From NCBI GenBank assembly GCA_903944085.1, contig CAJAQO010000055.1:1-55443 (forward strand): DNA of 55,443 nucleotides. Direction: 5' to 3'. Numbering within the stretch: the stretch's first letter is position 1; each line of letters begins with the position of its first letter. The notes beneath the pieces are model-generated. The model searched no databases. It was not told where the DNA came from and saw only the letters and a list, made by a program, of their open reading frames with translations. Origin of the DNA: an uncultured Verrucomicrobia subdivision 3 bacterium. GTDB taxonomy: Bacteria > Verrucomicrobiota > Verrucomicrobiia > Limisphaerales > UBA11358. Shown here piece after piece: positions 1 through 55,443 of the stretch. Made by a program: the position numbers and the translations under genes.

Positions 1-501
1 CAGAAAACATTTGGCGGAATCAAACCGCGTGGCCTTGGCCTTGGGCTAACGGCCACGCTGGCCTTTTTGTCCCACGGTTTTCTCGACGAGTTGGCCAGGA
101 TTACTTTTCATCCGGCCGATCCCGATTTTCACAGCCCGTTTTGGGTGACGTATCATGCCGCCGTGCTGCTGACCACGATTCTGTTCGTTTGTCTTTGGTG
201 GAAAAAATACAAATGGGGAATCAGCTTTGCCGCGCTGCCGGATGTGGATTGGATTTTCATTCACGGGCAGGAAATTTTTCATGTCCCGATTCCATTCTAC
301 CGGCAGCCGCATTTGCACAATTTGCTGCATGTGATTTATCATCAGCTTCCGCCATTCTCCTGGGTGACGGCGACGCTGAACCGGCTGCCAAACGAGCGGC
401 ATAATCCGTGGGCCTGTCTTTGTGAAGTAACGCTGGTGGCGTTGCTGCTGTTGACGCTGCGCCTGATGACGATGGCGGCTCGCCGATCCAGTTCCGAGTG
501 A
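1..501 (+). CDS. Integral membrane protein, 5' end outside the window
   Basis: The frame is open from base 1 to the TGA at 499-501, so the true start lies upstream; 166 residues are visible. An in-frame TTG at 67 exists, but the residues before it (QKTFGGIKPRGLG then a hydrophobic run) read as coding, so the gene is probably just truncated by the window. Hydrophobic segments occur at the beginning, around HAAVLLTTILFVCLWW, and near the C-terminus (VTLVALLLLTLRL). The His-containing motif LSHGFLDEL and the motif ALPDVDW, followed by a His-rich stretch (HLHNLLHVIYH), recall the membrane-bound metal-dependent hydrolase group (YdjM/DUF457-like). That assignment is an inference from short motifs only. 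It converges on the giant repeat protein gene. Confidence 0.6.
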   Translation, partial: QKTFGGIKPRGLGLGLTATLAFLSHGFLDELARITFHPADPDFHSPFWVTYHAAVLLTTILFVCLWWKKYKWGISFAALPDVDWIFIHGQEIFHVPIPFYRQPHLHNLLHVIYHQLPPFSWVTATLNRLPNERHNPWACLCEVTLVALLLLTLRLMTMAARRSSSE

Positions 502-517
502 TTGCTCCCGCGCGGCA

Positions 518-549
518 GCGAGGTGCGAAATGATGAGTTCGCACCGCGC
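518..549. terminator. Hairpin between two converging genes
   Basis: The arms GGTGCGAA (522-529) and TTCGCACC (538-545) are perfect complements around an 8-nt loop. After one mismatch the stem continues with GCG/CGC (518-520 and 547-549). It lies between the stop of the membrane protein (501) and the stop of the giant repeat protein (579), where a bidirectional terminator would be expected. No U-tract follows on either strand, so intrinsic termination is uncertain. Confidence 0.4.
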
Positions 550-578
550 CGCCAGCGGCAAACGCCGGCCTGAGATGA

Positions 579-3500
579 TCAGGGATAAATGATCCGGAAG
601 AACACCGCGCCGTTGGTGCGGTTGATCGGCATAACCAAATGGTTGGTCGCCGCCGAACCAGCCAGCGCCGACCAGTTGGTGCCGATGCCCTTGGTCAGCA
701 AATTCGTCTGCCCTTCGAGCCGCCAGCCGGTGTGATCAGCCGGCCAGCTCAAATCTAAATTCGTCCCGCCAGTCTTGAACAGCGTGAGGTTCGTGGCGAC
801 CGTGCTGGGCAAAACCACTACCTTGAAATTGTTGGTGGCGCTCAAGTGCGGGTTGACCAGATCATACGGATTGCTGTTCGTCACCACGGTGGTGAGCGTG
901 TTGGTGGTCAGCGTCTCGCTGGGCACCGGCGTCCACGAAATAGTGCCGCTGGCATTAATGCTGGCACCGGCGGGCGGCGCGATCAGCACATAGCCCGCCG
1001 TCGCGGAATGAATGTTCGGCTCCGTCGCGCCATTGCTGATGGCGAAGGGTTGAAGCAGCGTAATCGTCTGGGTTCCGATCACGCCCAGAACCGGCGCTTG
1101 ATTCACTTCCTGCACGATGATTTGGTAGAGGTTGGTGGCGCTCAATGGCGGCGTGCCATTGTCGGTGACCACGAACGCGACGAGGTTGGTGGACGGGCTG
1201 TTGGTTTGTTGTGGCGTCCAAGTAAGAATGCCCGTGGCCGGATTAAACGCCATGCCGTTGGTTGCGCCAACCAAGCTGGTCGTCAGGGTTTGCGGCGGAA
1301 TATCGGCGTCGGTGGCGAGGTTGGTGATGCTCAACGAGGTCAGTTCTTTCACCACAAACTGGTTGGAGGCCGGCGCGACCACCACGGGCCGCGCGTTGAG
1401 GACGCTCAAGACGAAATACGTCGGGAAGTAATTGGTGTTCCACGCATCGGCAAACGGCAGGGTGGCATTCGTGAAGCCGCCGGTGAACGAGCCATAGTAA
1501 AGATTGGTGAAGGAATTCCCCTGGATGGGCTGATAGCCATTGTTGAGATTGGCACTGACGGTGCCGACCAGTGCCGCAGCGCCAGCCAGGGAGATGGTGC
1601 CATTGTTGGTCAAACTATTGATGCCGATGTTTAGCGTGCCGTTGGTGAGGCTGTAAGCGCCTTGCAAACTAATGTTGCCAAGCTGGGAATCCAAGATGCC
1701 GGCATTGTTAAAGGTGACCCCGCTTTGAAACTGGCTGCTGCCGCCGCCGGAGCCGGTTTTGCGGAAGCTGCCATAATTGTTGATCTGCACGATACCACCC
1801 CAAGCATTGTTAAAAACGCTGTCATTCTGCGCGTTCCAGAGTCCATAATTGTAAATCAGCGTGTCGTTGCCGCCGCGAATTGTCCCGCTCGCCCACGTCA
1901 GCGTGCCAAAGTTCGTCACCCAAGTGCTTTCCAAGTCCATATTATTTCCAACACCCGCCACGATAACTGTGCTGTTGGTGGCGATGTTGACGATCGCGTT
2001 GTCCCAATTGCCGGCGATCCAAGTCAGCGCGCCGTTGATAACATTCGGATTGCCCACCAGATTGCCGCCGTTCAGCCAAGTGTTGGTGTCTGTCACCGTG
2101 CCGTTCAAAACAAAACTGCCTTGCGCCAGGTTCAGCAAACCCAGCGTGTTGGTGGTGACGTAGCCGCCGGTGAAGCTGCCGCCGCCGAGCAGCGCCAGTT
2201 GCAGGCCGTTGGTGCCGTTCTGCTGCACGTCAACCACCCCGGCCAGTTGGTTGAACACCACGCCGCTGGCGATAATGGTGTTGGCCACCAGTTCCCCAGC
2301 CCCGCCCGATTTGCGGAACGTGCCGTAGTTGTCAATAAACGCGACGCCGCCCCAGGCATTTTGAAATTGCCGGTCGCTCTGCGCATCCCACAAGCCATAA
2401 TTGTAGATCTCCGTGTCGCTGCCGCCACGCAGCGTCCCGCTCGCCCATGCCATCGTGCCATAGTTCGTCACCCAGGTGCCTTGCATGTCCAGGTTCCCCG
2501 CGACGCCCGCCGCGATGACCACGCTGTTGCTGGCGATGGTAACATACGCGCCATCCCAATAGCCGCCCACCCAGGTCAAAGCGCCGTGGACGATATTCGT
2601 GCCGACAAGATTGCCGCTGTTTTCCATGACATTGGTGCCCGTCACCGTGCCGTTCAAATTGAAGCTGCCGACGGAGAACACCGACAACGCCTGACTGTTG
2701 GTGGTGAAGTAGCCACCGGTAAAATTGCCGCCGCCCTGGAACACCAGTTCGCAACCGTTCGTGCCGTTCTGCACGTCAATCACCCCGGCCAGTTGGTTGA
2801 ACCCAACGCCGCCCGCAAACAAGGTGTAGTTGCCGGCATACGAACTGACCCCGCCGGATTTGCGGAACGTGCCGTAGTTGTTGAACGTCGTGCTGCCGCC
2901 AAGGGCGTCTTGGAACTGCTGATCGCTCTGGCAGTCCCACAAGTTGTCATTGTAAACGGCCGTGCCGTTGCCGCCACGCAGCGTGCCGCTCGACCACGCC
3001 ACCGTGCCGTTATTGGTCACGACCACGGCATTCATGTCCAAGTTGCCGGTGCCGCCGGCCACGAGCAAAAGGCTGTTGGGGGCAATGGTGACGAAATAGG
3101 AAGGATCCCAGTTGCCCGCCACCCAGGTCAACGCGCCTCGGATGACGTTGGTGCCCGCCAGATTGCCGGCATCCTCCCAAGTGTTGGTGCCGGTGACGGT
3201 GCCGTTGAGATTGAAATTGCCCTGAGACAAAACGGTCAAGCCAAATTGGTTGGTGGTAATGTAGCCGCCGGTCAGATTGCCGCCGCCTTGAAGCGCGAGT
3301 TCCAATCCGTTGGTGCCATTCTGCACGTCAATCACGCCGGCAAGCTGGTTGAAGAGCACGTTGCCGCCAAAAAATGTCGCGGTGGAAAATTCGCTGGCGC
3401 CGCCGGATTTGCGGAGCGTGCCGTAATTGTTGAAGAACGCAGCCGCGCCACCGTAGGCTTGGTTGTAAGTTTGATCACTTTGGCAGTCGAACAAGCCGTA

Positions 3501-6290
3501 GTTGTAAATTCCTCCGGCGTTGCCGCTGCGCAGCGTGCCGCCGGCCCACTTGACCGTGCCATTGTTGGTAATAATGACCCCATTAAAATTCATGTTGCCG
3601 CCAACGCCAACGATGAGCAAAGTGCTGTTGGTGGCGATGGTCACGAAATAGGAAGGACTCCAATCGCCACCCACCCAAGTCAACGCGCCTTGGATGACGT
3701 TGGTGCCAGCCAGACTGCCGGCGTCATCCCAGGTGTTGGTGCCGGTGACGGTGCCATTGATGTTGAAAGTTCCGATGGACAAAACCGTCAGGCCAAATTG
3801 ATTGGTGGTGATGTAGCCGCCGTTGAGATTGGCCCCGCCTTGGAACGCGAGTTCCAAACCGTTTGTTCCGTTTTGCACATCAATCACGCCGGCGAGCTGA
3901 TTGAAAAAGATGTTGCCGCCAAAAATCGTCGCCGTGGAAAATTCGCTCGCGCCGCCCGATTTGCGGAACGTGCCGTAGTTGTTAAAAGTCACGCCCGTTC
4001 CGCCGAAAGCTTGGTTGAAAGTTTGATCGCTCTGGCAATCCCACAAGCCGTAATTGTAAACCGCGCCGGCGTTGCCGCTGCGGAGCGTGCCGCTGGACCA
4101 GGAAACCGTGCCGTTGTTGGTGAGAATGACGCCGTTCATGTCGTTGTTGCCGCCGCCGGCGATGAACAAACTGCTGTTGGTGGCAATCGTCAGCGTGCCG
4201 GACAAGGCCCCGCCGCTCCAGGTGAGCGCACCGACAATCACCGGCGATCCTGCCAGCGTTCCGCTGACGAACTGCATATTCTGGCCGTTCAGCACGCCAT
4301 TGACAGTGAGACTGCCGGACAGCGTCACCAAGTTGGTGCCGACAATTGTCGTGGAAGTCGCGAAGTTGACACCATTGAAGTCCAAAAACGCGCCGCTGGC
4401 TTCGCTGTAAGTTCCGCCGCTGCTGGTGCCGCCGCCGTTGAAGTCCAGTGTGCCGCTTTGCGCGTTGACCGTTCCAGTGTTGTTGAACGCCACGCCGGAA
4501 TCTAGCAATGTCGTTCCGCTATTGCCGGATTTGATGAACGTGCCGTAATTATTGAACGTCGTGCCTGTGCCGCCATAAGCATTGTTGAAAGTCTGATCGC
4601 TCTGACAATTCCATATGCCGTAGTTGTCCACCGTCCCGCCGTTGCCGCTGCGCAAAATGCCGCTCGTCCACCAAACCGTGCCGTTGTTGGTTACGATCAC
4701 GGCGTTCAAATTCATGTTGTTGCCCGTGCCACCGTTAATGATCAAAAGGCTGTTGGTCGCAATCGTAACAAAATACGACGGGCTCCAATCGCCACCCACC
4801 CAGGTCAAAGCGCCTTGGATGACGTTGGTGCCGGCCAGATTGCCGGTGGTCTCCCAAGTGTTGGTGCCGGTGACGGTTCCATTGACGTTGAAAGTGCCGT
4901 TGCCCAAAACCGTCAGGCCAAATTGATTGGTGGTGATGTAGCCGCCGTTGAGATTACCGCCGCCTAGCAGAGAGAGTTCCAAGCCGTTGGTGCCGTTCTG
5001 CACGTCAATCACACCGGCGAGCTGGTTGAAGAGCACGCCGCCCGCATAAATCGTGGCGGTGGAAATTTCGCTCGCCCCGCCGGATTTGCGAAGGGTGCCG
5101 TAATTGTTGAACGTCGTGCCCGCGCCACCGTAGGCATTGTTGAGCGTTTGATCACTTTGGCAATCAAACAAACCATAGTTGTAAATAGCTCCAGCATTGC
5201 CGCTGCGGAGCGTGCCGCTTGACCACTTGACGATGCCGTTGTTGGTTACGATGACGCCGTTGAAGTCCAAGTTGTTGCCGCCGCCGGCTACGAGCAACGT
5301 GCTGTTGGTGGTGATGGTGACAAAATAGGAAGGATTCCAGTTGCCGCCCACCCAGGTCAAAGCTCCTTGAATAACGTTGGTGCCGGCGAGATTGCCGGCG
5401 TCCTCCCAAGTGTTGGTGCCGGTAATGGTGCCGTTGAGATTGAAATTTCCTTGCGAAAGAACCGTCAAGCCAAATTGATTGGTGGTAATGTAACCGCCGG
5501 TGAAATTGCCGCCGCCTTGAAGCGCCAGTGCCAATCCGTTCGTGCCGTTTTGCACGTCAATCACGCCGGCAAGCTGGTTGAAGACGATGCCGGGGACAAA
5601 AAATGTTGCCGTGGAAAATTCACTCGCGCCGCCCGATTTGCGCAGCGTGCCGTAATTGTTGAACGTCGTGCCGCTGCCACCGTAGGCGTCATTCCAGGTT
5701 TGATCGCTCTGGCAATCCCACAAGCCGTTGTTGACGATCCAGGCGCCGCTGCCGCCTTGGATGGTTCCGTTGTTCCACGCCACCGTGCCATTGTTCGTCA
5801 GCACCATGCCGTTCAGGTCATGATTATTCGCCGTGGTGAGATTCAGCGTGCTGCCGCCGGACAACGTCAAAATCCCGCCCAACGAACCAGCGGACCAACC
5901 GATCGTTCCTTTCAACACCGCATTGGTATTGCCGACGAGCGCGCCGCTGTCCACGGTGAACGCGCCGCTAGGATTCACCGTCAATGGCCCGTTCAGCGCC
6001 AGCGTCTGCCCAGCGAGGGAGAGCGTCACCGGTCCCGCGCCGTTGGTGCCGAGAATGATCGCGCCCACCGTCGTGGTGCCGTTGAGCGAAACCGTCACGC
6101 CGGCATTGGTGATGATGGCCGTATCGCCCGCGCCGGGAACCGTGTTGGGGTTCCAGTTGGCCGCCGTGTTCCAGCCGCCGCTGGCCGTGTTGGTCCAATT
6201 GATCGGAGCCGCTTGAGCCACGCAGCCAGCCAAGATGCCACAGCCAACGGCTCTGATGAGAAGAGTATTAAGATGACGGATGGTTTTCAT
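579..6290 (-). CDS. Giant secreted repeat protein (1903 aa), beta-helix/adhesin-like
   Basis: The reading frame is open further upstream to 6665, but I place the start at the ATG at 6288-6290. It has a good ribosome-binding site (AAAGGAG, 7 nt upstream) and begins a signal peptide (MKTIRHLNTLLIRAVGCGILAGCVAQAA). The mature N-terminus carries a NWNPNTVPGAGDTAII motif typical of secreted right-handed beta-helix or autotransporter-associated repeat proteins. Then follow about seven units of roughly 183 residues marked by GALTWVGG, VTNNGTV, NNYGTLRKSGG, FNQLAGVIDVQNGTNG and GGYITTNQFGLTVL. After about residue 1600 come two putative-Ig (He_PIG-like) domains (FNPATGILTWTP, INASGTISWTPVPSE). The last 60 residues (LSWPADHTGWRLEGQTN to FFRIIYP) are a block I associate with verrucomicrobial exported proteins and may be a secretion or anchoring module. 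There is no autotransporter barrel and no PEP-CTERM tail. The role is unknown; surface adhesin or matrix protein is an inference. Confidence 0.85.
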   Translation of the reverse strand: MKTIRHLNTLLIRAVGCGILAGCVAQAAPINWTNTASGGWNTAANWNPNTVPGAGDTAIITNAGVTVSLNGTTTVGAIILGTNGAGPVTLSLAGQTLALNGPLTVNPSGAFTVDSGALVGNTNAVLKGTIGWSAGSLGGILTLSGGSTLNLTTANNHDLNGMVLTNNGTVAWNNGTIQGGSGAWIVNNGLWDCQSDQTWNDAYGGSGTTFNNYGTLRKSGGASEFSTATFFVPGIVFNQLAGVIDVQNGTNGLALALQGGGNFTGGYITTNQFGLTVLSQGNFNLNGTITGTNTWEDAGNLAGTNVIQGALTWVGGNWNPSYFVTITTNSTLLVAGGGNNLDFNGVIVTNNGIVKWSSGTLRSGNAGAIYNYGLFDCQSDQTLNNAYGGAGTTFNNYGTLRKSGGASEISTATIYAGGVLFNQLAGVIDVQNGTNGLELSLLGGGNLNGGYITTNQFGLTVLGNGTFNVNGTVTGTNTWETTGNLAGTNVIQGALTWVGGDWSPSYFVTIATNSLLIINGGTGNNMNLNAVIVTNNGTVWWTSGILRSGNGGTVDNYGIWNCQSDQTFNNAYGGTGTTFNNYGTFIKSGNSGTTLLDSGVAFNNTGTVNAQSGTLDFNGGGTSSGGTYSEASGAFLDFNGVNFATSTTIVGTNLVTLSGSLTVNGVLNGQNMQFVSGTLAGSPVIVGALTWSGGALSGTLTIATNSSLFIAGGGNNDMNGVILTNNGTVSWSSGTLRSGNAGAVYNYGLWDCQSDQTFNQAFGGTGVTFNNYGTFRKSGGASEFSTATIFGGNIFFNQLAGVIDVQNGTNGLELAFQGGANLNGGYITTNQFGLTVLSIGTFNINGTVTGTNTWDDAGSLAGTNVIQGALTWVGGDWSPSYFVTIATNSTLLIVGVGGNMNFNGVIITNNGTVKWAGGTLRSGNAGGIYNYGLFDCQSDQTYNQAYGGAAAFFNNYGTLRKSGGASEFSTATFFGGNVLFNQLAGVIDVQNGTNGLELALQGGGNLTGGYITTNQFGLTVLSQGNFNLNGTVTGTNTWEDAGNLAGTNVIRGALTWVAGNWDPSYFVTIAPNSLLLVAGGTGNLDMNAVVVTNNGTVAWSSGTLRGGNGTAVYNDNLWDCQSDQQFQDALGGSTTFNNYGTFRKSGGVSSYAGNYTLFAGGVGFNQLAGVIDVQNGTNGCELVFQGGGNFTGGYFTTNSQALSVFSVGSFNLNGTVTGTNVMENSGNLVGTNIVHGALTWVGGYWDGAYVTIASNSVVIAAGVAGNLDMQGTWVTNYGTMAWASGTLRGGSDTEIYNYGLWDAQSDRQFQNAWGGVAFIDNYGTFRKSGGAGELVANTIIASGVVFNQLAGVVDVQQNGTNGLQLALLGGGSFTGGYVTTNTLGLLNLAQGSFVLNGTVTDTNTWLNGGNLVGNPNVINGALTWIAGNWDNAIVNIATNSTVIVAGVGNNMDLESTWVTNFGTLTWASGTIRGGNDTLIYNYGLWNAQNDSVFNNAWGGIVQINNYGSFRKTGSGGGSSQFQSGVTFNNAGILDSQLGNISLQGAYSLTNGTLNIGINSLTNNGTISLAGAAALVGTVSANLNNGYQPIQGNSFTNLYYGSFTGGFTNATLPFADAWNTNYFPTYFVLSVLNARPVVVAPASNQFVVKELTSLSITNLATDADIPPQTLTTSLVGATNGMAFNPATGILTWTPQQTNSPSTNLVAFVVTDNGTPPLSATNLYQIIVQEVNQAPVLGVIGTQTITLLQPFAISNGATEPNIHSATAGYVLIAPPAGASINASGTISWTPVPSETLTTNTLTTVVTNSNPYDLVNPHLSATNNFKVVVLPSTVATNLTLFKTGGTNLDLSWPADHTGWRLEGQTNLLTKGIGTNWSALAGSAATNHLVMPINRTNGAVFFRIIYP
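1640..5790 (-). repeat. About seven ~550-bp coding repeats in the giant protein
   Basis: The codons for the GALTW motif recur near 5341, 4791, 4210 (a divergent unit), 3666, 3112, 2564 and 2010, giving a period of about 548-554 bp. Units between 2.9 and 5.8 kb are very similar at DNA level, for example the recurrent stretch for TGTNTWEDAGNLAGTNVI. The two units nearest the 3' end of the gene (1.7-2.8 kb) and the unit around 4.2 kb are more diverged. Close nucleotide identity in phase with codons makes unequal recombination and length variation likely. Confidence 0.9.
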
Positions 6291-6369
6291 TGTTTGCTCC
6301 TTTTGTGACTGTCCTTGTTTTTTCGTGCCAGCTTGACTAACTGTTCCAAAACTTGGCAATACAGTCTTC

Positions 6370-6397
6370 ATTCTACACAATGTAGCAAAACTTACAA
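6370..6397 (-). promoter_or_regulatory. Promoter-like -35/-10 pair for the giant repeat protein
   Basis: Read on the minus strand, TTGTAA (6392-6397) is followed after 16 bp by TAGAAT (6370-6375), close to the sigma-70 consensus. A start about 7 bp downstream would give a leader of about 70 nt containing the AAAGGAG site. One palindrome overlaps the -35 box and the other overlaps the -10 box and spacer, so the promoter could be directly blocked or modulated. This is a prediction from motif fit only. Confidence 0.5.
6373..6385. promoter_or_regulatory. Palindrome CTACA-CAA-TGTAG, operator candidate
   Basis: This is a perfect 5-bp inverted repeat with a 3-bp centre. It overlaps the proposed -10 box and spacer of the giant repeat protein promoter. 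Its position between divergent genes, one of which encodes a LuxR-type regulator, suggests a binding site. The binding factor is inferred. Confidence 0.4.
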
Positions 6398-6415
6398 TAC
6401 GCATAAGTGCGTATT
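6396..6415. promoter_or_regulatory. Palindrome AATACGCA-TAAG-TGCGTATT, operator candidate
   Basis: A perfect 8-bp inverted repeat with a 4-bp centre, overlapping the proposed -35 box of the minus-strand promoter and lying about 50 bp upstream of the LuxR-type gene. LuxR-family regulators commonly bind about 20-bp dyads near -35, and the size fits. A run of T follows on the plus strand, so a small hairpin terminator is an alternative. However, the only plus-strand gene nearby starts downstream, which makes an operator more likely. Confidence 0.5.
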
Positions 6416-6463
6416 TTTTGATTGCAATGCCTCCCGCTCCGGTAAAAATCAGGTTGGATTTAT

Positions 6464-7516
6464 ATGAGCCCGCTCTCCCCAAACGAATATGAACTGTTCC
6501 TCGACTGTGTCCGGGAATTGCATGCCTTTCGGGATCTGCCGTCGCTGCGCATGTGGCTGCTGGACACGGCGCTGCCCAAACTGATTCCTTCTGACTGGCT
6601 TTCTTACAACGAAGTGGATTTGGTGCATCCGGCCAGCACGCTGGCGATTCTAAAACCCGAATCAAACACGGTCTTTCAGCGGCTTTTCCCGCGCTTCAAA
6701 GAAGTGATTCATCAACACCCGCTGATTCTCCGCCAGCAGGCATCCGCCGATTTTGCAGTCCATAAAATTTCGGACTTTCTGAGCCAGGAAGCCTACCACC
6801 GGCTTGATTTGTATCAGGATATTTATCGCCACATGGGCGTGGAATATCAGATCGCCGCGACCATCAAACTCGAACCCGACCGGGTCACGGCCGTGGCCCT
6901 GTCGCGCCAGGCGAGCGACTATACCGAGCGGGACCGCGCCATTTTGGAAATGCTCCGCCCGCACCTCGTGGTCGCCTTCAATAATCTCGCGCTGGCCAGC
7001 GAGCGGCAGACGATCATGGAAAGCACCTCGCTGGCGTTGAATGAATTTTCCTCCGCCACGCTCATCGTCAATCCGCAAGGCCACATTCTTTACCACACCG
7101 GTCCGGGCTTGCAATGGATCGGCATTACGAGCTTGGGGATGCTGCCAGTCAAGATTTCCGACTGGCTAAATCATTCCGATCACGCCGCCGCCGGCCTTAC
7201 CCACCCGGCGTTGACTTGGATCTCGGAGGCCGGTGAAATCTGCCTCCGCGCCGTGCCAACGAACCACGAGGAGCGGTGGTTGCTGGTGCTCACGCTGGTA
7301 AATGGCCGGGAACCCTCCGCCACGCTGGCGGACAATTTCGGCCTGAGCAAACGTGAAGTGGAGGTGTCCCGTTGGATTTGCCACGGCAAAACCAATGCCG
7401 AAATCGGCGCCATTCTCGGCATCAGTCCCCGCACCGTTCACAAACACGTCGAACACATTTTGAGAAAGCTGGGCGTCGAAACCCGCATGGCGGCCGCGCT
7501 GCGGCTGCTGGCTTGA
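6464..7516 (+). CDS. LuxR-type transcriptional regulator (350 aa)
   Basis: The last 63 residues (about 288-350) form a clear LuxR/GerE helix-turn-helix: LSKREVEVSRWICHGKTNAE, then IGAILGISPRTVHKHVEHIL and RKLGVETRMAAA. The N-terminal 190 residues resemble the GAF-like sensory domains of soil-bacterial LuxR proteins (YHRLDLYQDIYRHMGVEYQI), followed by a PAS-like stretch (SSATLIVNPQGHILYHTG). No receiver domain and no autoinducer-binding signature is evident, so the signal is unknown. It is divergent from the giant repeat protein gene with palindromes between them. Direct control of that gene, and perhaps autoregulation, is inferred from this layout. The ATG at 6464 has only a weak purine-rich upstream site. 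Confidence 0.85.
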   Translation: MSPLSPNEYELFLDCVRELHAFRDLPSLRMWLLDTALPKLIPSDWLSYNEVDLVHPASTLAILKPESNTVFQRLFPRFKEVIHQHPLILRQQASADFAVHKISDFLSQEAYHRLDLYQDIYRHMGVEYQIAATIKLEPDRVTAVALSRQASDYTERDRAILEMLRPHLVVAFNNLALASERQTIMESTSLALNEFSSATLIVNPQGHILYHTGPGLQWIGITSLGMLPVKISDWLNHSDHAAAGLTHPALTWISEAGEICLRAVPTNHEERWLLVLTLVNGREPSATLADNFGLSKREVEVSRWICHGKTNAEIGAILGISPRTVHKHVEHILRKLGVETRMAAALRLLA

Positions 7517-7533
7517 CCCGCCGGGTAATTCAT

Positions 7534-8937
7534 TTATTTCGCGCCGGTGCCGAGCAGCACCACGGGCACGGTGCGCAGCAGAATGGTGAGATCGAGCCAG
7601 ATGGACCAGTTGTCAATGTATTGGAGATCGAGCCGGACCCAGTCGCGGAAGTCGGAAATTTTGTTGCGGCCGCTGACCTGCCAGAGACAAGTGAGGCCGG
7701 GCTTGACGCTCAAGCGGCGGCGATGCGCAAGGTCGTTAAAACGTTTGACCTCGTCCACTGGTAGCGGGCGCGGGCCGACGAGGCTCATTTCGCCGCGCAG
7801 AACATTGAACAATTGCGGCAGTTCGTCGAGGCTGAATTTGCGGAGGATTTTTCCCAGCGGCGTGACGCGCGGATCATTCGTGACTTTGAAAACGGGGCCG
7901 GACATTTCGTTCATCGCAGCCAACTCGTGTTTCAACTGCTCGGCGTTGGTCGCCATGGTGCGGAATTTGTAAATGGAAAACGGCGCGCCGTTGAGGCCGG
8001 AGCGCTGCTGCCGGAACATCACCGGCCCGGCGGAAGTCAGCTTGATCAGCGCCGCGATGGCCAGCATGGGCAGGGCGGCCACCACCAGTAGCAGCAGCGC
8101 GCCGAAAAAATCCAGCAGCAGCTTGGCCACCATCTGCCAGGAGGTTTCCGGCGTGGAGCGGAACACGATGAGCGGATGCCCGGACAACTCGTCGAAACTG
8201 GCGCGGGCGATCTGTGTTGCAAAAAAATCCGCGACCAGCCACGCCTCGACGCCTTCCACCTCGCACAGTTTGATGACGTTTTCGACGCGCTCGAATTGCG
8301 CGTGCTTGGCGCTGACCAGCACGCCGCTGACGGAATGTTCATGCAGCATTTCGATCAACACTTGCGGCGCCGAGTCGGCGAGGTTGAATTCGCCGGCGAT
8401 TTCGAGATCGTCGCCGTTTTGATTCAGCAGCAGTTTGCGCAGCCGGGCCGTTTCCGCATGGCTGCCGGCCAAAATGATGCGGCGTTTGTATTGGGCTTTG
8501 GCCATGCGGCTGCGCATCGCTGCGAGGAGCAGTTCTTCTTTGCTCCACACCAGCGCGCAACTGAAGACGATGAAAATGAAAGATACGCCGCGCGGCGCGG
8601 GCGCTTTGAAATAAAACATCAGCAGCACCATGCCGACGGTGACAATTAGCGAGCCGCGCAGCAGCGGCCAAAACAGTGCCGTCCGCAAATTCACCGCCGG
8701 CCGGTTGTAAAAGCCTTGCGATTCCAGCACCAGCGGTGCCGCCAAGCCGAGCGCAAAATAAAGCCAGACTACTTTATCCGACGAAGCCCATTCTGGCGGA
8801 ATGGACTCCAGCCGCAGCCAGTTGGTGAACGTCGGATTGCTGCGCAAAGCAAACGCCAGCCAGAAGCTCGTGGCGAAAAGGCACGCGTCAGCAAGCTGAT
8901 GCACTTGAGTGCGGATTTGGCGGTCGCGTTGCAGCAT
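7534..8937 (-). CDS. Polyprenyl-phosphate sugar phosphotransferase (EPS initiation)
   Basis: A 467-residue membrane protein of the exopolysaccharide biosynthesis polyprenyl glycosylphosphotransferase family (WbaP/PssY-like). Hydrophobic segments fill the first ~120 residues, followed by a CoA-binding-like Rossmann region. A further membrane segment near 290 precedes the C-terminal bacterial sugar transferase domain. Diagnostic motifs are KFRTM (about residue 322), SLDELPQLFNVLRGEMSLVG and PRPLP, and KPGLTCLWQVSGR. The family transfers a sugar-1-phosphate from a UDP-sugar to undecaprenyl phosphate, the first committed step of repeat-unit assembly. It lies 56 bp downstream of the EpsI-type gene on the same strand, the arrangement usual for exosortase-linked polysaccharide loci. 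Confidence 0.9.
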   Translation of the reverse strand: MLQRDRQIRTQVHQLADACLFATSFWLAFALRSNPTFTNWLRLESIPPEWASSDKVVWLYFALGLAAPLVLESQGFYNRPAVNLRTALFWPLLRGSLIVTVGMVLLMFYFKAPAPRGVSFIFIVFSCALVWSKEELLLAAMRSRMAKAQYKRRIILAGSHAETARLRKLLLNQNGDDLEIAGEFNLADSAPQVLIEMLHEHSVSGVLVSAKHAQFERVENVIKLCEVEGVEAWLVADFFATQIARASFDELSGHPLIVFRSTPETSWQMVAKLLLDFFGALLLLVVAALPMLAIAALIKLTSAGPVMFRQQRSGLNGAPFSIYKFRTMATNAEQLKHELAAMNEMSGPVFKVTNDPRVTPLGKILRKFSLDELPQLFNVLRGEMSLVGPRPLPVDEVKRFNDLAHRRRLSVKPGLTCLWQVSGRNKISDFRDWVRLDLQYIDNWSIWLDLTILLRTVPVVLLGTGAK

Positions 8938-8993
8938 GAAATTCAGTGACTACAATTGTCGTTCAGCATAAGCATCCGGCGGGACAATTCAAA

Positions 8994-9713
8994 TCATTTG
9001 ACGGCCTTGGGCACCAGTTGAAATTCCGGCACCGAGGCGGCGATCAATTTTTTCATCCGTTCAAACGTGGCGTCCGCCTGGCCGGGAGCGCACACGGAAA
9101 AAAAGGTGACGTAAGCCCAGCGGTCCAGCTCGCTCTTGAACAACACGTCGTGCGCCATCCATAGCATCCGCTGCGCGTGCGACGGGGTGAAGCGGTCGGC
9201 ATCCACGAACCAATAGACATAGACGCCCTGCTCGGTGACTTTTTGGCCGTTCATTTCCCCCGTCTTGGTGGCGATCAGATGCATCACCGGCAGATCATAC
9301 GGCACCGGTCTTTCAACATGCACCTGGTCCACATGCGAAGCCGCATCGTTGATGGTCCAACCCTGAGCCGTCAGGCAAACCTGCGGCTTGTGAATGCTGG
9401 CGCGGGAACTGCCCATCAACACCACGTTGGCTAGGGTTTGAAAACCATCGTCGGTCGTGTAGAGCCGCTGGCCATAGCTGGTGTCCTGCGGCAGCATGTT
9501 TACGACGATGTCCGCCTGCGGCAGCGCTTCGGACTTGAAACCCGACAAGGCCGCCGGCAACAGCACTTCAAGATTCTGGCTGCCGGCCAGCGGGGCGGTC
9601 TTGACGCCGGGCGCGCCCAGCCGCTGGTTGGATTTGGCATGGGCCAAAACGCCCGCCGTCGCGCCGATGAGCCCGAGCACGATGAGAAACAAAATAATTT
9701 TTTGGCGGTTCAT
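8994..9713 (-). CDS. EpsI-type exosortase-associated protein
   Basis: A 239-residue protein with a single N-terminal membrane segment (IILFLIVLGLIGATAGVLAH) and a large extracytoplasmic domain. The motif IHKPQVCLTAQGW (around residues 106-118) and the later VYWFVDADRFTPSH match the EpsI/DUF3485 family, which is either a separate partner of exosortases or fused to them. Its start overlaps the exosortase stop by 4 bp (9710-9713), so the two are translationally coupled. The molecular function is unknown across the family; a link to polysaccharide/protein sorting is from genomic context. Confidence 0.85.
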   Translation of the reverse strand: MNRQKIILFLIVLGLIGATAGVLAHAKSNQRLGAPGVKTAPLAGSQNLEVLLPAALSGFKSEALPQADIVVNMLPQDTSYGQRLYTTDDGFQTLANVVLMGSSRASIHKPQVCLTAQGWTINDAASHVDQVHVERPVPYDLPVMHLIATKTGEMNGQKVTEQGVYVYWFVDADRFTPSHAQRMLWMAHDVLFKSELDRWAYVTFFSVCAPGQADATFERMKKLIAASVPEFQLVPKAVK

Positions 9714-10792
9714 GGCGCAGCGGGTTTGTCGGCCAGGGTTGGCCCGTCAGTTATTTTTTCCAGCCAGCGCGACACCAGAAACGCGCAGCCGACGGCCACC
9801 AAAAACGTGATGAAACCGAAATCCGTCTCCACTGCCTTGCCGGCGTTCTGGCCGAACATTTCCGCCACCGAGATGGTGAAGCACAGCCGCACCACGTTGC
9901 CGAGCACGGACAGCGGCGCGGCCACCAGCATCATCACCGCGCGTTTCCAGGGGGATTGAAAATTCACAAAACCGTAAATTGTGGTCAGTGCCAGCAGCGC
10001 CACCAAACTGCGGATGCCGCTGCACGCCGCCGCCACCTCATAACCGAACGTGTGCTGCGCATCAAAAAGCTGCGTGCCTTCGCGGATCAAATCCGGCGCG
10101 AGGCCGAGGTGCGCCACGATTTCGACGATCCGCGACACCATCAAACGCATCGGCAAGGTCAGCGGCGCGGAGAATTCGCCGACGGGAATACAAAACGCCA
10201 ACAGAAAAAACGGAAAAAAACTCGCCTTGAGCCAATGCCGCCCCCACGCCAAACCGGTCAGGCCATACAGTCCCAGAAAAAAACCGACGACCGAGAGACG
10301 CTGTTGCTGCGCCACAAAACCCACCAGATGCAGCAGCAGCGCAAACACGATCAGGCCGAGCGCCGGCCACCAGAGGCCGGATGGCTGTGCGAGCAATACT
10401 TTGCGCTTCCACCAGAACAGCGCCAGCACGACAAAGGGAATCAGCAAACCGTGGCCTTCATCCACCAGCGGCGAGGTGTAGATGTTGAACATCCAGGCCA
10501 ACAACGACGGCGAGTCCGCATAATCGAACGTCGCGTTGCCCAGAAACACAAACAGCGCCACCCAGGCGGCGGCTAGCGCGCCGATGAAAATTTTATTCGG
10601 CAGTTGCCGCCATTCTTCCCGGCAGCGGAAAATGAGCACCGGAACCGCTGCAAGCAATGCGGCGCTGAAGACATAAATCGGCCACGGTTTTTTCCAAAAT
10701 TCCGCGCTGGAAAAATAAAAAGCGGCACCCACCAAAATCAGAAAGGCGATTTCGTGCGGCTCCAGTCCATAGGGCAACTGCTTTTTATTCAT
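9710..10792 (-). CDS. Exosortase (360 aa), apparent His-to-Glu change at the third catalytic site
   Basis: A polytopic membrane protein of the exosortase/archaeosortase family, transpeptidase-like enzymes that process C-terminal sorting signals. Visible hallmarks are DEGHGLLIPFVVLALFWW near residues 111-128, the catalytic Cys257 in AACSGIRSLVA, and Arg302 in GNVVRLCF. The family's third catalytic residue is a His in the next conserved block, around residue 322. Here that block reads AVETDFGFITF with no His between Arg302 and the C-terminus. By eye, Glu322 takes the position. It sits downstream of the WecG/TagA gene and is coupled to the EpsI gene. A possible upstream promoter (TTGAGC, 17 bp, TATCTG) is weak. 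It may be an active variant or a catalytically altered paralogue. Confidence 0.88.
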   Translation of the reverse strand: MNKKQLPYGLEPHEIAFLILVGAAFYFSSAEFWKKPWPIYVFSAALLAAVPVLIFRCREEWRQLPNKIFIGALAAAWVALFVFLGNATFDYADSPSLLAWMFNIYTSPLVDEGHGLLIPFVVLALFWWKRKVLLAQPSGLWWPALGLIVFALLLHLVGFVAQQQRLSVVGFFLGLYGLTGLAWGRHWLKASFFPFFLLAFCIPVGEFSAPLTLPMRLMVSRIVEIVAHLGLAPDLIREGTQLFDAQHTFGYEVAAACSGIRSLVALLALTTIYGFVNFQSPWKRAVMMLVAAPLSVLGNVVRLCFTISVAEMFGQNAGKAVETDFGFITFLVAVGCAFLVSRWLEKITDGPTLADKPAAP

Positions 10793-10870
10793 TTCAGTTC
10801 TGAATCAGACGTTGCAACAGCTTATCAGATACGAAATCCGCGCATTTTGCTCAAACAAAATCGGGTGAAA

Positions 10871-11635
10871 TCAAGGGGCCGGATATTTTTTCAGCCCGGT
10901 CAACTGGCTGAAAAATTTCAGGATGAACAACGGGTTGTTGCGGCCATAGCGTTTCGCCAGCCGGCGCGGCTCGCTGCACAGGCGGTAAAACCACTCCAGC
11001 CCGCTGCGCTGCATCCAGCGCGGCGCCTGCCGCACGCGGCCGCTGTGGAAATCAAACGCCGCGCCGACACCGATCATCAGCGTCACGTCCAGCTTCGGCA
11101 GAAATTCGGCCATGAATTTTTCCTGCTTGGGCGTGCTCAAGCCCACCCACAAAATGTCCGGCTGCGCGGCGGAAATTTGTGCCTGCAATTTTTTCACCTC
11201 CTCCGCATTCAGCGCGCGGAACGGCGGCGTGTAAGTTCCCACCACCGCCAGCTTGGGAAATTTCGCTTTCAATTTCTGCGTCAGCAACTCGGCCACGCCG
11301 TCCGCCCCGCCGTAAAAAAAATGTTTTGCGCCGCTCGTCTCGCTCCACGCGCAAACATCCAGCATCAAATCTGGGCCATAGACGCGGCGCATGTCGCGGT
11401 GGCCGTTTATTTTTCCCGCCCAGACCATCGGCATGCCGTCCGGCGTGCAGAGAAACGCGCCGTTGAGAATGTTTTTGAACGCCGCGTCGTCCTGCGCCTC
11501 CATCACGCCATGCACGCCGGTGACGCAAATGTAGCCTTTGCGCCGCGCGCTCACCGCATCGGCGATGGCTACCAGCGCCGTCCGGAGATTGAGAACGCTG
11601 ATGCCGACGCCGAGGACATTGACGCGGTTAGTCAT
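10871..11635 (-). CDS. WecG/TagA/CpsF family glycosyltransferase (GT26)
   Basis: A 254-residue cytosolic or membrane-associated enzyme. The early motif VNVLGVGISVLNL, the acceptor-binding block LCTPDGMPMVWAGK, and the late block ILWVGLSTPKQEKFMAEF followed by IGVGAAFDF and RAPRW-like RQAPRWMQRSGLEWFYRL are diagnostic for the family. The family transfers ManNAc, ManNAcA or glucose-type sugars to a lipid-linked precursor. Here it most likely adds the second sugar of the polysaccharide repeat unit. Its start codon is embedded in a heptad repeat array shared with the divergent GT4 gene, and there is no Shine-Dalgarno sequence. Confidence 0.92.
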   Translation of the reverse strand: MTNRVNVLGVGISVLNLRTALVAIADAVSARRKGYICVTGVHGVMEAQDDAAFKNILNGAFLCTPDGMPMVWAGKINGHRDMRRVYGPDLMLDVCAWSETSGAKHFFYGGADGVAELLTQKLKAKFPKLAVVGTYTPPFRALNAEEVKKLQAQISAAQPDILWVGLSTPKQEKFMAEFLPKLDVTLMIGVGAAFDFHSGRVRQAPRWMQRSGLEWFYRLCSEPRRLAKRYGRNNPLFILKFFSQLTGLKKYPAP

Positions 11636-11719
11636 TTACGATTTCCGATTTGAGATTTACGATTTCAAAATTCATGCAGCGCGCAAATCGTAAATTGTAA
11701 ATCGCCAATCATAAATGAA
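11634..11719. repeat. Inverted heptad-repeat element joining two start codons
   Basis: Five 7-bp units of ATTTNNN type (11634-11668), a 16-bp core with GCAGCGCGC, then AAATNNN-type units from 11685 (one is CAATCAT). Read outward on either strand the units are AAATNNN, and the last one reads AAATG, whose ATG is the start codon: the WecG/TagA gene on the minus strand (11633-11635) and the GT4 gene on the plus strand (11715-11717). The whole 79-bp intergenic region is this element. The two arms are roughly complementary and could form a cruciform or hairpin. Confidence 0.9.
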
Positions 11720-12914
11720 ATTGTTGGTTTTTGCCCACACGCCGCCGCCGCATCACGGCCAGAGCTACATGGTGCAGCTCATGCTCGAAGGCTTCGGTGG
11801 CGACACGCGGCTGCGAAATTCCCAGGTGCCACCGGCGCTCGGCATTGAATGCTATCACGTCAACGCGCGGTTTTCGCGCAGCCTCGAAGACGTGGGCGAA
11901 TTCCAAGGGACGAAAATCTTCCTCATTCTCTGGTTTTGCGCGCAAGCCGTCTGGCTGCGGTTCCGGCATGGCGTGAAAAATTTTTATTACGTGCCCGCGC
12001 CCGGCAAGAGCGTGGCGCTCTACCGCGACTGGCTGGTGATGCTGCTCTGCCGCCCGTTTTTCAAAACGGCGATTTTGCACTGGCACGCCGCCGGCCTGGC
12101 GAAGTGGCTGGAGACGTCCACCACCATCGGTTCACGCACCGCCACCTACCGGCTGTTCCGACCGGTGAACTTGAGCATCGTGCTCTCGCGCTATAATTTT
12201 GCCGACGCGGAAAAGTTGTTGTCGCACAAAATCAGCGTGGTCAATAACGGCATTCCTGATCCGTGCCCCGATTTTGAAACCGCCATCCGGCCGCGCCGGC
12301 TGGAACAATTCGCCGCGCGGAAAAAGATTTTCGCCGGCGAAATTCCGGCCGCGCCGATGACCGTGAATGTGCTGTTTCTCGCGCACTGCACGCGCGAAAA
12401 GGGAATTTTCGCCGCCGCCGAAGCCGTCTTGCGCGCCAACCGCGAACTGGCCGCGCGCCGGCTGCCGCTGCAATTGAAACTGGTCACCGCCGGCAACTTT
12501 GTCACCGACCAGGAAAAAGCCGAGTTCGAACAGTTGCGGAAAAATCCCGAATTCGCCGCGACCGTGGTGCATTTGGGCTTTGTCAGCGGCGAACGGAAAT
12601 CCCAATTGCTGCGTGGAGCCGACCTGTTCCTTTTTCCCACGCGTTACCTCGGCGAAAACCAGCCGGTGAATTTGATTGAAGCCATGGCGTTCGGCCTGCC
12701 CATCGTCACCACGCGCTGGCGTTCGCTGCCGGAAATGCTGCCGCCCGATTATCCCGGCCTCGTCAATGATCAAAATCCGGACGCGCTCGCGGCCACCATT
12801 TTGCGCGTGCTCACCGTGAAAAGCGGCGAGGACGTCCGCCAGCATTTCCGCGAGCAGTTCACGGTGGAACGCCACCTCGCCACCCTCGCCGCTGCGCTCC
12901 GCAGTGTGGAATAG
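11715..12914 (+). CDS. Glycosyltransferase family 4-like
   Basis: A 399-residue GT-B fold protein. The N-terminus MKLLVFAHTPPPHHGQS has the glycine-containing donor-side loop. The C-terminal half contains NVLFLAHCTREKGIF, VHLGFVSGERKSQLLRGADL and FLFPTRYLGENQPVNLIEAM with AFGLPIVTT, the classic EX7E-type retaining GT4 signature (E in GENQPVNLIEAMA). It presumably adds a sugar to the lipid-linked repeat unit made by this cluster. The acceptor and donor are not predictable. Translation starts inside the last heptad of the upstream repeat element. The stop is followed directly by the next heptad element. Confidence 0.88.
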   Translation: MKLLVFAHTPPPHHGQSYMVQLMLEGFGGDTRLRNSQVPPALGIECYHVNARFSRSLEDVGEFQGTKIFLILWFCAQAVWLRFRHGVKNFYYVPAPGKSVALYRDWLVMLLCRPFFKTAILHWHAAGLAKWLETSTTIGSRTATYRLFRPVNLSIVLSRYNFADAEKLLSHKISVVNNGIPDPCPDFETAIRPRRLEQFAARKKIFAGEIPAAPMTVNVLFLAHCTREKGIFAAAEAVLRANRELAARRLPLQLKLVTAGNFVTDQEKAEFEQLRKNPEFAATVVHLGFVSGERKSQLLRGADLFLFPTRYLGENQPVNLIEAMAFGLPIVTTRWRSLPEMLPPDYPGLVNDQNPDALAATILRVLTVKSGEDVRQHFREQFTVERHLATLAAALRSVE

Positions 12915-12995
12915 ATTTACGATTTGCGAATTACGATTTACGATTGGCCTCAATCCGCGCGCAGCGCGTAAATCGTTTATCGGAAATCGCAAATG
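12915..12995. repeat. Second inverted heptad-repeat element, abutting nadE
   Basis: ATTTACG-type heptads start on the base after the GT4 stop codon and run in 7-bp phase to about 12956. A core GCGCGCAGCGCG follows, then AAATCGT, TTATCGG and AAATCGC, and finally AAATG, whose ATG (12993) starts nadE. The heptad consensus and the GCAGCGCG core are the same as in the element at 11634-11719. It fills the whole 78-bp gap. Confidence 0.9.
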
Positions 12996-14645
12996 AAAAT
13001 CGGTTTGCTCCAGCTCAATTCGACCGTCGGCGACTTCGCGGCCAACCGCGAAAAACTGCTGGCCGCCTACGCGCGGGCGGTGGCGCTCGGCGCGGAATTC
13101 ATCCTCGCGCCGGAACTTTTCCTCTGCGGCTACCCGCCGCGCGATTTGCTCCAGCGCGACGATTTTGTCGAAGCCAACCTCACGGCGCTCGCGGAAACCG
13201 CCGGCCAGATCGGCACGATTCCGCTATGCGTCGGTTTTGTGGACCGGAATGCCGAGCGTCCCGGCCGCGCGCTGCGCAATGCCGCCGCGGTGCTGCAAAA
13301 TGGCCGGATCATCTGGCGCACGACGAAAAGTTTGCTGCCGACATACGATGTGTTTGACGAAGACCGGTATTTTGAACCGGCGAAAGATGTGGCGCCGTTT
13401 GAATTCAACGGGCGCAAGCTGGGCATCACGATTTGCGAGGACATCTGGAACGACGAGGATTTCTGGCCGGAACGGCTGTATCGCGGCGACCCGGTGAAGG
13501 AATTAATTTCGCAGGGCGCGGAAATTATTTTGAATCTTTCCGCCTCGCCGTGGTGCGATGGCAAGGAACGGACGCGGCTGGAAATGCTGCGCCGCGTGGC
13601 GCATGACGAAAAAGTGCCGCTCGTGCAGGTGAACGCCATCGGCGCGAATGATGAATTGATTTTCGACGGCCACAGCGTCGTGCTGAATTCGAGCGGCGAA
13701 CTGCTGGCGCTCGGCGCGGGTTTTGCCGAGGAAATTCTCGTGGTGGATTTGAAGCAAAGCGGAAAGCGGAAAGCGGAAAGCGGAAACGAATTTCCGCCGC
13801 GCGAGCAGCTTTTGTTTTCGGCGCTGTCGCTGGGCGTGCGCGATTATGTCCGCAAATGCGGATTCAAAGCGGTGCTCGTCGGTTTGTCCGGCGGCATTGA
13901 TTCGGCGCTGGTCGCGGCGATTGCCGCCGATGCGCTCGGACCGGAAAATGTTTTTGGCGTCTCAATGCCGGCGCGTTATTCGAGCGAAGGCAGTTTGACG
14001 GACGCCGAGCGGCTGGCGAAAAATCTTGGCATCCGCTACGAAGTGCTGCCGATTGAGCCGGTGTTCAAAGCGGTCGAGGCGCAGTTGAAAAAGGTTTTTG
14101 CCGGCACCCAGCCGAACGAGGCGGAGGAAAACATCCAGTCGCGGTTGCGCGGCGTGACGCTGATGGCGCTCTCGAACAAATTCGGTGCGCTGGTTTTGAC
14201 GACCGGCAACAAGTCGGAAATGGCCGTGGGCTATTGCACGCTTTACGGCGACATGAACGGCGCGCTCGGCCCGATCGCGGATGTTTTGAAAACGGATGTT
14301 TACAAAATTTCGCACTGGGTGAACCGCGAGCGCGAAATTATTCCGGCGGATTCCATCACCAAGCCGCCGAGCGCGGAGCTGCGGCCGGATCAGACGGATC
14401 AGGATTCGCTGCCGCCGTATGAAATACTGGACGCGATCCTGGATTTTTACGTCGTGAAAAATCTCGGCAAGGCGGAGATTGTGGCGCGCGGCTTTGACGC
14501 GGCGGTGGTCAACGACGTGGTCAACAAAATCAATTTCAGCGAATATAAACGGCGGCAGGCGGCGCCGGGCTTGAAGGTGTCGCCGCGCGCGTTCGGCATG
14601 GGCCGCCGCATTCCGGTCGCGCAAAAGTTTCGGACGAAGATTTGA
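12993..14645 (+). CDS. nadE: Glutamine-dependent NAD+ synthetase
   Basis: A 550-residue two-domain enzyme that makes NAD+ from nicotinate adenine dinucleotide using glutamine-derived ammonia. The N-terminal nitrilase/CN-hydrolase domain shows the triad Glu41 (LAPELFLCGYPP), Lys112 (RTTKSLLPTYDVF) and Cys148 (GITICEDIW). The C-terminal synthetase domain has the ATP-pyrophosphatase loop SGGIDS at 299-304 and TTGNKSEMAVGYCTLYGDM. The linker (about residues 254-266) is encoded by four tandem AAAGCGG heptads, so a repeat array sits in frame within this essential gene. It is embedded among glycosyltransferase genes without an evident functional link. It has no Shine-Dalgarno sequence; the start is inside a heptad element. 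Confidence 0.97.
   Translation: MKIGLLQLNSTVGDFAANREKLLAAYARAVALGAEFILAPELFLCGYPPRDLLQRDDFVEANLTALAETAGQIGTIPLCVGFVDRNAERPGRALRNAAAVLQNGRIIWRTTKSLLPTYDVFDEDRYFEPAKDVAPFEFNGRKLGITICEDIWNDEDFWPERLYRGDPVKELISQGAEIILNLSASPWCDGKERTRLEMLRRVAHDEKVPLVQVNAIGANDELIFDGHSVVLNSSGELLALGAGFAEEILVVDLKQSGKRKAESGNEFPPREQLLFSALSLGVRDYVRKCGFKAVLVGLSGGIDSALVAAIAADALGPENVFGVSMPARYSSEGSLTDAERLAKNLGIRYEVLPIEPVFKAVEAQLKKVFAGTQPNEAEENIQSRLRGVTLMALSNKFGALVLTTGNKSEMAVGYCTLYGDMNGALGPIADVLKTDVYKISHWVNREREIIPADSITKPPSAELRPDQTDQDSLPPYEILDAILDFYVVKNLGKAEIVARGFDAAVVNDVVNKINFSEYKRRQAAPGLKVSPRAFGMGRRIPVAQKFRTKI
13756..13790 (+). repeat. Intragenic heptad array (AAAGCGG x4) in nadE
   Basis: Four perfect AAAGCGG units (13756-13783) and one degenerate unit (AAACGAA) lie in the linker between the amidase and synthetase domains. 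The array is in a region where length change is tolerable, although seven is not a multiple of three, so gain or loss of a single unit would shift the frame. Confidence 0.9.
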
Positions 14646-14725
14646 CAGCGCAAATAAGTATGAACAAGCTTTTGCGCGCTCAAATCAGATAGTCTGGCTG
14701 AACACCAATTTTTTGCCGAATCAAA

Positions 14726-15562
14726 ATGAAGTTTTCGATCATCACGCCGAGCTTCCGCAATTCCGCGTGGCTCAAGCTGTGCATCGCGTCCGTGGCCGAC
14801 CAGGCGGGCGTGGAGCTGGAGCATATCGTGCAGGATTCGTGCTCGGATGACGGCACGCAGGATTGGCTGCCGCACGATCCGCGAATCAAAGCCTTCATCG
14901 AAAAAGACGGCGGCATGTATGATGCCGTGAACCGCGGCTACCGGCGCGCTACCGGCGACATCCTGGCTTATCTGAATTGCGACGAGCAATACCTGCCCGG
15001 CGCGCTGGCGGCGGTGGAAAAGTTTTTTGCGGCGCATCCGCAAGTGGAAGTGGTGCTCGCCGGCAGCATCGTGACTGATGGCGATGGCAACTATGTCTGC
15101 CACCGACATTCATTGGTGCCGAGTGCCAATCACGTCTGGTATCGGTTCCCGATTTTGACGAGCGGCATTTTCATCCGGCGGAAGGTGATTCACGAGCGCG
15201 GCATTTTCTTTGACACGAAATGGCGCGACCTTGGAGATTTTCATTGGGTGCTCGCGCTAATGAACCAGAAAGTGCCGATGGCCGTGTGCGACACGTTCAC
15301 GTCGGTATTTGCGGACACTGGCGACAACATGAATCTCAAGCCAAACGCCATCCGCGAAAAAAACGAAACCGCCGGGATGATTCCAACCTGGCTGCGGCTG
15401 CTCAAGCCGCTGTGGATTGTGAGCCACCGGCTGCGCCGGCTGCGCGCGGGACATTTCAAACTGGCGGCGATGAGCTATGCGATTTACACCAAGCAAAGTC
15501 CGGAGCGGCGGGTGACCTTTGACGTCGCCAAACCGACGGCGGTATGGTGGAACCGGCTTTAG
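14726..15562 (+). CDS. Glycosyltransferase family 2
   Basis: A 278-residue GT-A protein. MKFSIITPSFRNSAWLKLCI at the N-terminus, QDSCSDDGTQDWL, EKDGGMYDAVNRGYRRATGD and ILAYLNCDEQYLPGAL (a DXD-like metal site written NCDEQ) fit the WcaA/GT2 group. The later block IFIRRKVIHERGIFFDT followed by DLGDFHWVLAL holds the catalytic-base region. The family makes inverting glycosidic bonds; here it is likely another step in repeat-unit assembly. It lies 80 bp after nadE and converges with the acyltransferase gene. Confidence 0.9.
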   Translation: MKFSIITPSFRNSAWLKLCIASVADQAGVELEHIVQDSCSDDGTQDWLPHDPRIKAFIEKDGGMYDAVNRGYRRATGDILAYLNCDEQYLPGALAAVEKFFAAHPQVEVVLAGSIVTDGDGNYVCHRHSLVPSANHVWYRFPILTSGIFIRRKVIHERGIFFDTKWRDLGDFHWVLALMNQKVPMAVCDTFTSVFADTGDNMNLKPNAIREKNETAGMIPTWLRLLKPLWIVSHRLRRLRAGHFKLAAMSYAIYTKQSPERRVTFDVAKPTAVWWNRL

Positions 15563-15594
15563 GCGCGCACGCGGGAATTTCGCCGGCGGCGGGT

Positions 15595-16791
15595 TTATTT
15601 CGGCGAGGGTTGCCGGCGGCTCAGCACTGCCGCCCACAATTTGGCCGGCCATTCACGGCGCATAAATGGCCGCTCACTTACTGCGAAGAGAACCGCGCAC
15701 ACGGGCACGATCACCGCCGACATCACCACAAAATAATTCAGCAGGTCCAGCCACAAAATGTGCGTCTGCACATGAATCAGCGGCCGGATGAGCGCGGAAA
15801 TCATCAGCCAATGATACATGTAAATGGTATAGCACATGCCGCCGATGGCCGTGATCCACGGGTTGCCAAGAATACGGAAAGTCAGCGTGCCGCAAAAGGC
15901 CGCGAGGCAGCCGACGCCGATGATCAGCGGCAGGACCGGATAAATCCACGCGCTGTGTCGGAACACCACCAGCACCACGCAGCCCAAAACGGCCGCCAAG
16001 TCCCAGCCGGGATTCCGCGCTGGAAGCGCCGGCGAAGTGACGTGCCAGTCCGCCAACAGAAAGCCGACCAGAAAAAACTGCAGGTTGCCCAGCAGCGAGC
16101 AGCCCACCCAATAAGGATGATTCAAGGCGGCGGCGATTTGGCCGGCCAGCAGCGGCAGCAGCAGGATGATTCCCGCCAGCAGCGCGCGTCGTTGGGCGGC
16201 AGCGCCGATTTTGAAAACCCGCGTGAGCAGCGGTGCCAGCAGGTAAAATTGCACTTCCACTTCCAGCGACCAGAGCACGATGTTGGGATAAGGATGCTGG
16301 CCAAAGATGAATCCGTTCAAATAGAACAGGCTCGCCAGAATGTGTTGCCGGGAGAAATCCGCCCAGTTGGAATGTTCGAAAAAATGCTGCTGCGCCGGTT
16401 GATGCCGGAGCACCAGCGCGCAAAACACAAATAAAAACAGCAGGTGAATCACATACGGTGGCTCGATGCGCGTGACGCGCCGGATGTAGTAGCCGCGCAG
16501 GCTGACCGATTTTCCCCCGCCAAGCCACCAGCGCGCAAACGGCAGCGACAGGATGAAGCCGCTGATGGCAAAGAACAATTCGACGCCGAGATGGCCGACG
16601 CTCAAAACATCGTTCACCACGTCACCTTCCACGGCATTGCCCGCCGGCGTGGTGTGCAGATGGTAGGAGCAGATGACGCGCACATGATAGCCGATCACCG
16701 CCATGATGGCGACGAACCGCAGCCCGTCAATCTGGGGGATGAACGTGCGTCCGGGCGTGGTGATGCGGGACAACTGGCTTAAAATTTTCAC
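15595..16791 (-). CDS. Acyltransferase 3 family membrane protein (OafA-like)
   Basis: A 398-residue polytopic protein. The N-terminal motif IDGLRFVAIMAVIGYHVRV, with the conserved His after the first membrane segment, the block GVELFFAISGFILSLPFARW, and about ten hydrophobic segments identify the acyltransferase-3 family. These proteins acetylate or otherwise acylate extracellular polysaccharides and lipids from the inner membrane. In this cluster it probably modifies the exopolysaccharide. It is the last of a same-strand group reading from the O-antigen-ligase-like gene at 20304. Confidence 0.9.
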   Translation of the reverse strand: MKILSQLSRITTPGRTFIPQIDGLRFVAIMAVIGYHVRVICSYHLHTTPAGNAVEGDVVNDVLSVGHLGVELFFAISGFILSLPFARWWLGGGKSVSLRGYYIRRVTRIEPPYVIHLLFLFVFCALVLRHQPAQQHFFEHSNWADFSRQHILASLFYLNGFIFGQHPYPNIVLWSLEVEVQFYLLAPLLTRVFKIGAAAQRRALLAGIILLLPLLAGQIAAALNHPYWVGCSLLGNLQFFLVGFLLADWHVTSPALPARNPGWDLAAVLGCVVLVVFRHSAWIYPVLPLIIGVGCLAAFCGTLTFRILGNPWITAIGGMCYTIYMYHWLMISALIRPLIHVQTHILWLDLLNYFVVMSAVIVPVCAVLFAVSERPFMRREWPAKLWAAVLSRRQPSPK

Positions 16792-16899
16792 GCAATTGGG
16801 ATTCCGTGGCGGGCGGCCATAGGCTTCACGGCACTAAAAAGTTTAACCGGCCGGGTGTCAAGTTTTGTTCGGAAACGGCCATGCTTGCGGACACCCGAT

Positions 16900-17598
16900 T
16901 CAACGGGTCTTCATGAGCACGCATTGGGTGTCCCAGAGCTGGAGAATCGGCTCGTCGGTCGTGGCCAGAAATTCATCGAAGGCTTGCTTGACGCCGGGGG
17001 CTGTCACATTTCCGTAATCGTGCGAAATGATGATGCCTTTGCGGACGAGCCGGGGATAAAAAAACCGCAAGCCGTCCAGCGTGGAGCGATAAAGATCCAA
17101 ATCCAGATGCACGAATTTAAATTGCCGGTCCGCCGGGACATCCGCGGCCGAGGCGGGAAAGAAGCCTTGGTGGATATGAATATTGGGAAATCCCGCCAGA
17201 TAATCTTCCACCATCTGGCGGTTGGTGTCGGCAAACTGGCCGGCAACAAAGTGCGGATCCGCCTTGGGATCCGTTTCCGGCATGCCGGCAAATGTGTCGA
17301 ACAAATGCAGATGATCCGCTCCTTTGGCTTCGCAGAGAATGCGCGCGCTGCCGCCGTCGTAAACGCCGGCCTCGGCGTAAGCGCCGGGCAGCGCCTGCAC
17401 CTGCCGCGCCAGCGTCCACAAGTTGTAGCGTTCGCGGGGCCGTTGCGTGCAGCGTTGATCCTGAAGCAGCCGGGCGTGAAGATTCCAGAACTGCGCATCT
17501 TGCGTCGCGGTGCAGATGCCGGGCATTTTGATGAGGCGGAAATAAAGCGAAGGCCATTTTTTGAGCAGCAGTCTTTGAAATTCAGCTTTCGCGTTCAT
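16900..17598 (-). CDS. TylF/macrocin-type O-methyltransferase
   Basis: A 232-residue class I SAM-dependent methyltransferase of the TylF family (PF05711 type). Visible features are the SAM loop YAEAGVYDGGSARILCEAKG, LHLFDTFAGMPETD, FKFVHLDLDLYRSTLDGL and GIIISHDYGNVTAPGVKQAF, the last containing metal-binding acidic residues typical of the family. In polysaccharide clusters such enzymes methylate a sugar hydroxyl. It lies between the GT9 and acyltransferase genes on the same strand, with about 110-120 bp gaps on each side that show no further gene. Confidence 0.88.
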   Translation of the reverse strand: MNAKAEFQRLLLKKWPSLYFRLIKMPGICTATQDAQFWNLHARLLQDQRCTQRPRERYNLWTLARQVQALPGAYAEAGVYDGGSARILCEAKGADHLHLFDTFAGMPETDPKADPHFVAGQFADTNRQMVEDYLAGFPNIHIHQGFFPASAADVPADRQFKFVHLDLDLYRSTLDGLRFFYPRLVRKGIIISHDYGNVTAPGVKQAFDEFLATTDEPILQLWDTQCVLMKTR

Positions 17599-17721
17599 GT
17601 CTTAATAATTTTCCAGGAACAACTGATTTCCGCCTGATTGATTTGATCAATTTTGAAGCATAAGAATCCATTGCCTGACGTCAAGATTACAAACCGGATT
17701 CGTGCTTTGCGTGGACCCGGC

Positions 17722-18729
17722 TCAGGCCGGAATTTTTTCCAGGTGTTTGGCGGCAAACATTTCCACGCGGGGCCAGACTTCGTCCACCGGCACCGACCAC
17801 AAACAGAATGGCTCGGCGTAGCGGCAATAGTCCGAGCACGGCTTGTAAGGACACGCGCGGCCCTCGAAAACTTCCGCCGCCGGGTGCATCGGCGCCCACC
17901 ACTCATGCAAGGACGGACCATAGACGGTGAAAGTCGGCACGCCACAGATCGCCGCGAGATGGCCGGGGCCGGAACAGTTGCCGATGAAAATGCCGGCCTG
18001 ATCAATCAGCGCAAACAGTTCGCCGACATCGCGCGGACAGGCGGCCGTTTCCCCGCGCTGCCGCCACCAACCAAGCTGGTCGGGATCGCAGGCGATCTGC
18101 ACGGCAATTTTTTTTTCGCGCAGCCGCGCCGCGAGGCGTTGAAAATTCTCCAGCGGCCAAACGCGGGCCGGCAGGCGGGCGCCGCTGTGGATCAAGGCTA
18201 CTGCGGCGGGTGCGCGAGCGGGCGGAATGAGGTCGGCGCGGGCCGGCAGGGAGAGCGCGAGCGCGTGGCCCGCCCGGCGCCAGTATTCGCTGCGATGGGC
18301 AATCGGATCGGGCCGCTGGAGTTCCTGCGTGAGATAGCGCTGACTCTTCATCCGGGAAAAACCGAGCCGTTCGCGGGCACCGACCGCTTTGAGCAGAAAA
18401 TGATCGCGCGGATCCCAGCGGGCCGATACCGCGCAGTCAAAGTTTTTTGCCTGAAGTTCGCGGCGCAGCCGCCGCATTTCGTTCCACGGCCAGCGCCAGA
18501 GGCTGTATTTTGCGTGGAAGCGGAACGCCGTCCATGGCGCGATGAACGGCACGACTTCCACCGCCGGCCAGAGGCGCGGGCGCATTTCGCGGGCGAACGG
18601 CTTGGCGAGCAGCGTCACCGCATATTTTTCCGTCGCCGCCCGGAGAAAGGGCGTGGCGATCACCAGATCGCCCAGCCCCCAAAGTTCCAGAATGAGCAGT
18701 TTGGGTTTCACACAGAGTCCCAGAGGCAA
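17722..18729 (-). CDS. Glycosyltransferase family 9 (heptosyltransferase-like)
   Basis: A 335-residue protein starting MPLGLCVKPKLLILELWGLG with the GT9 N-terminal G-loop; an internal GTG at the VKPKLL position is an alternative start. The donor-binding motifs are LIHSGARLPARVWPLENFQR and FIGNCSGPGHLAAICGVPTF with TVYGPS. The C-terminal cysteine-rich block CPYKPCSDYCRYAEPFC is common in this family. GT9 enzymes add heptose or related sugars. The gene starts 12 bp after the stop of the O-antigen-ligase-like gene, so they are probably co-transcribed. Confidence 0.9.
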   Translation of the reverse strand: MPLGLCVKPKLLILELWGLGDLVIATPFLRAATEKYAVTLLAKPFAREMRPRLWPAVEVVPFIAPWTAFRFHAKYSLWRWPWNEMRRLRRELQAKNFDCAVSARWDPRDHFLLKAVGARERLGFSRMKSQRYLTQELQRPDPIAHRSEYWRRAGHALALSLPARADLIPPARAPAAVALIHSGARLPARVWPLENFQRLAARLREKKIAVQIACDPDQLGWWRQRGETAACPRDVGELFALIDQAGIFIGNCSGPGHLAAICGVPTFTVYGPSLHEWWAPMHPAAEVFEGRACPYKPCSDYCRYAEPFCLWSVPVDEVWPRVEMFAAKHLEKIPA

Positions 18730-18741
18730 AGCCGGCAGCTA

Positions 18742-20304
18742 CTAGCGCTGGAAAGCAGGCCGAACCGGTATGGCCAAACGCGGACCGGTATCGGCCGGGC
18801 TGGCGGCCGGCAGCGGTTGCGCGCGCGCGGTGCCGTGATTCAAGGCGAGGCTCAAGCCGATAATGCCGGCAAAACCGCCCACATCTTCCACAATGCCGCC
18901 AAAAATAAAAAGAAACCCAAAAACCTTGGAGATAAACAAGGCATACAACATCAGGTTCAAGTGCCGGAGTGCCGGATCGCCATAATGGTAATTGCGCCAG
19001 ACCACCCAGAAACCGGCCACCCAATACCAGAGCCAGACCAGCGCCCCCCAAATGCCGAAGGAAATCACCACGGAGAGCGGCCCGCTGTGGAAATCGCTCG
19101 ACAACGCGAGGGGATCCGTGTCGGCACTGAAAACTTGTTTGAAGGTGGCGCCGGCACCCATGAACTCATTGAAAGTTTGCGACGAGAAGGCATAGCCTTT
19201 GCCCAACAATAAATATTTTGGCACCTGGGGTAGCAGCGCGGTCCACATATCCAGCCGCCATTGCGTGGAGCCTTCGGCGTCCAGCCGGGCTTCCGGATCT
19301 ATGTCCAGCGGCAGGAACGCCAGCGCCCGTTGGAAGGTGTAGGGCAGATGCGAGGCCAGCGGCACGATCAGCACCGCGCCCATGATGCCCACCAGCACAG
19401 CCACCACCATCAGGCCGGTGCGGTGCATTTTCTCCAGAAAGAAAATCAGTCCGAGCACTATCAAGGCGCAGATGATGGACGAACGAAAGCCTCCCATGAA
19501 GATCAAGAGAAAGGCCATGATGAGCAGCAGCGGCCGCCAGACTTTGCCGGTCAGAAAGATGTCGCGAAAACCATGCCGCGCCAGCATCCAGTAGAAAATG
19601 GCGCCCGCCGTGCCGGCGATTCCAGACAACCGCGTCACGCCCAGCTCCAAGTGAATGGTCCCCATTTCATCCATGCCGCGATCCCCGATGGGAAAGATCA
19701 GGTAAATGAAATGCAGCGGCGACGGGACAATGGGATACAAGTCGGAGATAAAATTAAAAAAGGCGCCGGCAAAATAGAGGGTGATATACAAATTCGCATA
19801 TTTCTTGGGAATGGGCCGGGCCGTGATCGCGAAGAAGCTCAAGATGCCGATGATGAGCGACGCGTATTTCTTGCCCCCATACACGTCAGAACCCAGTGAC
19901 CGGAAGCCAAAGCCGCCAGTCATTTCTGCCGTCATAATGACCACCGCCAGCAGGGCCAGCAACGGCCAGCGGATGGACGACGACGGGACAAAAGCCTTTT
20001 CCCGGTTCAAAATCCGTTCCACCACCGAAATGCTCAAGCTCATCACTACCATCGGCATGAAAAGGGTGGGGTGGCCGGGTAAGAAGAACACCGTGATCGG
20101 AGCAGCCCAACTGAATATCAGCAGCGGATAATGCCACTTCATCAGCAGCGGAAAAACCAGGATGGCCGCCAGCAAGCCAAAGATGGACACGGACTGGAGA
20201 TCCAGCGGGTTGGTGAGCGTGTAGCCCACGACAATGGCCAGCGGCACGCAGACCGCATAGACAATTAGCGACCGAAACAGTGCCGATGAGTTGATGTTAT
20301 TCAT
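18742..20304 (-). CDS. O-antigen ligase/polymerase-like membrane protein
   Basis: A 520-residue protein with about 12 hydrophobic segments. The large periplasmic loop EGSTQWRLDMWTALLPQVPK, GKGYAFSSQTFNEFMGAG and LSSDFHSGPLSVVISFG match the O-antigen ligase/Wzy-C (PF04932-type) family: the conserved Arg in the first part and the His in the last are the usual active-site residues. It likely polymerises or ligates the lipid-linked repeat unit of this cluster. No flippase (Wzx) or chain-length regulator is visible, so parts of the pathway lie elsewhere. On the minus strand TTGCCG-18 bp-TAAATT about 60 bp upstream could be its promoter, followed by a GC-rich hairpin at 20327-20343 in the leader. 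Confidence 0.85.
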   Translation of the reverse strand: MNNINSSALFRSLIVYAVCVPLAIVVGYTLTNPLDLQSVSIFGLLAAILVFPLLMKWHYPLLIFSWAAPITVFFLPGHPTLFMPMVVMSLSISVVERILNREKAFVPSSSIRWPLLALLAVVIMTAEMTGGFGFRSLGSDVYGGKKYASLIIGILSFFAITARPIPKKYANLYITLYFAGAFFNFISDLYPIVPSPLHFIYLIFPIGDRGMDEMGTIHLELGVTRLSGIAGTAGAIFYWMLARHGFRDIFLTGKVWRPLLLIMAFLLIFMGGFRSSIICALIVLGLIFFLEKMHRTGLMVVAVLVGIMGAVLIVPLASHLPYTFQRALAFLPLDIDPEARLDAEGSTQWRLDMWTALLPQVPKYLLLGKGYAFSSQTFNEFMGAGATFKQVFSADTDPLALSSDFHSGPLSVVISFGIWGALVWLWYWVAGFWVVWRNYHYGDPALRHLNLMLYALFISKVFGFLFIFGGIVEDVGGFAGIIGLSLALNHGTARAQPLPAASPADTGPRLAIPVRPAFQR

Positions 20305-20401
20305 TGACTGGCAAACCGTCGCGAAACCGGCGGCTTCCGCCGGGTTCGTTTGACACTGTCCAATTTATGCCAACCGGCAAACCGCCGGCAATAGCAATCC
20401 C

Positions 20402-20422
20402 ACCGGCCCGGCCGGTTTTTTT
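20402..20422 (+). terminator. Terminator-shaped hairpin reading on the plus strand
   Basis: ACCGGC, a CCG loop, GCCGGT and then six T residues. This is a compact intrinsic-terminator shape on the plus strand, yet both neighbouring genes (bioD and the O-antigen-ligase-like gene) are on the minus strand. It would only act on an antisense or small RNA. It may be fortuitous. Confidence 0.3.
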
Positions 20423-20456
20423 CCAGTTCCGTTCCGGCGGCGATCTCCGACCAAAA

Positions 20457-21131
20457 TCAAGTTCGTGCCAGGGCCGCCAGCGTCCGCCGCACTTGCGGGC
20501 GCTGCAAGACAGCGGCGACGGCCACCGGCTTTCCGAACCAAGCCAGCGTAAAAATTCGTTCACGGGGGAAAAAACGCGCCAGCAGCCGGACGTTGGCGGC
20601 GGCGGCCAAATCTGGCTTCGGCGGCGACATCCAAACGACCTTCGCCCGGGTGCGAAGATCTTTCGGCAGGGCGGCCAGCGTCAGCAAAACATGATTTACC
20701 GCGCCCAGTTGGTTGGGCGCAACGATGATGGGCGTCGCGCGGAGCGCGGCGATCAAATCGCGCGAGTCAAAATCTTCGCCGAGCGGGCTCAGCAAACCGC
20801 CCGCGCCTTCCACCAGCGTCACCGCGAATTTTTTCCGTTGCGCGCGGAGCTGCGCCAGCACCGGCGCGAGCCGCACACTTTTTTTCTCAAGTTCAGCCGC
20901 CAGCACCGGTGCCACTGCTGCGCGAAAATGCCACGGATTGATTTCATCCAGCGCCAGCGCGCCGCCGAGCGCCTGCTGCAAGATCACCGCGTCGCGGCGT
21001 CCGCCGGAACAAACCGGTTTGAACGCGGCGACGCTCACGCCGCGCCCGCGCAGAAACGTCGCCAGCAGCGCGGTCAAAACCGTTTTGCCCACGCCCGTGT
21101 CGGTGCCGGTGATGAAAAAAATTTGATTCAT
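20457..21131 (-). CDS. bioD: Dethiobiotin synthetase
   Basis: A 224-residue enzyme of biotin synthesis that closes the ureido ring of dethiobiotin from 7,8-diaminopelargonate, CO2 and ATP. The N-terminal P-loop FITGTDTGVGKTVLTALLA, the substrate lysine in AAFKPVCSGG, and the block TLVEGAGGLLSPLGEDFDSR are characteristic. It is slightly short of the usual 225-240 residues but complete. No other bio gene is in the window. It lies 25 bp after the dihydrouridine synthase stop on the same strand, so the two may share a transcript. Confidence 0.95.
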   Translation of the reverse strand: MNQIFFITGTDTGVGKTVLTALLATFLRGRGVSVAAFKPVCSGGRRDAVILQQALGGALALDEINPWHFRAAVAPVLAAELEKKSVRLAPVLAQLRAQRKKFAVTLVEGAGGLLSPLGEDFDSRDLIAALRATPIIVAPNQLGAVNHVLLTLAALPKDLRTRAKVVWMSPPKPDLAAAANVRLLARFFPRERIFTLAWFGKPVAVAAVLQRPQVRRTLAALART

Positions 21132-21155
21132 TTGCTCAACTCAAAGCGACAAAGT

Positions 21156-22181
21156 TTACGGCTGGCCAGCCGGGTTTGGCGAGTTTATCGGCGCCAACGC
21201 CAACGGCTCGTCGTGCGCCAGAAACTGCTCGCACACGCGCCAGAAATCCGCCGTCACCGACACGCGGCGGATGTCGTGCAAAAACTGGGCGCCAATGCCT
21301 TCGCCGATGAAGTTGGTGAATTTTTTCATCCGCTGCACCTGCGCCGACTCGCGCACGCCGGGCGTGATTTCGTTGTCCCAGAGTTCGTGGATGTAGTTCA
21401 GCAGGTCGCGGCCCGCCGGCAATTTCACGGTTTCCCCGCGAAGCTGCGCGCGGATTTGTGCGAACAGCCACGGATTGCGGATCGCGCCGCGCCCGATCAT
21501 CAGGCCGCGCGCGCCGGTTTCGGCCAGCAATTGCTGCGCCTGCGCCGCGCTGAAAACATTGCCGTTGAGCAGCACGGGGCAGTGCATTTCTTTGGCCGCG
21601 TGCGCGATCAAATCGTAGCGCACGCCGGGCCGATACATCTGCGCCACGGTGCGCGCATGAACGGTGAGCAGATCAATTGGATGTTTCGCAAAGATTTTCA
21701 GCAGCGCGGCGAACTCGGCGGGCGAAGCGAAACCGAGGCGCGTTTTCACCGTGAACGGAATCGTCACCGCGGCGCGCAGCGCGCCGAGAATGGCGTCAAT
21801 TTTCTCCGGCTCGCGCAGCAGGCCGCCGCCCGCGCATTTGCGGTAAACAATCGGCGCAGGACAGCCGAGGTTCAGGTCAATCGCGGCGACGGGAAATTGT
21901 TGCAGCAATTTCGCATTGCGCACGAGCGCGGGAATGTCATTGCCGATCAATTGCGCGACGACCGGCCGGCCCGTGGGATTTTTGGTGATGGAATCCAAAA
22001 TCCATTTTTCCGGCCGCGAATCGCCGTGGACGCGGAAATATTCCGTCCAATAAACGTCCGGCCCGCCGTAGCGGTGAAGGACGCGCATGAATTGCAGCGT
22101 CGTCACATCCTGCATCGGCGCGAGCGCGAGCACGGGCGCGGCCGCGCGGAGCAGGTTGGAAAATGTTTCGGACGGAGCCAT
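21156..22181 (-). CDS. tRNA-dihydrouridine synthase
   Basis: A 341-residue FMN-dependent TIM-barrel enzyme that reduces uridines in tRNA. Seen are LALAPMQDVTTLQFMRVLHR at the FMN-binding N-terminus, the catalytic Cys in IDLNLGCPAPIVYRK, VKTRLGF, the RNA-contact region TVHARTVAQMYRPGVRYDLI (cf. HGRT in other members), and the phosphate-binding LLNGNVFSAAQAQQLL and GLMIGRGAIRNPWLFAQI. The subclass (DusA, B or C) is not clear from these motifs. It is divergent from the topoisomerase subunit gene, with a 183-bp gap holding no evident gene. Confidence 0.92.
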   Translation of the reverse strand: MAPSETFSNLLRAAAPVLALAPMQDVTTLQFMRVLHRYGGPDVYWTEYFRVHGDSRPEKWILDSITKNPTGRPVVAQLIGNDIPALVRNAKLLQQFPVAAIDLNLGCPAPIVYRKCAGGGLLREPEKIDAILGALRAAVTIPFTVKTRLGFASPAEFAALLKIFAKHPIDLLTVHARTVAQMYRPGVRYDLIAHAAKEMHCPVLLNGNVFSAAQAQQLLAETGARGLMIGRGAIRNPWLFAQIRAQLRGETVKLPAGRDLLNYIHELWDNEITPGVRESAQVQRMKKFTNFIGEGIGAQFLHDIRRVSVTADFWRVCEQFLAHDEPLALAPINSPNPAGQP

Positions 22182-22364
22182 TCAGCGACAAGTTAAGCTG
22201 GTTGCGCCGGCAAAGGCGAATCAATCCCGCCGCCGATCTTGGTGGAATGAAAAGCAGCACCGGCCAATGGCCCGGAGACCGGAGCCGCCAAGGTTTTTCG
22301 ATCAGACCTTGAATTCAATCTGGCGTCAGCCGTTGGAATTGGCATATTCACTGCCCCTGAAATT

Positions 22365-24485
22365 ATGTCGGCCAAACGCAATAAAGATTCGATCCAACCG
22401 GAATTGCCCATTCCGGGCGCGCAACCTGCCGCCCCGGTGGAACCCAGTCCGCCGGCCGCCGCTGGCGGCAACGGCGCGGATCACGTCGTCGCCGAAGCCA
22501 TCGAAGCAGCGGTGGTTCACAAGCCGTTTGATCCGAAGAAACTTGAAGTTGGTTTGCACACGCGCGTGGATCGCGGGTTTTTGGATTACGCCAGCTACGT
22601 CATCCGCGACCGCGCGATTCCGAATCTTGCGGACGGTTTGAAGCCGGTGCAGCGGCGCATCCTCTGGGCGTTGCACGAAAAAGATGACGGGCGTTTCATC
22701 AAGGTCGCCAACGTGGTCGGGCACACGATGCAATATCATCCGCACGGCGACGCGTCCATCGGCGACGCGCTCGTGGTGCTGGCGAACAAGCGGTATCTCA
22801 TCGAAGGCCAGGGAAATTTCGGAAATATTTTCACCGGCGACCCGGCGGCGGCGTCACGTTACATCGAATGTCGTTTGACGGAACTTGCGCGCACGGAAGT
22901 TTTCAACGACTCGATCACGGATTTTATCCCGAGCTACGACGGGCGCAACCAAGAGCCGGTGACGCTGCCGTGCAAATTGCCGCTCAACCTGATGCTTGGC
23001 ACGGAAGGCATCGCGGTCGGTTTAAGCGCGCGCATTTTGCCGCACAATTTTCCCGAACTGCTCGAAGCGCAGATTGCGATTCTCAAGAAGCAGCCGTTCA
23101 AATGCCTGCCGGATTTTGCCACCGGCGGTTTGATGGACGCGCGCGATTATCAGGACGGCAAAGGCTCGGTGAAAGTCCGCGCCAAGATCAAGACCAAAGA
23201 CGAATCCACCGTGGTCATCAAAGAAATTCCGCCGACGACCACGACGGAATCGTTGATCGCCTCGATCGAAGACGCGGTGCAAAAAGGAAAATTAAAAGTC
23301 AAATCCATCAACGATTTTACCTCGGAGGATGTCGAGATTGAAATCCGCTGTCACGCCGGCGTGGACACGGAGAAATTGATTGATGCGCTTTACGCGTTCA
23401 CGGATTGCGAAATCACCATCGCCAGCCGCATCGTGGTCATCAAGGACAACCGCCCGGTGGAGCTGACCGTGTCGGAAATTTTGCGCGAGAACACCGACCA
23501 GCTCGTCGCCATCCTCAAGCGCGAACTGGAATTGCGCGAGCAGCAACTGCTCGACGAGCTGCATTACCGCACGCTGGAGCGCATCTTCATCGAGGAGCGC
23601 ATTTACAAGCTCATCGAGAAGTGCAAGACGAACGAAGCGGTTTTGGCCAGCGTTTATGAGGGTTTTAAGCCGTTCAAAAAAGAATTGATCCGCGAGATCG
23701 CGGACGCGGACGTGGAAAAATTATTACAGGTTCGCATCCGCCGCATTTCGCTCTTCGACATCAACAAGCACCGCGAAGAGATGGAAAAAACGAAGGCGGA
23801 GTTGGACGAGACGCGCAAGAATTTGAAAGGGCTGACGAAATACGTCATCGGCCACCTCGAAGCGCTGCTGGAAAAATACGCCAAGATTTATCCGCGCCTG
23901 ACGACCAAATCCGCGCGGCACGAAGAAGTGGACGTGAAGGCCGTGGCCTTCAAGTCGTTCAAGGTCGCCTACGACCGCGAGACCGGCTACGTCGGCTACA
24001 AAGTTTCGGGCGAAGAGTTCAAGCTGGAGTGCACGAAGTTTGATAAAATTCTGCTCGTGTTCAAAGACGGCACTTACAAAGTCAGCGAGTTGCCGGAGAA
24101 AATGTTTGTCGGCCAGGAATTGTTTTACTGCGGATTGCCCGACCGTGAGAAAATTTTCACCTGCGCTTACACGGACCGCGAGGCGAGCTATTTGAAACGC
24201 TTCACCTTCGGCGGCACGATTTTGAACAAAGCGTATTCCTGCATCCCGGAAAAATCGCGCATCCTGTATTTCGCGCCGGACACGCCGAAAATTCTTTACG
24301 TCCGCTACAAGCCCGCGCCGCACCAGAAAGTTTCGCAGCAGACCTGCGTGCCGGAACAAGTCGAGGTGAAATCACCCAAGACGCGCGGCCGGCAGATTTC
24401 CATCAAGGACATTTCGTCCGTGACCGCCGAACCGACGCGCGGCTGGGATGACAGCGCCGCGACCACGAAAATTGTGTTTGCCTGA
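22365..24485 (+). CDS. parC: Type IIA topoisomerase subunit A (ParC/GyrA family)
   Basis: A 706-residue DNA cleavage subunit. After a Pro/Ala-rich 55-residue N-terminal extension come YASYVIRDRAIPNLADGLKP, VVGHTMQYHPHGDASIGDAL and the active-site block DPAAASRYIECRLTELA, where Tyr166 should form the DNA phosphotyrosine. A coiled-coil region (LKRELELREQQLLDELHYRT onward) and a shortened C-terminal region lacking a full set of GyrA-box repeats follow. The length and C-terminus favour ParC-like over GyrA. The partner ATPase subunit (ParE/GyrB) is not in the window; the gene stands alone. A stop/start overlap at 24483-24487 with an out-of-use ATG is incidental. Confidence 0.9.
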   Translation: MSAKRNKDSIQPELPIPGAQPAAPVEPSPPAAAGGNGADHVVAEAIEAAVVHKPFDPKKLEVGLHTRVDRGFLDYASYVIRDRAIPNLADGLKPVQRRILWALHEKDDGRFIKVANVVGHTMQYHPHGDASIGDALVVLANKRYLIEGQGNFGNIFTGDPAAASRYIECRLTELARTEVFNDSITDFIPSYDGRNQEPVTLPCKLPLNLMLGTEGIAVGLSARILPHNFPELLEAQIAILKKQPFKCLPDFATGGLMDARDYQDGKGSVKVRAKIKTKDESTVVIKEIPPTTTTESLIASIEDAVQKGKLKVKSINDFTSEDVEIEIRCHAGVDTEKLIDALYAFTDCEITIASRIVVIKDNRPVELTVSEILRENTDQLVAILKRELELREQQLLDELHYRTLERIFIEERIYKLIEKCKTNEAVLASVYEGFKPFKKELIREIADADVEKLLQVRIRRISLFDINKHREEMEKTKAELDETRKNLKGLTKYVIGHLEALLEKYAKIYPRLTTKSARHEEVDVKAVAFKSFKVAYDRETGYVGYKVSGEEFKLECTKFDKILLVFKDGTYKVSELPEKMFVGQELFYCGLPDREKIFTCAYTDREASYLKRFTFGGTILNKAYSCIPEKSRILYFAPDTPKILYVRYKPAPHQKVSQQTCVPEQVEVKSPKTRGRQISIKDISSVTAEPTRGWDDSAATTKIVFA

Positions 24486-24533
24486 TGCCGGCCACCCGCG
24501 TTTGCGGGATGGCCAAGGTGGGAGGAACCAGTT

Positions 24534-24557
24534 ATGTTCAAGCCCTCACTCCTATGA
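24534..24557 (+). CDS. Seven-codon leader ORF with strong RBS before the rhamnosidase
   Basis: GGAGG (24521-24525) precedes ATG 24534 by 8 bp, opening a seven-codon frame (MFKPSLL) whose TGA (24555-24557) overlaps the rhamnosidase ATG (24554-24556) as ATGA. The rhamnosidase start itself has no Shine-Dalgarno sequence, so ribosomes finishing the mini-ORF could re-initiate there. This is an inference from spacing. It could also be a chance frame between a ribosome-binding site and a distant start. Confidence 0.4.
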   Translation: MFKPSLL

Positions 24558-27469
24558 TTAGATCTATTTTCACCGCCACCATGCTGGCGGTTTCGCTGTT
24601 GGCCACGCCGTTGAATGCCCGCAACCTCGCGCCGACGGCGCTGCGCTGCGAATACCGGGTGAACCCGCAGGGCATTGACGAATCACAACCGCGCCTGACC
24701 TGGCTCGTGGACTCGGAAAAACGCGGCGGGAAACAAACCGCCTACCAAATCCTCGTCGCGACGAGCGCGGACTTGCTGCGCCAAAACACGGGCGACTTGT
24801 GGGACAGCGGGAAAGTCAGCAGCGGTCAAACCGCGAACCTGGTTTATGCCGGCAAGCCGCTCAACGCGCGGCAGCAATGCTTTTGGAAAGTGTGCGTGTG
24901 GGATGAAACCGGCCGGGCGCAGTGGAGCGACGCGGCGAGCTGGACGATGGGCCTGCTGCAGCCGGCGGATTGGCAGGCGGACTATATTTCGTTCCCGGAT
25001 TCGACGCCGGTCTGGAAGGATGCGGAAAAACTTTTTCTACCGCCCGCGCACCAGTTCCGCAAGGAGTTTGCCGCCGACAAAAAAGTCCGGCGCGCGACGG
25101 TTTACGCGACGGCACTCGGTATCTATGAACTTTACCTGAACGGCCGGCGCGTCGGCGACGCGCGGTTCGCGCCGGGCTGGACGGATTATCACCAGCGCGC
25201 CTATTACAACACCTACGACGTGACGCCGCTGGTCCAGCGCGGCGGCAACGCGCTCGGCGCGTGGGTGGGCGACGGCTGGTATTCCGGCTACATCGGCTTC
25301 GGCTTGCTCACCGGCATCGGCACGGAAAAAGTCGGGCGCAACACTTACGGCAAGGCGCCCGCGCTCATGGCGCAACTGGAAATTGAATACACCGACGGCT
25401 CGCGCGAAATCATTCCCACCGACAAATCTTGGAAAGTCACCGGCGACGGTCCGGTGCGCGAAGGCGATTTTTTGATGGGCGAAACTTACGATGCGCGGAA
25501 GGAAATGACCGGCTGGGCGAAACCCAATTTCGACGATGCAAAATGGGACGCGGCGATTCTGGCCTCGGAAAACGGTCGGGTGCCGGCGACGTTTTACGAA
25601 TATGCCAACGCCGCCAAGCCCGGCGACAACGTGGAAATCAAAGGCCGGCCGGTTGACCTCGGTTTCCAACGTCCGGCCAAGCTCGAAGCCTTTCCCGGTT
25701 TGCCGGTGCGGCCGGTTGAAGAAATCAAACCGGTCGCGGTCACGTCGCCGACAAATGGCGTTTACATTTTTAATCTCGGCCAGAATTTTGCCGGCGTCGT
25801 GCGCCTGAAAGTCCAGGGCGCGGCGGGCACGGCGATTCAACTGCGCTACGCCGAGATGCTGTATCCGGATGGCCGGGTGATGACGGAAAATTTGCGCAAG
25901 GCGCGGGCGACCGATCATTACATTTTGCGGGGCGACAAAAACGGCGAGACGTGGACGCCGCGCTTCACTTTCCACGGATTTCAATATGTCGAAGTCACGG
26001 GCTATCCGGGCACGCCCGGCAAAGACGCCATCACCGGCATCGTGCTGCACAGCGATACGCCGCTGACGAGCGGCTTTGAATGCAGCGATCCGATGGCGAA
26101 TCGCCTGTTCAAAAACGTCGTCTGGACACAACGCGCGAACTTTCTTGATCTGCCGACGGATTGTCCGCAGCGCGACGAACGGTTCGGCTGGATGGGCGAT
26201 GCGCAGATTTACGTCCACTGCGCCACGCTCAACGCCGACGTGGCGGCGTTTTACACAAAATGGCTGCGCGAGGTGATGGAATCGCAGCGGCCCAGCGGCA
26301 CGTTTCCGGGCTACTGTCCGTATCCGTTTCAGCACGGTTGGGATTTCGGCACGGCGTGGTGCGACGCCGGCGTCATCTGTCCGTGGACCGTGTGGCAGGC
26401 TTACGGCGACACCCGCATCATCGAGCGCTGCTGGCCGTTCATGGTGAAGTTCATGGACTGGCGCCTGGCCACGAGCCGGAATTTTCTCGGCATCAATCAC
26501 GGCAACGACTGGGGCGACTGGCTGTCGTTCGGCAAAAAAACGCCGCTCGAATATGTGGACACGGTTTACTTTGCCTACACCGCGAAATTGATGGCGGACA
26601 TGGCGGCGGCCATCGGCAAGCCCGACGAAGCCGCGAAATATAGTGAATTGTTCCAGCGCGTCAAAACGGCGTTCAACGAAAAATATGTGCAGGCCGACGG
26701 CAAGCTGACCGTGGACAACGAGACGGCTTATGCGCTGGCGCTTTACATGGAACTGCTGCCGCCGGACGGGCGCGCGAAATCGGGAAAAATTCTGGCGGAC
26801 AAACTGCGCACGGGCGAGACCGCCGACAATTCCGGCATGACCACCGGTTTCCTCGGCACGCGGCCGCTGCTGCCGGTGCTGACAAGCGTGGGCGAAAACG
26901 ATCTGGCGGTGAAACATTTTCAGAGCCGCAAATTTCCTTCGTGGGGCTACGAAGTGGAACAGGGCGCGACGACCATTTGGGAACGCTGGAACAGTTTCAC
27001 CAAGGAACACGGTTTTGGCGGCGCCGACGGCAAACAGAACGCCTCGATGAATTCCTTCGCGCACTACTCGTTCGGCGCGGTCTGCGAATGGATGATCAAC
27101 GACCTCGCCGGCATTCAAAGCGATGGGCCGGGCTATGACAAAATCATCATCGAGCCGCACCCGCCGACGCCGGGCAGCAATCCGGATCGCCCGCCGATCA
27201 ACTGGGTGAAGGCGCATTACGACTCGATTCACGGCCGCATCACGAGCAACTGGCGGCGCACGGAAACCGGTTTTGAACTGGAGACGGAAATTCCCGCGAA
27301 TACCACGGCGACGATTTATTTGCCAGCCGGCAGCGCTGATCAAATCACCGAAGCCGGCCAGCCGCTGGCGAACGCCGACGGCGTGAAATTCCTGCGCCTC
27401 GAAGCCGGCCACGCCGTGCTCGCCGTGGAGTCCGGCAAATATCGTTTCGTCTCAAAACTTGACCGTTGA
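24554..27469 (+). CDS. Secreted alpha-L-rhamnosidase (GH78), 971 aa
   Basis: The frame is open from 24485, but the ATG at 24554 begins a signal peptide (MIRSIFTATMLAVSLLATPLNA), so I place the start there. The GH78 layout is complete: N-terminal Fn3-like domain (PTALRCEYRVNPQGIDESQP, RLTW), beta-sandwich domains (YELYLNGRRVGDARFAPGWT), and the (alpha/alpha)6 catalytic barrel with DLPTDCPQRDERFGWMGDAQ at about residues 531-550, which carries the general-acid/base region, and ATTIWERWNSF near residue 805. A C-terminal beta domain follows. It hydrolyses terminal alpha-L-rhamnose from plant or algal glycans, glycosides or polysaccharides. No transporter or rhamnose catabolic gene is adjacent. Confidence 0.93.
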   Translation: MIRSIFTATMLAVSLLATPLNARNLAPTALRCEYRVNPQGIDESQPRLTWLVDSEKRGGKQTAYQILVATSADLLRQNTGDLWDSGKVSSGQTANLVYAGKPLNARQQCFWKVCVWDETGRAQWSDAASWTMGLLQPADWQADYISFPDSTPVWKDAEKLFLPPAHQFRKEFAADKKVRRATVYATALGIYELYLNGRRVGDARFAPGWTDYHQRAYYNTYDVTPLVQRGGNALGAWVGDGWYSGYIGFGLLTGIGTEKVGRNTYGKAPALMAQLEIEYTDGSREIIPTDKSWKVTGDGPVREGDFLMGETYDARKEMTGWAKPNFDDAKWDAAILASENGRVPATFYEYANAAKPGDNVEIKGRPVDLGFQRPAKLEAFPGLPVRPVEEIKPVAVTSPTNGVYIFNLGQNFAGVVRLKVQGAAGTAIQLRYAEMLYPDGRVMTENLRKARATDHYILRGDKNGETWTPRFTFHGFQYVEVTGYPGTPGKDAITGIVLHSDTPLTSGFECSDPMANRLFKNVVWTQRANFLDLPTDCPQRDERFGWMGDAQIYVHCATLNADVAAFYTKWLREVMESQRPSGTFPGYCPYPFQHGWDFGTAWCDAGVICPWTVWQAYGDTRIIERCWPFMVKFMDWRLATSRNFLGINHGNDWGDWLSFGKKTPLEYVDTVYFAYTAKLMADMAAAIGKPDEAAKYSELFQRVKTAFNEKYVQADGKLTVDNETAYALALYMELLPPDGRAKSGKILADKLRTGETADNSGMTTGFLGTRPLLPVLTSVGENDLAVKHFQSRKFPSWGYEVEQGATTIWERWNSFTKEHGFGGADGKQNASMNSFAHYSFGAVCEWMINDLAGIQSDGPGYDKIIIEPHPPTPGSNPDRPPINWVKAHYDSIHGRITSNWRRTETGFELETEIPANTTATIYLPAGSADQITEAGQPLANADGVKFLRLEAGHAVLAVESGKYRFVSKLDR

Positions 27470-27527
27470 TCATTCGGGCTCGAAGCAGAATGCCTGAACA
27501 TGAGCCGGCGGCCCGGCGAGAGAAGCT

Positions 27528-27556
27528 TTGAACTCCGCGCGCAAAGTCGCTACTTT
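27528..27556 (+). promoter_or_regulatory. Promoter-like pair immediately before ffh
   Basis: TTGAAC, 17 bp, TACTTT, then only 6 bp to the ATG at 27563. The -35 is good and the -10 weak. Transcription would begin at or about the start codon, consistent with the absence of a Shine-Dalgarno sequence. Confidence 0.35.
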
Positions 27557-27562
27557 GACCAG

Positions 27563-28906
27563 ATGTTCGATTCGCTAACCAGCAAGCTCCAAAACGCGTT
27601 CAAGAATTTGCGCGGCCTCGGAAAAATTTCCGAGAGCAACGTCGGCGACGCCTTGCGCGAAGTGCGGATGGCGCTCCTGGAAGCCGATGTGAATTTCAAG
27701 GTCGCGCGCGATTTCATCGAGCGCGTCAAAACGAAGACGCTTGGCGCGGAAGTCATCACCAGCGTCCAACCCGGCCAGCAGATCATCAAATTTGTCAGCG
27801 ACGAACTCGTCGCGCTGCTCGGCTCGGAAAATTCGGCGCTGAATCTTTCCGGCAATCCGAGCTGCGTGATGATGGTCGGCTTGCACGGCTCCGGCAAAAC
27901 CACTTCGAGCGGCAAGCTCGCCAAACTGCTCGTGAAACAAGGCCGCGCGCCGCTGCTGGTGGCGGCGGACGTTTATCGTCCGGCGGCGATGGATCAGCTC
28001 GAAACGCTCGGCAAACAGGTCGGCGTGCCGGTTTTTCTGAAACGTGGCGAGACGGATGTTTTGAAAATCGCGCGCGAGGCGTTGGCGTTTGCCAACACAA
28101 ACGGCCGGAACGTCATCATCTTCGACACCGCCGGCCGGTTGCAAATTGACGAACCGCTCGTGCAGGAACTCGTGCGGCTGCGCGACCTCGTGCAACCCAA
28201 GGAAATCTTGCTCGTGCTCGACGCCGCCACCGGCCAGGAAGCCGTGAACGTCGCCACGCATTTCGATCAGGCGCTAAACATCACCGGTTCCATTCTCACG
28301 AAGCTCGACGGCGATGCGCGCGGCGGCGCGGCGTTGAGCATGAAGTCCGTCACCGGCAAGCCAATCAAGTTCGCCGGCGTCGGCGAAAAGCTGGATGAGT
28401 TCGAGCCGTTTCATCCCGAACGCATGGCCTCGCGGATTTTGGGCATGGGCGACGTCGTGAGCCTCGTTGAACGCGCCGCCGAAGCCGTCACCGAGGACGA
28501 GGCCAAGCGCATGGAAGAAAAAATGCGCAAGGGCGAGTTCACGTTGGAGGATTTTCTGGAGCAGTTGCGCGCGATGAAAAAACTCGGTTCGCTGGAAAGC
28601 ATTGTGAAAATGCTGCCCGGCGGCGGCGACGCGCTGAAGCAAATGGATATCGGCAAGCAGGAAAAAGAATTCAAGCGCATGGAAGGCATGGTCTGTGCGA
28701 TGACCGTGAAGGAGCGGCGCAATCCGACGATTCTCAACGCCAGCCGCCGCCGCCGCATCGCCGCCGGCAGCGGCGTGACGGTGACGGAGCTGAACACGAT
28801 GCTGAACAAATTTTTCCAGATGCAGACGATGATGAAAAAGATGGGCAAGATGTCGAAGATGATGGGCAAAATGGGCGGCGCGATGCCGGGAATGTTCCGG
28901 CGGTAA
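27563..28906 (+). CDS. ffh: Signal recognition particle GTPase Ffh
   Basis: Homology begins at MFDSLTSKLQNAFKNLRG (ATG 27563), so the 21 extra upstream codons of the open frame are not used; 447 residues. The N-domain helices are followed by the G-domain: MMVGLHGSGKTTSSGKLAKL (P-loop), LLVAADVYRPAAMDQL, VIIFDTAGRLQIDEPLVQEL, TKLDGDARGGAALS. The C-terminal M domain has the methionine-rich signal-binding segment (MQTMMKKMGKMSKMMGKMGG). It binds SRP RNA and signal peptides and docks with FtsY, whose gene begins at the far end of this window. The SRP RNA gene was not seen here. Confidence 0.97.
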   Translation: MFDSLTSKLQNAFKNLRGLGKISESNVGDALREVRMALLEADVNFKVARDFIERVKTKTLGAEVITSVQPGQQIIKFVSDELVALLGSENSALNLSGNPSCVMMVGLHGSGKTTSSGKLAKLLVKQGRAPLLVAADVYRPAAMDQLETLGKQVGVPVFLKRGETDVLKIAREALAFANTNGRNVIIFDTAGRLQIDEPLVQELVRLRDLVQPKEILLVLDAATGQEAVNVATHFDQALNITGSILTKLDGDARGGAALSMKSVTGKPIKFAGVGEKLDEFEPFHPERMASRILGMGDVVSLVERAAEAVTEDEAKRMEEKMRKGEFTLEDFLEQLRAMKKLGSLESIVKMLPGGGDALKQMDIGKQEKEFKRMEGMVCAMTVKERRNPTILNASRRRRIAAGSGVTVTELNTMLNKFFQMQTMMKKMGKMSKMMGKMGGAMPGMFRR

Positions 28907-28913
28907 GATCTGA

Positions 28914-28944
28914 GCGCGGCGGCGAATTAATCGCCGGACCGCGC
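28914..28944. terminator. Strong GC hairpin after ffh
   Basis: GCGCGG-CGGCGA, loop ATTAA, then TCGCCG-GA-CCGCGC: about 12 base pairs with a 2-nt bulge, starting 8 bp after the ffh stop. No T-run follows, so it may act as an mRNA 3'-end stabiliser or a non-canonical terminator. It lies just upstream of the promoter-like pair of the next gene. Confidence 0.45.
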
Positions 28945-28952
28945 GACTTTGG

Positions 28953-28981
28953 TTGGCGTCGCAGCGGGGAAATTTTATTCT
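28953..28981 (+). promoter_or_regulatory. Promoter-like pair before the squalene/phytoene synthase
   Basis: TTGGCG, 17 bp, TATTCT, then 10 bp to the ATG at 28992. It starts 9 bp after the ffh hairpin. There is no Shine-Dalgarno sequence, so the leader would be about 3 nt. Confidence 0.4.
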
Positions 28982-28991
28982 AACAGCACCA

Positions 28992-30017
28992 ATGGCCGAC
29001 ACTGTCAATGATCTGCTCCAGGCGACGGCGCGCTCGTTTTATCTGACCTTGCGCGTGCTGCCGGCGCGCGTGCGCCCGCAAATCGGCCTGGCGTATCTGC
29101 TCGCGCGCACGACCGACACCATCGCCGACACGGAGCTCGTCCCGCTCGCGCAACGGCTCGCGGCGCTGCAACAACTCCGCGAACGAATTCTCGGCCTGAG
29201 TTCGGAGCCGCTGCATTTTGGCGAACTCGCCCGGCAGCAAGGTTCGCCCGCCGAGCGCAGGTTGCTGGAAAAAACGGGAGACAGTGTGGCGTTGCTGCTA
29301 ACGCTTTCGCCGGCGGATTTGAAATTGGTTCGCGAGGTTCTCGCAACCATCACCAGCGGGCAGGAACTGGATTTGCGCCGTTTCGCCGCGGCTGCCGCCG
29401 GAAAAATCATGGCTTTGGAAACGGCGGCGGAGTTGGATGATTACACGTATCGCGTGGCCGGCTGCGTGGGCGAATTCTGGACGAAGATCTGCCGGGCACA
29501 CTTGTTTCCCAACGCGAAACTGGACGAGGCGGGATTTCTGGCGGACGGCATCCGGTTCGGGAAAGGATTGCAACTGGTCAACATTCTGCGCGACCTGCCG
29601 GCGGATTTGAAAAATGGCCGCTGCTATCTGCCGGCGGAACGACTGGCAGCGGCGGGCTTGCGACCGGAAACACTGTTGTCGCCGGCGAACGAAAAAAATT
29701 TTCTGCCGCTTTACCACGAATTTGTGGATCAGGCCGAGGCGCACCTCGCGGCAGGCTGGCGTTATACGAATGCTTTGCCGTTCGCACAAATGCGCGTCCG
29801 GCTCGGCTGCGCGTGGCCGATTTTGGTGGGGCAGCGGACGCTGACCAGGCTGCGCGCGGCGGGCGTGCGGGAATTGCAGCAGCGCGTGAAAGTTCCGCGC
29901 GGCGAGGTCTATGTGATTTTGCTGCGGTCGCTGCTGGCCTGTCCGGTGCCGTTCGTTTGGCGCAAATTATATGCGCCCGCCGCAAAAGCTGTTGCTTCCG
30001 GCGGCGATTTGGCGTAA
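28992..30017 (+). CDS. Squalene/phytoene synthase family protein
   Basis: Homology begins at MADTVNDLLQATARSFYLTL, so I use the ATG at 28992 (341 residues) rather than the frame opening at 28953. The two aspartate-rich Mg-diphosphate motifs are present: DTIAD at 42-46 and NILRDLPAD at 197-205, with YRVAG (153-157) between them. The family condenses two farnesyl- or geranylgeranyl-diphosphates head-to-head to squalene or phytoene. The sequence does not decide between these. The reading ARSFYLTLRVLPARVRPQIG is closer to squalene synthase-type proteins in my judgement. No squalene-hopene cyclase or phytoene desaturase is nearby, but a lycopene-cyclase-like protein lies 15 kb away. Confidence 0.9.
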   Translation: MADTVNDLLQATARSFYLTLRVLPARVRPQIGLAYLLARTTDTIADTELVPLAQRLAALQQLRERILGLSSEPLHFGELARQQGSPAERRLLEKTGDSVALLLTLSPADLKLVREVLATITSGQELDLRRFAAAAAGKIMALETAAELDDYTYRVAGCVGEFWTKICRAHLFPNAKLDEAGFLADGIRFGKGLQLVNILRDLPADLKNGRCYLPAERLAAAGLRPETLLSPANEKNFLPLYHEFVDQAEAHLAAGWRYTNALPFAQMRVRLGCAWPILVGQRTLTRLRAAGVRELQQRVKVPRGEVYVILLRSLLACPVPFVWRKLYAPAAKAVASGGDLA

Positions 30018-30020
30018 GAA
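29992..30020 (+). promoter_or_regulatory. Promoter-like pair before the SHOCT-like gene
   Basis: TTGCTT, 17 bp, TAAGAA, 6 bp to ATG 30027; it lies within the last codons of the synthase gene. The -10 is a weak match. It is listed because the spacing repeats that of the neighbouring genes. Confidence 0.25.
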
Positions 30021-30026
30021 ATTGGC

Positions 30027-30773
30027 ATGAAAATTTCCAAGTTGCTGCCTGCCCTGTGCGCGCTCGCCGTGGGCGCATGCTGTTTGACCGTCCGCGCCGA
30101 TGACACTCCCGCCCAGGCCGCCGCGCGCGTCGCGCTGGCGCAGAAGTTGTTTGAGGTGAGCGCGCAATCGCCCGCCGCCACCAACCCGGCTGCGCCCAAA
30201 ACGGCGAGCGCCGACGCAGCCTTAACGCAGGCCAACAACCAGGAGGCCAAGGCGAAAGCCAAGGCGGACAAGGCGGCTGCGAAAGCCAAAGCCAAACAAG
30301 AGGCTGCCCAGGCCGCCGCCGATTTAAAGGCGAAAAAAGCTGCTGACAAAAAGGTGGCCGAACAGCAGGCAGCCAGCGCCAGCGTCCGGCAGGCAGACGA
30401 TCAAAAGCTGGCCGCGCAACGAGCCGCCCAAAGCGCCGCCTTGGCCGCCGCCTTGACGGCCAATGCCCCGGCGGCCACGACCAGCCAGCCGGCCCCAGAA
30501 GTCAAACCGGTGGCCAAGGCCAAGAAAGAGAAGCAACAGAATCCTGCGCCAGTCGTTCAGCCGGCCGTGGTGGCCGCCCCGCAACCAGTCAAGGCGGCGG
30601 ACGTAAATTATGCTGGCAAAGATCTCGGCATGAAGCCCATCGTGGCACCGGCTCTGCCGATTGCCACCAGCAAAGCCGACCGGCTCCAGTCATTGCTGGC
30701 AAAATACAAGGCCGACCAAATTTCACCGGAAGAATATCACAAGCAGCGCTCGGCAATTTTGGCGGAACCGTAA
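30027..30773 (+). CDS. Exported Ala/Lys-rich coiled-coil protein with SHOCT-like tail
   Basis: A 248-residue protein with a signal peptide (MKISKLLPALCALAVGACCL, cleavage likely after TVRA). The central part (about residues 65-160) is almost only Ala, Lys, Gln, Asp and Glu, a strong coiled-coil/helix candidate similar in composition to TolA-like spacers. A Pro/Ala linker follows. The C-terminus SKADRLQSLLAKYKADQISP and EEYHKQRSAILAEP resembles the SHOCT domain, a short helical oligomerisation module. Function unknown. A canonical terminator follows 18 bp after the stop, so this gene ends a transcription unit. Confidence 0.8.
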   Translation: MKISKLLPALCALAVGACCLTVRADDTPAQAAARVALAQKLFEVSAQSPAATNPAAPKTASADAALTQANNQEAKAKAKADKAAAKAKAKQEAAQAAADLKAKKAADKKVAEQQAASASVRQADDQKLAAQRAAQSAALAAALTANAPAATTSQPAPEVKPVAKAKKEKQQNPAPVVQPAVVAAPQPVKAADVNYAGKDLGMKPIVAPALPIATSKADRLQSLLAKYKADQISPEEYHKQRSAILAEP

Positions 30774-30790
30774 ATTAAATTTTTCCGAAC

Positions 30791-30820
30791 CCCGCCGGAA
30801 TCTTTCCGGCGGGCTTTTTA
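30791..30820 (+). terminator. Canonical intrinsic terminator
   Basis: CCCGCCGGAA (30791-30800), loop TCT, TTCCGGCGGG (30804-30813), then CTTTTTA: a perfect 10-bp GC-rich stem with a U-tract. It closes the unit that ends with the SHOCT-like gene and separates it from lysA. Confidence 0.92.
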
Positions 30821-30830
30821 TTTCCCGGCC

Positions 30831-30858
30831 TTGAACTTTGGCGTCCGCCGCCTAAAAT
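30831..30858 (+). promoter_or_regulatory. Promoter-like pair for lysA, near-leaderless
   Basis: TTGAAC (30831-30836), 16 bp, TAAAAT (30853-30858), then 9 bp to the lysA ATG (30868). The pair sits between a strong terminator and the gene, so a promoter is needed here. A start 7 bp after the -10 would leave a leader of 2-3 nt, consistent with the lack of a Shine-Dalgarno sequence. Confidence 0.55.
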
Positions 30859-30867
30859 AATAACTTC

Positions 30868-32166
30868 ATGCATCAATTTCGTTATGTTGGCAACAAGCTG
30901 TTCTGCGAAGGCGTGAGCGTCGAGACGCTCGCCGAAAAATTTGGCACGCCGCTTTACGTCTATTCGCAGCAGACGGTGACGGATCATTTTCAGAAGCTGG
31001 ATGCCGCGCTCGCGCCCCTCGACCACCTGATTTGCTTCGCGATGAAGGCGAACTCAAATCTGTCCGTGATGCGCACGCTGGCGAATCTCGGCAGCGGTTT
31101 CGACGTGGTGAGCGCGGGCGAATTGCAGCGCGTCATCGCGGCGGGCGGCGACCCGAAAAAATGCGTGTTCGCGGGCGTGGCCAAATCCGAGGCGGAAATT
31201 GAATTTGCGCTGCGCCAAGGAATTTATTGTTTCAACTGCGAGAGTGAGCCGGAAATTGTGCGGATCAACCAGGTCGCGGCGCGGCTGAAAAAAATCGCGC
31301 CCATCGCTGTGCGGGTGAACCCGAACGTCGAGGCGCACACGCACGCCAAAATCACCACCGGCACCTACGCCAACAAATTTGGCATCGCCTTTGAGCACAT
31401 CGAAGGCGTTTATGCCCGCGCGAACAAATTGAAAAACCTCAAGCTGCGCGGCCTGCAAATGCACATCGGCTCGCAACTGACGCAGGTGTCGCCTTATGAA
31501 CTGGCGGTGAAAAAAGTTTTACCGCTAGTGAAAAAGCTGGCGGCGAAATATGCGCTGGAATTTTTCAGTCCCGGCGGCGGCCTGGGCATCATTTACAATC
31601 CGGCGTTGGCCAGCGGCGCGGCCGGTTGGTGGCAAACACCGGCGGCGAAAGGCATTTTGACGCCGGCCAGCTACGCGGAAAAACTGCTGCCGCAGCTGCA
31701 ATCGCTGGGCTTGAAAATACTGATCGAGCCGGGCCGTTTCATCGTGGGCAATGCCGGCATTTTGGTGACGCGCGTGGAATATGTGAAACGCACGGGCAAA
31801 AAGAATTTTGTCATCGTGGACGCGGCGATGAACGATTTGATCCGCCCGGCCTTTTACGATTCCTATCACGAAATCGTGCCGCTGGTGAAAAAGTCCGGCG
31901 CGACGGTGGCGTCCGATGTCGTCGGCGGCATCTGCGAGTCCGGCGATTTCTTTTGCAAAGACCGGCCGCTGGCGAAAGTCGGCGCGGGCGACCGGCTGGC
32001 GCTGTTGAGCGCGGGTGCCTACGGTTTTGTGATGGCGAGCAATTACAATACGCGCCCGCTGGCGGCGGAGATTTTCGTGAACGGCAAAAAATTTGCCGTG
32101 GCGCGGGCGCGGCAGGCCATTCCGGAAATCTGGGCTGGCGAAAAAGTGGTTTCCTGGCTCAAGTGA
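30868..32166 (+). CDS. lysA: Diaminopimelate decarboxylase
   Basis: A 432-residue PLP enzyme converting meso-diaminopimelate to L-lysine, the last step of lysine synthesis. The PLP lysine is in LICFAMKANSNLSVMRTLAN. Other fold-III alanine-racemase-type landmarks are GSGFDVVSAGELQRVI, LRGLQMHIGSQLTQ, FFSPGGGLGI, ILIEPGRFIVGNAG and, at the dimer interface, GGICESGDFFCKDRPL with the active-site Cys, plus SAGAYGFVMASNYNTRP. It is a single-gene unit bounded by a terminator upstream and a 133-bp gap downstream. Confidence 0.97.
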   Translation: MHQFRYVGNKLFCEGVSVETLAEKFGTPLYVYSQQTVTDHFQKLDAALAPLDHLICFAMKANSNLSVMRTLANLGSGFDVVSAGELQRVIAAGGDPKKCVFAGVAKSEAEIEFALRQGIYCFNCESEPEIVRINQVAARLKKIAPIAVRVNPNVEAHTHAKITTGTYANKFGIAFEHIEGVYARANKLKNLKLRGLQMHIGSQLTQVSPYELAVKKVLPLVKKLAAKYALEFFSPGGGLGIIYNPALASGAAGWWQTPAAKGILTPASYAEKLLPQLQSLGLKILIEPGRFIVGNAGILVTRVEYVKRTGKKNFVIVDAAMNDLIRPAFYDSYHEIVPLVKKSGATVASDVVGGICESGDFFCKDRPLAKVGAGDRLALLSAGAYGFVMASNYNTRPLAAEIFVNGKKFAVARARQAIPEIWAGEKVVSWLK

Positions 32167-32264
32167 AGCCCGGGCCGCCGGTTGGCGGCAGGCTATTCTT
32201 TCATCATCGGCACAAACGGTGGCGGCTTGAAAAATATATTTTCAGGCAAACGCCGGTTCCCGCT

Positions 32265-32292
32265 TTGCATTTTCGCCGCGCGGCATTAAATT
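32265..32292 (+). promoter_or_regulatory. Promoter-like pair before the FIST gene
   Basis: TTGCAT, 16 bp, TAAATT, then 7 bp to the in-frame TTG at 32300. There is no Shine-Dalgarno sequence. This supports the TTG as a leaderless start, though leaderless TTG starts are less common than ATG. Confidence 0.4.
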
Positions 32293-32299
32293 TGTCCGG

Positions 32300-33487
32300 T
32301 TGAACAATGATTTTTCCATAGCGGCTTACTGGTCCAACGGAATGGACGAAGACGGCCTGGCCGATTGGGCGCGGCGGTTGCGAGCGCGGCTGCCGGCGCC
32401 GGAGGTTTCGCTCGGCTTGGTCTTCATGTCGCCGAAATTTTTCCCGCACGCGAAAGCGGTGCTTGAAATTCTCCGCGTCCACGGACGCATTCCTTTGCTG
32501 GCCGGCTGTTCCAGCAGCGGCCTCGTCGCGAACACCGAGGAAATTGAATCGGCGGGCGGCTTGGTGCTGGCGCTGTATTCGCTGCCCGGGGCCAAACTCA
32601 AAGGCGTCCGCTTCACGCAGGAAAATATTGAGGAAGCGGATGACGAGCATTACTGGCAGGTCGAGACCGGCGTCGCGCAAAAAAATGTGAACGCCTGGCT
32701 GACGTTCATTGACCCGTGGCATCTTGACGCGGAAAGCTGGCTGCGTTCTTGGAACAAAAATTATGCGCCGGTGCCGGTTTACGGCGGGCTGGCCAGCGGC
32801 AATTTGCCGGAACCGCTCGCGCAAGTTTATCTCGACGGCGAAGTTTACGAGGACGGCGGCGTCGCCATCGCGGTCGGCGGCGACGTGACGCTGGCGGGCG
32901 TCATCTCGCAGGGCTGCACGCCCATCGGCGAGGCGTGGACGCTGACGCGCGTCGAACAAAATTTGATCCGCCACATCGGCAACCGGCCCGCCTACACGGT
33001 ATTGTCCGAGACGGTTTCCAGCCTGTCACCTGAAGACCAGCGCAAGGCGCAAAACAACTTGTTCATCGGCCTGGTCATCAACGAATACCTGGAGGATTTC
33101 CATCGCGGCGATTTTCTCGTGCGGAATCTGATCGGCGGCGATCCAAGTTCCGGCGTGCTGGCGGTCGGGGCCTTGCCGCGCATGGGGCAGACCATCCAGT
33201 TTCAGCGGCGCGATGCCGCCGCCGCCGACGAGGACATGAACGAATTGCTCCACCGCGCGAAAGCGGAGCTGGCCGGCCGCGCGATTTACGGCGGCTGCCT
33301 GTTCTGCTGCAACGCCCGCGGCAAAAATCTTTTTGGCCGGACCAGCCACGACGCCGCGCTGGTGCAGGAGCATTTTGACCTGGCCGGCTTGGCCGGTTTT
33401 TTCTGCAACGGCGAGATCGGCCCGGTGGGGGAAAAGAATTTCCTGCACACCCACACCGCCGCGCTGGCGCTGTTTGTGAAAAAGTAA
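32300..33487 (+). CDS. FIST-domain sensory protein
   Basis: 395 residues from TTG 32300, or 381 from the in-frame ATG at 32342. I prefer the TTG because FIST-N homology (FSIAAYWSNG) begins before the ATG. FIST-N features include LAGCSSSGLVANTEEIESAG; FIST-C includes NEYLEDFHRGDFLVRNLIGG and IYGGCLFCCNARGKNLFG, AGFFCNGEIGPVGEKNFLHT and HTAALALF. FIST domains are predicted to bind small ligands such as amino acids and usually partner with histidine kinases or cyclic-di-GMP enzymes, none of which is adjacent. It probably acts as a stand-alone cytosolic sensor; its partner is unknown. Confidence 0.88.
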   Translation: MNNDFSIAAYWSNGMDEDGLADWARRLRARLPAPEVSLGLVFMSPKFFPHAKAVLEILRVHGRIPLLAGCSSSGLVANTEEIESAGGLVLALYSLPGAKLKGVRFTQENIEEADDEHYWQVETGVAQKNVNAWLTFIDPWHLDAESWLRSWNKNYAPVPVYGGLASGNLPEPLAQVYLDGEVYEDGGVAIAVGGDVTLAGVISQGCTPIGEAWTLTRVEQNLIRHIGNRPAYTVLSETVSSLSPEDQRKAQNNLFIGLVINEYLEDFHRGDFLVRNLIGGDPSSGVLAVGALPRMGQTIQFQRRDAAAADEDMNELLHRAKAELAGRAIYGGCLFCCNARGKNLFGRTSHDAALVQEHFDLAGLAGFFCNGEIGPVGEKNFLHTHTAALALFVKK

Positions 33488-33541
33488 AACCAATTCGCCA
33501 TTGCATTTGCAGGCGAAGCCGCCATCCTCATTGGACAATTT

Positions 33542-34366
33542 GTGCCTGACGAACAATCCAATCTGAACCTGCCCGCCGCCGCGCGCCGTCCCGCTGGCCG
33601 CCGCCGTGGCCGGCGTGGTGGCCGTGGCCGCAGCCCGCGCCCCGCCGTCGCCAAAGCCCCCACCGTTCCCACCGAGGAGATTCCGCCCGCGTTTCCAGAG
33701 CCGGAAATGACCGGAGAAACCGTCGGTCATGGAGAAATCGCGGAACCTGAACGCGACACTTCTGGTGATTTTCGCGAACCGCATCCCGAAGAGCACCACG
33801 AAGAACACGGCGAACACATCGAGGAAACCGCCGAAACGACGGCGGCCGAAGCCGAACCGGTCGCGGAAATGGCGGCGTCTGCCGAAGCTGCGCCCGAACC
33901 AGAAGCTGTTCGCCCGCCGCCCGCGCAGCCGCGCGAATTTCCGCCCCGCGACCGCCGGCCCGAACAGCGCCGCCCGGAACCGCAGCGTCCCAAGCCGTGG
34001 GTCAAGCCCGCTGATTTCCGCCCCGCCGAAACCTCGGCCATTCATCAGGCGGTGGCGCATGCCACCGAAATTGCCGAGTCGCTCAAGCACACGATTGATC
34101 AGCTCGACGAAATTCTTGAACTTGTCGAACTCGCCGAGCGTCAGAAAATCGCCGACGAGCGCGAAATTGAGGAACTTCGCCGCGCGCTCCGCCGCATCCA
34201 GCCGCCGCGCCACCAGCCGCCGCCGTCGCGTGGTCCGCGCCACGACGAGCCGCATCGCGGTTACAAAGACCAGGCTCCGCGCCGTGACGAACCGCGCCAC
34301 GCCCGCCCCGAGTCGCCGGAAAATATCCAGCGCCACGAGGAGCCGCCGCCCGCCCGCGCCGATTAA
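33542..34366 (+). CDS. Disordered charged protein with RGG-like head and short coiled coil
   Basis: A 274-residue protein from GTG 33542. I do not recognise a family. In order: an Arg/Gly-rich basic head (RRPAGRRRGRRGGRGRSPRP), an acidic Glu/His segment (PEEHHEEHGEHIEE), a Pro/Arg-rich linker, a helical coiled-coil segment (about residues 160-215, HATEIAESLKHTIDQLDEIL then ELVELAERQKIAD), and a basic Pro/Arg/His tail. Such RGG/basic-acidic layouts are common in RNA-binding or phase-separating proteins, which is only a suggestion. That the frame is real is supported by consistent codon use and the coiled-coil segment. It lies 54 bp after the FIST gene and 15 bp before sufE. Confidence 0.65.
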   Translation: MPDEQSNLNLPAAARRPAGRRRGRRGGRGRSPRPAVAKAPTVPTEEIPPAFPEPEMTGETVGHGEIAEPERDTSGDFREPHPEEHHEEHGEHIEETAETTAAEAEPVAEMAASAEAAPEPEAVRPPPAQPREFPPRDRRPEQRRPEPQRPKPWVKPADFRPAETSAIHQAVAHATEIAESLKHTIDQLDEILELVELAERQKIADEREIEELRRALRRIQPPRHQPPPSRGPRHDEPHRGYKDQAPRRDEPRHARPESPENIQRHEEPPPARAD

Positions 34367-34381
34367 AAAAGTTTCCGCGCC

Positions 34382-34795
34382 ATGAACCTCGCGGAAAAAC
34401 AGGTTGAACTCACGACGCAACTGGCCGCGCTGAAAAGCGGACAAGACCGGCTGGCGTTTCTGGTCGAAAAAGCCAGGCAGCGTCCGCCCATCGCGGCGGC
34501 ATTCCGTGCGGACGCGCATTTGATTCCCGGCTGTCTCGCCAAACTGTGGTTCGTGCCGGAATTCCGCGCGGGCAAATGTTTTTTCGTTTGCGATTCCGAT
34601 TCGCTGGTCGTCAAAGCCATTGCGGGCCTGCTCTGCGAATTTTACAGCGGCCAGACGCCGGCGGAAATTCTCGCGCACGATCCCGGCTTCCTCGTGCCGC
34701 TCGGCATCACGCAGCATCTCACGCCGAACCGCCGCAACGCGCTTTCAAAAATCTGGGAGCGCATCCGGCAGTTCGCCGCCGCCCAGGCCCGATGA
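34382..34795 (+). CDS. sufE: SufE-family sulfur acceptor protein
   Basis: 137 residues, the usual SufE length. The block HLIPGCLAKLWFVPEFRAGK contains the catalytic Cys in the GC motif that accepts persulfide from SufS. It is followed by FVCDSDSLVVKAIAGLLCEF, YSGQTPAEILAHDPGFLVPL and QHLTPNRRNALSKIWERI, all typical. SufE stimulates cysteine desulfurase for Fe-S cluster building. No SufS, SufBCD or Isc gene is in the window. Its stop overlaps the TatD-family start as ATGA, so the two are co-translated. Confidence 0.9.
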   Translation: MNLAEKQVELTTQLAALKSGQDRLAFLVEKARQRPPIAAAFRADAHLIPGCLAKLWFVPEFRAGKCFFVCDSDSLVVKAIAGLLCEFYSGQTPAEILAHDPGFLVPLGITQHLTPNRRNALSKIWERIRQFAAAQAR

Positions 34796-35589
34796 AATTT
34801 TTCGACGCGCACAATCATTTGCAGGACGACCGTTTTGGCGGACGACAAAATGCCCTGCTCGCGGCTTGCGAAAAAGTCGGCGCGGCAAAAATGGTCGTCA
34901 ACGGCACGTGCGAAAGCGACTGGCCGCAGGTCCTCGCGCTGGCGCGGGAAAGCAAAATCGTGCTGCCCAGCTTCGGCTATCACCCGTGGTTTCTGCACGA
35001 ACGCACGCCGGACTGGCGGAAAAAGTTGGAGCAGTTTCTCGACGCCGTTCCCAGCGCCGTCGGCGAAATCGGCCTGGACCGCTGGAAGCCGGGATTGCCT
35101 TACGCCGATCAGGAAGAAGTTTTTCTCGCGCAGTTGCAAATCGCCGCCACGCGGAATTTGCCGGTGAGCATCCACTGTTTGCAGGCGTGGGGCCGGCTGC
35201 ATGAATTGCTGCGCGATCATCCGCGTCCGCCGCGCGGTTTTGTTCTGCATAGTTTTGGCGGCCCGGCGGCCATGATCCCCGCGCTCGCGAAGCTGGGCGC
35301 GTATTTCAGTTTTCCCGGCTATTTTTTGCACCAGCGCAAAGGCCGCCAGCGCGAAACCTTCAAACAGGTTCCGCCCGACCGGCTGCTCGTCGAGACCGAC
35401 GCGCCCGACCAGCTTTTGCCAGCCGGGAAAATCTTGCTGCCGCTCGCCACCGACGCTGGCCAACCGCTGAATCATCCGGCCAATCTCGCCGCAGTCTATG
35501 CCGGCCTCGCGGAATTTTTTGGCGAACCGGTTGCACTGCTCGCCGCGCGCGTCGCGGAAAATTTTCAGCGCGCCTTTGGCGGAATGTGA
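34792..35589 (+). CDS. TatD-family metal-dependent hydrolase
   Basis: Homology starts at MKFFDAHNHLQDDRFGG (ATG 34792), so the longer frame back to 34546 overlapping sufE is rejected; 265 residues. Metal ligands of the family are seen: HNH near the N-terminus, Glu in AVGEIGLDRW, His in PVSIHCLQAWGR, His in GFVLHSFGGPA and Asp in LLVETDAPD. TatD proteins are metal-dependent DNases or related hydrolases. This one lacks the longer canonical TatD stretches, so substrate is open. It is coupled to sufE by a 4-bp overlap. Confidence 0.88.
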   Translation: MKFFDAHNHLQDDRFGGRQNALLAACEKVGAAKMVVNGTCESDWPQVLALARESKIVLPSFGYHPWFLHERTPDWRKKLEQFLDAVPSAVGEIGLDRWKPGLPYADQEEVFLAQLQIAATRNLPVSIHCLQAWGRLHELLRDHPRPPRGFVLHSFGGPAAMIPALAKLGAYFSFPGYFLHQRKGRQRETFKQVPPDRLLVETDAPDQLLPAGKILLPLATDAGQPLNHPANLAAVYAGLAEFFGEPVALLAARVAENFQRAFGGM

Positions 35590-35673
35590 GTCCGGGCGAT
35601 TCGATTCATCCGGAGCCTGAGAAGGCGCGGCGGAAATCGGGTGACGGCGAGAACGAGAAGCCTCCGGTTCGGC

Positions 35674-37824
35674 TCACTCCCGGTGGCTGAATTCGCGGAT
35701 CATCGCTTTCCACCACGGCGCGAGTTTTTCCTCCGGGCGCAGCCAGGTTTGCTGGTGCAGCCACACCATCACGCCTTGATCGGCCAGCACGGCCATGCGC
35801 TCGACAGGCTTTAATTTCTCCGGCCCGCCGGCCAGCAGTTTTTCCCCCAGATCGCGCACGGCGTCGGTGCCGGCACCGATACGTTTGAGATGATCGGCAT
35901 AAACCGGGTTCAATTGTTTCTCGCGCAGCAGCGAAACGTGGACGGCGTTGACGTAGGGATCGAGCACAGCGGCGGCCAGCCCGGCGTGGGCGCGGCGGCG
36001 CTGCGTTTCGTCCTCGGTCAATTCGTGGATTTTCATCCGCGACCGCAGCGCGACGAGTTCCATCGGCGGCTTGGTTTCTTCCGGCGTCAAAAACAAGCCG
36101 GCGCTTTTGGCCCACGCGCCGAGGCTGCGGCGGCTGGTCAGCACGCTCAACGGCACGGAAAAAACCATGCCCGCCAGCACCGGCGTGAACCACCAGAACA
36201 AACCGGGATCGAGCTTCCAGGTGAACCAGCCCCACACCACGCCGATGAGTGTGTGGCCCCAGTGGCGCTGCGCGGCGTAAAACCAGTCCGTGCCATCGGC
36301 GGAACGCTTTTGCGTGGTCCAGCCGACGCTGATGCCGGCGATGTTCGTCAGCACAAACCGCGTGTGCCAGAGCATGAGCAGCGGCGCGTGCAGTGTGGAA
36401 AAAATCGTTTCGCCGATGACGCCGCCGGTGGCGTTGAGCAGGCCGCCGAATTCCTTGCGGCGCGGCCAGTCGCGGGCGAGGTCAATGAGCGACAAGAATT
36501 TTGGCAGCATGATGACGACCATGCAGATGACGAAAATCAAAAACGCGTGCGCGGTGCCGCTCCAGTCTTTGAGATACGGATTGAAGGAAGGCACGGTGAA
36601 TTCAGAAAGCCCGGTGAATTTTTGGAAGCAGTAAATCCAGTCAAACGTCACGAGGAACGCCAGCCAGAGCGGGCTGGCGACGTAGCCAAAAATTCCCAGA
36701 ATCAGGTGCATCCGACTCACGCCGCGCAGGCCTTTGGCGAAGAGCACGAGGCTGTGCTGCAAATTGCCCTGGCACCAGCGGCGTTCGCGCTGGGCGTTTT
36801 CGATGAGCGCCTGCGGGGCTTCCTCGTAGCTGCCTTCGAGATCATAGGCGAGCCAGACGGACCAATTTTCGCGCAGCATCAGCGCGGCTTCGACAAAATC
36901 ATGGGACAAAATTTGTCCGCCAAAGGGCTTGCGACCGGGCAGTTGCGGCAGGTCGCAAAATTGCATGAACGGCTCGGTGCGAATGATGGCGTTGTGGCCC
37001 CAGTAATTGCCAAAATCGAGCGCCCAATAATTCAGCCCGGCGATGAACACCGGCGCGTAAAGCCGGTTCGCAAATTGCTGGATGCGGCCAAACAGCGACT
37101 CGGCATTGACGAGCGCCGGCACGGTTTGAATCAGGCCGACGGTCGGATGCACTTCCATCAGCTTCACCAAATCCACGAGCGTTTCGCCGCGCATCACGCT
37201 GTCGGCGTCGCAGCAGATGAAATAGCGGTAGCGCTTGCCCCAGGTGTTGAGAAAGTCGCGGACATTGCCGCTCTTGCGTTCTTCGTTGAACAGCCGGCGG
37301 CGATAATAAATTTTTCCCAGCGCGTCGAGATCGCAGACCAGTTCCGACCAGCGGCGCTCTTCCTCAATCCAACAATCCGGATTCGTCGAATCGCTGAGGA
37401 TGAAAAAGTCAAAGCGCTCAAGCTGGCCGGTGCGTTGCAGCGATTCGTAAGTCGCGCGCAGGCCTTCGAGCACGCGGACGGAGTCTTCGTTGTAAATCGG
37501 GAAAATGATCGCGGTGCTGACGCCGTCAATTGGCTGCTCCTTGAATTTTTTCAGCCCGGTGATGCGCCGATTCGTGCCGAAGATGCGGATGAAAAATCCA
37601 TAGACGCCGTGCATGCAGCCGATGGCCGTGAGCAGAAACAAAATAATGAACAGCACCAGCAGCACCGTGCGCGACGCGCTCCAGCCGGTGCGCCACAGCA
37701 AATCGGCGAAGAGCATCGCGACGAAGCCCGTCAGCAGCACCGCCGAGGAATAAAACAGAAACAGCCGCCAGCCGCGCCGGAGTTGCGGGGCCGTCGCCAT
37801 GGAAATGTTCGGGGCGTCAGACAT
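35674..37824 (-). CDS. opgH: Glucans biosynthesis glucosyltransferase OpgH (MdoH)
   Basis: A 716-residue inner-membrane GT2 protein that polymerises beta-glucan backbones of osmoregulated periplasmic glucans from UDP-glucose. I take the ATG at 37824 (MSDAPNISMA), 8 codons inside the open frame, because it overlaps the upstream stop in operon style. Two N-terminal membrane helices precede the catalytic domain with AIIFPIYNEDSVRVLEGL, the metal site in FICCDADSVMRGETLVDL, SHDFVEAALMLRENWSVWL and RERRWCQGNLQHSLVLFAKG (the RW motif). Several C-terminal membrane segments follow. It is shorter than the ~850-residue E. coli protein, mainly at the N-terminus. Confidence 0.93.
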   Translation of the reverse strand: MSDAPNISMATAPQLRRGWRLFLFYSSAVLLTGFVAMLFADLLWRTGWSASRTVLLVLFIILFLLTAIGCMHGVYGFFIRIFGTNRRITGLKKFKEQPIDGVSTAIIFPIYNEDSVRVLEGLRATYESLQRTGQLERFDFFILSDSTNPDCWIEEERRWSELVCDLDALGKIYYRRRLFNEERKSGNVRDFLNTWGKRYRYFICCDADSVMRGETLVDLVKLMEVHPTVGLIQTVPALVNAESLFGRIQQFANRLYAPVFIAGLNYWALDFGNYWGHNAIIRTEPFMQFCDLPQLPGRKPFGGQILSHDFVEAALMLRENWSVWLAYDLEGSYEEAPQALIENAQRERRWCQGNLQHSLVLFAKGLRGVSRMHLILGIFGYVASPLWLAFLVTFDWIYCFQKFTGLSEFTVPSFNPYLKDWSGTAHAFLIFVICMVVIMLPKFLSLIDLARDWPRRKEFGGLLNATGGVIGETIFSTLHAPLLMLWHTRFVLTNIAGISVGWTTQKRSADGTDWFYAAQRHWGHTLIGVVWGWFTWKLDPGLFWWFTPVLAGMVFSVPLSVLTSRRSLGAWAKSAGLFLTPEETKPPMELVALRSRMKIHELTEDETQRRRAHAGLAAAVLDPYVNAVHVSLLREKQLNPVYADHLKRIGAGTDAVRDLGEKLLAGGPEKLKPVERMAVLADQGVMVWLHQQTWLRPEEKLAPWWKAMIREFSHRE

Positions 37825-38461
37825 TTTGCTTGAACCAGTCAATGACATCGAGCAACTGAGCCTGCACCTGCTCGAAGCCGCCGTGCGTGAGCCAGAAAAT
37901 CGCGATCAGCAAGAGCGCGAAGCCCAGCCACACGAGCGCCATGCGGACATAAGGCAGGTTGCCAAAATTCGTGAGCGTCGTGATCGGGCCGAGGTCGAGC
38001 GGGCGCGGCACCATTTTTGACAATTGAAAATCCGGGCCGGCGCGGAAAAAACTTTCGCGCATGGACTCGACGAATTCCGACGGCCACGGGCCGGGCCGGA
38101 GAAACTGGTCCTGCCATTTGCCCGGCATGTCGGCGAGCAGCAGCGCGAGGCGTCCACGCGTCGAAAGCATTTGGTCGGTGCCGGTCGGCGAGGTTTGCAG
38201 CACTTCCGCGAACCAGGCGGTGACGAGCTTGTCCATTTCCTCGGCGGCGAGTTCGGTGGCGCTGCGGCTGCGTTCGGCGGGCGCGCGGCGCTGGGCGCGT
38301 TCAAGCACGCGCAGCACGAGCTGGCCGAGCAGCGGCTTGTTGCGGATGCGGAGCGCGTGAAAATAATTTTCCACCTTCACATACGCCGCGTTCCATTCCT
38401 CCAGCGAGCGTCCGGCGATCTCGCCGGAAACGTCGGGCAGAATTTTCAGGGCGGGCTCCAT
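37817..38461 (-). CDS. Unknown protein between opgG and opgH
   Basis: A 214-residue protein with no family I recognise. It is mostly soluble and charged, with one C-terminal membrane helix (MALVWLGFALLLIAIFWLTH) and a short amphipathic tail. Its start overlaps the opgG stop by 16 bp and its stop overlaps the opgH start by 8 bp, so it is tightly coupled to both. The position and membrane anchor suggest an accessory subunit of glucan synthesis or export, possibly replacing the long cytosolic N-terminal region that enteric OpgH has. That is an inference from context. Confidence 0.8.
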   Translation of the reverse strand: MEPALKILPDVSGEIAGRSLEEWNAAYVKVENYFHALRIRNKPLLGQLVLRVLERAQRRAPAERSRSATELAAEEMDKLVTAWFAEVLQTSPTGTDQMLSTRGRLALLLADMPGKWQDQFLRPGPWPSEFVESMRESFFRAGPDFQLSKMVPRPLDLGPITTLTNFGNLPYVRMALVWLGFALLLIAIFWLTHGGFEQVQAQLLDVIDWFKQNV

Positions 38462-40014
38462 TGATAAGTCCAGGTTTCGCCGACGACGTTGGTGCCCTGC
38501 TGCAACGAGCAGCGCAAATCAATCGCCTCCTTGCTGCCGGTCTTCGGCTGCATTTTGAGGATGACGCGCCAGGTGCCGAGAAAAGTATTGCGCGTGACAA
38601 AACTGTCCACGATGGTGGCGCCGGCGCTGCAATTGGAAATGGCTGTAGGCGGTTTGTCCTCGGAAATGGCGTCGAGCTGCGGGCCGTCGAAATCAATCAC
38701 GAACTGCCGCGCGCCGGCGAACTGCGCGTCTGGCCCGATGCGCGTGGAGACGACGCGGTTTTCCGAGCGCTTCAAATCCGCGTCGCCACCTTCCCAGTGC
38801 AGCGTGTAGCCGTAGCGAAACGGCTGGAGCGGCGCGGGTTTGTTTTTCGGATCCCAAAAAGCGACAATGTTATCAAGGCCTTCGTAGCTGGTGCTCAATT
38901 CGACGAGGTGCAGATCGCCGTCGCCCCAGTTGCCTTCCGGCTCGACCCAGACGCTCGGCACTTCGTGGTAAAGATTGAACATGTCCTGATACGCGGCGAA
39001 ATTCCGTTCGCGCTGGAGCAGGCCAAAACCCTTGATGCTCGGCGCGTGAAAAACCTGGTGGCGCGTGGCCGGCGGATTGTCGAGCGGCCGCCAGAAAATT
39101 TCGCCGTTGCCCATGTGGACGAGCAGGCCGTCGCTGTCGTGAACTTCCGTGCGGTAGTCGTCAAATTTCCGTTCCGTGTCCTTGCCGAACCAGAACATGC
39201 TCGTGAGTGGCGCGAGGCCGATGGTTTTGGATGGTCGGCGGTTTTTGTCGGCGGCCATGACGGTGTTCGTTTCGCGGAAATACAAAACGGCGCGGATGCT
39301 CGCGGTGGTCGTCTCGCCGGGGCGGATGAAAAATTCATACGCGCCCGCGCAACTCACGCTGTCGAGGATGGCGTAAAGGCGCAGTTCGTTGTCGCCGTTG
39401 CTGGGCTTGCCGAGCCACCAGTCGGTGAAAATGGGAAATTCCTCGGAGCGGTCGCCCTCGCCGGAATCCAGCGCGAGGCCGCGCGCGGATTCGCCGTAGC
39501 GCAGGTTTTTTCCCAGCAGCCGGAAATAGCTCGCACCGAGAAACGCGCCCAGCTCGTCCAACTGCTCCGGCTGGTTCAGCGGATAGAGCACGCGGAAACC
39601 GGCGTAGCCGGTATTGACCGGAATTTGATTCGCGATGTGCAGCTTGCCGTAGTCGAAAAAATCCTGCACAAAGCGAATGGGCTGCGTGTGCGTGAGCGTG
39701 AATTCATTCACATGCACCGGTTCCTGGTAAAGGTAACCGGGGTGGAAAAATTCCACGCGGAAGGGCAGCTTGTCCGCCGACCACAGTGCGCGGTCGCGGC
39801 GAAAACGGATTTCGCGATATTTGTCGTAGTCGAGGTTGTCCTGGCGCAGCACCTTCGGCAGGTCGGCGCGCGGTGAATGGAACGGCGTGCGGGCGCGCTC
39901 CAAGGCGCGCTGCGCGACATAATCCAGATTCACCTCGGCGGATTCCGAGGCCGCGCAGACCAGCGCGACCAGCAGATTTCCAATCAAAAATAAGCGCCTA
40001 AAGGTTTGCCACAT
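38446..40014 (-). CDS. opgG: Periplasmic glucan biosynthesis protein OpgG (MdoG)
   Basis: I place the start at the ATG at 40014, which opens a signal peptide (FLIGNLLVALVCAASESA); 522 residues versus the open frame back to 40221. Family landmarks are LDYVAQRALERARTPFHSPR, LPKVLRQDNLDYDKYREIRF, YPLNQPEQLDELGAFLGASY, FRLLGKNLRYGESARGLALD, MFWFGKDTERKFDDYRTEVH and DSDGLLVHMGNGEIFWRPLD. OpgG is a periplasmic beta-sandwich protein needed for beta-1,6 branching or release of glucans. It is the first gene of the opgG-unknown-opgH operon. Confidence 0.94.
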   Translation of the reverse strand: MWQTFRRLFLIGNLLVALVCAASESAEVNLDYVAQRALERARTPFHSPRADLPKVLRQDNLDYDKYREIRFRRDRALWSADKLPFRVEFFHPGYLYQEPVHVNEFTLTHTQPIRFVQDFFDYGKLHIANQIPVNTGYAGFRVLYPLNQPEQLDELGAFLGASYFRLLGKNLRYGESARGLALDSGEGDRSEEFPIFTDWWLGKPSNGDNELRLYAILDSVSCAGAYEFFIRPGETTTASIRAVLYFRETNTVMAADKNRRPSKTIGLAPLTSMFWFGKDTERKFDDYRTEVHDSDGLLVHMGNGEIFWRPLDNPPATRHQVFHAPSIKGFGLLQRERNFAAYQDMFNLYHEVPSVWVEPEGNWGDGDLHLVELSTSYEGLDNIVAFWDPKNKPAPLQPFRYGYTLHWEGGDADLKRSENRVVSTRIGPDAQFAGARQFVIDFDGPQLDAISEDKPPTAISNCSAGATIVDSFVTRNTFLGTWRVILKMQPKTGSKEAIDLRCSLQQGTNVVGETWTYQWSPP

Positions 40015-40123
40015 CTTGCCTAATGAAAGCGGAAAATGGTGCAATTTGCAAGTTCCGCCCGAAAAGCCCGGTCGGCACCATGATTTTGTCGCGGTTGTGG
40101 TGGTTGCGTTGTATGTTGCAAGC

Positions 40124-40573
40124 ATGGTGAAAACAAAAATGAAAAACTCGCCGGATTTGGAACCGGCCGGCGTGCGGGAACGGCTGACCAGCCTGCGCGT
40201 GGCGCTGCTCCAACTGCACAAAACCTTGCTGGATGCCGAACGCAGCAGCTACGAGGCGAGTTTTGGCAAAATTTCCTCGCCGTATCAATTCCTGCATCTG
40301 CTCACGAACGATCCGTGGTTCGCCTGGCTCGCGCCCGTGACGCAGCTTCTCGCCGCGATGGACCAAACACTCGATGCTCCGGAGCCGTTGACGGCGGCGG
40401 GCGCGGACGCTTTGGCCGGCCGGATGAAAACGCTTTTGGTTCCCACCGAAAGCGGCGAGGGATTTTCCCGGCATTACGACGAAGCGTTGCAGCGCCATCC
40501 CGAGGTTTTGTTCGCGCATGTTGCCACGACGAAATTGATCCGGGCGCAGGCGGCGGCCAAACGCGCCGGCTGA
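40124..40573 (+). CDS. Conserved-looking small helical protein, unknown function
   Basis: 149 residues from ATG 40124, or 144 from the ATG at 40139; the frame is open back to 40016. The protein is predicted mostly helical (RERLTSLRVALLQLHKTLLD, FLHLLTNDPWFAWLAPVTQL, HYDEALQRHPEVLFAHVATT). There is no signal peptide or metal motif. I do not recognise it with certainty. It is divergent from opgG (109-bp gap) and converges on the ABC permease. Codon use matches the neighbours, supporting a real gene. Confidence 0.65.
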   Translation: MVKTKMKNSPDLEPAGVRERLTSLRVALLQLHKTLLDAERSSYEASFGKISSPYQFLHLLTNDPWFAWLAPVTQLLAAMDQTLDAPEPLTAAGADALAGRMKTLLVPTESGEGFSRHYDEALQRHPEVLFAHVATTKLIRAQAAAKRAG

Positions 40574-40624
40574 AGGTGGAAATCCAAATCCGAACCGGGC
40601 CGGCGGTAATTCGCCGGCGGCAGT

Positions 40625-41467
40625 TCAGGATTTGATGTCGCGCACTTGAAACGCCAGCGCGCCGATGACAAACGCCGTCGCGCTGGTGGCCAGCAGCAAA
40701 ATTTCCGACTGGAAAATCTGCGGCCATGGCACGGGCGTTTGAAACACCAGCACCCACGCCGCAAAATGGTAGGTGATAAACCAGTTCTGGTAGGTCTCAA
40801 AAAACGGAATGTGCTCCATGACCATGCTCAAGAACAGAAATGAGAGCGCCAGAATCGTGGCCGCCGCCGGCTTCATGTTGAAACAGGAAAACATGCCCGC
40901 GACCGACAGCATCGCGATGGCGTTCACGGTCATGAACAAATGGGCAAAAACATAAAGCTCCAAGCCTTCGCCCGGCGGAAACAGGCCGAAGATTTGATGG
41001 GGCAGTTCGCCGAAAACAAACATGTTTTTCCACGGAAACAGCAGACGCGCAAAACCCAGCGCGATGGCGCCCAGCGCGAGCACCAGCACTGCGGAAAAAA
41101 TCGTTCCGGCGACCCATTTCACCAGCAGCAGGCGGACGCGCGAAATGGGCCGCGACAAAATCATCCGCAGCGTGCCATCCTCGGCTTCTTTGGCCACCAA
41201 GTCGCCGCCGGTCAGCGTGACGTAAAGCGGCATGAGCAGGAGGATTTGCGGCACGAGCATCACCACCGCCACGGTCAGCGCGGAAATGTATTCGGAGGCC
41301 AGATAGCCGTTGCCGGCCAGCAGGCGCTCGAACTGGCCCTGCCAGCGCGTGTATTTGAACATCAGCAGCATGGCCGTCTGCGCCACCACAAACGCGCCGA
41401 AGCCGATGTAGGTGCGTTTCTTGCCGAACAGTTTCCAGAGTTCGTTTTTTAGTTGGGCGAAAAACAT
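40625..41467 (-). CDS. ABC transporter permease (ABC-2 type)
   Basis: A 280-residue membrane protein with about six hydrophobic segments. The block GDLVAKEAEDGTLRMILSRP followed by ISRVRLLLVKW is the typical ABC-2 amphipathic/coupling region of NosY/YadH-like permeases. It is the last gene of a four-gene minus-strand operon and starts 3 bp after the ATPase stop, so it pairs with that ATPase in an exporter or permease complex. Substrate unknown. Confidence 0.9.
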   Translation of the reverse strand: MFFAQLKNELWKLFGKKRTYIGFGAFVVAQTAMLLMFKYTRWQGQFERLLAGNGYLASEYISALTVAVVMLVPQILLLMPLYVTLTGGDLVAKEAEDGTLRMILSRPISRVRLLLVKWVAGTIFSAVLVLALGAIALGFARLLFPWKNMFVFGELPHQIFGLFPPGEGLELYVFAHLFMTVNAIAMLSVAGMFSCFNMKPAAATILALSFLFLSMVMEHIPFFETYQNWFITYHFAAWVLVFQTPVPWPQIFQSEILLLATSATAFVIGALAFQVRDIKS

Positions 41468-41470
41468 GGG

Positions 41471-42370
41471 TTAGCTTTTGGCGGCGGCCTTGATCAAATT
41501 CAAATAAAAATCCTCCACGGTCTGCTCGTGCTGCCAGATGCCGTCCACCGCGATGCCGGCGGCGACCAGCGCCTGGGTGACTTCGGCAATGGACCGGCCT
41601 TCGGACAGCGTGATGTATTTTTCTTTTTCCGTCGCCGTGATCAGGCCGCGAGCGCTCAATACCTTGGCTGCGTTGGCAAAATCAGAAGTTTTCAGCGTCA
41701 CTTTGCCGCGCGCGGATTTCACATCCGCGACGTTGCCCTCAAAAACTTTTTTGCCCTGCTGCAACACGGCGATGCGCGTGCAGAGTTGCTCGACTTCGTT
41801 CAGCAAATGCGACGACAGCAAAATGGTCAGGCCGAGTTCGCGCTGCAACCGGAGAATCGTCTGGCGCATTTCGTGGATGCCTTCGGGATCAAGCCCATCG
41901 CTCGGCTCGTCAAGAATGAGCAGTTCTGGCTTGGGCAGCAGCGCCTGCGCCAGCGCGAGCCGCGAGCGCATGCCGTGCGAATACGTCCGCACTTTGGACT
42001 GCGCGCGGCCCGTCAGGCCCACCCACTCGATCACCTCGCGAATGCGCGCTTTGGAGGTCGGCGCAGTGTAGGTGCTCAAAATTTCCAAGTTGCGCGCGCC
42101 GCTCAAGTAATCGTAAAACACCGGCGTCTCAAAAATCGCGCCGACCGGCATCAGCGCGGCGCGGCGGTTGGACTGCACATCGTGGCCGCAAATTTTCACT
42201 TCGCCGCCGGTCGGCCAGACCTGGCCGAGCATCATGCCGATGGCCGTGCTTTTGCCCGCGCCGTTGTGGCCGAGCAGCCCGAAGATTTCCCCGCGCGCCA
42301 CGCGGAACGACAAATCATCCACGGCGATGCGCCCGGCAAATTTTTTGCTGACGTTGGTCAGTTGAATCAT
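41471..42370 (-). CDS. ABC transporter ATP-binding protein
   Basis: A 299-residue ATPase of the CcmA/NatA type. Walker A is [20 protein letters not shown], the signature is [20 protein letters not shown], Walker B and the D-loop are [16 protein letters not shown], and the H-loop is in [17 protein letters not shown]-terminal extension (about residues 215-299) resembles the regulatory tails of export ATPases. Its start overlaps the prepilin-like gene stop by 4 bp, and it precedes the permease. Function is likely export or membrane/cell-envelope remodelling; substrate unknown. Confidence 0.94.
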
Positions 42371-42993
42371 GGGCTGCCCTCGATGACGTAAAGATTTTTG
42401 ATATGACCGTCGGCGTAGAGAAAATTCTTGCCCTTGTTCGGACCGCGCGCAATGTGAAAATCATTTTTGTCACACGCGAGAAAAACCTGCTTCGGGCTGA
42501 AGGGGATGGCCAGCATTTTCAAATGATCCGCATCCTCGCCGTTCAGCAGGAAATTCCAAAAATAACTGGAGCCGGTCGCTTCAAATTCCGAATTGGTCCG
42601 CAAGAGCGGATTGTCGGCGGCCGGCTGCGGCAAATCGGAAAGGCAGCGCAAGACGTTCAGGTTGCCCAGCTGTGGCGCGAGCACGACGTTGATGGGGGCG
42701 TTGGTGCCATAAAAACCATTTAAAGTATTGGTGCTGTCATCGGGACTAAACGCCGCGTCCTTGGTCGAATTGTCCATGAATGGCAGTTTGTTGTTGTTAT
42801 CCGACACATAAATTTGCAACGCGATGCCGAGCTGATGCAAATTGCTCAAACACGCCGTGGCGCGGGCCGCTTCCTTTGCGCGATTCAGCGCCGGCAGCAA
42901 CAGCGCGGCGAGAATGGCAATGATGGTGATCACCACCAGCAGCTCGACGAGCGTGAAGGCCCGGCGGGATTTTTCGCGCGCTGAAAAATTCAT
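42367..42993 (-). CDS. Prepilin-like protein (type II pseudopilin family)
   Basis: A 208-residue protein with a class III prepilin leader: basic head ([12 protein letters not shown]), processing site before [20 protein letters not shown] with the conserved Glu5, then the hydrophobic helix. The remainder has the short motifs common in verrucomicrobial/planctomycete pseudopilins ([20 protein letters not shown] and the late [13 protein letters not shown], an H-X9-DG-like tail). Prepilin peptidase and a secretion ATPase are not in the window. It is unusual that it is translationally coupled to an ABC transporter (4-bp overlaps on both sides). Confidence 0.9.
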
Positions 42994-43619
42994 GGTTGCC
43001 GTGGCTGGCGCAGCATTCGTCCGCTCTCCATGGTGCGCTGCATCTCCTCCAAAAACGGTGCCAGCTCCGCCTTGGTTTGCGCGGAGCTGTGGCTGTAAAA
43101 ACTTTGCAGGCCGATCTTCGTGACCTTGTCCTGCAACTCCTGGCTCAAGACTACGGCATTGGTGCCCGGCGGCGGCAACTGCCCGCTCGCGGCCATTTTT
43201 TCGCGCTGATCTTTCATTTGCTTGATGGCTTGGTCCACGACTCTTTTTCGCTTGTCGGGCGGCATGTCCTCGAACGCGCCGATCATCTGTTTGAAGCCCG
43301 TGGGCATGGTGGCTTCGAGAAATTCGCCTTTCTCGTCCTCCGTCATTTTTTCAAACCATTTGTAGGCGGTGCGATCCTGGCGCAGGCTCTGCCGCTCTTC
43401 GAGAGAAAGCGCGTTGAGCATGGCGGCCAGTTTTTGGATGGCCGCCGCGCGCTCGGCGGCGGAGAGGTGGCTGAAATCCACGGATTCCGTGTAGGCGCGG
43501 ACTTTTTCCGGCGTGACTTTGGCGTGCTTGGCAATCTCGTAGCCGGTCATTGCCGCCGCCCAAATCACCACCAAAGCAACCGCCGCCAATAAAATGGGAC
43601 GCTGTCGTGGGCTGATCAT
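42990..43619 (-). CDS. Membrane-anchored protein of unknown function
   Basis: A 209-residue protein with an N-terminal membrane anchor ([20 protein letters not shown]) and a long, highly charged, helical extracytoplasmic part ([40 protein letters not shown]). I do not recognise a family. It is the first gene of the operon with the prepilin-like protein and the ABC exporter (4-bp overlap with the former). A structural or scaffold role at the membrane is possible but not shown. Confidence 0.8.
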
Positions 43620-43762
43620 GTCATCAGTTTAGAGTCTTCTCCGAAAAATTCATCACGAAAAAAGTTAATATCGCGCGCCGGGCCATCTGCGACCATCCGG
43701 TCCGGCCGCGAAAAAGATTTGTAAGCGGGCCAAAAATTGGCACAGTGGCCGCCAGCCATAAA

Positions 43763-44608
43763 ATGAAATTCGGCATCAACACCTTTCTCTTTGCCTCACC
43801 GTTCACCAACCGCCACACCCGGCTGTTCCGGCAATTCAAAACCTGGGGCTTTGACGGCGTGGAAATCGCGGTGGAAAATCCGGCGGACTTTGATCCGGCC
43901 TTCGTGCGCGCGCAGCTAGACCGGCACGGTCTGGTCTGCACCTCGGTGTGCGCCTGTTTTCCGCCCAGCCGCGATTTGCGCGGCACGAAAGCGCAGCAGC
44001 AGGCGACGATTGTTTATATGCAGCGGCTCGTGGACATCGCGGGTGTGCTGGGCACGGACATCGTCATGGGCCCGCTTTATTCCGCGACCGGCCGGGCGGA
44101 CGCGGTGCCGGCGGCGGCATACCGCCAACAGTGGCGCACGGTGCGCGCGCATCTGAAAACCATTTGCGCTTACGCCGAGGCCCACGGCAAAATCATTTGC
44201 CTGGAGCCGCTGAACCGGTTTGAAACGGATTTCTTGAACACCGTGGATCAGGGCTTGCAAATGATCCGCGAGGTGAAAAGCCCCGCGCTGAAATTGCTGC
44301 TCGACACGTTCCACATGAACATCGAGGAGAAAAATCCGGCGGACGCCATCCGCCGCGCCGGGCCGCATGTCGGCCACATTCACGCGAGCGCGAGCGACCG
44401 CGGCACGCCGGGCAATGACAATGTGGACTGGCCGAGGATCGCCACGGCGTTGAAAGATATTCGCTACGACGGCGCGGTGGTGATCGAGTCGTTCACGCAA
44501 GACGTGAAAGTGATTGCGCGGGCGGCGGCCATTTGGCGCAAGATTGAACCGAGCCGCGCTGACATTGCCAGCAAGGGCTTGGCGTTTCTGAAAAAAACTC
44601 TGAAATAA
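43763..44608 (+). CDS. Sugar-phosphate/ketose epimerase-like TIM barrel protein
   Basis: 281 residues from ATG 43763 (MKFGINTFLFASPF), the usual N-terminus of this group; six more codons upstream are open from a GTG at 43745. The metal-binding quartet of the D-tagatose/D-psicose 3-epimerase family is readable: Glu in IICLEPLNRFETDFLN, Asp in KLLLDTFHMNIEE, His in VGHIHASASDRGTPG and Glu in GAVVIESFTQD. Members epimerise ketoses or isomerise sugars with Mn or Co. The exact substrate cannot be read. It precedes a ThuA-domain protein, a common pairing in saccharide-degrading bacteria of this phylum. Confidence 0.88.
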   Translation: MKFGINTFLFASPFTNRHTRLFRQFKTWGFDGVEIAVENPADFDPAFVRAQLDRHGLVCTSVCACFPPSRDLRGTKAQQQATIVYMQRLVDIAGVLGTDIVMGPLYSATGRADAVPAAAYRQQWRTVRAHLKTICAYAEAHGKIICLEPLNRFETDFLNTVDQGLQMIREVKSPALKLLLDTFHMNIEEKNPADAIRRAGPHVGHIHASASDRGTPGNDNVDWPRIATALKDIRYDGAVVIESFTQDVKVIARAAAIWRKIEPSRADIASKGLAFLKKTLK

Positions 44609-44662
44609 ATTTATAATCCGGCACCAAAATTTACGTCCATTAAAACCAAGCCGATCTATTTT

Positions 44663-45538
44663 ATGAAAACTCTGACCCTATTGTTGCTGCTGTCGCTGAT
44701 GGCCTTCGCCCAAAACACCGGGCACGCCGAGGACAAACGAATTGTGATGATTGCCGGCAAGCCGAGCCACGGCCCCGGCGAACATGAGCATCGCGCCGGC
44801 CTGCTGCTGTTTCAGAAATGTCTCGCCGGCTTTCCCGGCATCCAGGTGGAAGTTTATTCCAACGGCTGGCCGGCCGATTCCGCCGTGCTCCAAGGCGCGG
44901 CAGCCGTGGTGATTTACAGTGACGGCGGCCCCGGCCATCCGGCGTTGCAGGCCGATCACTTGGAGCAGCTCGGTGCGCTGGCCAAACAGGGCGTGGGTCT
45001 GGCGTGCATCCATTATGCCGTCGAGCCGACCATCGAAAAAGGCCAGCGCGAATTTCTCGACTGGATCGGCGGCTGTTTTGAAATCAACCGGTCCGTGAAT
45101 CCCGTCTGGCCGGCCGATTTCAAAACGCTGCCCGATCATCCGGTCGCGCGCGGCGTGAAATTATTCCAGATCAAAGACGAATGGTATTTTAACATGCACT
45201 TCCGCGAGGGCATGACGGGCGTGCAGCCGATTCTCGCGGCGGTGCCTTCCGCGAGCACCACGAACCGCCCCGACGGACCGCACGAAGGCAATCCCGCCGT
45301 GCGCGCCGCCGTGCAGCGCGGCGATTTGGAAACGGTCGCCTGGGCCAGCGAGCGGCCGGATGGCGGGCGCGGCTTCGGCTTCACCGGCGGCCATTATCAT
45401 AAAAACTGGGGCGATGACAATATGCGCAAAGTCGTGCTGAACGGCATCCTCTGGATCGCCAAAGTGGAAGTGCCCAAAGACGGTGTGCAATCCACCGTCA
45501 CCGCCGCCGACCTCGCCGCGAATCTCGATAAAAAATAG
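44663..45538 (+). CDS. Secreted ThuA-domain protein
   Basis: A 291-residue protein with a signal peptide (MKTLTLLLLLSLMAFAQNTG, cleavage near HAED). ThuA-like (glutamine amidotransferase-fold) motifs are IVMIAGKPSHGPGEHEHRAG, VVIYSDGGPGHPALQADHLE, GVGLACIHYAVEPT, and ETVAWASERPDGGRGFGFTG followed by HYHKNW. ThuA-type proteins are linked to sugar, particularly trehalose and glucoside, utilisation. The biochemical role is not established. It likely forms a unit with the epimerase upstream (54-bp gap with a TATAAT box at 44612). Confidence 0.9.
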   Translation: MKTLTLLLLLSLMAFAQNTGHAEDKRIVMIAGKPSHGPGEHEHRAGLLLFQKCLAGFPGIQVEVYSNGWPADSAVLQGAAAVVIYSDGGPGHPALQADHLEQLGALAKQGVGLACIHYAVEPTIEKGQREFLDWIGGCFEINRSVNPVWPADFKTLPDHPVARGVKLFQIKDEWYFNMHFREGMTGVQPILAAVPSASTTNRPDGPHEGNPAVRAAVQRGDLETVAWASERPDGGRGFGFTGGHYHKNWGDDNMRKVVLNGILWIAKVEVPKDGVQSTVTAADLAANLDKK

Positions 45539-45668
45539 CGGTGGGGAAAGCGTTGGTTCAGCGACATCAAGAAATATTTAGCCGATGGCATTCATTGGTC
45601 GCCTATTGCGGGTGTTGTCGTTGATGATGCGCAGCGGATTTGGAGACAGGGTTAGAACAAGCTGGAAT

Positions 45669-45688
45669 AATTACGTCTTTGCGTAATT
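45669..45688. other. Palindrome AATTACG-TCTTTG-CGTAATT between converging genes
   Basis: A perfect 7-bp inverted repeat with a 6-nt loop in the 171-bp gap between the ThuA gene stop and the stop of the lycopene-cyclase-like gene. It could be a weak bidirectional terminator or a binding site. The AT-rich stem and lack of a T-run make termination doubtful. The rest of the gap (45539-45668) shows nothing I can support. Confidence 0.3.
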
Positions 45689-45709
45689 TCCACCGCTTAA
45701 TTTCGGCAC

Positions 45710-46669
45710 TCAACCGGCAATTTTTTCAGGCTCCGCTCGCCCCATGAAAAGGAGGGTTGAAATGGTTTCGTAGATGATGACCGAGGCCCAAGTGATTCCC
45801 ACCCATAACAGCGGTTCTTCCACCGGCAACCCGCAAAATCCATGGATGAATAGACCCAGCATTTGCTGCGGTTGAAAGCCCCACCATTGGTAGGGCACCG
45901 CGATGGTGGCTTCCCAAAACAGGCTGACCAGCAGGATGAACAGGAAACCCAGGCTGAATGCGCGCCAATTGATGAAGGGGCTTGCCACCGGAAAAAATAG
46001 GATGCTGGGCGCGAGCGCCACCAGTGTCAGAAACAGAAAATAACCCGGAAAACCAGCGTGGTCATTATGCGGGCCAAACTTTTTGTATAGCAAGCCCAGC
46101 AGGAAAATGAGCACCGCAAAAACCGCCGAGACCGGATGGAAGGAAATGACCTCGCGCCACCGGGTGTTCCGGCGGGGCGCGTCATCCACATTGTAGGCCG
46201 CAAACCAAAACTCGTCGCCCCAGACATACACCAGCAGGACGGCCAGAGCGCCAAAAATGTAAAAGCCAGCCTCCTCAATGGGAATTGTTTTTTGCCAACC
46301 ATCCGCAAAGGAGTAGCCATAGAAACAGATTCCAAGCACGGCGTCAGGGTTCGGGAAGGTGAAAAATGTCAGGCCAAAAAAAACATCGAGCAAAATTCCG
46401 CCGGTGCCAACGATCAGGGTCGTGAGCCAAAACGCGCGGTTTTGAATCCGGCTTTCCCACCGGCCCGCCAGCCAGCCGGCGATCACCGCGACCGGCACGA
46501 TAAACAGCGAGAGGCTCCAAGTGTAGCCGTGATGAGTGGGGTTGTGGAAATTGTCAACCAGTGGCCGGAACTGCGCGACCGTCCGTAGCGTGAGTGCAAA
46601 CGGCACGATCAGCACCAGGGCCATTGCGATCAAGACCCAGCAATCCTTGGACGCTCGTTTCTTTGACAT
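45710..46669 (-). CDS. Membrane protein with two lycopene-cyclase-like halves
   Basis: 319 residues from ATG 46669 (a GTG three codons upstream is an alternative). There are seven to eight membrane helices. Two similar halves each carry the Pro-x-Glu-Glu motif of heterodimeric (CrtYc/CrtYd) lycopene cyclases: TIPIEEAGFYIFGALAVLL around residues 129-147 and GLPVEEPLLWVGITWASVI around 280-298. The second is preceded by FWEATIAVPYQWWGFQPQQM and LGLFIHGF, very like the block W-x5-P-x3-W-x2-P/ILG of the family. The rest is divergent and no other carotenoid gene is adjacent. A carotenoid-cyclase or related membrane function is my best inference. Confidence 0.6.
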   Translation of the reverse strand: MSKKRASKDCWVLIAMALVLIVPFALTLRTVAQFRPLVDNFHNPTHHGYTWSLSLFIVPVAVIAGWLAGRWESRIQNRAFWLTTLIVGTGGILLDVFFGLTFFTFPNPDAVLGICFYGYSFADGWQKTIPIEEAGFYIFGALAVLLVYVWGDEFWFAAYNVDDAPRRNTRWREVISFHPVSAVFAVLIFLLGLLYKKFGPHNDHAGFPGYFLFLTLVALAPSILFFPVASPFINWRAFSLGFLFILLVSLFWEATIAVPYQWWGFQPQQMLGLFIHGFCGLPVEEPLLWVGITWASVIIYETISTLLFMGRAEPEKIAG

Positions 46670-46728
46670 GCGATTCACCGGGTAGTTTTGCCACCCGCCA
46701 AAATGTGGTCCTAGAATCGGGCGGCGTC

Positions 46729-46766
46729 AATTTCCGTCTCGGCACGTTGCGGGTGAGACGGAAATT
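46729..46766. repeat. 12-bp perfect inverted repeat AATTTCCGTCTC / GAGACGGAAATT
   Basis: The arms at 46729-46740 and 46755-46766 pair exactly with a 14-nt loop (GGCACGTTGCGGGT). The structure lies between divergent genes. No T-run follows on either strand. A cis-regulatory hairpin, a binding site for a dimeric regulator or the scar of a small mobile repeat are all possible. Confidence 0.85.
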
Positions 46767-46952
46767 CATCAACCATCACGCCGTGGAGCGTCGAGGCGGA
46801 GCAATACGGAAATTTTTTACGCGATTTTCGATGAACGGGTGCGGCCCGATCTCGCCACAAGTTTCGTATAATAGTTCGCCGTCGAGCGCGCCATTGAATG
46901 GGGCGCGCGCGGCGGCGGCGCACTCTCAAATAAATGCTCCGCGCTTCCCGCC

Positions 46953-46980
46953 TTGTCCGCTGTCAAATCTCTGCTACCCT
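46953..46980 (+). promoter_or_regulatory. Promoter-like pair abutting prfC
   Basis: TTGTCC, 16 bp, TACCCT, ending exactly where the ATG of prfC begins. If real, transcription would start near the in-frame GTG at 46990, which would then be the leaderless start. No Shine-Dalgarno sequence precedes either codon. Confidence 0.35.
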
Positions 46981-48594
46981 ATGCACTTTGTGAGCATTGA
47001 CAAAGAAATCCAGCGACGGCGCACGTTCGCCATCATCTCGCATCCCGACGCGGGCAAGACCACGTTGACGGAAAAGCTGCTGCTTTACGGCGGCGCGGTG
47101 CAACTCGCCGGCTCCGTGACCGCGCGCAAAAACCAGCGCGCGACGACCAGCGACTGGATGGAGCTGGAAAAAAAACGCGGCATCTCCATCAGCTCGACGG
47201 TGCTGCAATTCGATTACGACGGCTACCGCATCAACCTGCTCGACACGCCCGGCCACAAGGATTTTTCCGAGGACACCTACCGTGTGCTGACCGCCGTGGA
47301 TTCCGTGGTGATGGTGATTGATTCCGCCAAAGGCATCGAACCGCAGACACGAAAACTTTTTGAAGTCTGCCGCCAGCGCGGCGTGCCGATTTTCACCTTC
47401 ATGAACAAGTGCGACCGGCCGATGAAAAATCCGCTGGAGTTGCTCGACGAACTGGAGCGCGTGCTGGGCATCGGTGCGTTTCCGGTGAACTGGCCGATTG
47501 GCAACGGCCCGGATTTTCAAGGTGTTTATGATCGGCAGACGAAAACGATGCACACGTTTGAGCGCGTCGTGGGCGGCAAATATCGCGCGCCGGTGTCCGT
47601 CGGTGGCCTGCACGATCCGGCGGTGCGCGGCAATTTGAACGAAGCCGATTTCCACAAAACCCTTGAAGAATTGGAAATGTTGGAACACGCCGGTGAATCA
47701 TTTGACGATGCGGCCGTGCTGGCGGGAAAAACGACGCCGGTATTTTTCGGCAGCGGCGTGAACAATTTCGGCGTGCAGCTTTTGCTCGACGGTTTTTTGA
47801 AACATTCGCCCGCGCCAAAATCGCGCGTGATGGGCGGCATCGAAATCTCGCCGGAGAACCCGGAGTTTTCCGGTTTCATTTTCAAGATTCAGGCAAACAT
47901 GGATCCGCGCCACCGCGACCGCATCGCGTTCATCCGCGTTTGTTCCGGAAAATTTGATCGCGACATGACGGTGCATCATTCGCGTTCCGAAAAAAAAGTC
48001 CGGCTGTCCAGTTCGCACAAACTGTTCGGCAACGAACGCGAAACCGTGGATGAAGCCTATCCCGGCGACGTCATCGGCCTCGTCGGCCACGACAGCTTTG
48101 GCATCGGCGACACGCTGACGACCGATCCAAAAATTCTCTACAAAGAAATCCCGCGCTTCACACCAGAAGCGTTTTCGTATTTGCATAATCCGAACACGGG
48201 AAAATACAAACAATTTCGCCAGGGCCTCGACCAGCTTTTGCAGGAAGGCGTCATTCAGGCGCTTTACCTGCGCAATTCCTCGATCAAAACGCCGCTGCTG
48301 GCCGCCGTCGGTCCGCTGCAATTTGAGGTCGTGCAATTCCGGCTGGAAAGCGAATACGGCGCGGAATCGCGCCTCGAAGCCGCGCCGTGGAGCGTCGTCC
48401 GCTGGCTGCCGACGGACATCAAGGAAGACGATCTCGACGCGCTTTCGCTGCCCACCGGCGCGCGCATCGCCTACGACATCGGCAAGAATCCGGTCATACT
48501 TTTTCAAAACGAGTGGTCGGCGAATTATTTTGGCGAGACGAACAAAAATTTTCCGCTCTCCGCGCTGCCGGTGCAAACAGCGAAAACTGACTGA
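46981..48594 (+). CDS. prfC: Peptide chain release factor 3
   Basis: 537 residues from ATG 46981, or 534 from GTG 46990. The RF3 homology (QRRRTFAIISHPDAGKTTLT) starts right after these codons, so the extra 129 upstream codons of the open frame are not used. GTPase motifs: HPDAGKTT (G1), RGISISS (G2), DTPGHKDFSED (G3), MNKCDRP (G4). Later come GAFPVNWPIGNGPDFQGVYD and, in domain III, LEAAPWSVVRWL. RF3 recycles RF1/RF2 from the ribosome after peptide release. It is a single gene between a divergent neighbour and the PrsR-type gene. Confidence 0.96.
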   Translation: MHFVSIDKEIQRRRTFAIISHPDAGKTTLTEKLLLYGGAVQLAGSVTARKNQRATTSDWMELEKKRGISISSTVLQFDYDGYRINLLDTPGHKDFSEDTYRVLTAVDSVVMVIDSAKGIEPQTRKLFEVCRQRGVPIFTFMNKCDRPMKNPLELLDELERVLGIGAFPVNWPIGNGPDFQGVYDRQTKTMHTFERVVGGKYRAPVSVGGLHDPAVRGNLNEADFHKTLEELEMLEHAGESFDDAAVLAGKTTPVFFGSGVNNFGVQLLLDGFLKHSPAPKSRVMGGIEISPENPEFSGFIFKIQANMDPRHRDRIAFIRVCSGKFDRDMTVHHSRSEKKVRLSSSHKLFGNERETVDEAYPGDVIGLVGHDSFGIGDTLTTDPKILYKEIPRFTPEAFSYLHNPNTGKYKQFRQGLDQLLQEGVIQALYLRNSSIKTPLLAAVGPLQFEVVQFRLESEYGAESRLEAAPWSVVRWLPTDIKEDDLDALSLPTGARIAYDIGKNPVILFQNEWSANYFGETNKNFPLSALPVQTAKTD

Positions 48595-48747
48595 ACGGCC
48601 GGCCATCAAAAAACATCTGCGCAACGGTTGTCAAACGTGCTGGATGTGTTGCATTGAGTCGGGCGCGGCGAATTCGCGGGCGGCAGCCCATTTTGTGATT
48701 GCCAGTCCATCCGGTTGCTTTAGGGTGTTTCCGCTGTTGAAATATTA

Positions 48748-50166
48748 ATGAATTCCAAACGCAACGAAGAATTAACTCTGACACCATTTGGCATTTCTGT
48801 CGTTGAAAAGTCGACAAGACCTAAGCTGCTCATTGTTGACGACGACGAGGAAATCCGCACCCAAATGAAATGGGCGCTGGCGGCCGACTACGACGTTTCG
48901 CTGGCCGAGGACCGGGCGACCACGCTGGAATTGTTCCGCACCTTGCAGCCGATGGTGGTGCTGCTGGATCTGGGTTTGCCGCCCAACCCGAACAGTCCGG
49001 AAGAGGGACTGGCCATACTTTCTGAATTGCTCGGCATCAATCCGCTCGTCAAAGTCGTCATCGCCTCCGGCCAGGGCGAAAAGGCGAACGCCCTCCGCGC
49101 CATCGGTTCCGGCGCTTACGATTTTCTCACCAAGCCGTTGGACATGGAAGAATTGAAGTTTCTGCTCAAGCGTTGCTTTCACACCGCCCAGCTTGAAAAG
49201 GAATATGGCCAGATGCAGAAGCTTGTGCAGGGCGACATTTTTGAGGGTGTGCTGGGCGAGAGCGCGCCGATGCGCGCCATCTTCGATTCCATTCGCAAAG
49301 TGGCCACGACCGACGCGCCGGTGTTGATTCTCGGCGAGAGCGGCACGGGCAAAGAAATGGCGGCGAAAGCCATTCACCAGCGCAGCAACCGCAAGGACGG
49401 CCCGTTCATCGCCATCAACTGCGGTGCCATTCCGGAAACACTTTTGGAAAGTGAATTGTTCGGCCACGAAAAAGGCGCGTTCACCGGCGCGCACGTCCAG
49501 CGCAAAGGCCGGATTGAAACCGCCAACGCCGGCACGCTGTTCCTCGATGAAATCGGCGAAATCCCGCTCGCGCTGCAGGTGAAGCTGCTGCGCTTTTTGC
49601 AGGAGCAGACCATCGAGCGCATCGGCGGCCGGCAGTCCATCCAGATCAACACGCGCGTGGTCGCCGCGACCAACGTGGAATTGAAAAAGGCCATGGCGGC
49701 GGGAAAATTCCGCGAGGATTTGTATTACCGGCTCGCGGTGGTCCAGATTTTATTGCCGCCCTTGCGCGAGCGCGAAAACGACGTGCGCCTGCTCGCCCAA
49801 TATTTTTTGAACCGCTTTGCTACCGAGGTCAACAAATCCAGTTTGACGTTTGATGCGGACGCCATCCGCGTCTTGAACAAACACTCCTGGCCGGGCAATG
49901 TGCGCGAATTGGAAAATTGCATCCGCCGCGCGGTGATCATGGCGGAAGGCAAACGCGTGACGGCAAAAGATCTGGAATTGGACTCGAACGGGCCGGGGCC
50001 GAATGTCGTCACCTTGAAAGACGCCCGCGAAGCGGTCGAACGGCAGATGTTGCAGCAGGCCTTGAAAAAACACGGCGGCAAGATTGCACCTGCCGCCGCC
50101 GAACTGGGCTTGAGCCGCCCGACGATATACGAGCTGATGGAAAAGCTCGGCCTCAGCAAAACCTAA
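48748..50166 (+). CDS. prsR: PrsR-like sigma-54 response regulator (exosortase/EPS type)
   Basis: A 472-residue NtrC-family regulator. The receiver domain (LLIVDDDEEIRTQMKWAL; phospho-Asp in VVLLDLGLPPNP) is followed by an AAA+ domain with LILGESGTGKEMAAKAIHQR (Walker A), SELFGHEKGAFTGAHVQRKG (the sigma-54-contacting GAFTGA loop intact), LFLDEIGEI and WPGNVRELENCIRR. A Fis-type helix-turn-helix ends the protein (IAPAAAELGLSRPTIYELM). The receiver wording and overall layout match the PEP-CTERM-box response regulator PrsR, which controls exosortase/exopolysaccharide genes. No PrsK kinase is nearby. The gene converges with the export lipoprotein gene, and the two stop codons overlap (50163-50166). 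No sigma-54 promoter was found near the EPS cluster by eye. Confidence 0.9.
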   Translation: MNSKRNEELTLTPFGISVVEKSTRPKLLIVDDDEEIRTQMKWALAADYDVSLAEDRATTLELFRTLQPMVVLLDLGLPPNPNSPEEGLAILSELLGINPLVKVVIASGQGEKANALRAIGSGAYDFLTKPLDMEELKFLLKRCFHTAQLEKEYGQMQKLVQGDIFEGVLGESAPMRAIFDSIRKVATTDAPVLILGESGTGKEMAAKAIHQRSNRKDGPFIAINCGAIPETLLESELFGHEKGAFTGAHVQRKGRIETANAGTLFLDEIGEIPLALQVKLLRFLQEQTIERIGGRQSIQINTRVVAATNVELKKAMAAGKFREDLYYRLAVVQILLPPLRERENDVRLLAQYFLNRFATEVNKSSLTFDADAIRVLNKHSWPGNVRELENCIRRAVIMAEGKRVTAKDLELDSNGPGPNVVTLKDAREAVERQMLQQALKKHGGKIAPAAAELGLSRPTIYELMEKLGLSKT

Positions 50167-50819
50167 AACGCCGTGAACCGTTCCGGCACATACACGATGT
50201 CGCCGGGCTTGAGATAAAACGACTTGGTTTCATTGCCCTGCAGGATGGCCTTCAGATCCACGGTGAAATGCTGCATCACGCCGTTTTCATTGCGGACGAT
50301 GCGCACTGCCTTCAGGTTGGCGGTGGCGTAATTAAAACCGCCCGCTTCCATGACGGCTTCCAGCGCGGTCATCGGATGATCCGATAAAACCTTGCCGGGC
50401 TTCACCACCGAGCCGGTCACAAACACGGGAAACGACGATGACTGGACTTGCACCGTGATTTCCTTCGAGGAAATTTGCGAGGCATAGAGCGTCACCAGTT
50501 TTTTCTGCAAATCATCCGGCGTCAAACCAGCGGCCTCCACTTCGCCGACCAACGGCAGATTGAGTTTGCCGTCGCGGCGGATGGGCTGGGCGGTGTCCAG
50601 ATTGGCCGAGCCGGGAAAAGTGATTTTCAGCACATCGCCCTCGCGCAGGATGATCATTTCCGAATGGGCCTGTTCCACGGCGGCTTTCAGGGCCGGAGTG
50701 GCGGACGAATTTCCCGCCGGCATGGTGTCGCAGCCGGTGAACGCAGTGGCCGCCGCCAACAGCAGGCCCGCCAGCTTGACCGCCGGCGTGGCATAAAACG
50801 AAGTGTTTTTTGTGATCAT
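50163..50819 (-). CDS. Outer-membrane polysaccharide export lipoprotein (Wza-like, SLBB)
   Basis: I start at ATG 50819 (218 residues). An ATG at 50855 exists but falls on the proposed -10 box. The N-terminus has a lipoprotein signal with lipobox FTGC (LAGLLLAAATAFTGCDTM). The Poly_export domain (ILREGDVLKITFPGSANLDT, LPLVGEVEAAGLTPDDLQKK) is followed by an SLBB-like unit (FVTGSVVKPGKVLSDHPMTA) and a second half-unit ending FYLKPGDIVYVPERF. This family forms the outer-membrane exit channel for capsule or EPS. It is short compared with E. coli Wza. It stands 30-42 kb from the EPS cluster but beside the PrsR-like activator. Confidence 0.92.
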   Translation of the reverse strand: MITKNTSFYATPAVKLAGLLLAAATAFTGCDTMPAGNSSATPALKAAVEQAHSEMIILREGDVLKITFPGSANLDTAQPIRRDGKLNLPLVGEVEAAGLTPDDLQKKLVTLYASQISSKEITVQVQSSSFPVFVTGSVVKPGKVLSDHPMTALEAVMEAGGFNYATANLKAVRIVRNENGVMQHFTVDLKAILQGNETKSFYLKPGDIVYVPERFTAF

Positions 50820-50826
50820 GATTTGC

Positions 50827-50844
50827 GCGCAAGGACGCTTGCGC
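50827..50844 (-). other. Hairpin in the 5' leader of the export lipoprotein
   Basis: GCGCAAG-CGTC-CTTGCGC (minus-strand reading), a perfect 7-bp stem with a 4-nt loop lying 7 bp upstream of the ATG and just downstream of the proposed transcription start. It would occupy most of a ~25-nt leader and the place of a Shine-Dalgarno sequence, so it could control translation or mRNA stability. Confidence 0.5.
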
Positions 50845-50850
50845 AAAAAA

Positions 50851-50878
50851 ATCATAGCCGGAAAACGACGCGACGCAA
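50851..50878 (-). promoter_or_regulatory. Promoter-like pair for the export lipoprotein
   Basis: Minus-strand TTGCGT (50873-50878), 16 bp, TATGAT (50851-50856). The -10 matches five of six consensus bases. It supports the downstream ATG at 50819 as the start. Confidence 0.5.
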
Positions 50879-50925
50879 CAAAGGTTTTGCCTGCCGCGTC
50901 GCGCTGGCTTGCCGCTGCAATCAGT

Positions 50926-52332
50926 TCACGCCAGATGCCAGGGAGTGCGATACGTGCGCGTCAGCCATTTGCTGGCCTCGGAATCGCCGTGAATTTTTTC
51001 GCTCTTGACGTCCCAGGAGATTTTCCGGCCAACCCGCATCGAGATCAAACCGAGGTGGCCGGGAATCGCGGAGTGATGCGCGGTTTGCACCGGCGTGATC
51101 GTGGGCTGGCGCGACTTGATGCAGTCGAGAAAATTTCGCTGGTGGCCGCGCGATTCGTAAAGCTTCACCTTGCGCAATTCATCCGGGAGATTTTTTCCTT
51201 TTTTCCAGTCGGCATTGGAAGCATCAAAACCGCCGCGATCCACCCAGACCCAGCCTTCGGTGCCGATCCATTTGGTGCCGCTGCGAATGTCGCCGTGGCC
51301 GCCGGCGATGACCATGGTGATGTTTTTGGGATACTTCAGTTCGATGCGGTATTTTGTGCAGGTGTTCCACAGCGCGTCGGGCGCGGGAAATTCGCCCTGG
51401 CCTTCGATTTCCGACGGCCCGGAGTTGTCGCAATCCATGCCCCAATGCGCGATGTCGCAGTGATGGCCGATCCAGTCGAGCAACTGGCCGCCGCCGGTGT
51501 TGTAATTCCAGCGCCAGTTCTTGTGCAGGCGCGCGGCGATGTAAGGCTCCATTTTGGCCGGGCCGATCCAAGTGTTGTAATCCAGCGCCGCCGGCGGGTC
51601 GGTGGCCAGCAGGTTCCACGCGGGCGTGCCGGGCGTGACTTTCGAGAGGTCGGAAATTTTATCGGGCAGCGCCGCCAGCTTGTTCAACGCCTCCTTGCCT
51701 TCGCCGGAAAAATCCGCGAAGCCGGCGGGCAAACCCACTTCCACGCGCGTCAAATCGCCGATCAGGCCATTGCGGACAATTTCCGCTGCCTTGTGAAACG
51801 GCGCCTGCGAACGCTGCCACGAACCGGTCTGCCAGATGATTTTGTTTTTCTCGACGGCTTTGACGATGGCCTGCTGCTCGGCGATGGTTTTGGCCAGCGG
51901 CTTTTCGCCATAAATATCTTTTTTGCGCCGCGCCGCCTCGGTGGCCACCAGCGCGTGCCAGTTGTCCGGCACGGCGATCATCACGGCGTCAATGTCCTCG
52001 CGCGCGAGCAACTCGTGGTAATCATGATAGCCTTTGCAGTCCTTGGTTTGGTAATGATCGTTGACCATGTTCAGCGCGTCCTGCAAATGGCCCGCGTCAA
52101 TGTCGCACGCCGCGACCACCTGGCAATCGGATTCCGCGAGGAACGACTGGGTGTTGCCCGGGCCTTGCCAGCCCATGCCAATGACCCCGAGATTGATTTT
52201 TCCCGAGGGCGGAGTGTTGCCGTCGCGGCCCAGAACGCTGCTGGGCAAGATGGTGGGCAGGACGATGGCGGCGCCGGCGGCTTTGAGAAACTGGCGGCGA
52301 TTGACGGATTTATTAGTCAGCATTTTTTTCAT
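50926..52332 (-). CDS. Tat-exported Gfo/Idh/MocA-family oxidoreductase
   Basis: A 468-residue protein. The N-terminus has a twin-arginine signal (NRRQFLKAAGAAIVLPTILP). The Rossmann part reads INLGVIGMGWQGPGNTQSFL, VVAACDIDAGHLQDALNMVN, and the conserved EKP motif is in KKDIYGEKPLAKTIAEQQAI. The C-terminal alpha/beta domain follows (NTGGGQLLDWIGHHCDIAHW, including His residues). Such exported oxidoreductases are numerous in Verrucomicrobiota and Planctomycetota and act on sugars or inositols with NAD(P). Substrate unknown. A nearby ATG three codons in (52323) is an alternative start. A palindrome lies 40 bp upstream. Confidence 0.92.
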   Translation of the reverse strand: MKKMLTNKSVNRRQFLKAAGAAIVLPTILPSSVLGRDGNTPPSGKINLGVIGMGWQGPGNTQSFLAESDCQVVAACDIDAGHLQDALNMVNDHYQTKDCKGYHDYHELLAREDIDAVMIAVPDNWHALVATEAARRKKDIYGEKPLAKTIAEQQAIVKAVEKNKIIWQTGSWQRSQAPFHKAAEIVRNGLIGDLTRVEVGLPAGFADFSGEGKEALNKLAALPDKISDLSKVTPGTPAWNLLATDPPAALDYNTWIGPAKMEPYIAARLHKNWRWNYNTGGGQLLDWIGHHCDIAHWGMDCDNSGPSEIEGQGEFPAPDALWNTCTKYRIELKYPKNITMVIAGGHGDIRSGTKWIGTEGWVWVDRGGFDASNADWKKGKNLPDELRKVKLYESRGHQRNFLDCIKSRQPTITPVQTAHHSAIPGHLGLISMRVGRKISWDVKSEKIHGDSEASKWLTRTYRTPWHLA

Positions 52333-52371
52333 GGCAGTGGATTAATTTTTGCTGGTCGCAGCTTAACTTAA

Positions 52372-52383
52372 AAGCATGTGCTT
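52372..52383. promoter_or_regulatory. Palindrome AAGCA-TG-TGCTT, operator candidate
   Basis: A perfect 12-bp palindrome about 40 bp upstream of the oxidoreductase start, next to AT-rich sequence (TATATTTTATATG) that could hold its -10. The 147-bp gap to the PfkB stop shows no gene otherwise. A sugar-responsive repressor site is possible; nothing identifies the factor. Confidence 0.35.
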
Positions 52384-52479
52384 ATATTTTATATGACTGG
52401 TGAACTGCGCGAATAGTTGCGGTTCCCCATTCCATTTGCAACGCCTTTTTTCGGGGAGTTGACACCCTGCCATCGGCGG

Positions 52480-53379
52480 TCAGAAACTGGTCAGCTTTTC
52501 CAGTTCTTTCACGCGCTGCTCGATGTCGGCGCGCTTGGTTTTGGTCGTGGCGTTCAGGCCAAAGCCTTCGCAGCAGAAGGATGCGGTGACGCTGCCATAG
52601 ACCATCGCGCGGCGGAGATTCGTGTCCACCGAGCCTTTCGCGCCCGCCAGCCAGCCCATCATGCCGCCGACGAACGAATCGCCCGCGCCGGTCGGATCTT
52701 CGACCGTGTGCAGCGGGTAGGCCGGACAAATGAAAATGCCTTTCGGGCCAGACAGAATCGAGCCGTGCGAACCTTTTTTGATGATGACGTATTTCGGCCC
52801 GAGCTGGTGGATTTTTTTCAGCGCCACGAAAACATTGTCCGCCTTGGTGAGCAATTCCGCCTCGCTGTCGTTGAGCACAAAGCCATCCACGCGCTTGAGC
52901 AGTTTCAGCAGATCCGGCAGCGCGATGTTGATCCACAAATCCATCGAGTCGGCGACGACGAACTTCGGCTTCTTCATCTGATCCAGCACGGAAAGTTGCA
53001 GTGCGGGCGCGATGTTGCCGAGCAGCACGAACGGCGCGTTTTGATACGCTGCTGGCAGCTTGGGCGTGAAAGTTTCGATCACGCCCAGTTCCGTCGCCAG
53101 CGTGCGGCGGTGGTTCATGTTGATTTCGTATTCGCCCGACCAGTGAAAAGTTTTGCCGGGCAAAATCTGGAGGCCGGCGAGATCAATGCCGTGCTGGCGA
53201 TAAAGCGAAATATATTTTTTCGGAAAATCTTCGCCGACGCCGCCGACAAGTTGCACCGGCGAAAAAAAACTGGCCGCGACCGCCGCGTGGCTGGCCGAGC
53301 CGCCGAGCAGGCGCGGATTTTCCTTGGTGGGGGTTTTGATGGAATCGAGTGCGGTGGTGCCAACGATGAGAACGCTCAT
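52480..53379 (-). CDS. PfkB-family carbohydrate/nucleoside kinase
   Basis: A 299-residue kinase of the ribokinase fold. The N-terminal substrate-binding block MSVLIVGTTALDSIKTPTKE, GGSASHAAVAASFFSPVQLV, GGVGEDF, and the signature DPTGAGDSFVGGMMGWLAG, with the catalytic Asp, are clear. Some members of this length phosphorylate adenosine, ribose or fructose; the substrate is not decided here. It is preceded by a heptad array and the VOC gene on the same strand, and ends 147 bp before the divergent upstream region of the oxidoreductase. Confidence 0.92.
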   Translation of the reverse strand: MSVLIVGTTALDSIKTPTKENPRLLGGSASHAAVAASFFSPVQLVGGVGEDFPKKYISLYRQHGIDLAGLQILPGKTFHWSGEYEINMNHRRTLATELGVIETFTPKLPAAYQNAPFVLLGNIAPALQLSVLDQMKKPKFVVADSMDLWINIALPDLLKLLKRVDGFVLNDSEAELLTKADNVFVALKKIHQLGPKYVIIKKGSHGSILSGPKGIFICPAYPLHTVEDPTGAGDSFVGGMMGWLAGAKGSVDTNLRRAMVYGSVTASFCCEGFGLNATTKTKRADIEQRVKELEKLTSF

Positions 53380-53383
53380 TTTT

Positions 53384-53418
53384 TAGTTGCAGGTTGTAGG
53401 TTGAAGGTTTCAGGTTTT
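53384..53418. repeat. Single-arm heptad array (AGGTTNN)
   Basis: Five 7-bp units (TAGTTGC, AGGTTGT, AGGTTGA, AGGTTTC, AGGTTTT) fill the 44-bp gap between the PfkB start (53379) and the VOC stop (53424). Unlike the other arrays there is no inverted partner arm. Confidence 0.85.
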
Positions 53419-53423
53419 GAAAA

Positions 53424-53819
53424 TCAGGAGCCGCCTTTGCCTTTTTGGATCAATTCGATTTCGTAGCCTTCCGGCGCGTCAATGAAGGCGAAAGTCGTGC
53501 CGCTGGAACTCGTCGTCGGGCCGTCGGAAAATTTCAGGCCGTGCGCGGCGAGGTGCTTTTCAAATCCTGCGAGGCTCTCAACCTCGAACGCGAGATGCGT
53601 CAGATCCGGCTGCACCGACACCGGGCCGCTGCCGGGAAAACAGGTGATTTCAATCAGCTCCTCGCTGCCGGGCGTTTTCAGAAAAACCAGTTCCGAGCCG
53701 CGCGGCGATTTGTGCCGCTTGACTTCGGTCAGGCCAAGCACGTCGCGGTAAAATTTCACCGTGCGCTCCAGGTCGTTCACGCGGTAGCGCGTGTGCAGCA
53801 GTTTGGTCACTTGGCTCAT
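53424..53819 (-). CDS. VOC-superfamily (glyoxalase I-like) protein
   Basis: 131 residues from ATG 53819 (MSQVTKLLHTRYRVNDLERT). The open frame begins 15 codons earlier, inside the heptad array, and those codons are repeat-encoded, so I reject that start. The two beta-alpha-beta modules have the metal ligands His (LLHTRYRV), Glu (GSEELIEITCF), His (LTHLAFEVESL) and Glu (APEGYEIELIQKG), fitting a lactoylglutathione lyase. Its substrate may be methylglyoxal-glutathione or another thiol adduct. Co-directional with pfkB, separated by a heptad array. Confidence 0.88.
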   Translation of the reverse strand: MSQVTKLLHTRYRVNDLERTVKFYRDVLGLTEVKRHKSPRGSELVFLKTPGSEELIEITCFPGSGPVSVQPDLTHLAFEVESLAGFEKHLAAHGLKFSDGPTTSSSGTTFAFIDAPEGYEIELIQKGKGGS

Positions 53820-53823
53820 GTAA

Positions 53824-53936
53824 AAGTCCAATGTCCAAAGTCCAAAGTCCAAAGTCGAGCGCATTGTTCGGTTTTGGGCCGGGGCCTGATTTAAAACTTT
53901 AGACTTTGGACTTTAGGCCTTAGACTTTGGTTTATG
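53824..53936. repeat. Inverted heptad-repeat element upstream of VOC and nusB
   Basis: Left arm of five AAGTCCA-type heptads (53824-53858), a 37-bp core, right arm of five ACTTTGG/ACTTTAG-type heptads (53896-53930) followed directly by TTT and the nusB ATG (53934). The arms are complementary, for example CCAAAGT against ACTTTGG. The left arm begins 5 bp from the VOC start codon. The same design is seen at 11.6 kb and 12.9 kb with a different heptad sequence. Confidence 0.9.
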
Positions 53937-54437
53937 GGCAAACGACGTGAGGCGCGCGAACGCGCCGTGCAATTTCTGTTTCAGCATGACCTGAACCCGC
54001 CGGACAATCTGGAACTCGAGCTGGCGACGTTCTGGAATTCCCAGCGCGCCGCTGCCATCGAGGATGAAAAATCCGGCATGGCCAAGTGGGGCGAAGTCAC
54101 CGAACTGCCGCCGCCCACCGCCGAAGAGGCCGAAATGCGCGTGTTCGCCGAACCGCTCATCCGCGGCACGCTGGAGCATCGCGACGCGATTGATAGCATC
54201 ATCAAAAGCCACGCGCGGAACTGGGATTTTCACCGCATCGCCGCCGTGGACCGCAACATCATGCGGCTGGCCATTTACGAAATGCTCCATCGTCAGGACA
54301 TCCCGCCCGTCGTCAGCATCAACGAGGCCGTGGACATCGCCAAAAAATTTTCCACCGAGGACAGCGGCAAATTCGTCAACGGCATCCTCGACAAGGTGCG
54401 CGGCGAAATTCTCCGGCCGGCGCGCAATCCGAAATGA
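53934..54437 (+). CDS. nusB: Transcription antitermination factor NusB
   Basis: A 167-residue all-helical protein that with NusE binds boxA RNA and supports rRNA antitermination. KRREARERAVQFLFQHDL at the N-terminus and the C-terminal block RNWDFHRIAAVDRNIMRLAI, YEMLHRQDIPPVVSINEAVD, IAKKFSTEDSGKFVNGILDK are diagnostic. The middle (NLELELATFWNSQ to LPPPTAEEAEM) is longer than in E. coli NusB. The start abuts a heptad array and lacks a Shine-Dalgarno sequence. Its stop overlaps the PHP gene start by 4 bp (ATGA). Confidence 0.95.
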   Translation: MGKRREARERAVQFLFQHDLNPPDNLELELATFWNSQRAAAIEDEKSGMAKWGEVTELPPPTAEEAEMRVFAEPLIRGTLEHRDAIDSIIKSHARNWDFHRIAAVDRNIMRLAIYEMLHRQDIPPVVSINEAVDIAKKFSTEDSGKFVNGILDKVRGEILRPARNPK

Positions 54438-55285
54438 AATTCGCGGATTTACATCTGCACACGCAGTTTTCCGACGGCACGTTCACGCCGGAGGAACTGG
54501 TTTTGCACGCGCAGAAACACGGTCTCGCCTGCATCGCGCTCACCGACCACGACACGGTCGAGGGCTGCGCCCGCGCGGCGACGGCCTGCGCGGCGGTGAA
54601 GATGGAATTCATTGCCGGCTCGGAACTGACCGCTGAACACGAAGACACGGAAGTTCACATCCTCGGCTATTTTCTCGACACGCAAAACCCGGTGCTGCTG
54701 GAAAAAATCGCCAGGTTCCAGTCCGTGCGGCAAAACCGCATTTACGAAATGTGCGCCGCGTTGAACCAGCAGGGCGTGCCGCTCAAAGCCGAGACGGTTT
54801 TTGCGCTGGCGAACTGCAAGTCGCCGGGCCGCCCGCATGTCGCCCGCGCGCTGGTGAAGGAAAAACTCATCGCCAATCTCGACGAGGCGTTTGAAAAATA
54901 TCTCAAGAAAGGCCGGCCCGCCTGGGTGCCCAAAACCAAGATGTCCGCGCTGGAAGGTATCGAGCTGATTCATCGGGCCGGCGGCCTCGCCGTCATGGCA
55001 CATCCCGGCTTGAACCGCACTGACGACATTATTCCCGATCTCGTGGATGCCGGCCTCGACGGCATCGAATGTTTTCACACCAAACATTCCACCGTAATGT
55101 CCGAACGCTATCTGGAGATTGCGGAGAAATACGATCTGCTCGTCACCGGCGGCAGCGACTGCCACGGCTTCAGCAAAAAAGCGCCGCTCATCGGCACCGT
55201 GCGGCTGCCTTACGAACATGTTGAACGGCTTTACGCGGCGAAAAAATCCGCCGACGCAAAACGCCGGGCAGCTGCGGCAAAATAG
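54434..55285 (+). CDS. PHP-domain phosphoesterase (RNase AM/TrpH-like)
   Basis: A 283-residue protein. PHP metal motifs are FADLHLHTQFSDGTFTPEEL, ALTDHDTVEGC, FIAGSELTAEHEDTEVHILG (Glu, His), VMAHPG (His) and LVTGGSDCHG (Asp, His) in the expected order. Bacterial relatives (YciV/TrpH) are 5'-to-3' RNA/DNA exonucleases acting on short 5'-phosphate ends or phosphoadenosine-type nucleotides. Position between nusB and ftsY suggests a growth-related transcript; the pairing itself is only context. Confidence 0.9.
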   Translation: MKFADLHLHTQFSDGTFTPEELVLHAQKHGLACIALTDHDTVEGCARAATACAAVKMEFIAGSELTAEHEDTEVHILGYFLDTQNPVLLEKIARFQSVRQNRIYEMCAALNQQGVPLKAETVFALANCKSPGRPHVARALVKEKLIANLDEAFEKYLKKGRPAWVPKTKMSALEGIELIHRAGGLAVMAHPGLNRTDDIIPDLVDAGLDGIECFHTKHSTVMSERYLEIAEKYDLLVTGGSDCHGFSKKAPLIGTVRLPYEHVERLYAAKKSADAKRRAAAAK

Positions 55286-55300
55286 TTTCTTCATTCCAAC

Positions 55301-55443
55301 ATGGGTCTTTTTGCCAAATTCAAAGCCGGCCTCGCCAAGACGCACGCCAAGCTCACGCACGAAATCAAGCGCATCGTCACGCGCTCGCCCAAGCTGACCG
55401 CCGAGTCGCTGGAAGAAATTGAACACGCGCTCATCGCCGCCGA
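55301..55443 (+). CDS. ftsY: FtsY, signal recognition particle receptor (start only)
   Basis: The window ends after 47 codons. MGLFAKFKAGLAKTHAKLTH and KLTAESLEEIEHALIAA match the start of the FtsY N-domain (helices before the NG GTPase). The acidic, membrane-targeting extension of E. coli FtsY is absent. It is the partner of the Ffh encoded at 27563. It starts 15 bp after the PHP stop. Confidence 0.85.
   Translation, partial: MGLFAKFKAGLAKTHAKLTHEIKRIVTRSPKLTAESLEEIEHALIAA

Follow-up and report, generated by a model that had tools for sequence, protein, structure and literature searches.

The window that we analysed is a stretch of 55,443 nucleotides from an uncultured Verrucomicrobia subdivision 3 bacterium, in which two glycosyltransferase genes are divergently arranged: a WecG/TagA/CpsF-family gene on the minus strand (10871-11635) and a group-1 glycosyltransferase gene on the plus strand (11715-12914). 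Read directly, the gap between them measures 79 bp (11636-11714). It is taken up by a heptad-armed inverted repeat of the AAATCGT type (11634-11716), in which two inverted arms of ~32 nt, each of 4.6 units of 7 bp, flank a core of ~19 bp. The left arm (11634-11665, minus strand; ATTTACG on the plus strand) reads outward AAATCGT-AAATCTC-AAATCGG-AAATCGT-AAATG into the WecG-family gene, and the right arm (11685-11716, plus strand) reads AAATCGT-AAATTGT-AAATCGC-CAATCAT-AAATG into the group-1 gene. Both outer AAAT ends thus run into a G and form the start codons of the flanking genes (ATG at 11633-11635 and 11715-11717), which overlap the two ends of the element. This bears out the original prediction of AAATNNN units read outward on both strands, with CAATCAT on the plus-strand arm as the one deviating unit, and of a final AAATG holding the start codon of each gene; the start Met is in both cases the one at which orthologues in relatives begin to align. 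The further statement that the whole 79-bp gap is made of heptads is correct for the two arms but not for the middle (11666-11684), a non-repeat core or loop whose ATTCATGCGGCGCG part is largely conserved across species at this locus. No ORF lies between the arms, i.e. the window copy is of the gene-less (miniature) form.

As RNA, the element is predicted to fold stably, with -22.4 and -23.4 kcal/mol on the two strands (z-scores of -3.21 and -3.27). However, for only 2 of the 23 pairs at this locus did RNAalifold find both sides changed; covariation is therefore weak, and a hairpin under covarying selection was dropped as an explanation. A promoter scan of the element gave one weak match (shuffled sequences, 0.3 ± 0.5), and a terminator role of the element was considered and none found. 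Elsewhere in the window, the regions 579-6290 and 7534-10792 appear by eye to encode a very large repetitive surface-type protein and, next to the element on the minus strand, proteins that resemble a sugar transferase, EpsI and a membrane protein of exosortase type.

The window holds other heptad repeats. A second AAATCGT element (12914-12994) spans the distance from the stop codon of the glycosyltransferase gene to the ATG of the NAD synthase gene nadE (12993-14645, plus strand), and this ATG, too, is made with the AAAT end of the element. Within nadE, a single 31-bp AAAGCGG arm (13756-13786, plus strand) lies in frame between the two domains, where other species carry other heptad units or none; within the genus, the linker is composed of AAAGCGG, AAACCGG, AAATCTC, CAACCGG, AAAGTCC or CAACCTT units, of other sequence, or has no array. 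A third heptad-armed element, of AAAGTCC type (53823-53928), separates a divergent glyoxalase-like gene (minus strand, by eye) from nusB (plus strand), and a GTTGCAG heptad array (53386-53417) sits in a 44-bp gap between two minus-strand genes.

The window element is one copy of a class dispersed over the genome, and not a start-codon device. At a score of ≥ 11, 92 period-7 segments were found in 817,776 sampled bases, as against 0-7 at each of ten control periods, from which multiples of 3 (codon signal) and of 7 were excluded. The 0.82-Mb sample comprised the window and contigs already known for AAAT arrays, and this preselection biases the period-7 densities; positions relative to genes should be less affected. 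The original prediction had proposed a genome-wide search for such arrays, and they do occur above chance: (AAATNNN)3AAAT returned 77 rows against 8 for the control, and the inverted pattern ATTTACG-N15-45-CGTAAAT occupied 17 places in the genome (one of which, L113, has single units only and may be due to chance) against 0 for the reversed-pattern control. An inverted partner was present within 110 bp for 49 of the 92 segments (score ≥ 13; at random positions, the 95th percentile was 9.5 and the maximum 22, reached once in 150), which gives 32 palindromic elements (median length, 84 bp). Segment length is narrowly distributed, with 39/92 at 31 or 32 nt and 60/92 at 30-35 nt, and a few long arrays, of up to 124 nt. 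There are 41 unit types among the 92 segments, AAATCGT being the commonest (12). A 193-bp inverted array of ACTGATN heptads (L093:6330-6522, contig C321 of the same genome) has the unit type of the Beggiatoaceae TAACTGA repeats. In other genomes, the AAATCGT element was recognized in 24 stretches labelled as Verrucomicrobia (including Limisphaerales), Chloroflexi/Anaerolineae, Acidobacteria, Saprospirales/Saprospiraceae, Alphaproteobacteria and Prevotella, labels which belong to MAG contigs and may include mis-binned ones; by eye, one of these (L247, Verrucomicrobia subdivision 3) is the WecG locus itself, which points to the lineage that hosts the window.

The elements keep close to gene borders. 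Of the 32 palindromic elements, 8 are inside called genes, 1 is at an edge and 23 lie elsewhere; 15 of these 23 leave ≤ 20 bp of other sequence in the gap, a size class that accounts for 0.6% of intergenic bases and 26% of gaps (binomial P of 2e-28 and 8e-5 under the respective nulls). Members of the class are found between co-directional genes (purS-purQ, fabZ-lpxA), between convergent genes and inside coding sequence. Their ends are defined: of the 34 outer ends at the 17 AAATCGT places, 28 terminate exactly with AAAT, 5 extend by one more base, as a chance match would do in one case out of four, and 1 ends otherwise. The pattern used, by demanding whole ATTTACG/CGTAAAT units, favours AAAT ends, although further partial units would have counted. 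In the 24 stretches from other genomes, the right end falls at AAAT in 11 cases, a base beyond it in 8 and at another position in 5; that pattern contained the C of CAT at one end, which favours starts and partly fixes the left ends. At 25 of the 34 ends a called start or stop codon is located within -2 to +8 bases, on both sides in 10 of the 17 places. Gene starts and ends were taken from a simple codon-usage gene caller that sometimes picks an upstream start, e.g. at 53864.

Inside called genes we counted 38 of the 92 segments, mostly single arms, open in frame; a few at the ends of called genes may be mis-called, e.g. at 53823. A 7-bp unit shifts the frame with each repeat, so that over ≥ 21 bp of array every frame passes through all seven triplets; arithmetically, therefore, a stop-free unit is open in all three frames. 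The resulting peptides, e.g. EIGNRKSEIGN and KAESGKRKAET, occur in NadE, GlmS, MutS, TrpD and others (all but NadE named by eye from sequence). Heptad palindromes of three different units occupy the mutS loop in this genome and three relatives, with both arms altered jointly; eight others have unrelated non-heptad palindromes (by eye), and L192 and L193 are empty, the site not having been located by flank search in eleven fetched loci (L189, L190, L194-L198, L201-L204). The pattern in the glmS loop is similar. By eye, the unrelated non-heptad palindromic repeats in the mutS and glmS loops (L155, L166, L178, L182, L184 and others) give the impression that several palindrome families land in the same loops.

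What these arms may belong to emerged upstream of lpxA. PF05635 is the S23p or four-helix-bundle family, encoded in the larger intervening sequences (IVSs) of 23S rRNA. Among 30 lpxA loci, five (L294, L295, L299, L303 and L310) contain a whole PF05635 gene enclosed by heptad arms; the ORF specifies 117-129 aa, matches the family with E-values of 8e-13 to 1e-17, and lies between arms with complementarity scores of 18 to 27. In L293, the arms surround a broken, internally deleted copy, which matches the L299 protein over residues 1-13 in one frame and over residues 34-58 plus 101-113 in another. Arms without a gene are present in L286, which is this genome, and, degenerate, in L298; in 16/30 loci the junction is bare (about -4 to 17 bp), and 6/30 have other sequence. 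One site thus displays the full, internally deleted, gene-less and empty forms. Moreover, the gene-less L286 and the larger, gene-bearing L303 share the AAATCGT arm unit and the flank AAATTCCC-ATG, i.e. they have common ends at the same site, as is characteristic of a MITE and its larger relative. Further MITE hallmarks are seen in elements like the window copy: they are short, have terminal inverted repeats, lack an ORF and exist in many copies. At purS-purQ, AAATCGT elements occupy 6 of 28 measured loci and 8/28 are empty at -4 to 10 bp, the remaining loci having other sequences, many of them palindromic by eye (L284 and L285, which are not purS-purQ sites, were left out).

To relate arms and gene across the genome, we compared the flanks of its PF05635 genes with those of other genes. 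The genome has 11 PF05635 matches, 10 of them over the cut-off, while 14 control genomes have none. Period-7 segments stand on both sides of 8/10 of these genes but of only 5/547 control genes of the same genome; complementary flanks were scored for 8/10 versus 8/547, and both features together for 7/10 versus 3/547. Flanks were taken from the HMM match for PF05635 genes and from 30 and 45 nt inside the called gene for controls, and three of the ten PF05635 genes lie in sampled stretches and may be among the 547 controls. The clearest copy, L320, has perfect 31-bp AAAGCGG arms on both sides of its PF05635 gene; L318 has no right-hand period-7 segment within 130 nt, and L319 carries heptads in a single orientation on both sides. 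By eye, the PF05635 gene in L321 (contig C28) has inverted hexad arms with a 6-bp GATTAA-type unit, and the S23p gene in L316 (contig C169) is preceded by an apparent complete second palindrome of the same unit family, giving three arms. For loci from across the phylum, 25 of 29 fetched were scored (of these 25, two were below the family cut-off and two near-identical): period-7 segments lie on both sides in 6/25 and on at least one side in 14/25, and flanks are complementary in 14/25. The association of arms with PF05635 is thus strong in this genome and weaker in the phylum.

We consider it probable that the window region is a gene-less, MITE-like copy of a dispersed heptad-armed S23p element. 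Such elements terminate in inverted arms, each with some four and a half units of 7 bp; full-size copies hold a PF05635 (S23p) gene between arms of the same kind, and copies are found in tight gene junctions and, in frame, in protein loops. At the window locus, the copy forms the entire divergent gap and its AAAT ends complete both ATG codons; its conservation would presumably reflect that it now carries two short 5' leaders and divergent promoters. In RNA, the arms would pair as one long hairpin, which RNase III could cut by analogy with rRNA IVSs. From the association of arms and gene, together with the filled and empty sites, we infer that the elements are mobile with the help of S23p. To our knowledge, S23p is not a known transposase; it is described as resembling the Avd protein of diversity-generating retroelements in the part of PMC10053308 consulted. 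Among PDB sequences, the L320 protein has a single match at E up to 0.001, namely 2rld, which is uncharacterized. Inspection by eye showed no target-site duplication at the 17 AAATCGT places, nor was any copy observed in the act of moving.

That one site can carry different units would also fit turnover in place. Replication slippage by 7 bp could build the arrays where they stand, with hairpin template switching keeping the arms alike and the units drifting in each species, and no movement would be involved. Units indeed differ at similar arm length in the nadE linker and the glmS and mutS loops, the purine-rich native codons of the glmS loop could have seeded AAAGCGG, and a proposal that heptamers reflect the polymerase footprint is cited in the available text of PMC4692102. 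Slippage would not, however, be expected to produce defined ends (28/34) or so narrow an arm length, nor the recurrence of AAATCGT 12 times among 41 unit types in 92 segments; it also leaves aside that arms enclose S23p genes and that empty sites exist at lpxA and purS-purQ. We regard slippage as possible but unlikely.

A role in regulation would fit the conservation of the window element. Across the 78-80 bp elements of 13 orthologous loci (this genome plus 12 relatives; start codons excluded), mean identity is 0.80, compared with 0.58 at the 4-fold sites of both flanking genes, and the element is the more conserved in 78/78 pairs of the 13 species, which are not independent. Gene conversion from other copies could raise this identity, but conservation extends to most of the locus-specific core (ATTCATGCGGCGCG), a point in favour of common descent under constraint. 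The heptads might accordingly be protein-bound, or be the divergent promoter itself, as a bidirectional array selected for this role and never mobile. A bidirectional promoter, one of the roles first offered, is plausible because the divergent gap is conserved and holds nothing else, yet the scan gave a single weak promoter match. The same class, moreover, lies between co-directional and convergent genes and in coding sequence, and it is absent from this locus in 14 of 30 relatives. That regulation explains the element as a whole is, in our judgement, improbable.

This absence is part of a patchy distribution. At the WecG site, 13 of 30 loci (this genome included) have the 78-80 bp element, two have longer forms with heptad arms (L053, L068), one is degenerate (L071) and 14 have no AAATCGT-type element. 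Among these 14, the gap measures 118-334 bp in eight, including L058, where it contains a different heptad palindrome (by eye); in one, a gap of 1157 bp holds another gene, and five have no adjacent glycosyltransferase match. WecG identity is 72-86% in loci without the element versus 79-89% in loci with the 78-80 bp form. On the WecG tree, element presence (16/30 rows) requires at least eight changes (mean of shuffles, 10.2; 51 of 500 shuffles as low), and on the NadE tree four; a single gain in one subclade was rejected on these grounds. The patchiness implies that gain or loss of the element took place more than once, or else that the genes moved. The eight element-less gaps of 118-334 bp imply that the window copy is no clean insertion into a bare junction; here, element and longer gap replace each other, in one direction or the other.

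As a short intergenic palindrome of many copies, the element could also be taken for a REP/BIME-type sequence moved by a RAYT (Y1) transposase, and the genome does contain six Y1_Tnp matches; none of these six loci, however, has a period-7 segment (score ≥ 10) within up to 1.5 kb on each side, so that the repeats expected beside a Y1 gene are lacking there. We rate a RAYT-driven element as very improbable. According to the portion of PMC3733652 used here, REP/RAYT repeats bear a GTAG or CGTC tag at one end; the outermost bases of AAATCGT-type elements are ATTT...AAAT.

The idea that ATG is the functional boundary of a start-codon-phased translation element is true to the arrangement at the window locus and at nadE, but it did not hold as a general property and we find it barely credible: called starts coincide with 6/34 ends of the 17 AAATCGT places, of 35 AAAT-type runs in the sample, 3 finish at a called start, and AAATG stands at 10.5% of 579 called starts anyway. 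Enrichment of arrays at starts is largely absent genome-wide for arrays in general. The base after AAAT at 33 scorable ends is G in 9, T in 15, C in 5 and A in 4 (by eye), and since G follows in only 9/33, ATG is not the element boundary; the boundary is AAAT, and an ATG arises where this end chances to meet a G. Of the roles offered at the outset, a mobile repeat fits best, without the ATG as its limit.

The element nevertheless contributes start-codon bases at both the window locus and nadE. Where same-genus loci have a heptad element, be it whole, degenerate or half, the nadE start is ATG in 8/8 (7/8 as AAATG); it is TTG in 9/11 orthologous same-genus loci without the element; outside the genus, 5/8 element-less loci have ATG. 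This comparison leaves out L134 and L137, for want of a resolved start, and L140, whose divergent copy starts with ATG and falls with other families on the tree. The nine TTG loci (L118, L120, L121, L128, L129, L131-L133 and L135) mostly have the TTG ~7 nt after a TAnnCT-like hexamer, which looks by eye like leaderless initiation. Upstream of nadE in L122 and L127 there is a different repeat-like stretch, of ATCTGTGTC type in L122; by eye, it extends as far as an AT-rich box (in L122, TATAAT) that lies a few bases ahead of an ATG.

The element was said to form both translation starts without a Shine-Dalgarno sequence. This is so, but it is no special feature: in 579 called genes, SD-like tetramers precede 8.6% of starts versus 8.3% in a control interval, strict SD motifs being rare (2.1% versus 0.5%), and the genome nearly lacks the signal. 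Leaderless-type promoters seem to occur in this lineage, judging from a TANNNT peak at -12 to -13 from the called starts of this genome. A leaderless promoter made of the heptads themselves was abandoned as an explanation, as the -10-like peak is at -12 and the TAAATC of the arms falls, by eye, at other spacings.

If the window region is the gene-less copy of a heptad-armed S23p element that we take it for, two puzzles meet in it. Bacterial heptamer repeats have so far been described piecemeal and without a known origin, and S23p proteins are stated in PMC4990558, in the part available, to have no known function. Arms that enclose S23p genes, and the full, deleted and gene-less series at one orthologous site, link the two and make both testable. 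Elements that lie in frame in essential genes and form the start regions of others matter for gene prediction, for the reading of protein loops that look lineage-specific and for change in intergenic regions. Among the papers listed by our search of the open-access literature, we recognized none that describes heptad-armed S23p elements outside rRNA.

One may speculate further that heptad-armed S23p elements are a broad RNA-mobile class, whose hairpin RNA would be released by an RNase III-like activity and reinserted through S23p-aided reverse transcription in place of a loop or short gap. Its footprints would be the rRNA IVSs, the Nostoc trnL P6b hairpin, the TAACTGA and STRR heptamers and, in essential proteins, the KSEIGN-type stretches inserted in frame. 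We offer this tentatively and think it rather doubtful; if true, one RNA-mobile class has rebuilt gene starts across lineages.

Several known systems resemble the elements in part. Rickettsia palindromic elements are palindromes found between genes and in frame in protein genes; they are not known to have heptad arms. The TAACTGA repeats of marine Beggiatoaceae are likewise intergenic heptamers close to starts in genomes with few canonical ribosome binding sites; in the sections of PMC4679880 compared, however, they are direct repeats of one unit type with a single inverted case, and no S23p link is mentioned there. The GGGAATC and GGGGA(C/T)T heptamers of Xanthomonas and Nostoc and the STRR heptamers, as described in part of PMC4692102, are also tandem and enriched between genes, with inverted pairs mentioned; in the same part, copy number ranges over 2 to 26 units, G-quadruplex-forming units are described, and defined ends are not mentioned. 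The elements reported here share the tandem 7-bp intergenic units of STRR and TAACTGA repeats but not a variable copy number, 60/92 segments measuring 30-35 nt with defined ends. The nearest published parallel that we came across for units replaced at the same site is the P6b stem-loop of the Nostoc trnL(UAA) intron, for which the portions of PMC4476775 and PMC3488679 at hand report heptanucleotide repeats of TDNGATT or NNTGAGT. There, too, inverted heptad arms form the stem and unit types are replaced blockwise, and TACGATT fits TDNGATT; in contrast, P6b belongs to a cyanobacterial group I intron, and those portions mention no inner protein gene.

Closest by build are the rRNA intervening sequences. 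That of Coxiella burnetii 23S rRNA, in the excerpt of PMC4990558 on which we draw, has a 28-bp terminal stem, an S23p ORF, GACAGAT heptameric repeats and excision by RNase III. The heptad elements correspond to rRNA IVSs, as that excerpt presents them, in their complementary termini of ~28 bp, the S23p gene of the large form, the long hairpin, the heptameric repeats beside the S23p start and the replacement of a small native loop by the element. They differ in that rRNA IVSs sit in rRNA genes and are excised by RNase III, a cleavage that for heptad elements is a prediction; heptad elements sit between or inside protein genes, have arms that are themselves heptad arrays and are in many copies gene-less. 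The window copy has the complementary termini of a long stem and lies between protein genes; the S23p ORF of a large form is found in its sister elements elsewhere, the copy itself being without an ORF. We do not file it as an IVS, because the defining rRNA location fails, but it is to the IVSs that its construction comes nearest.
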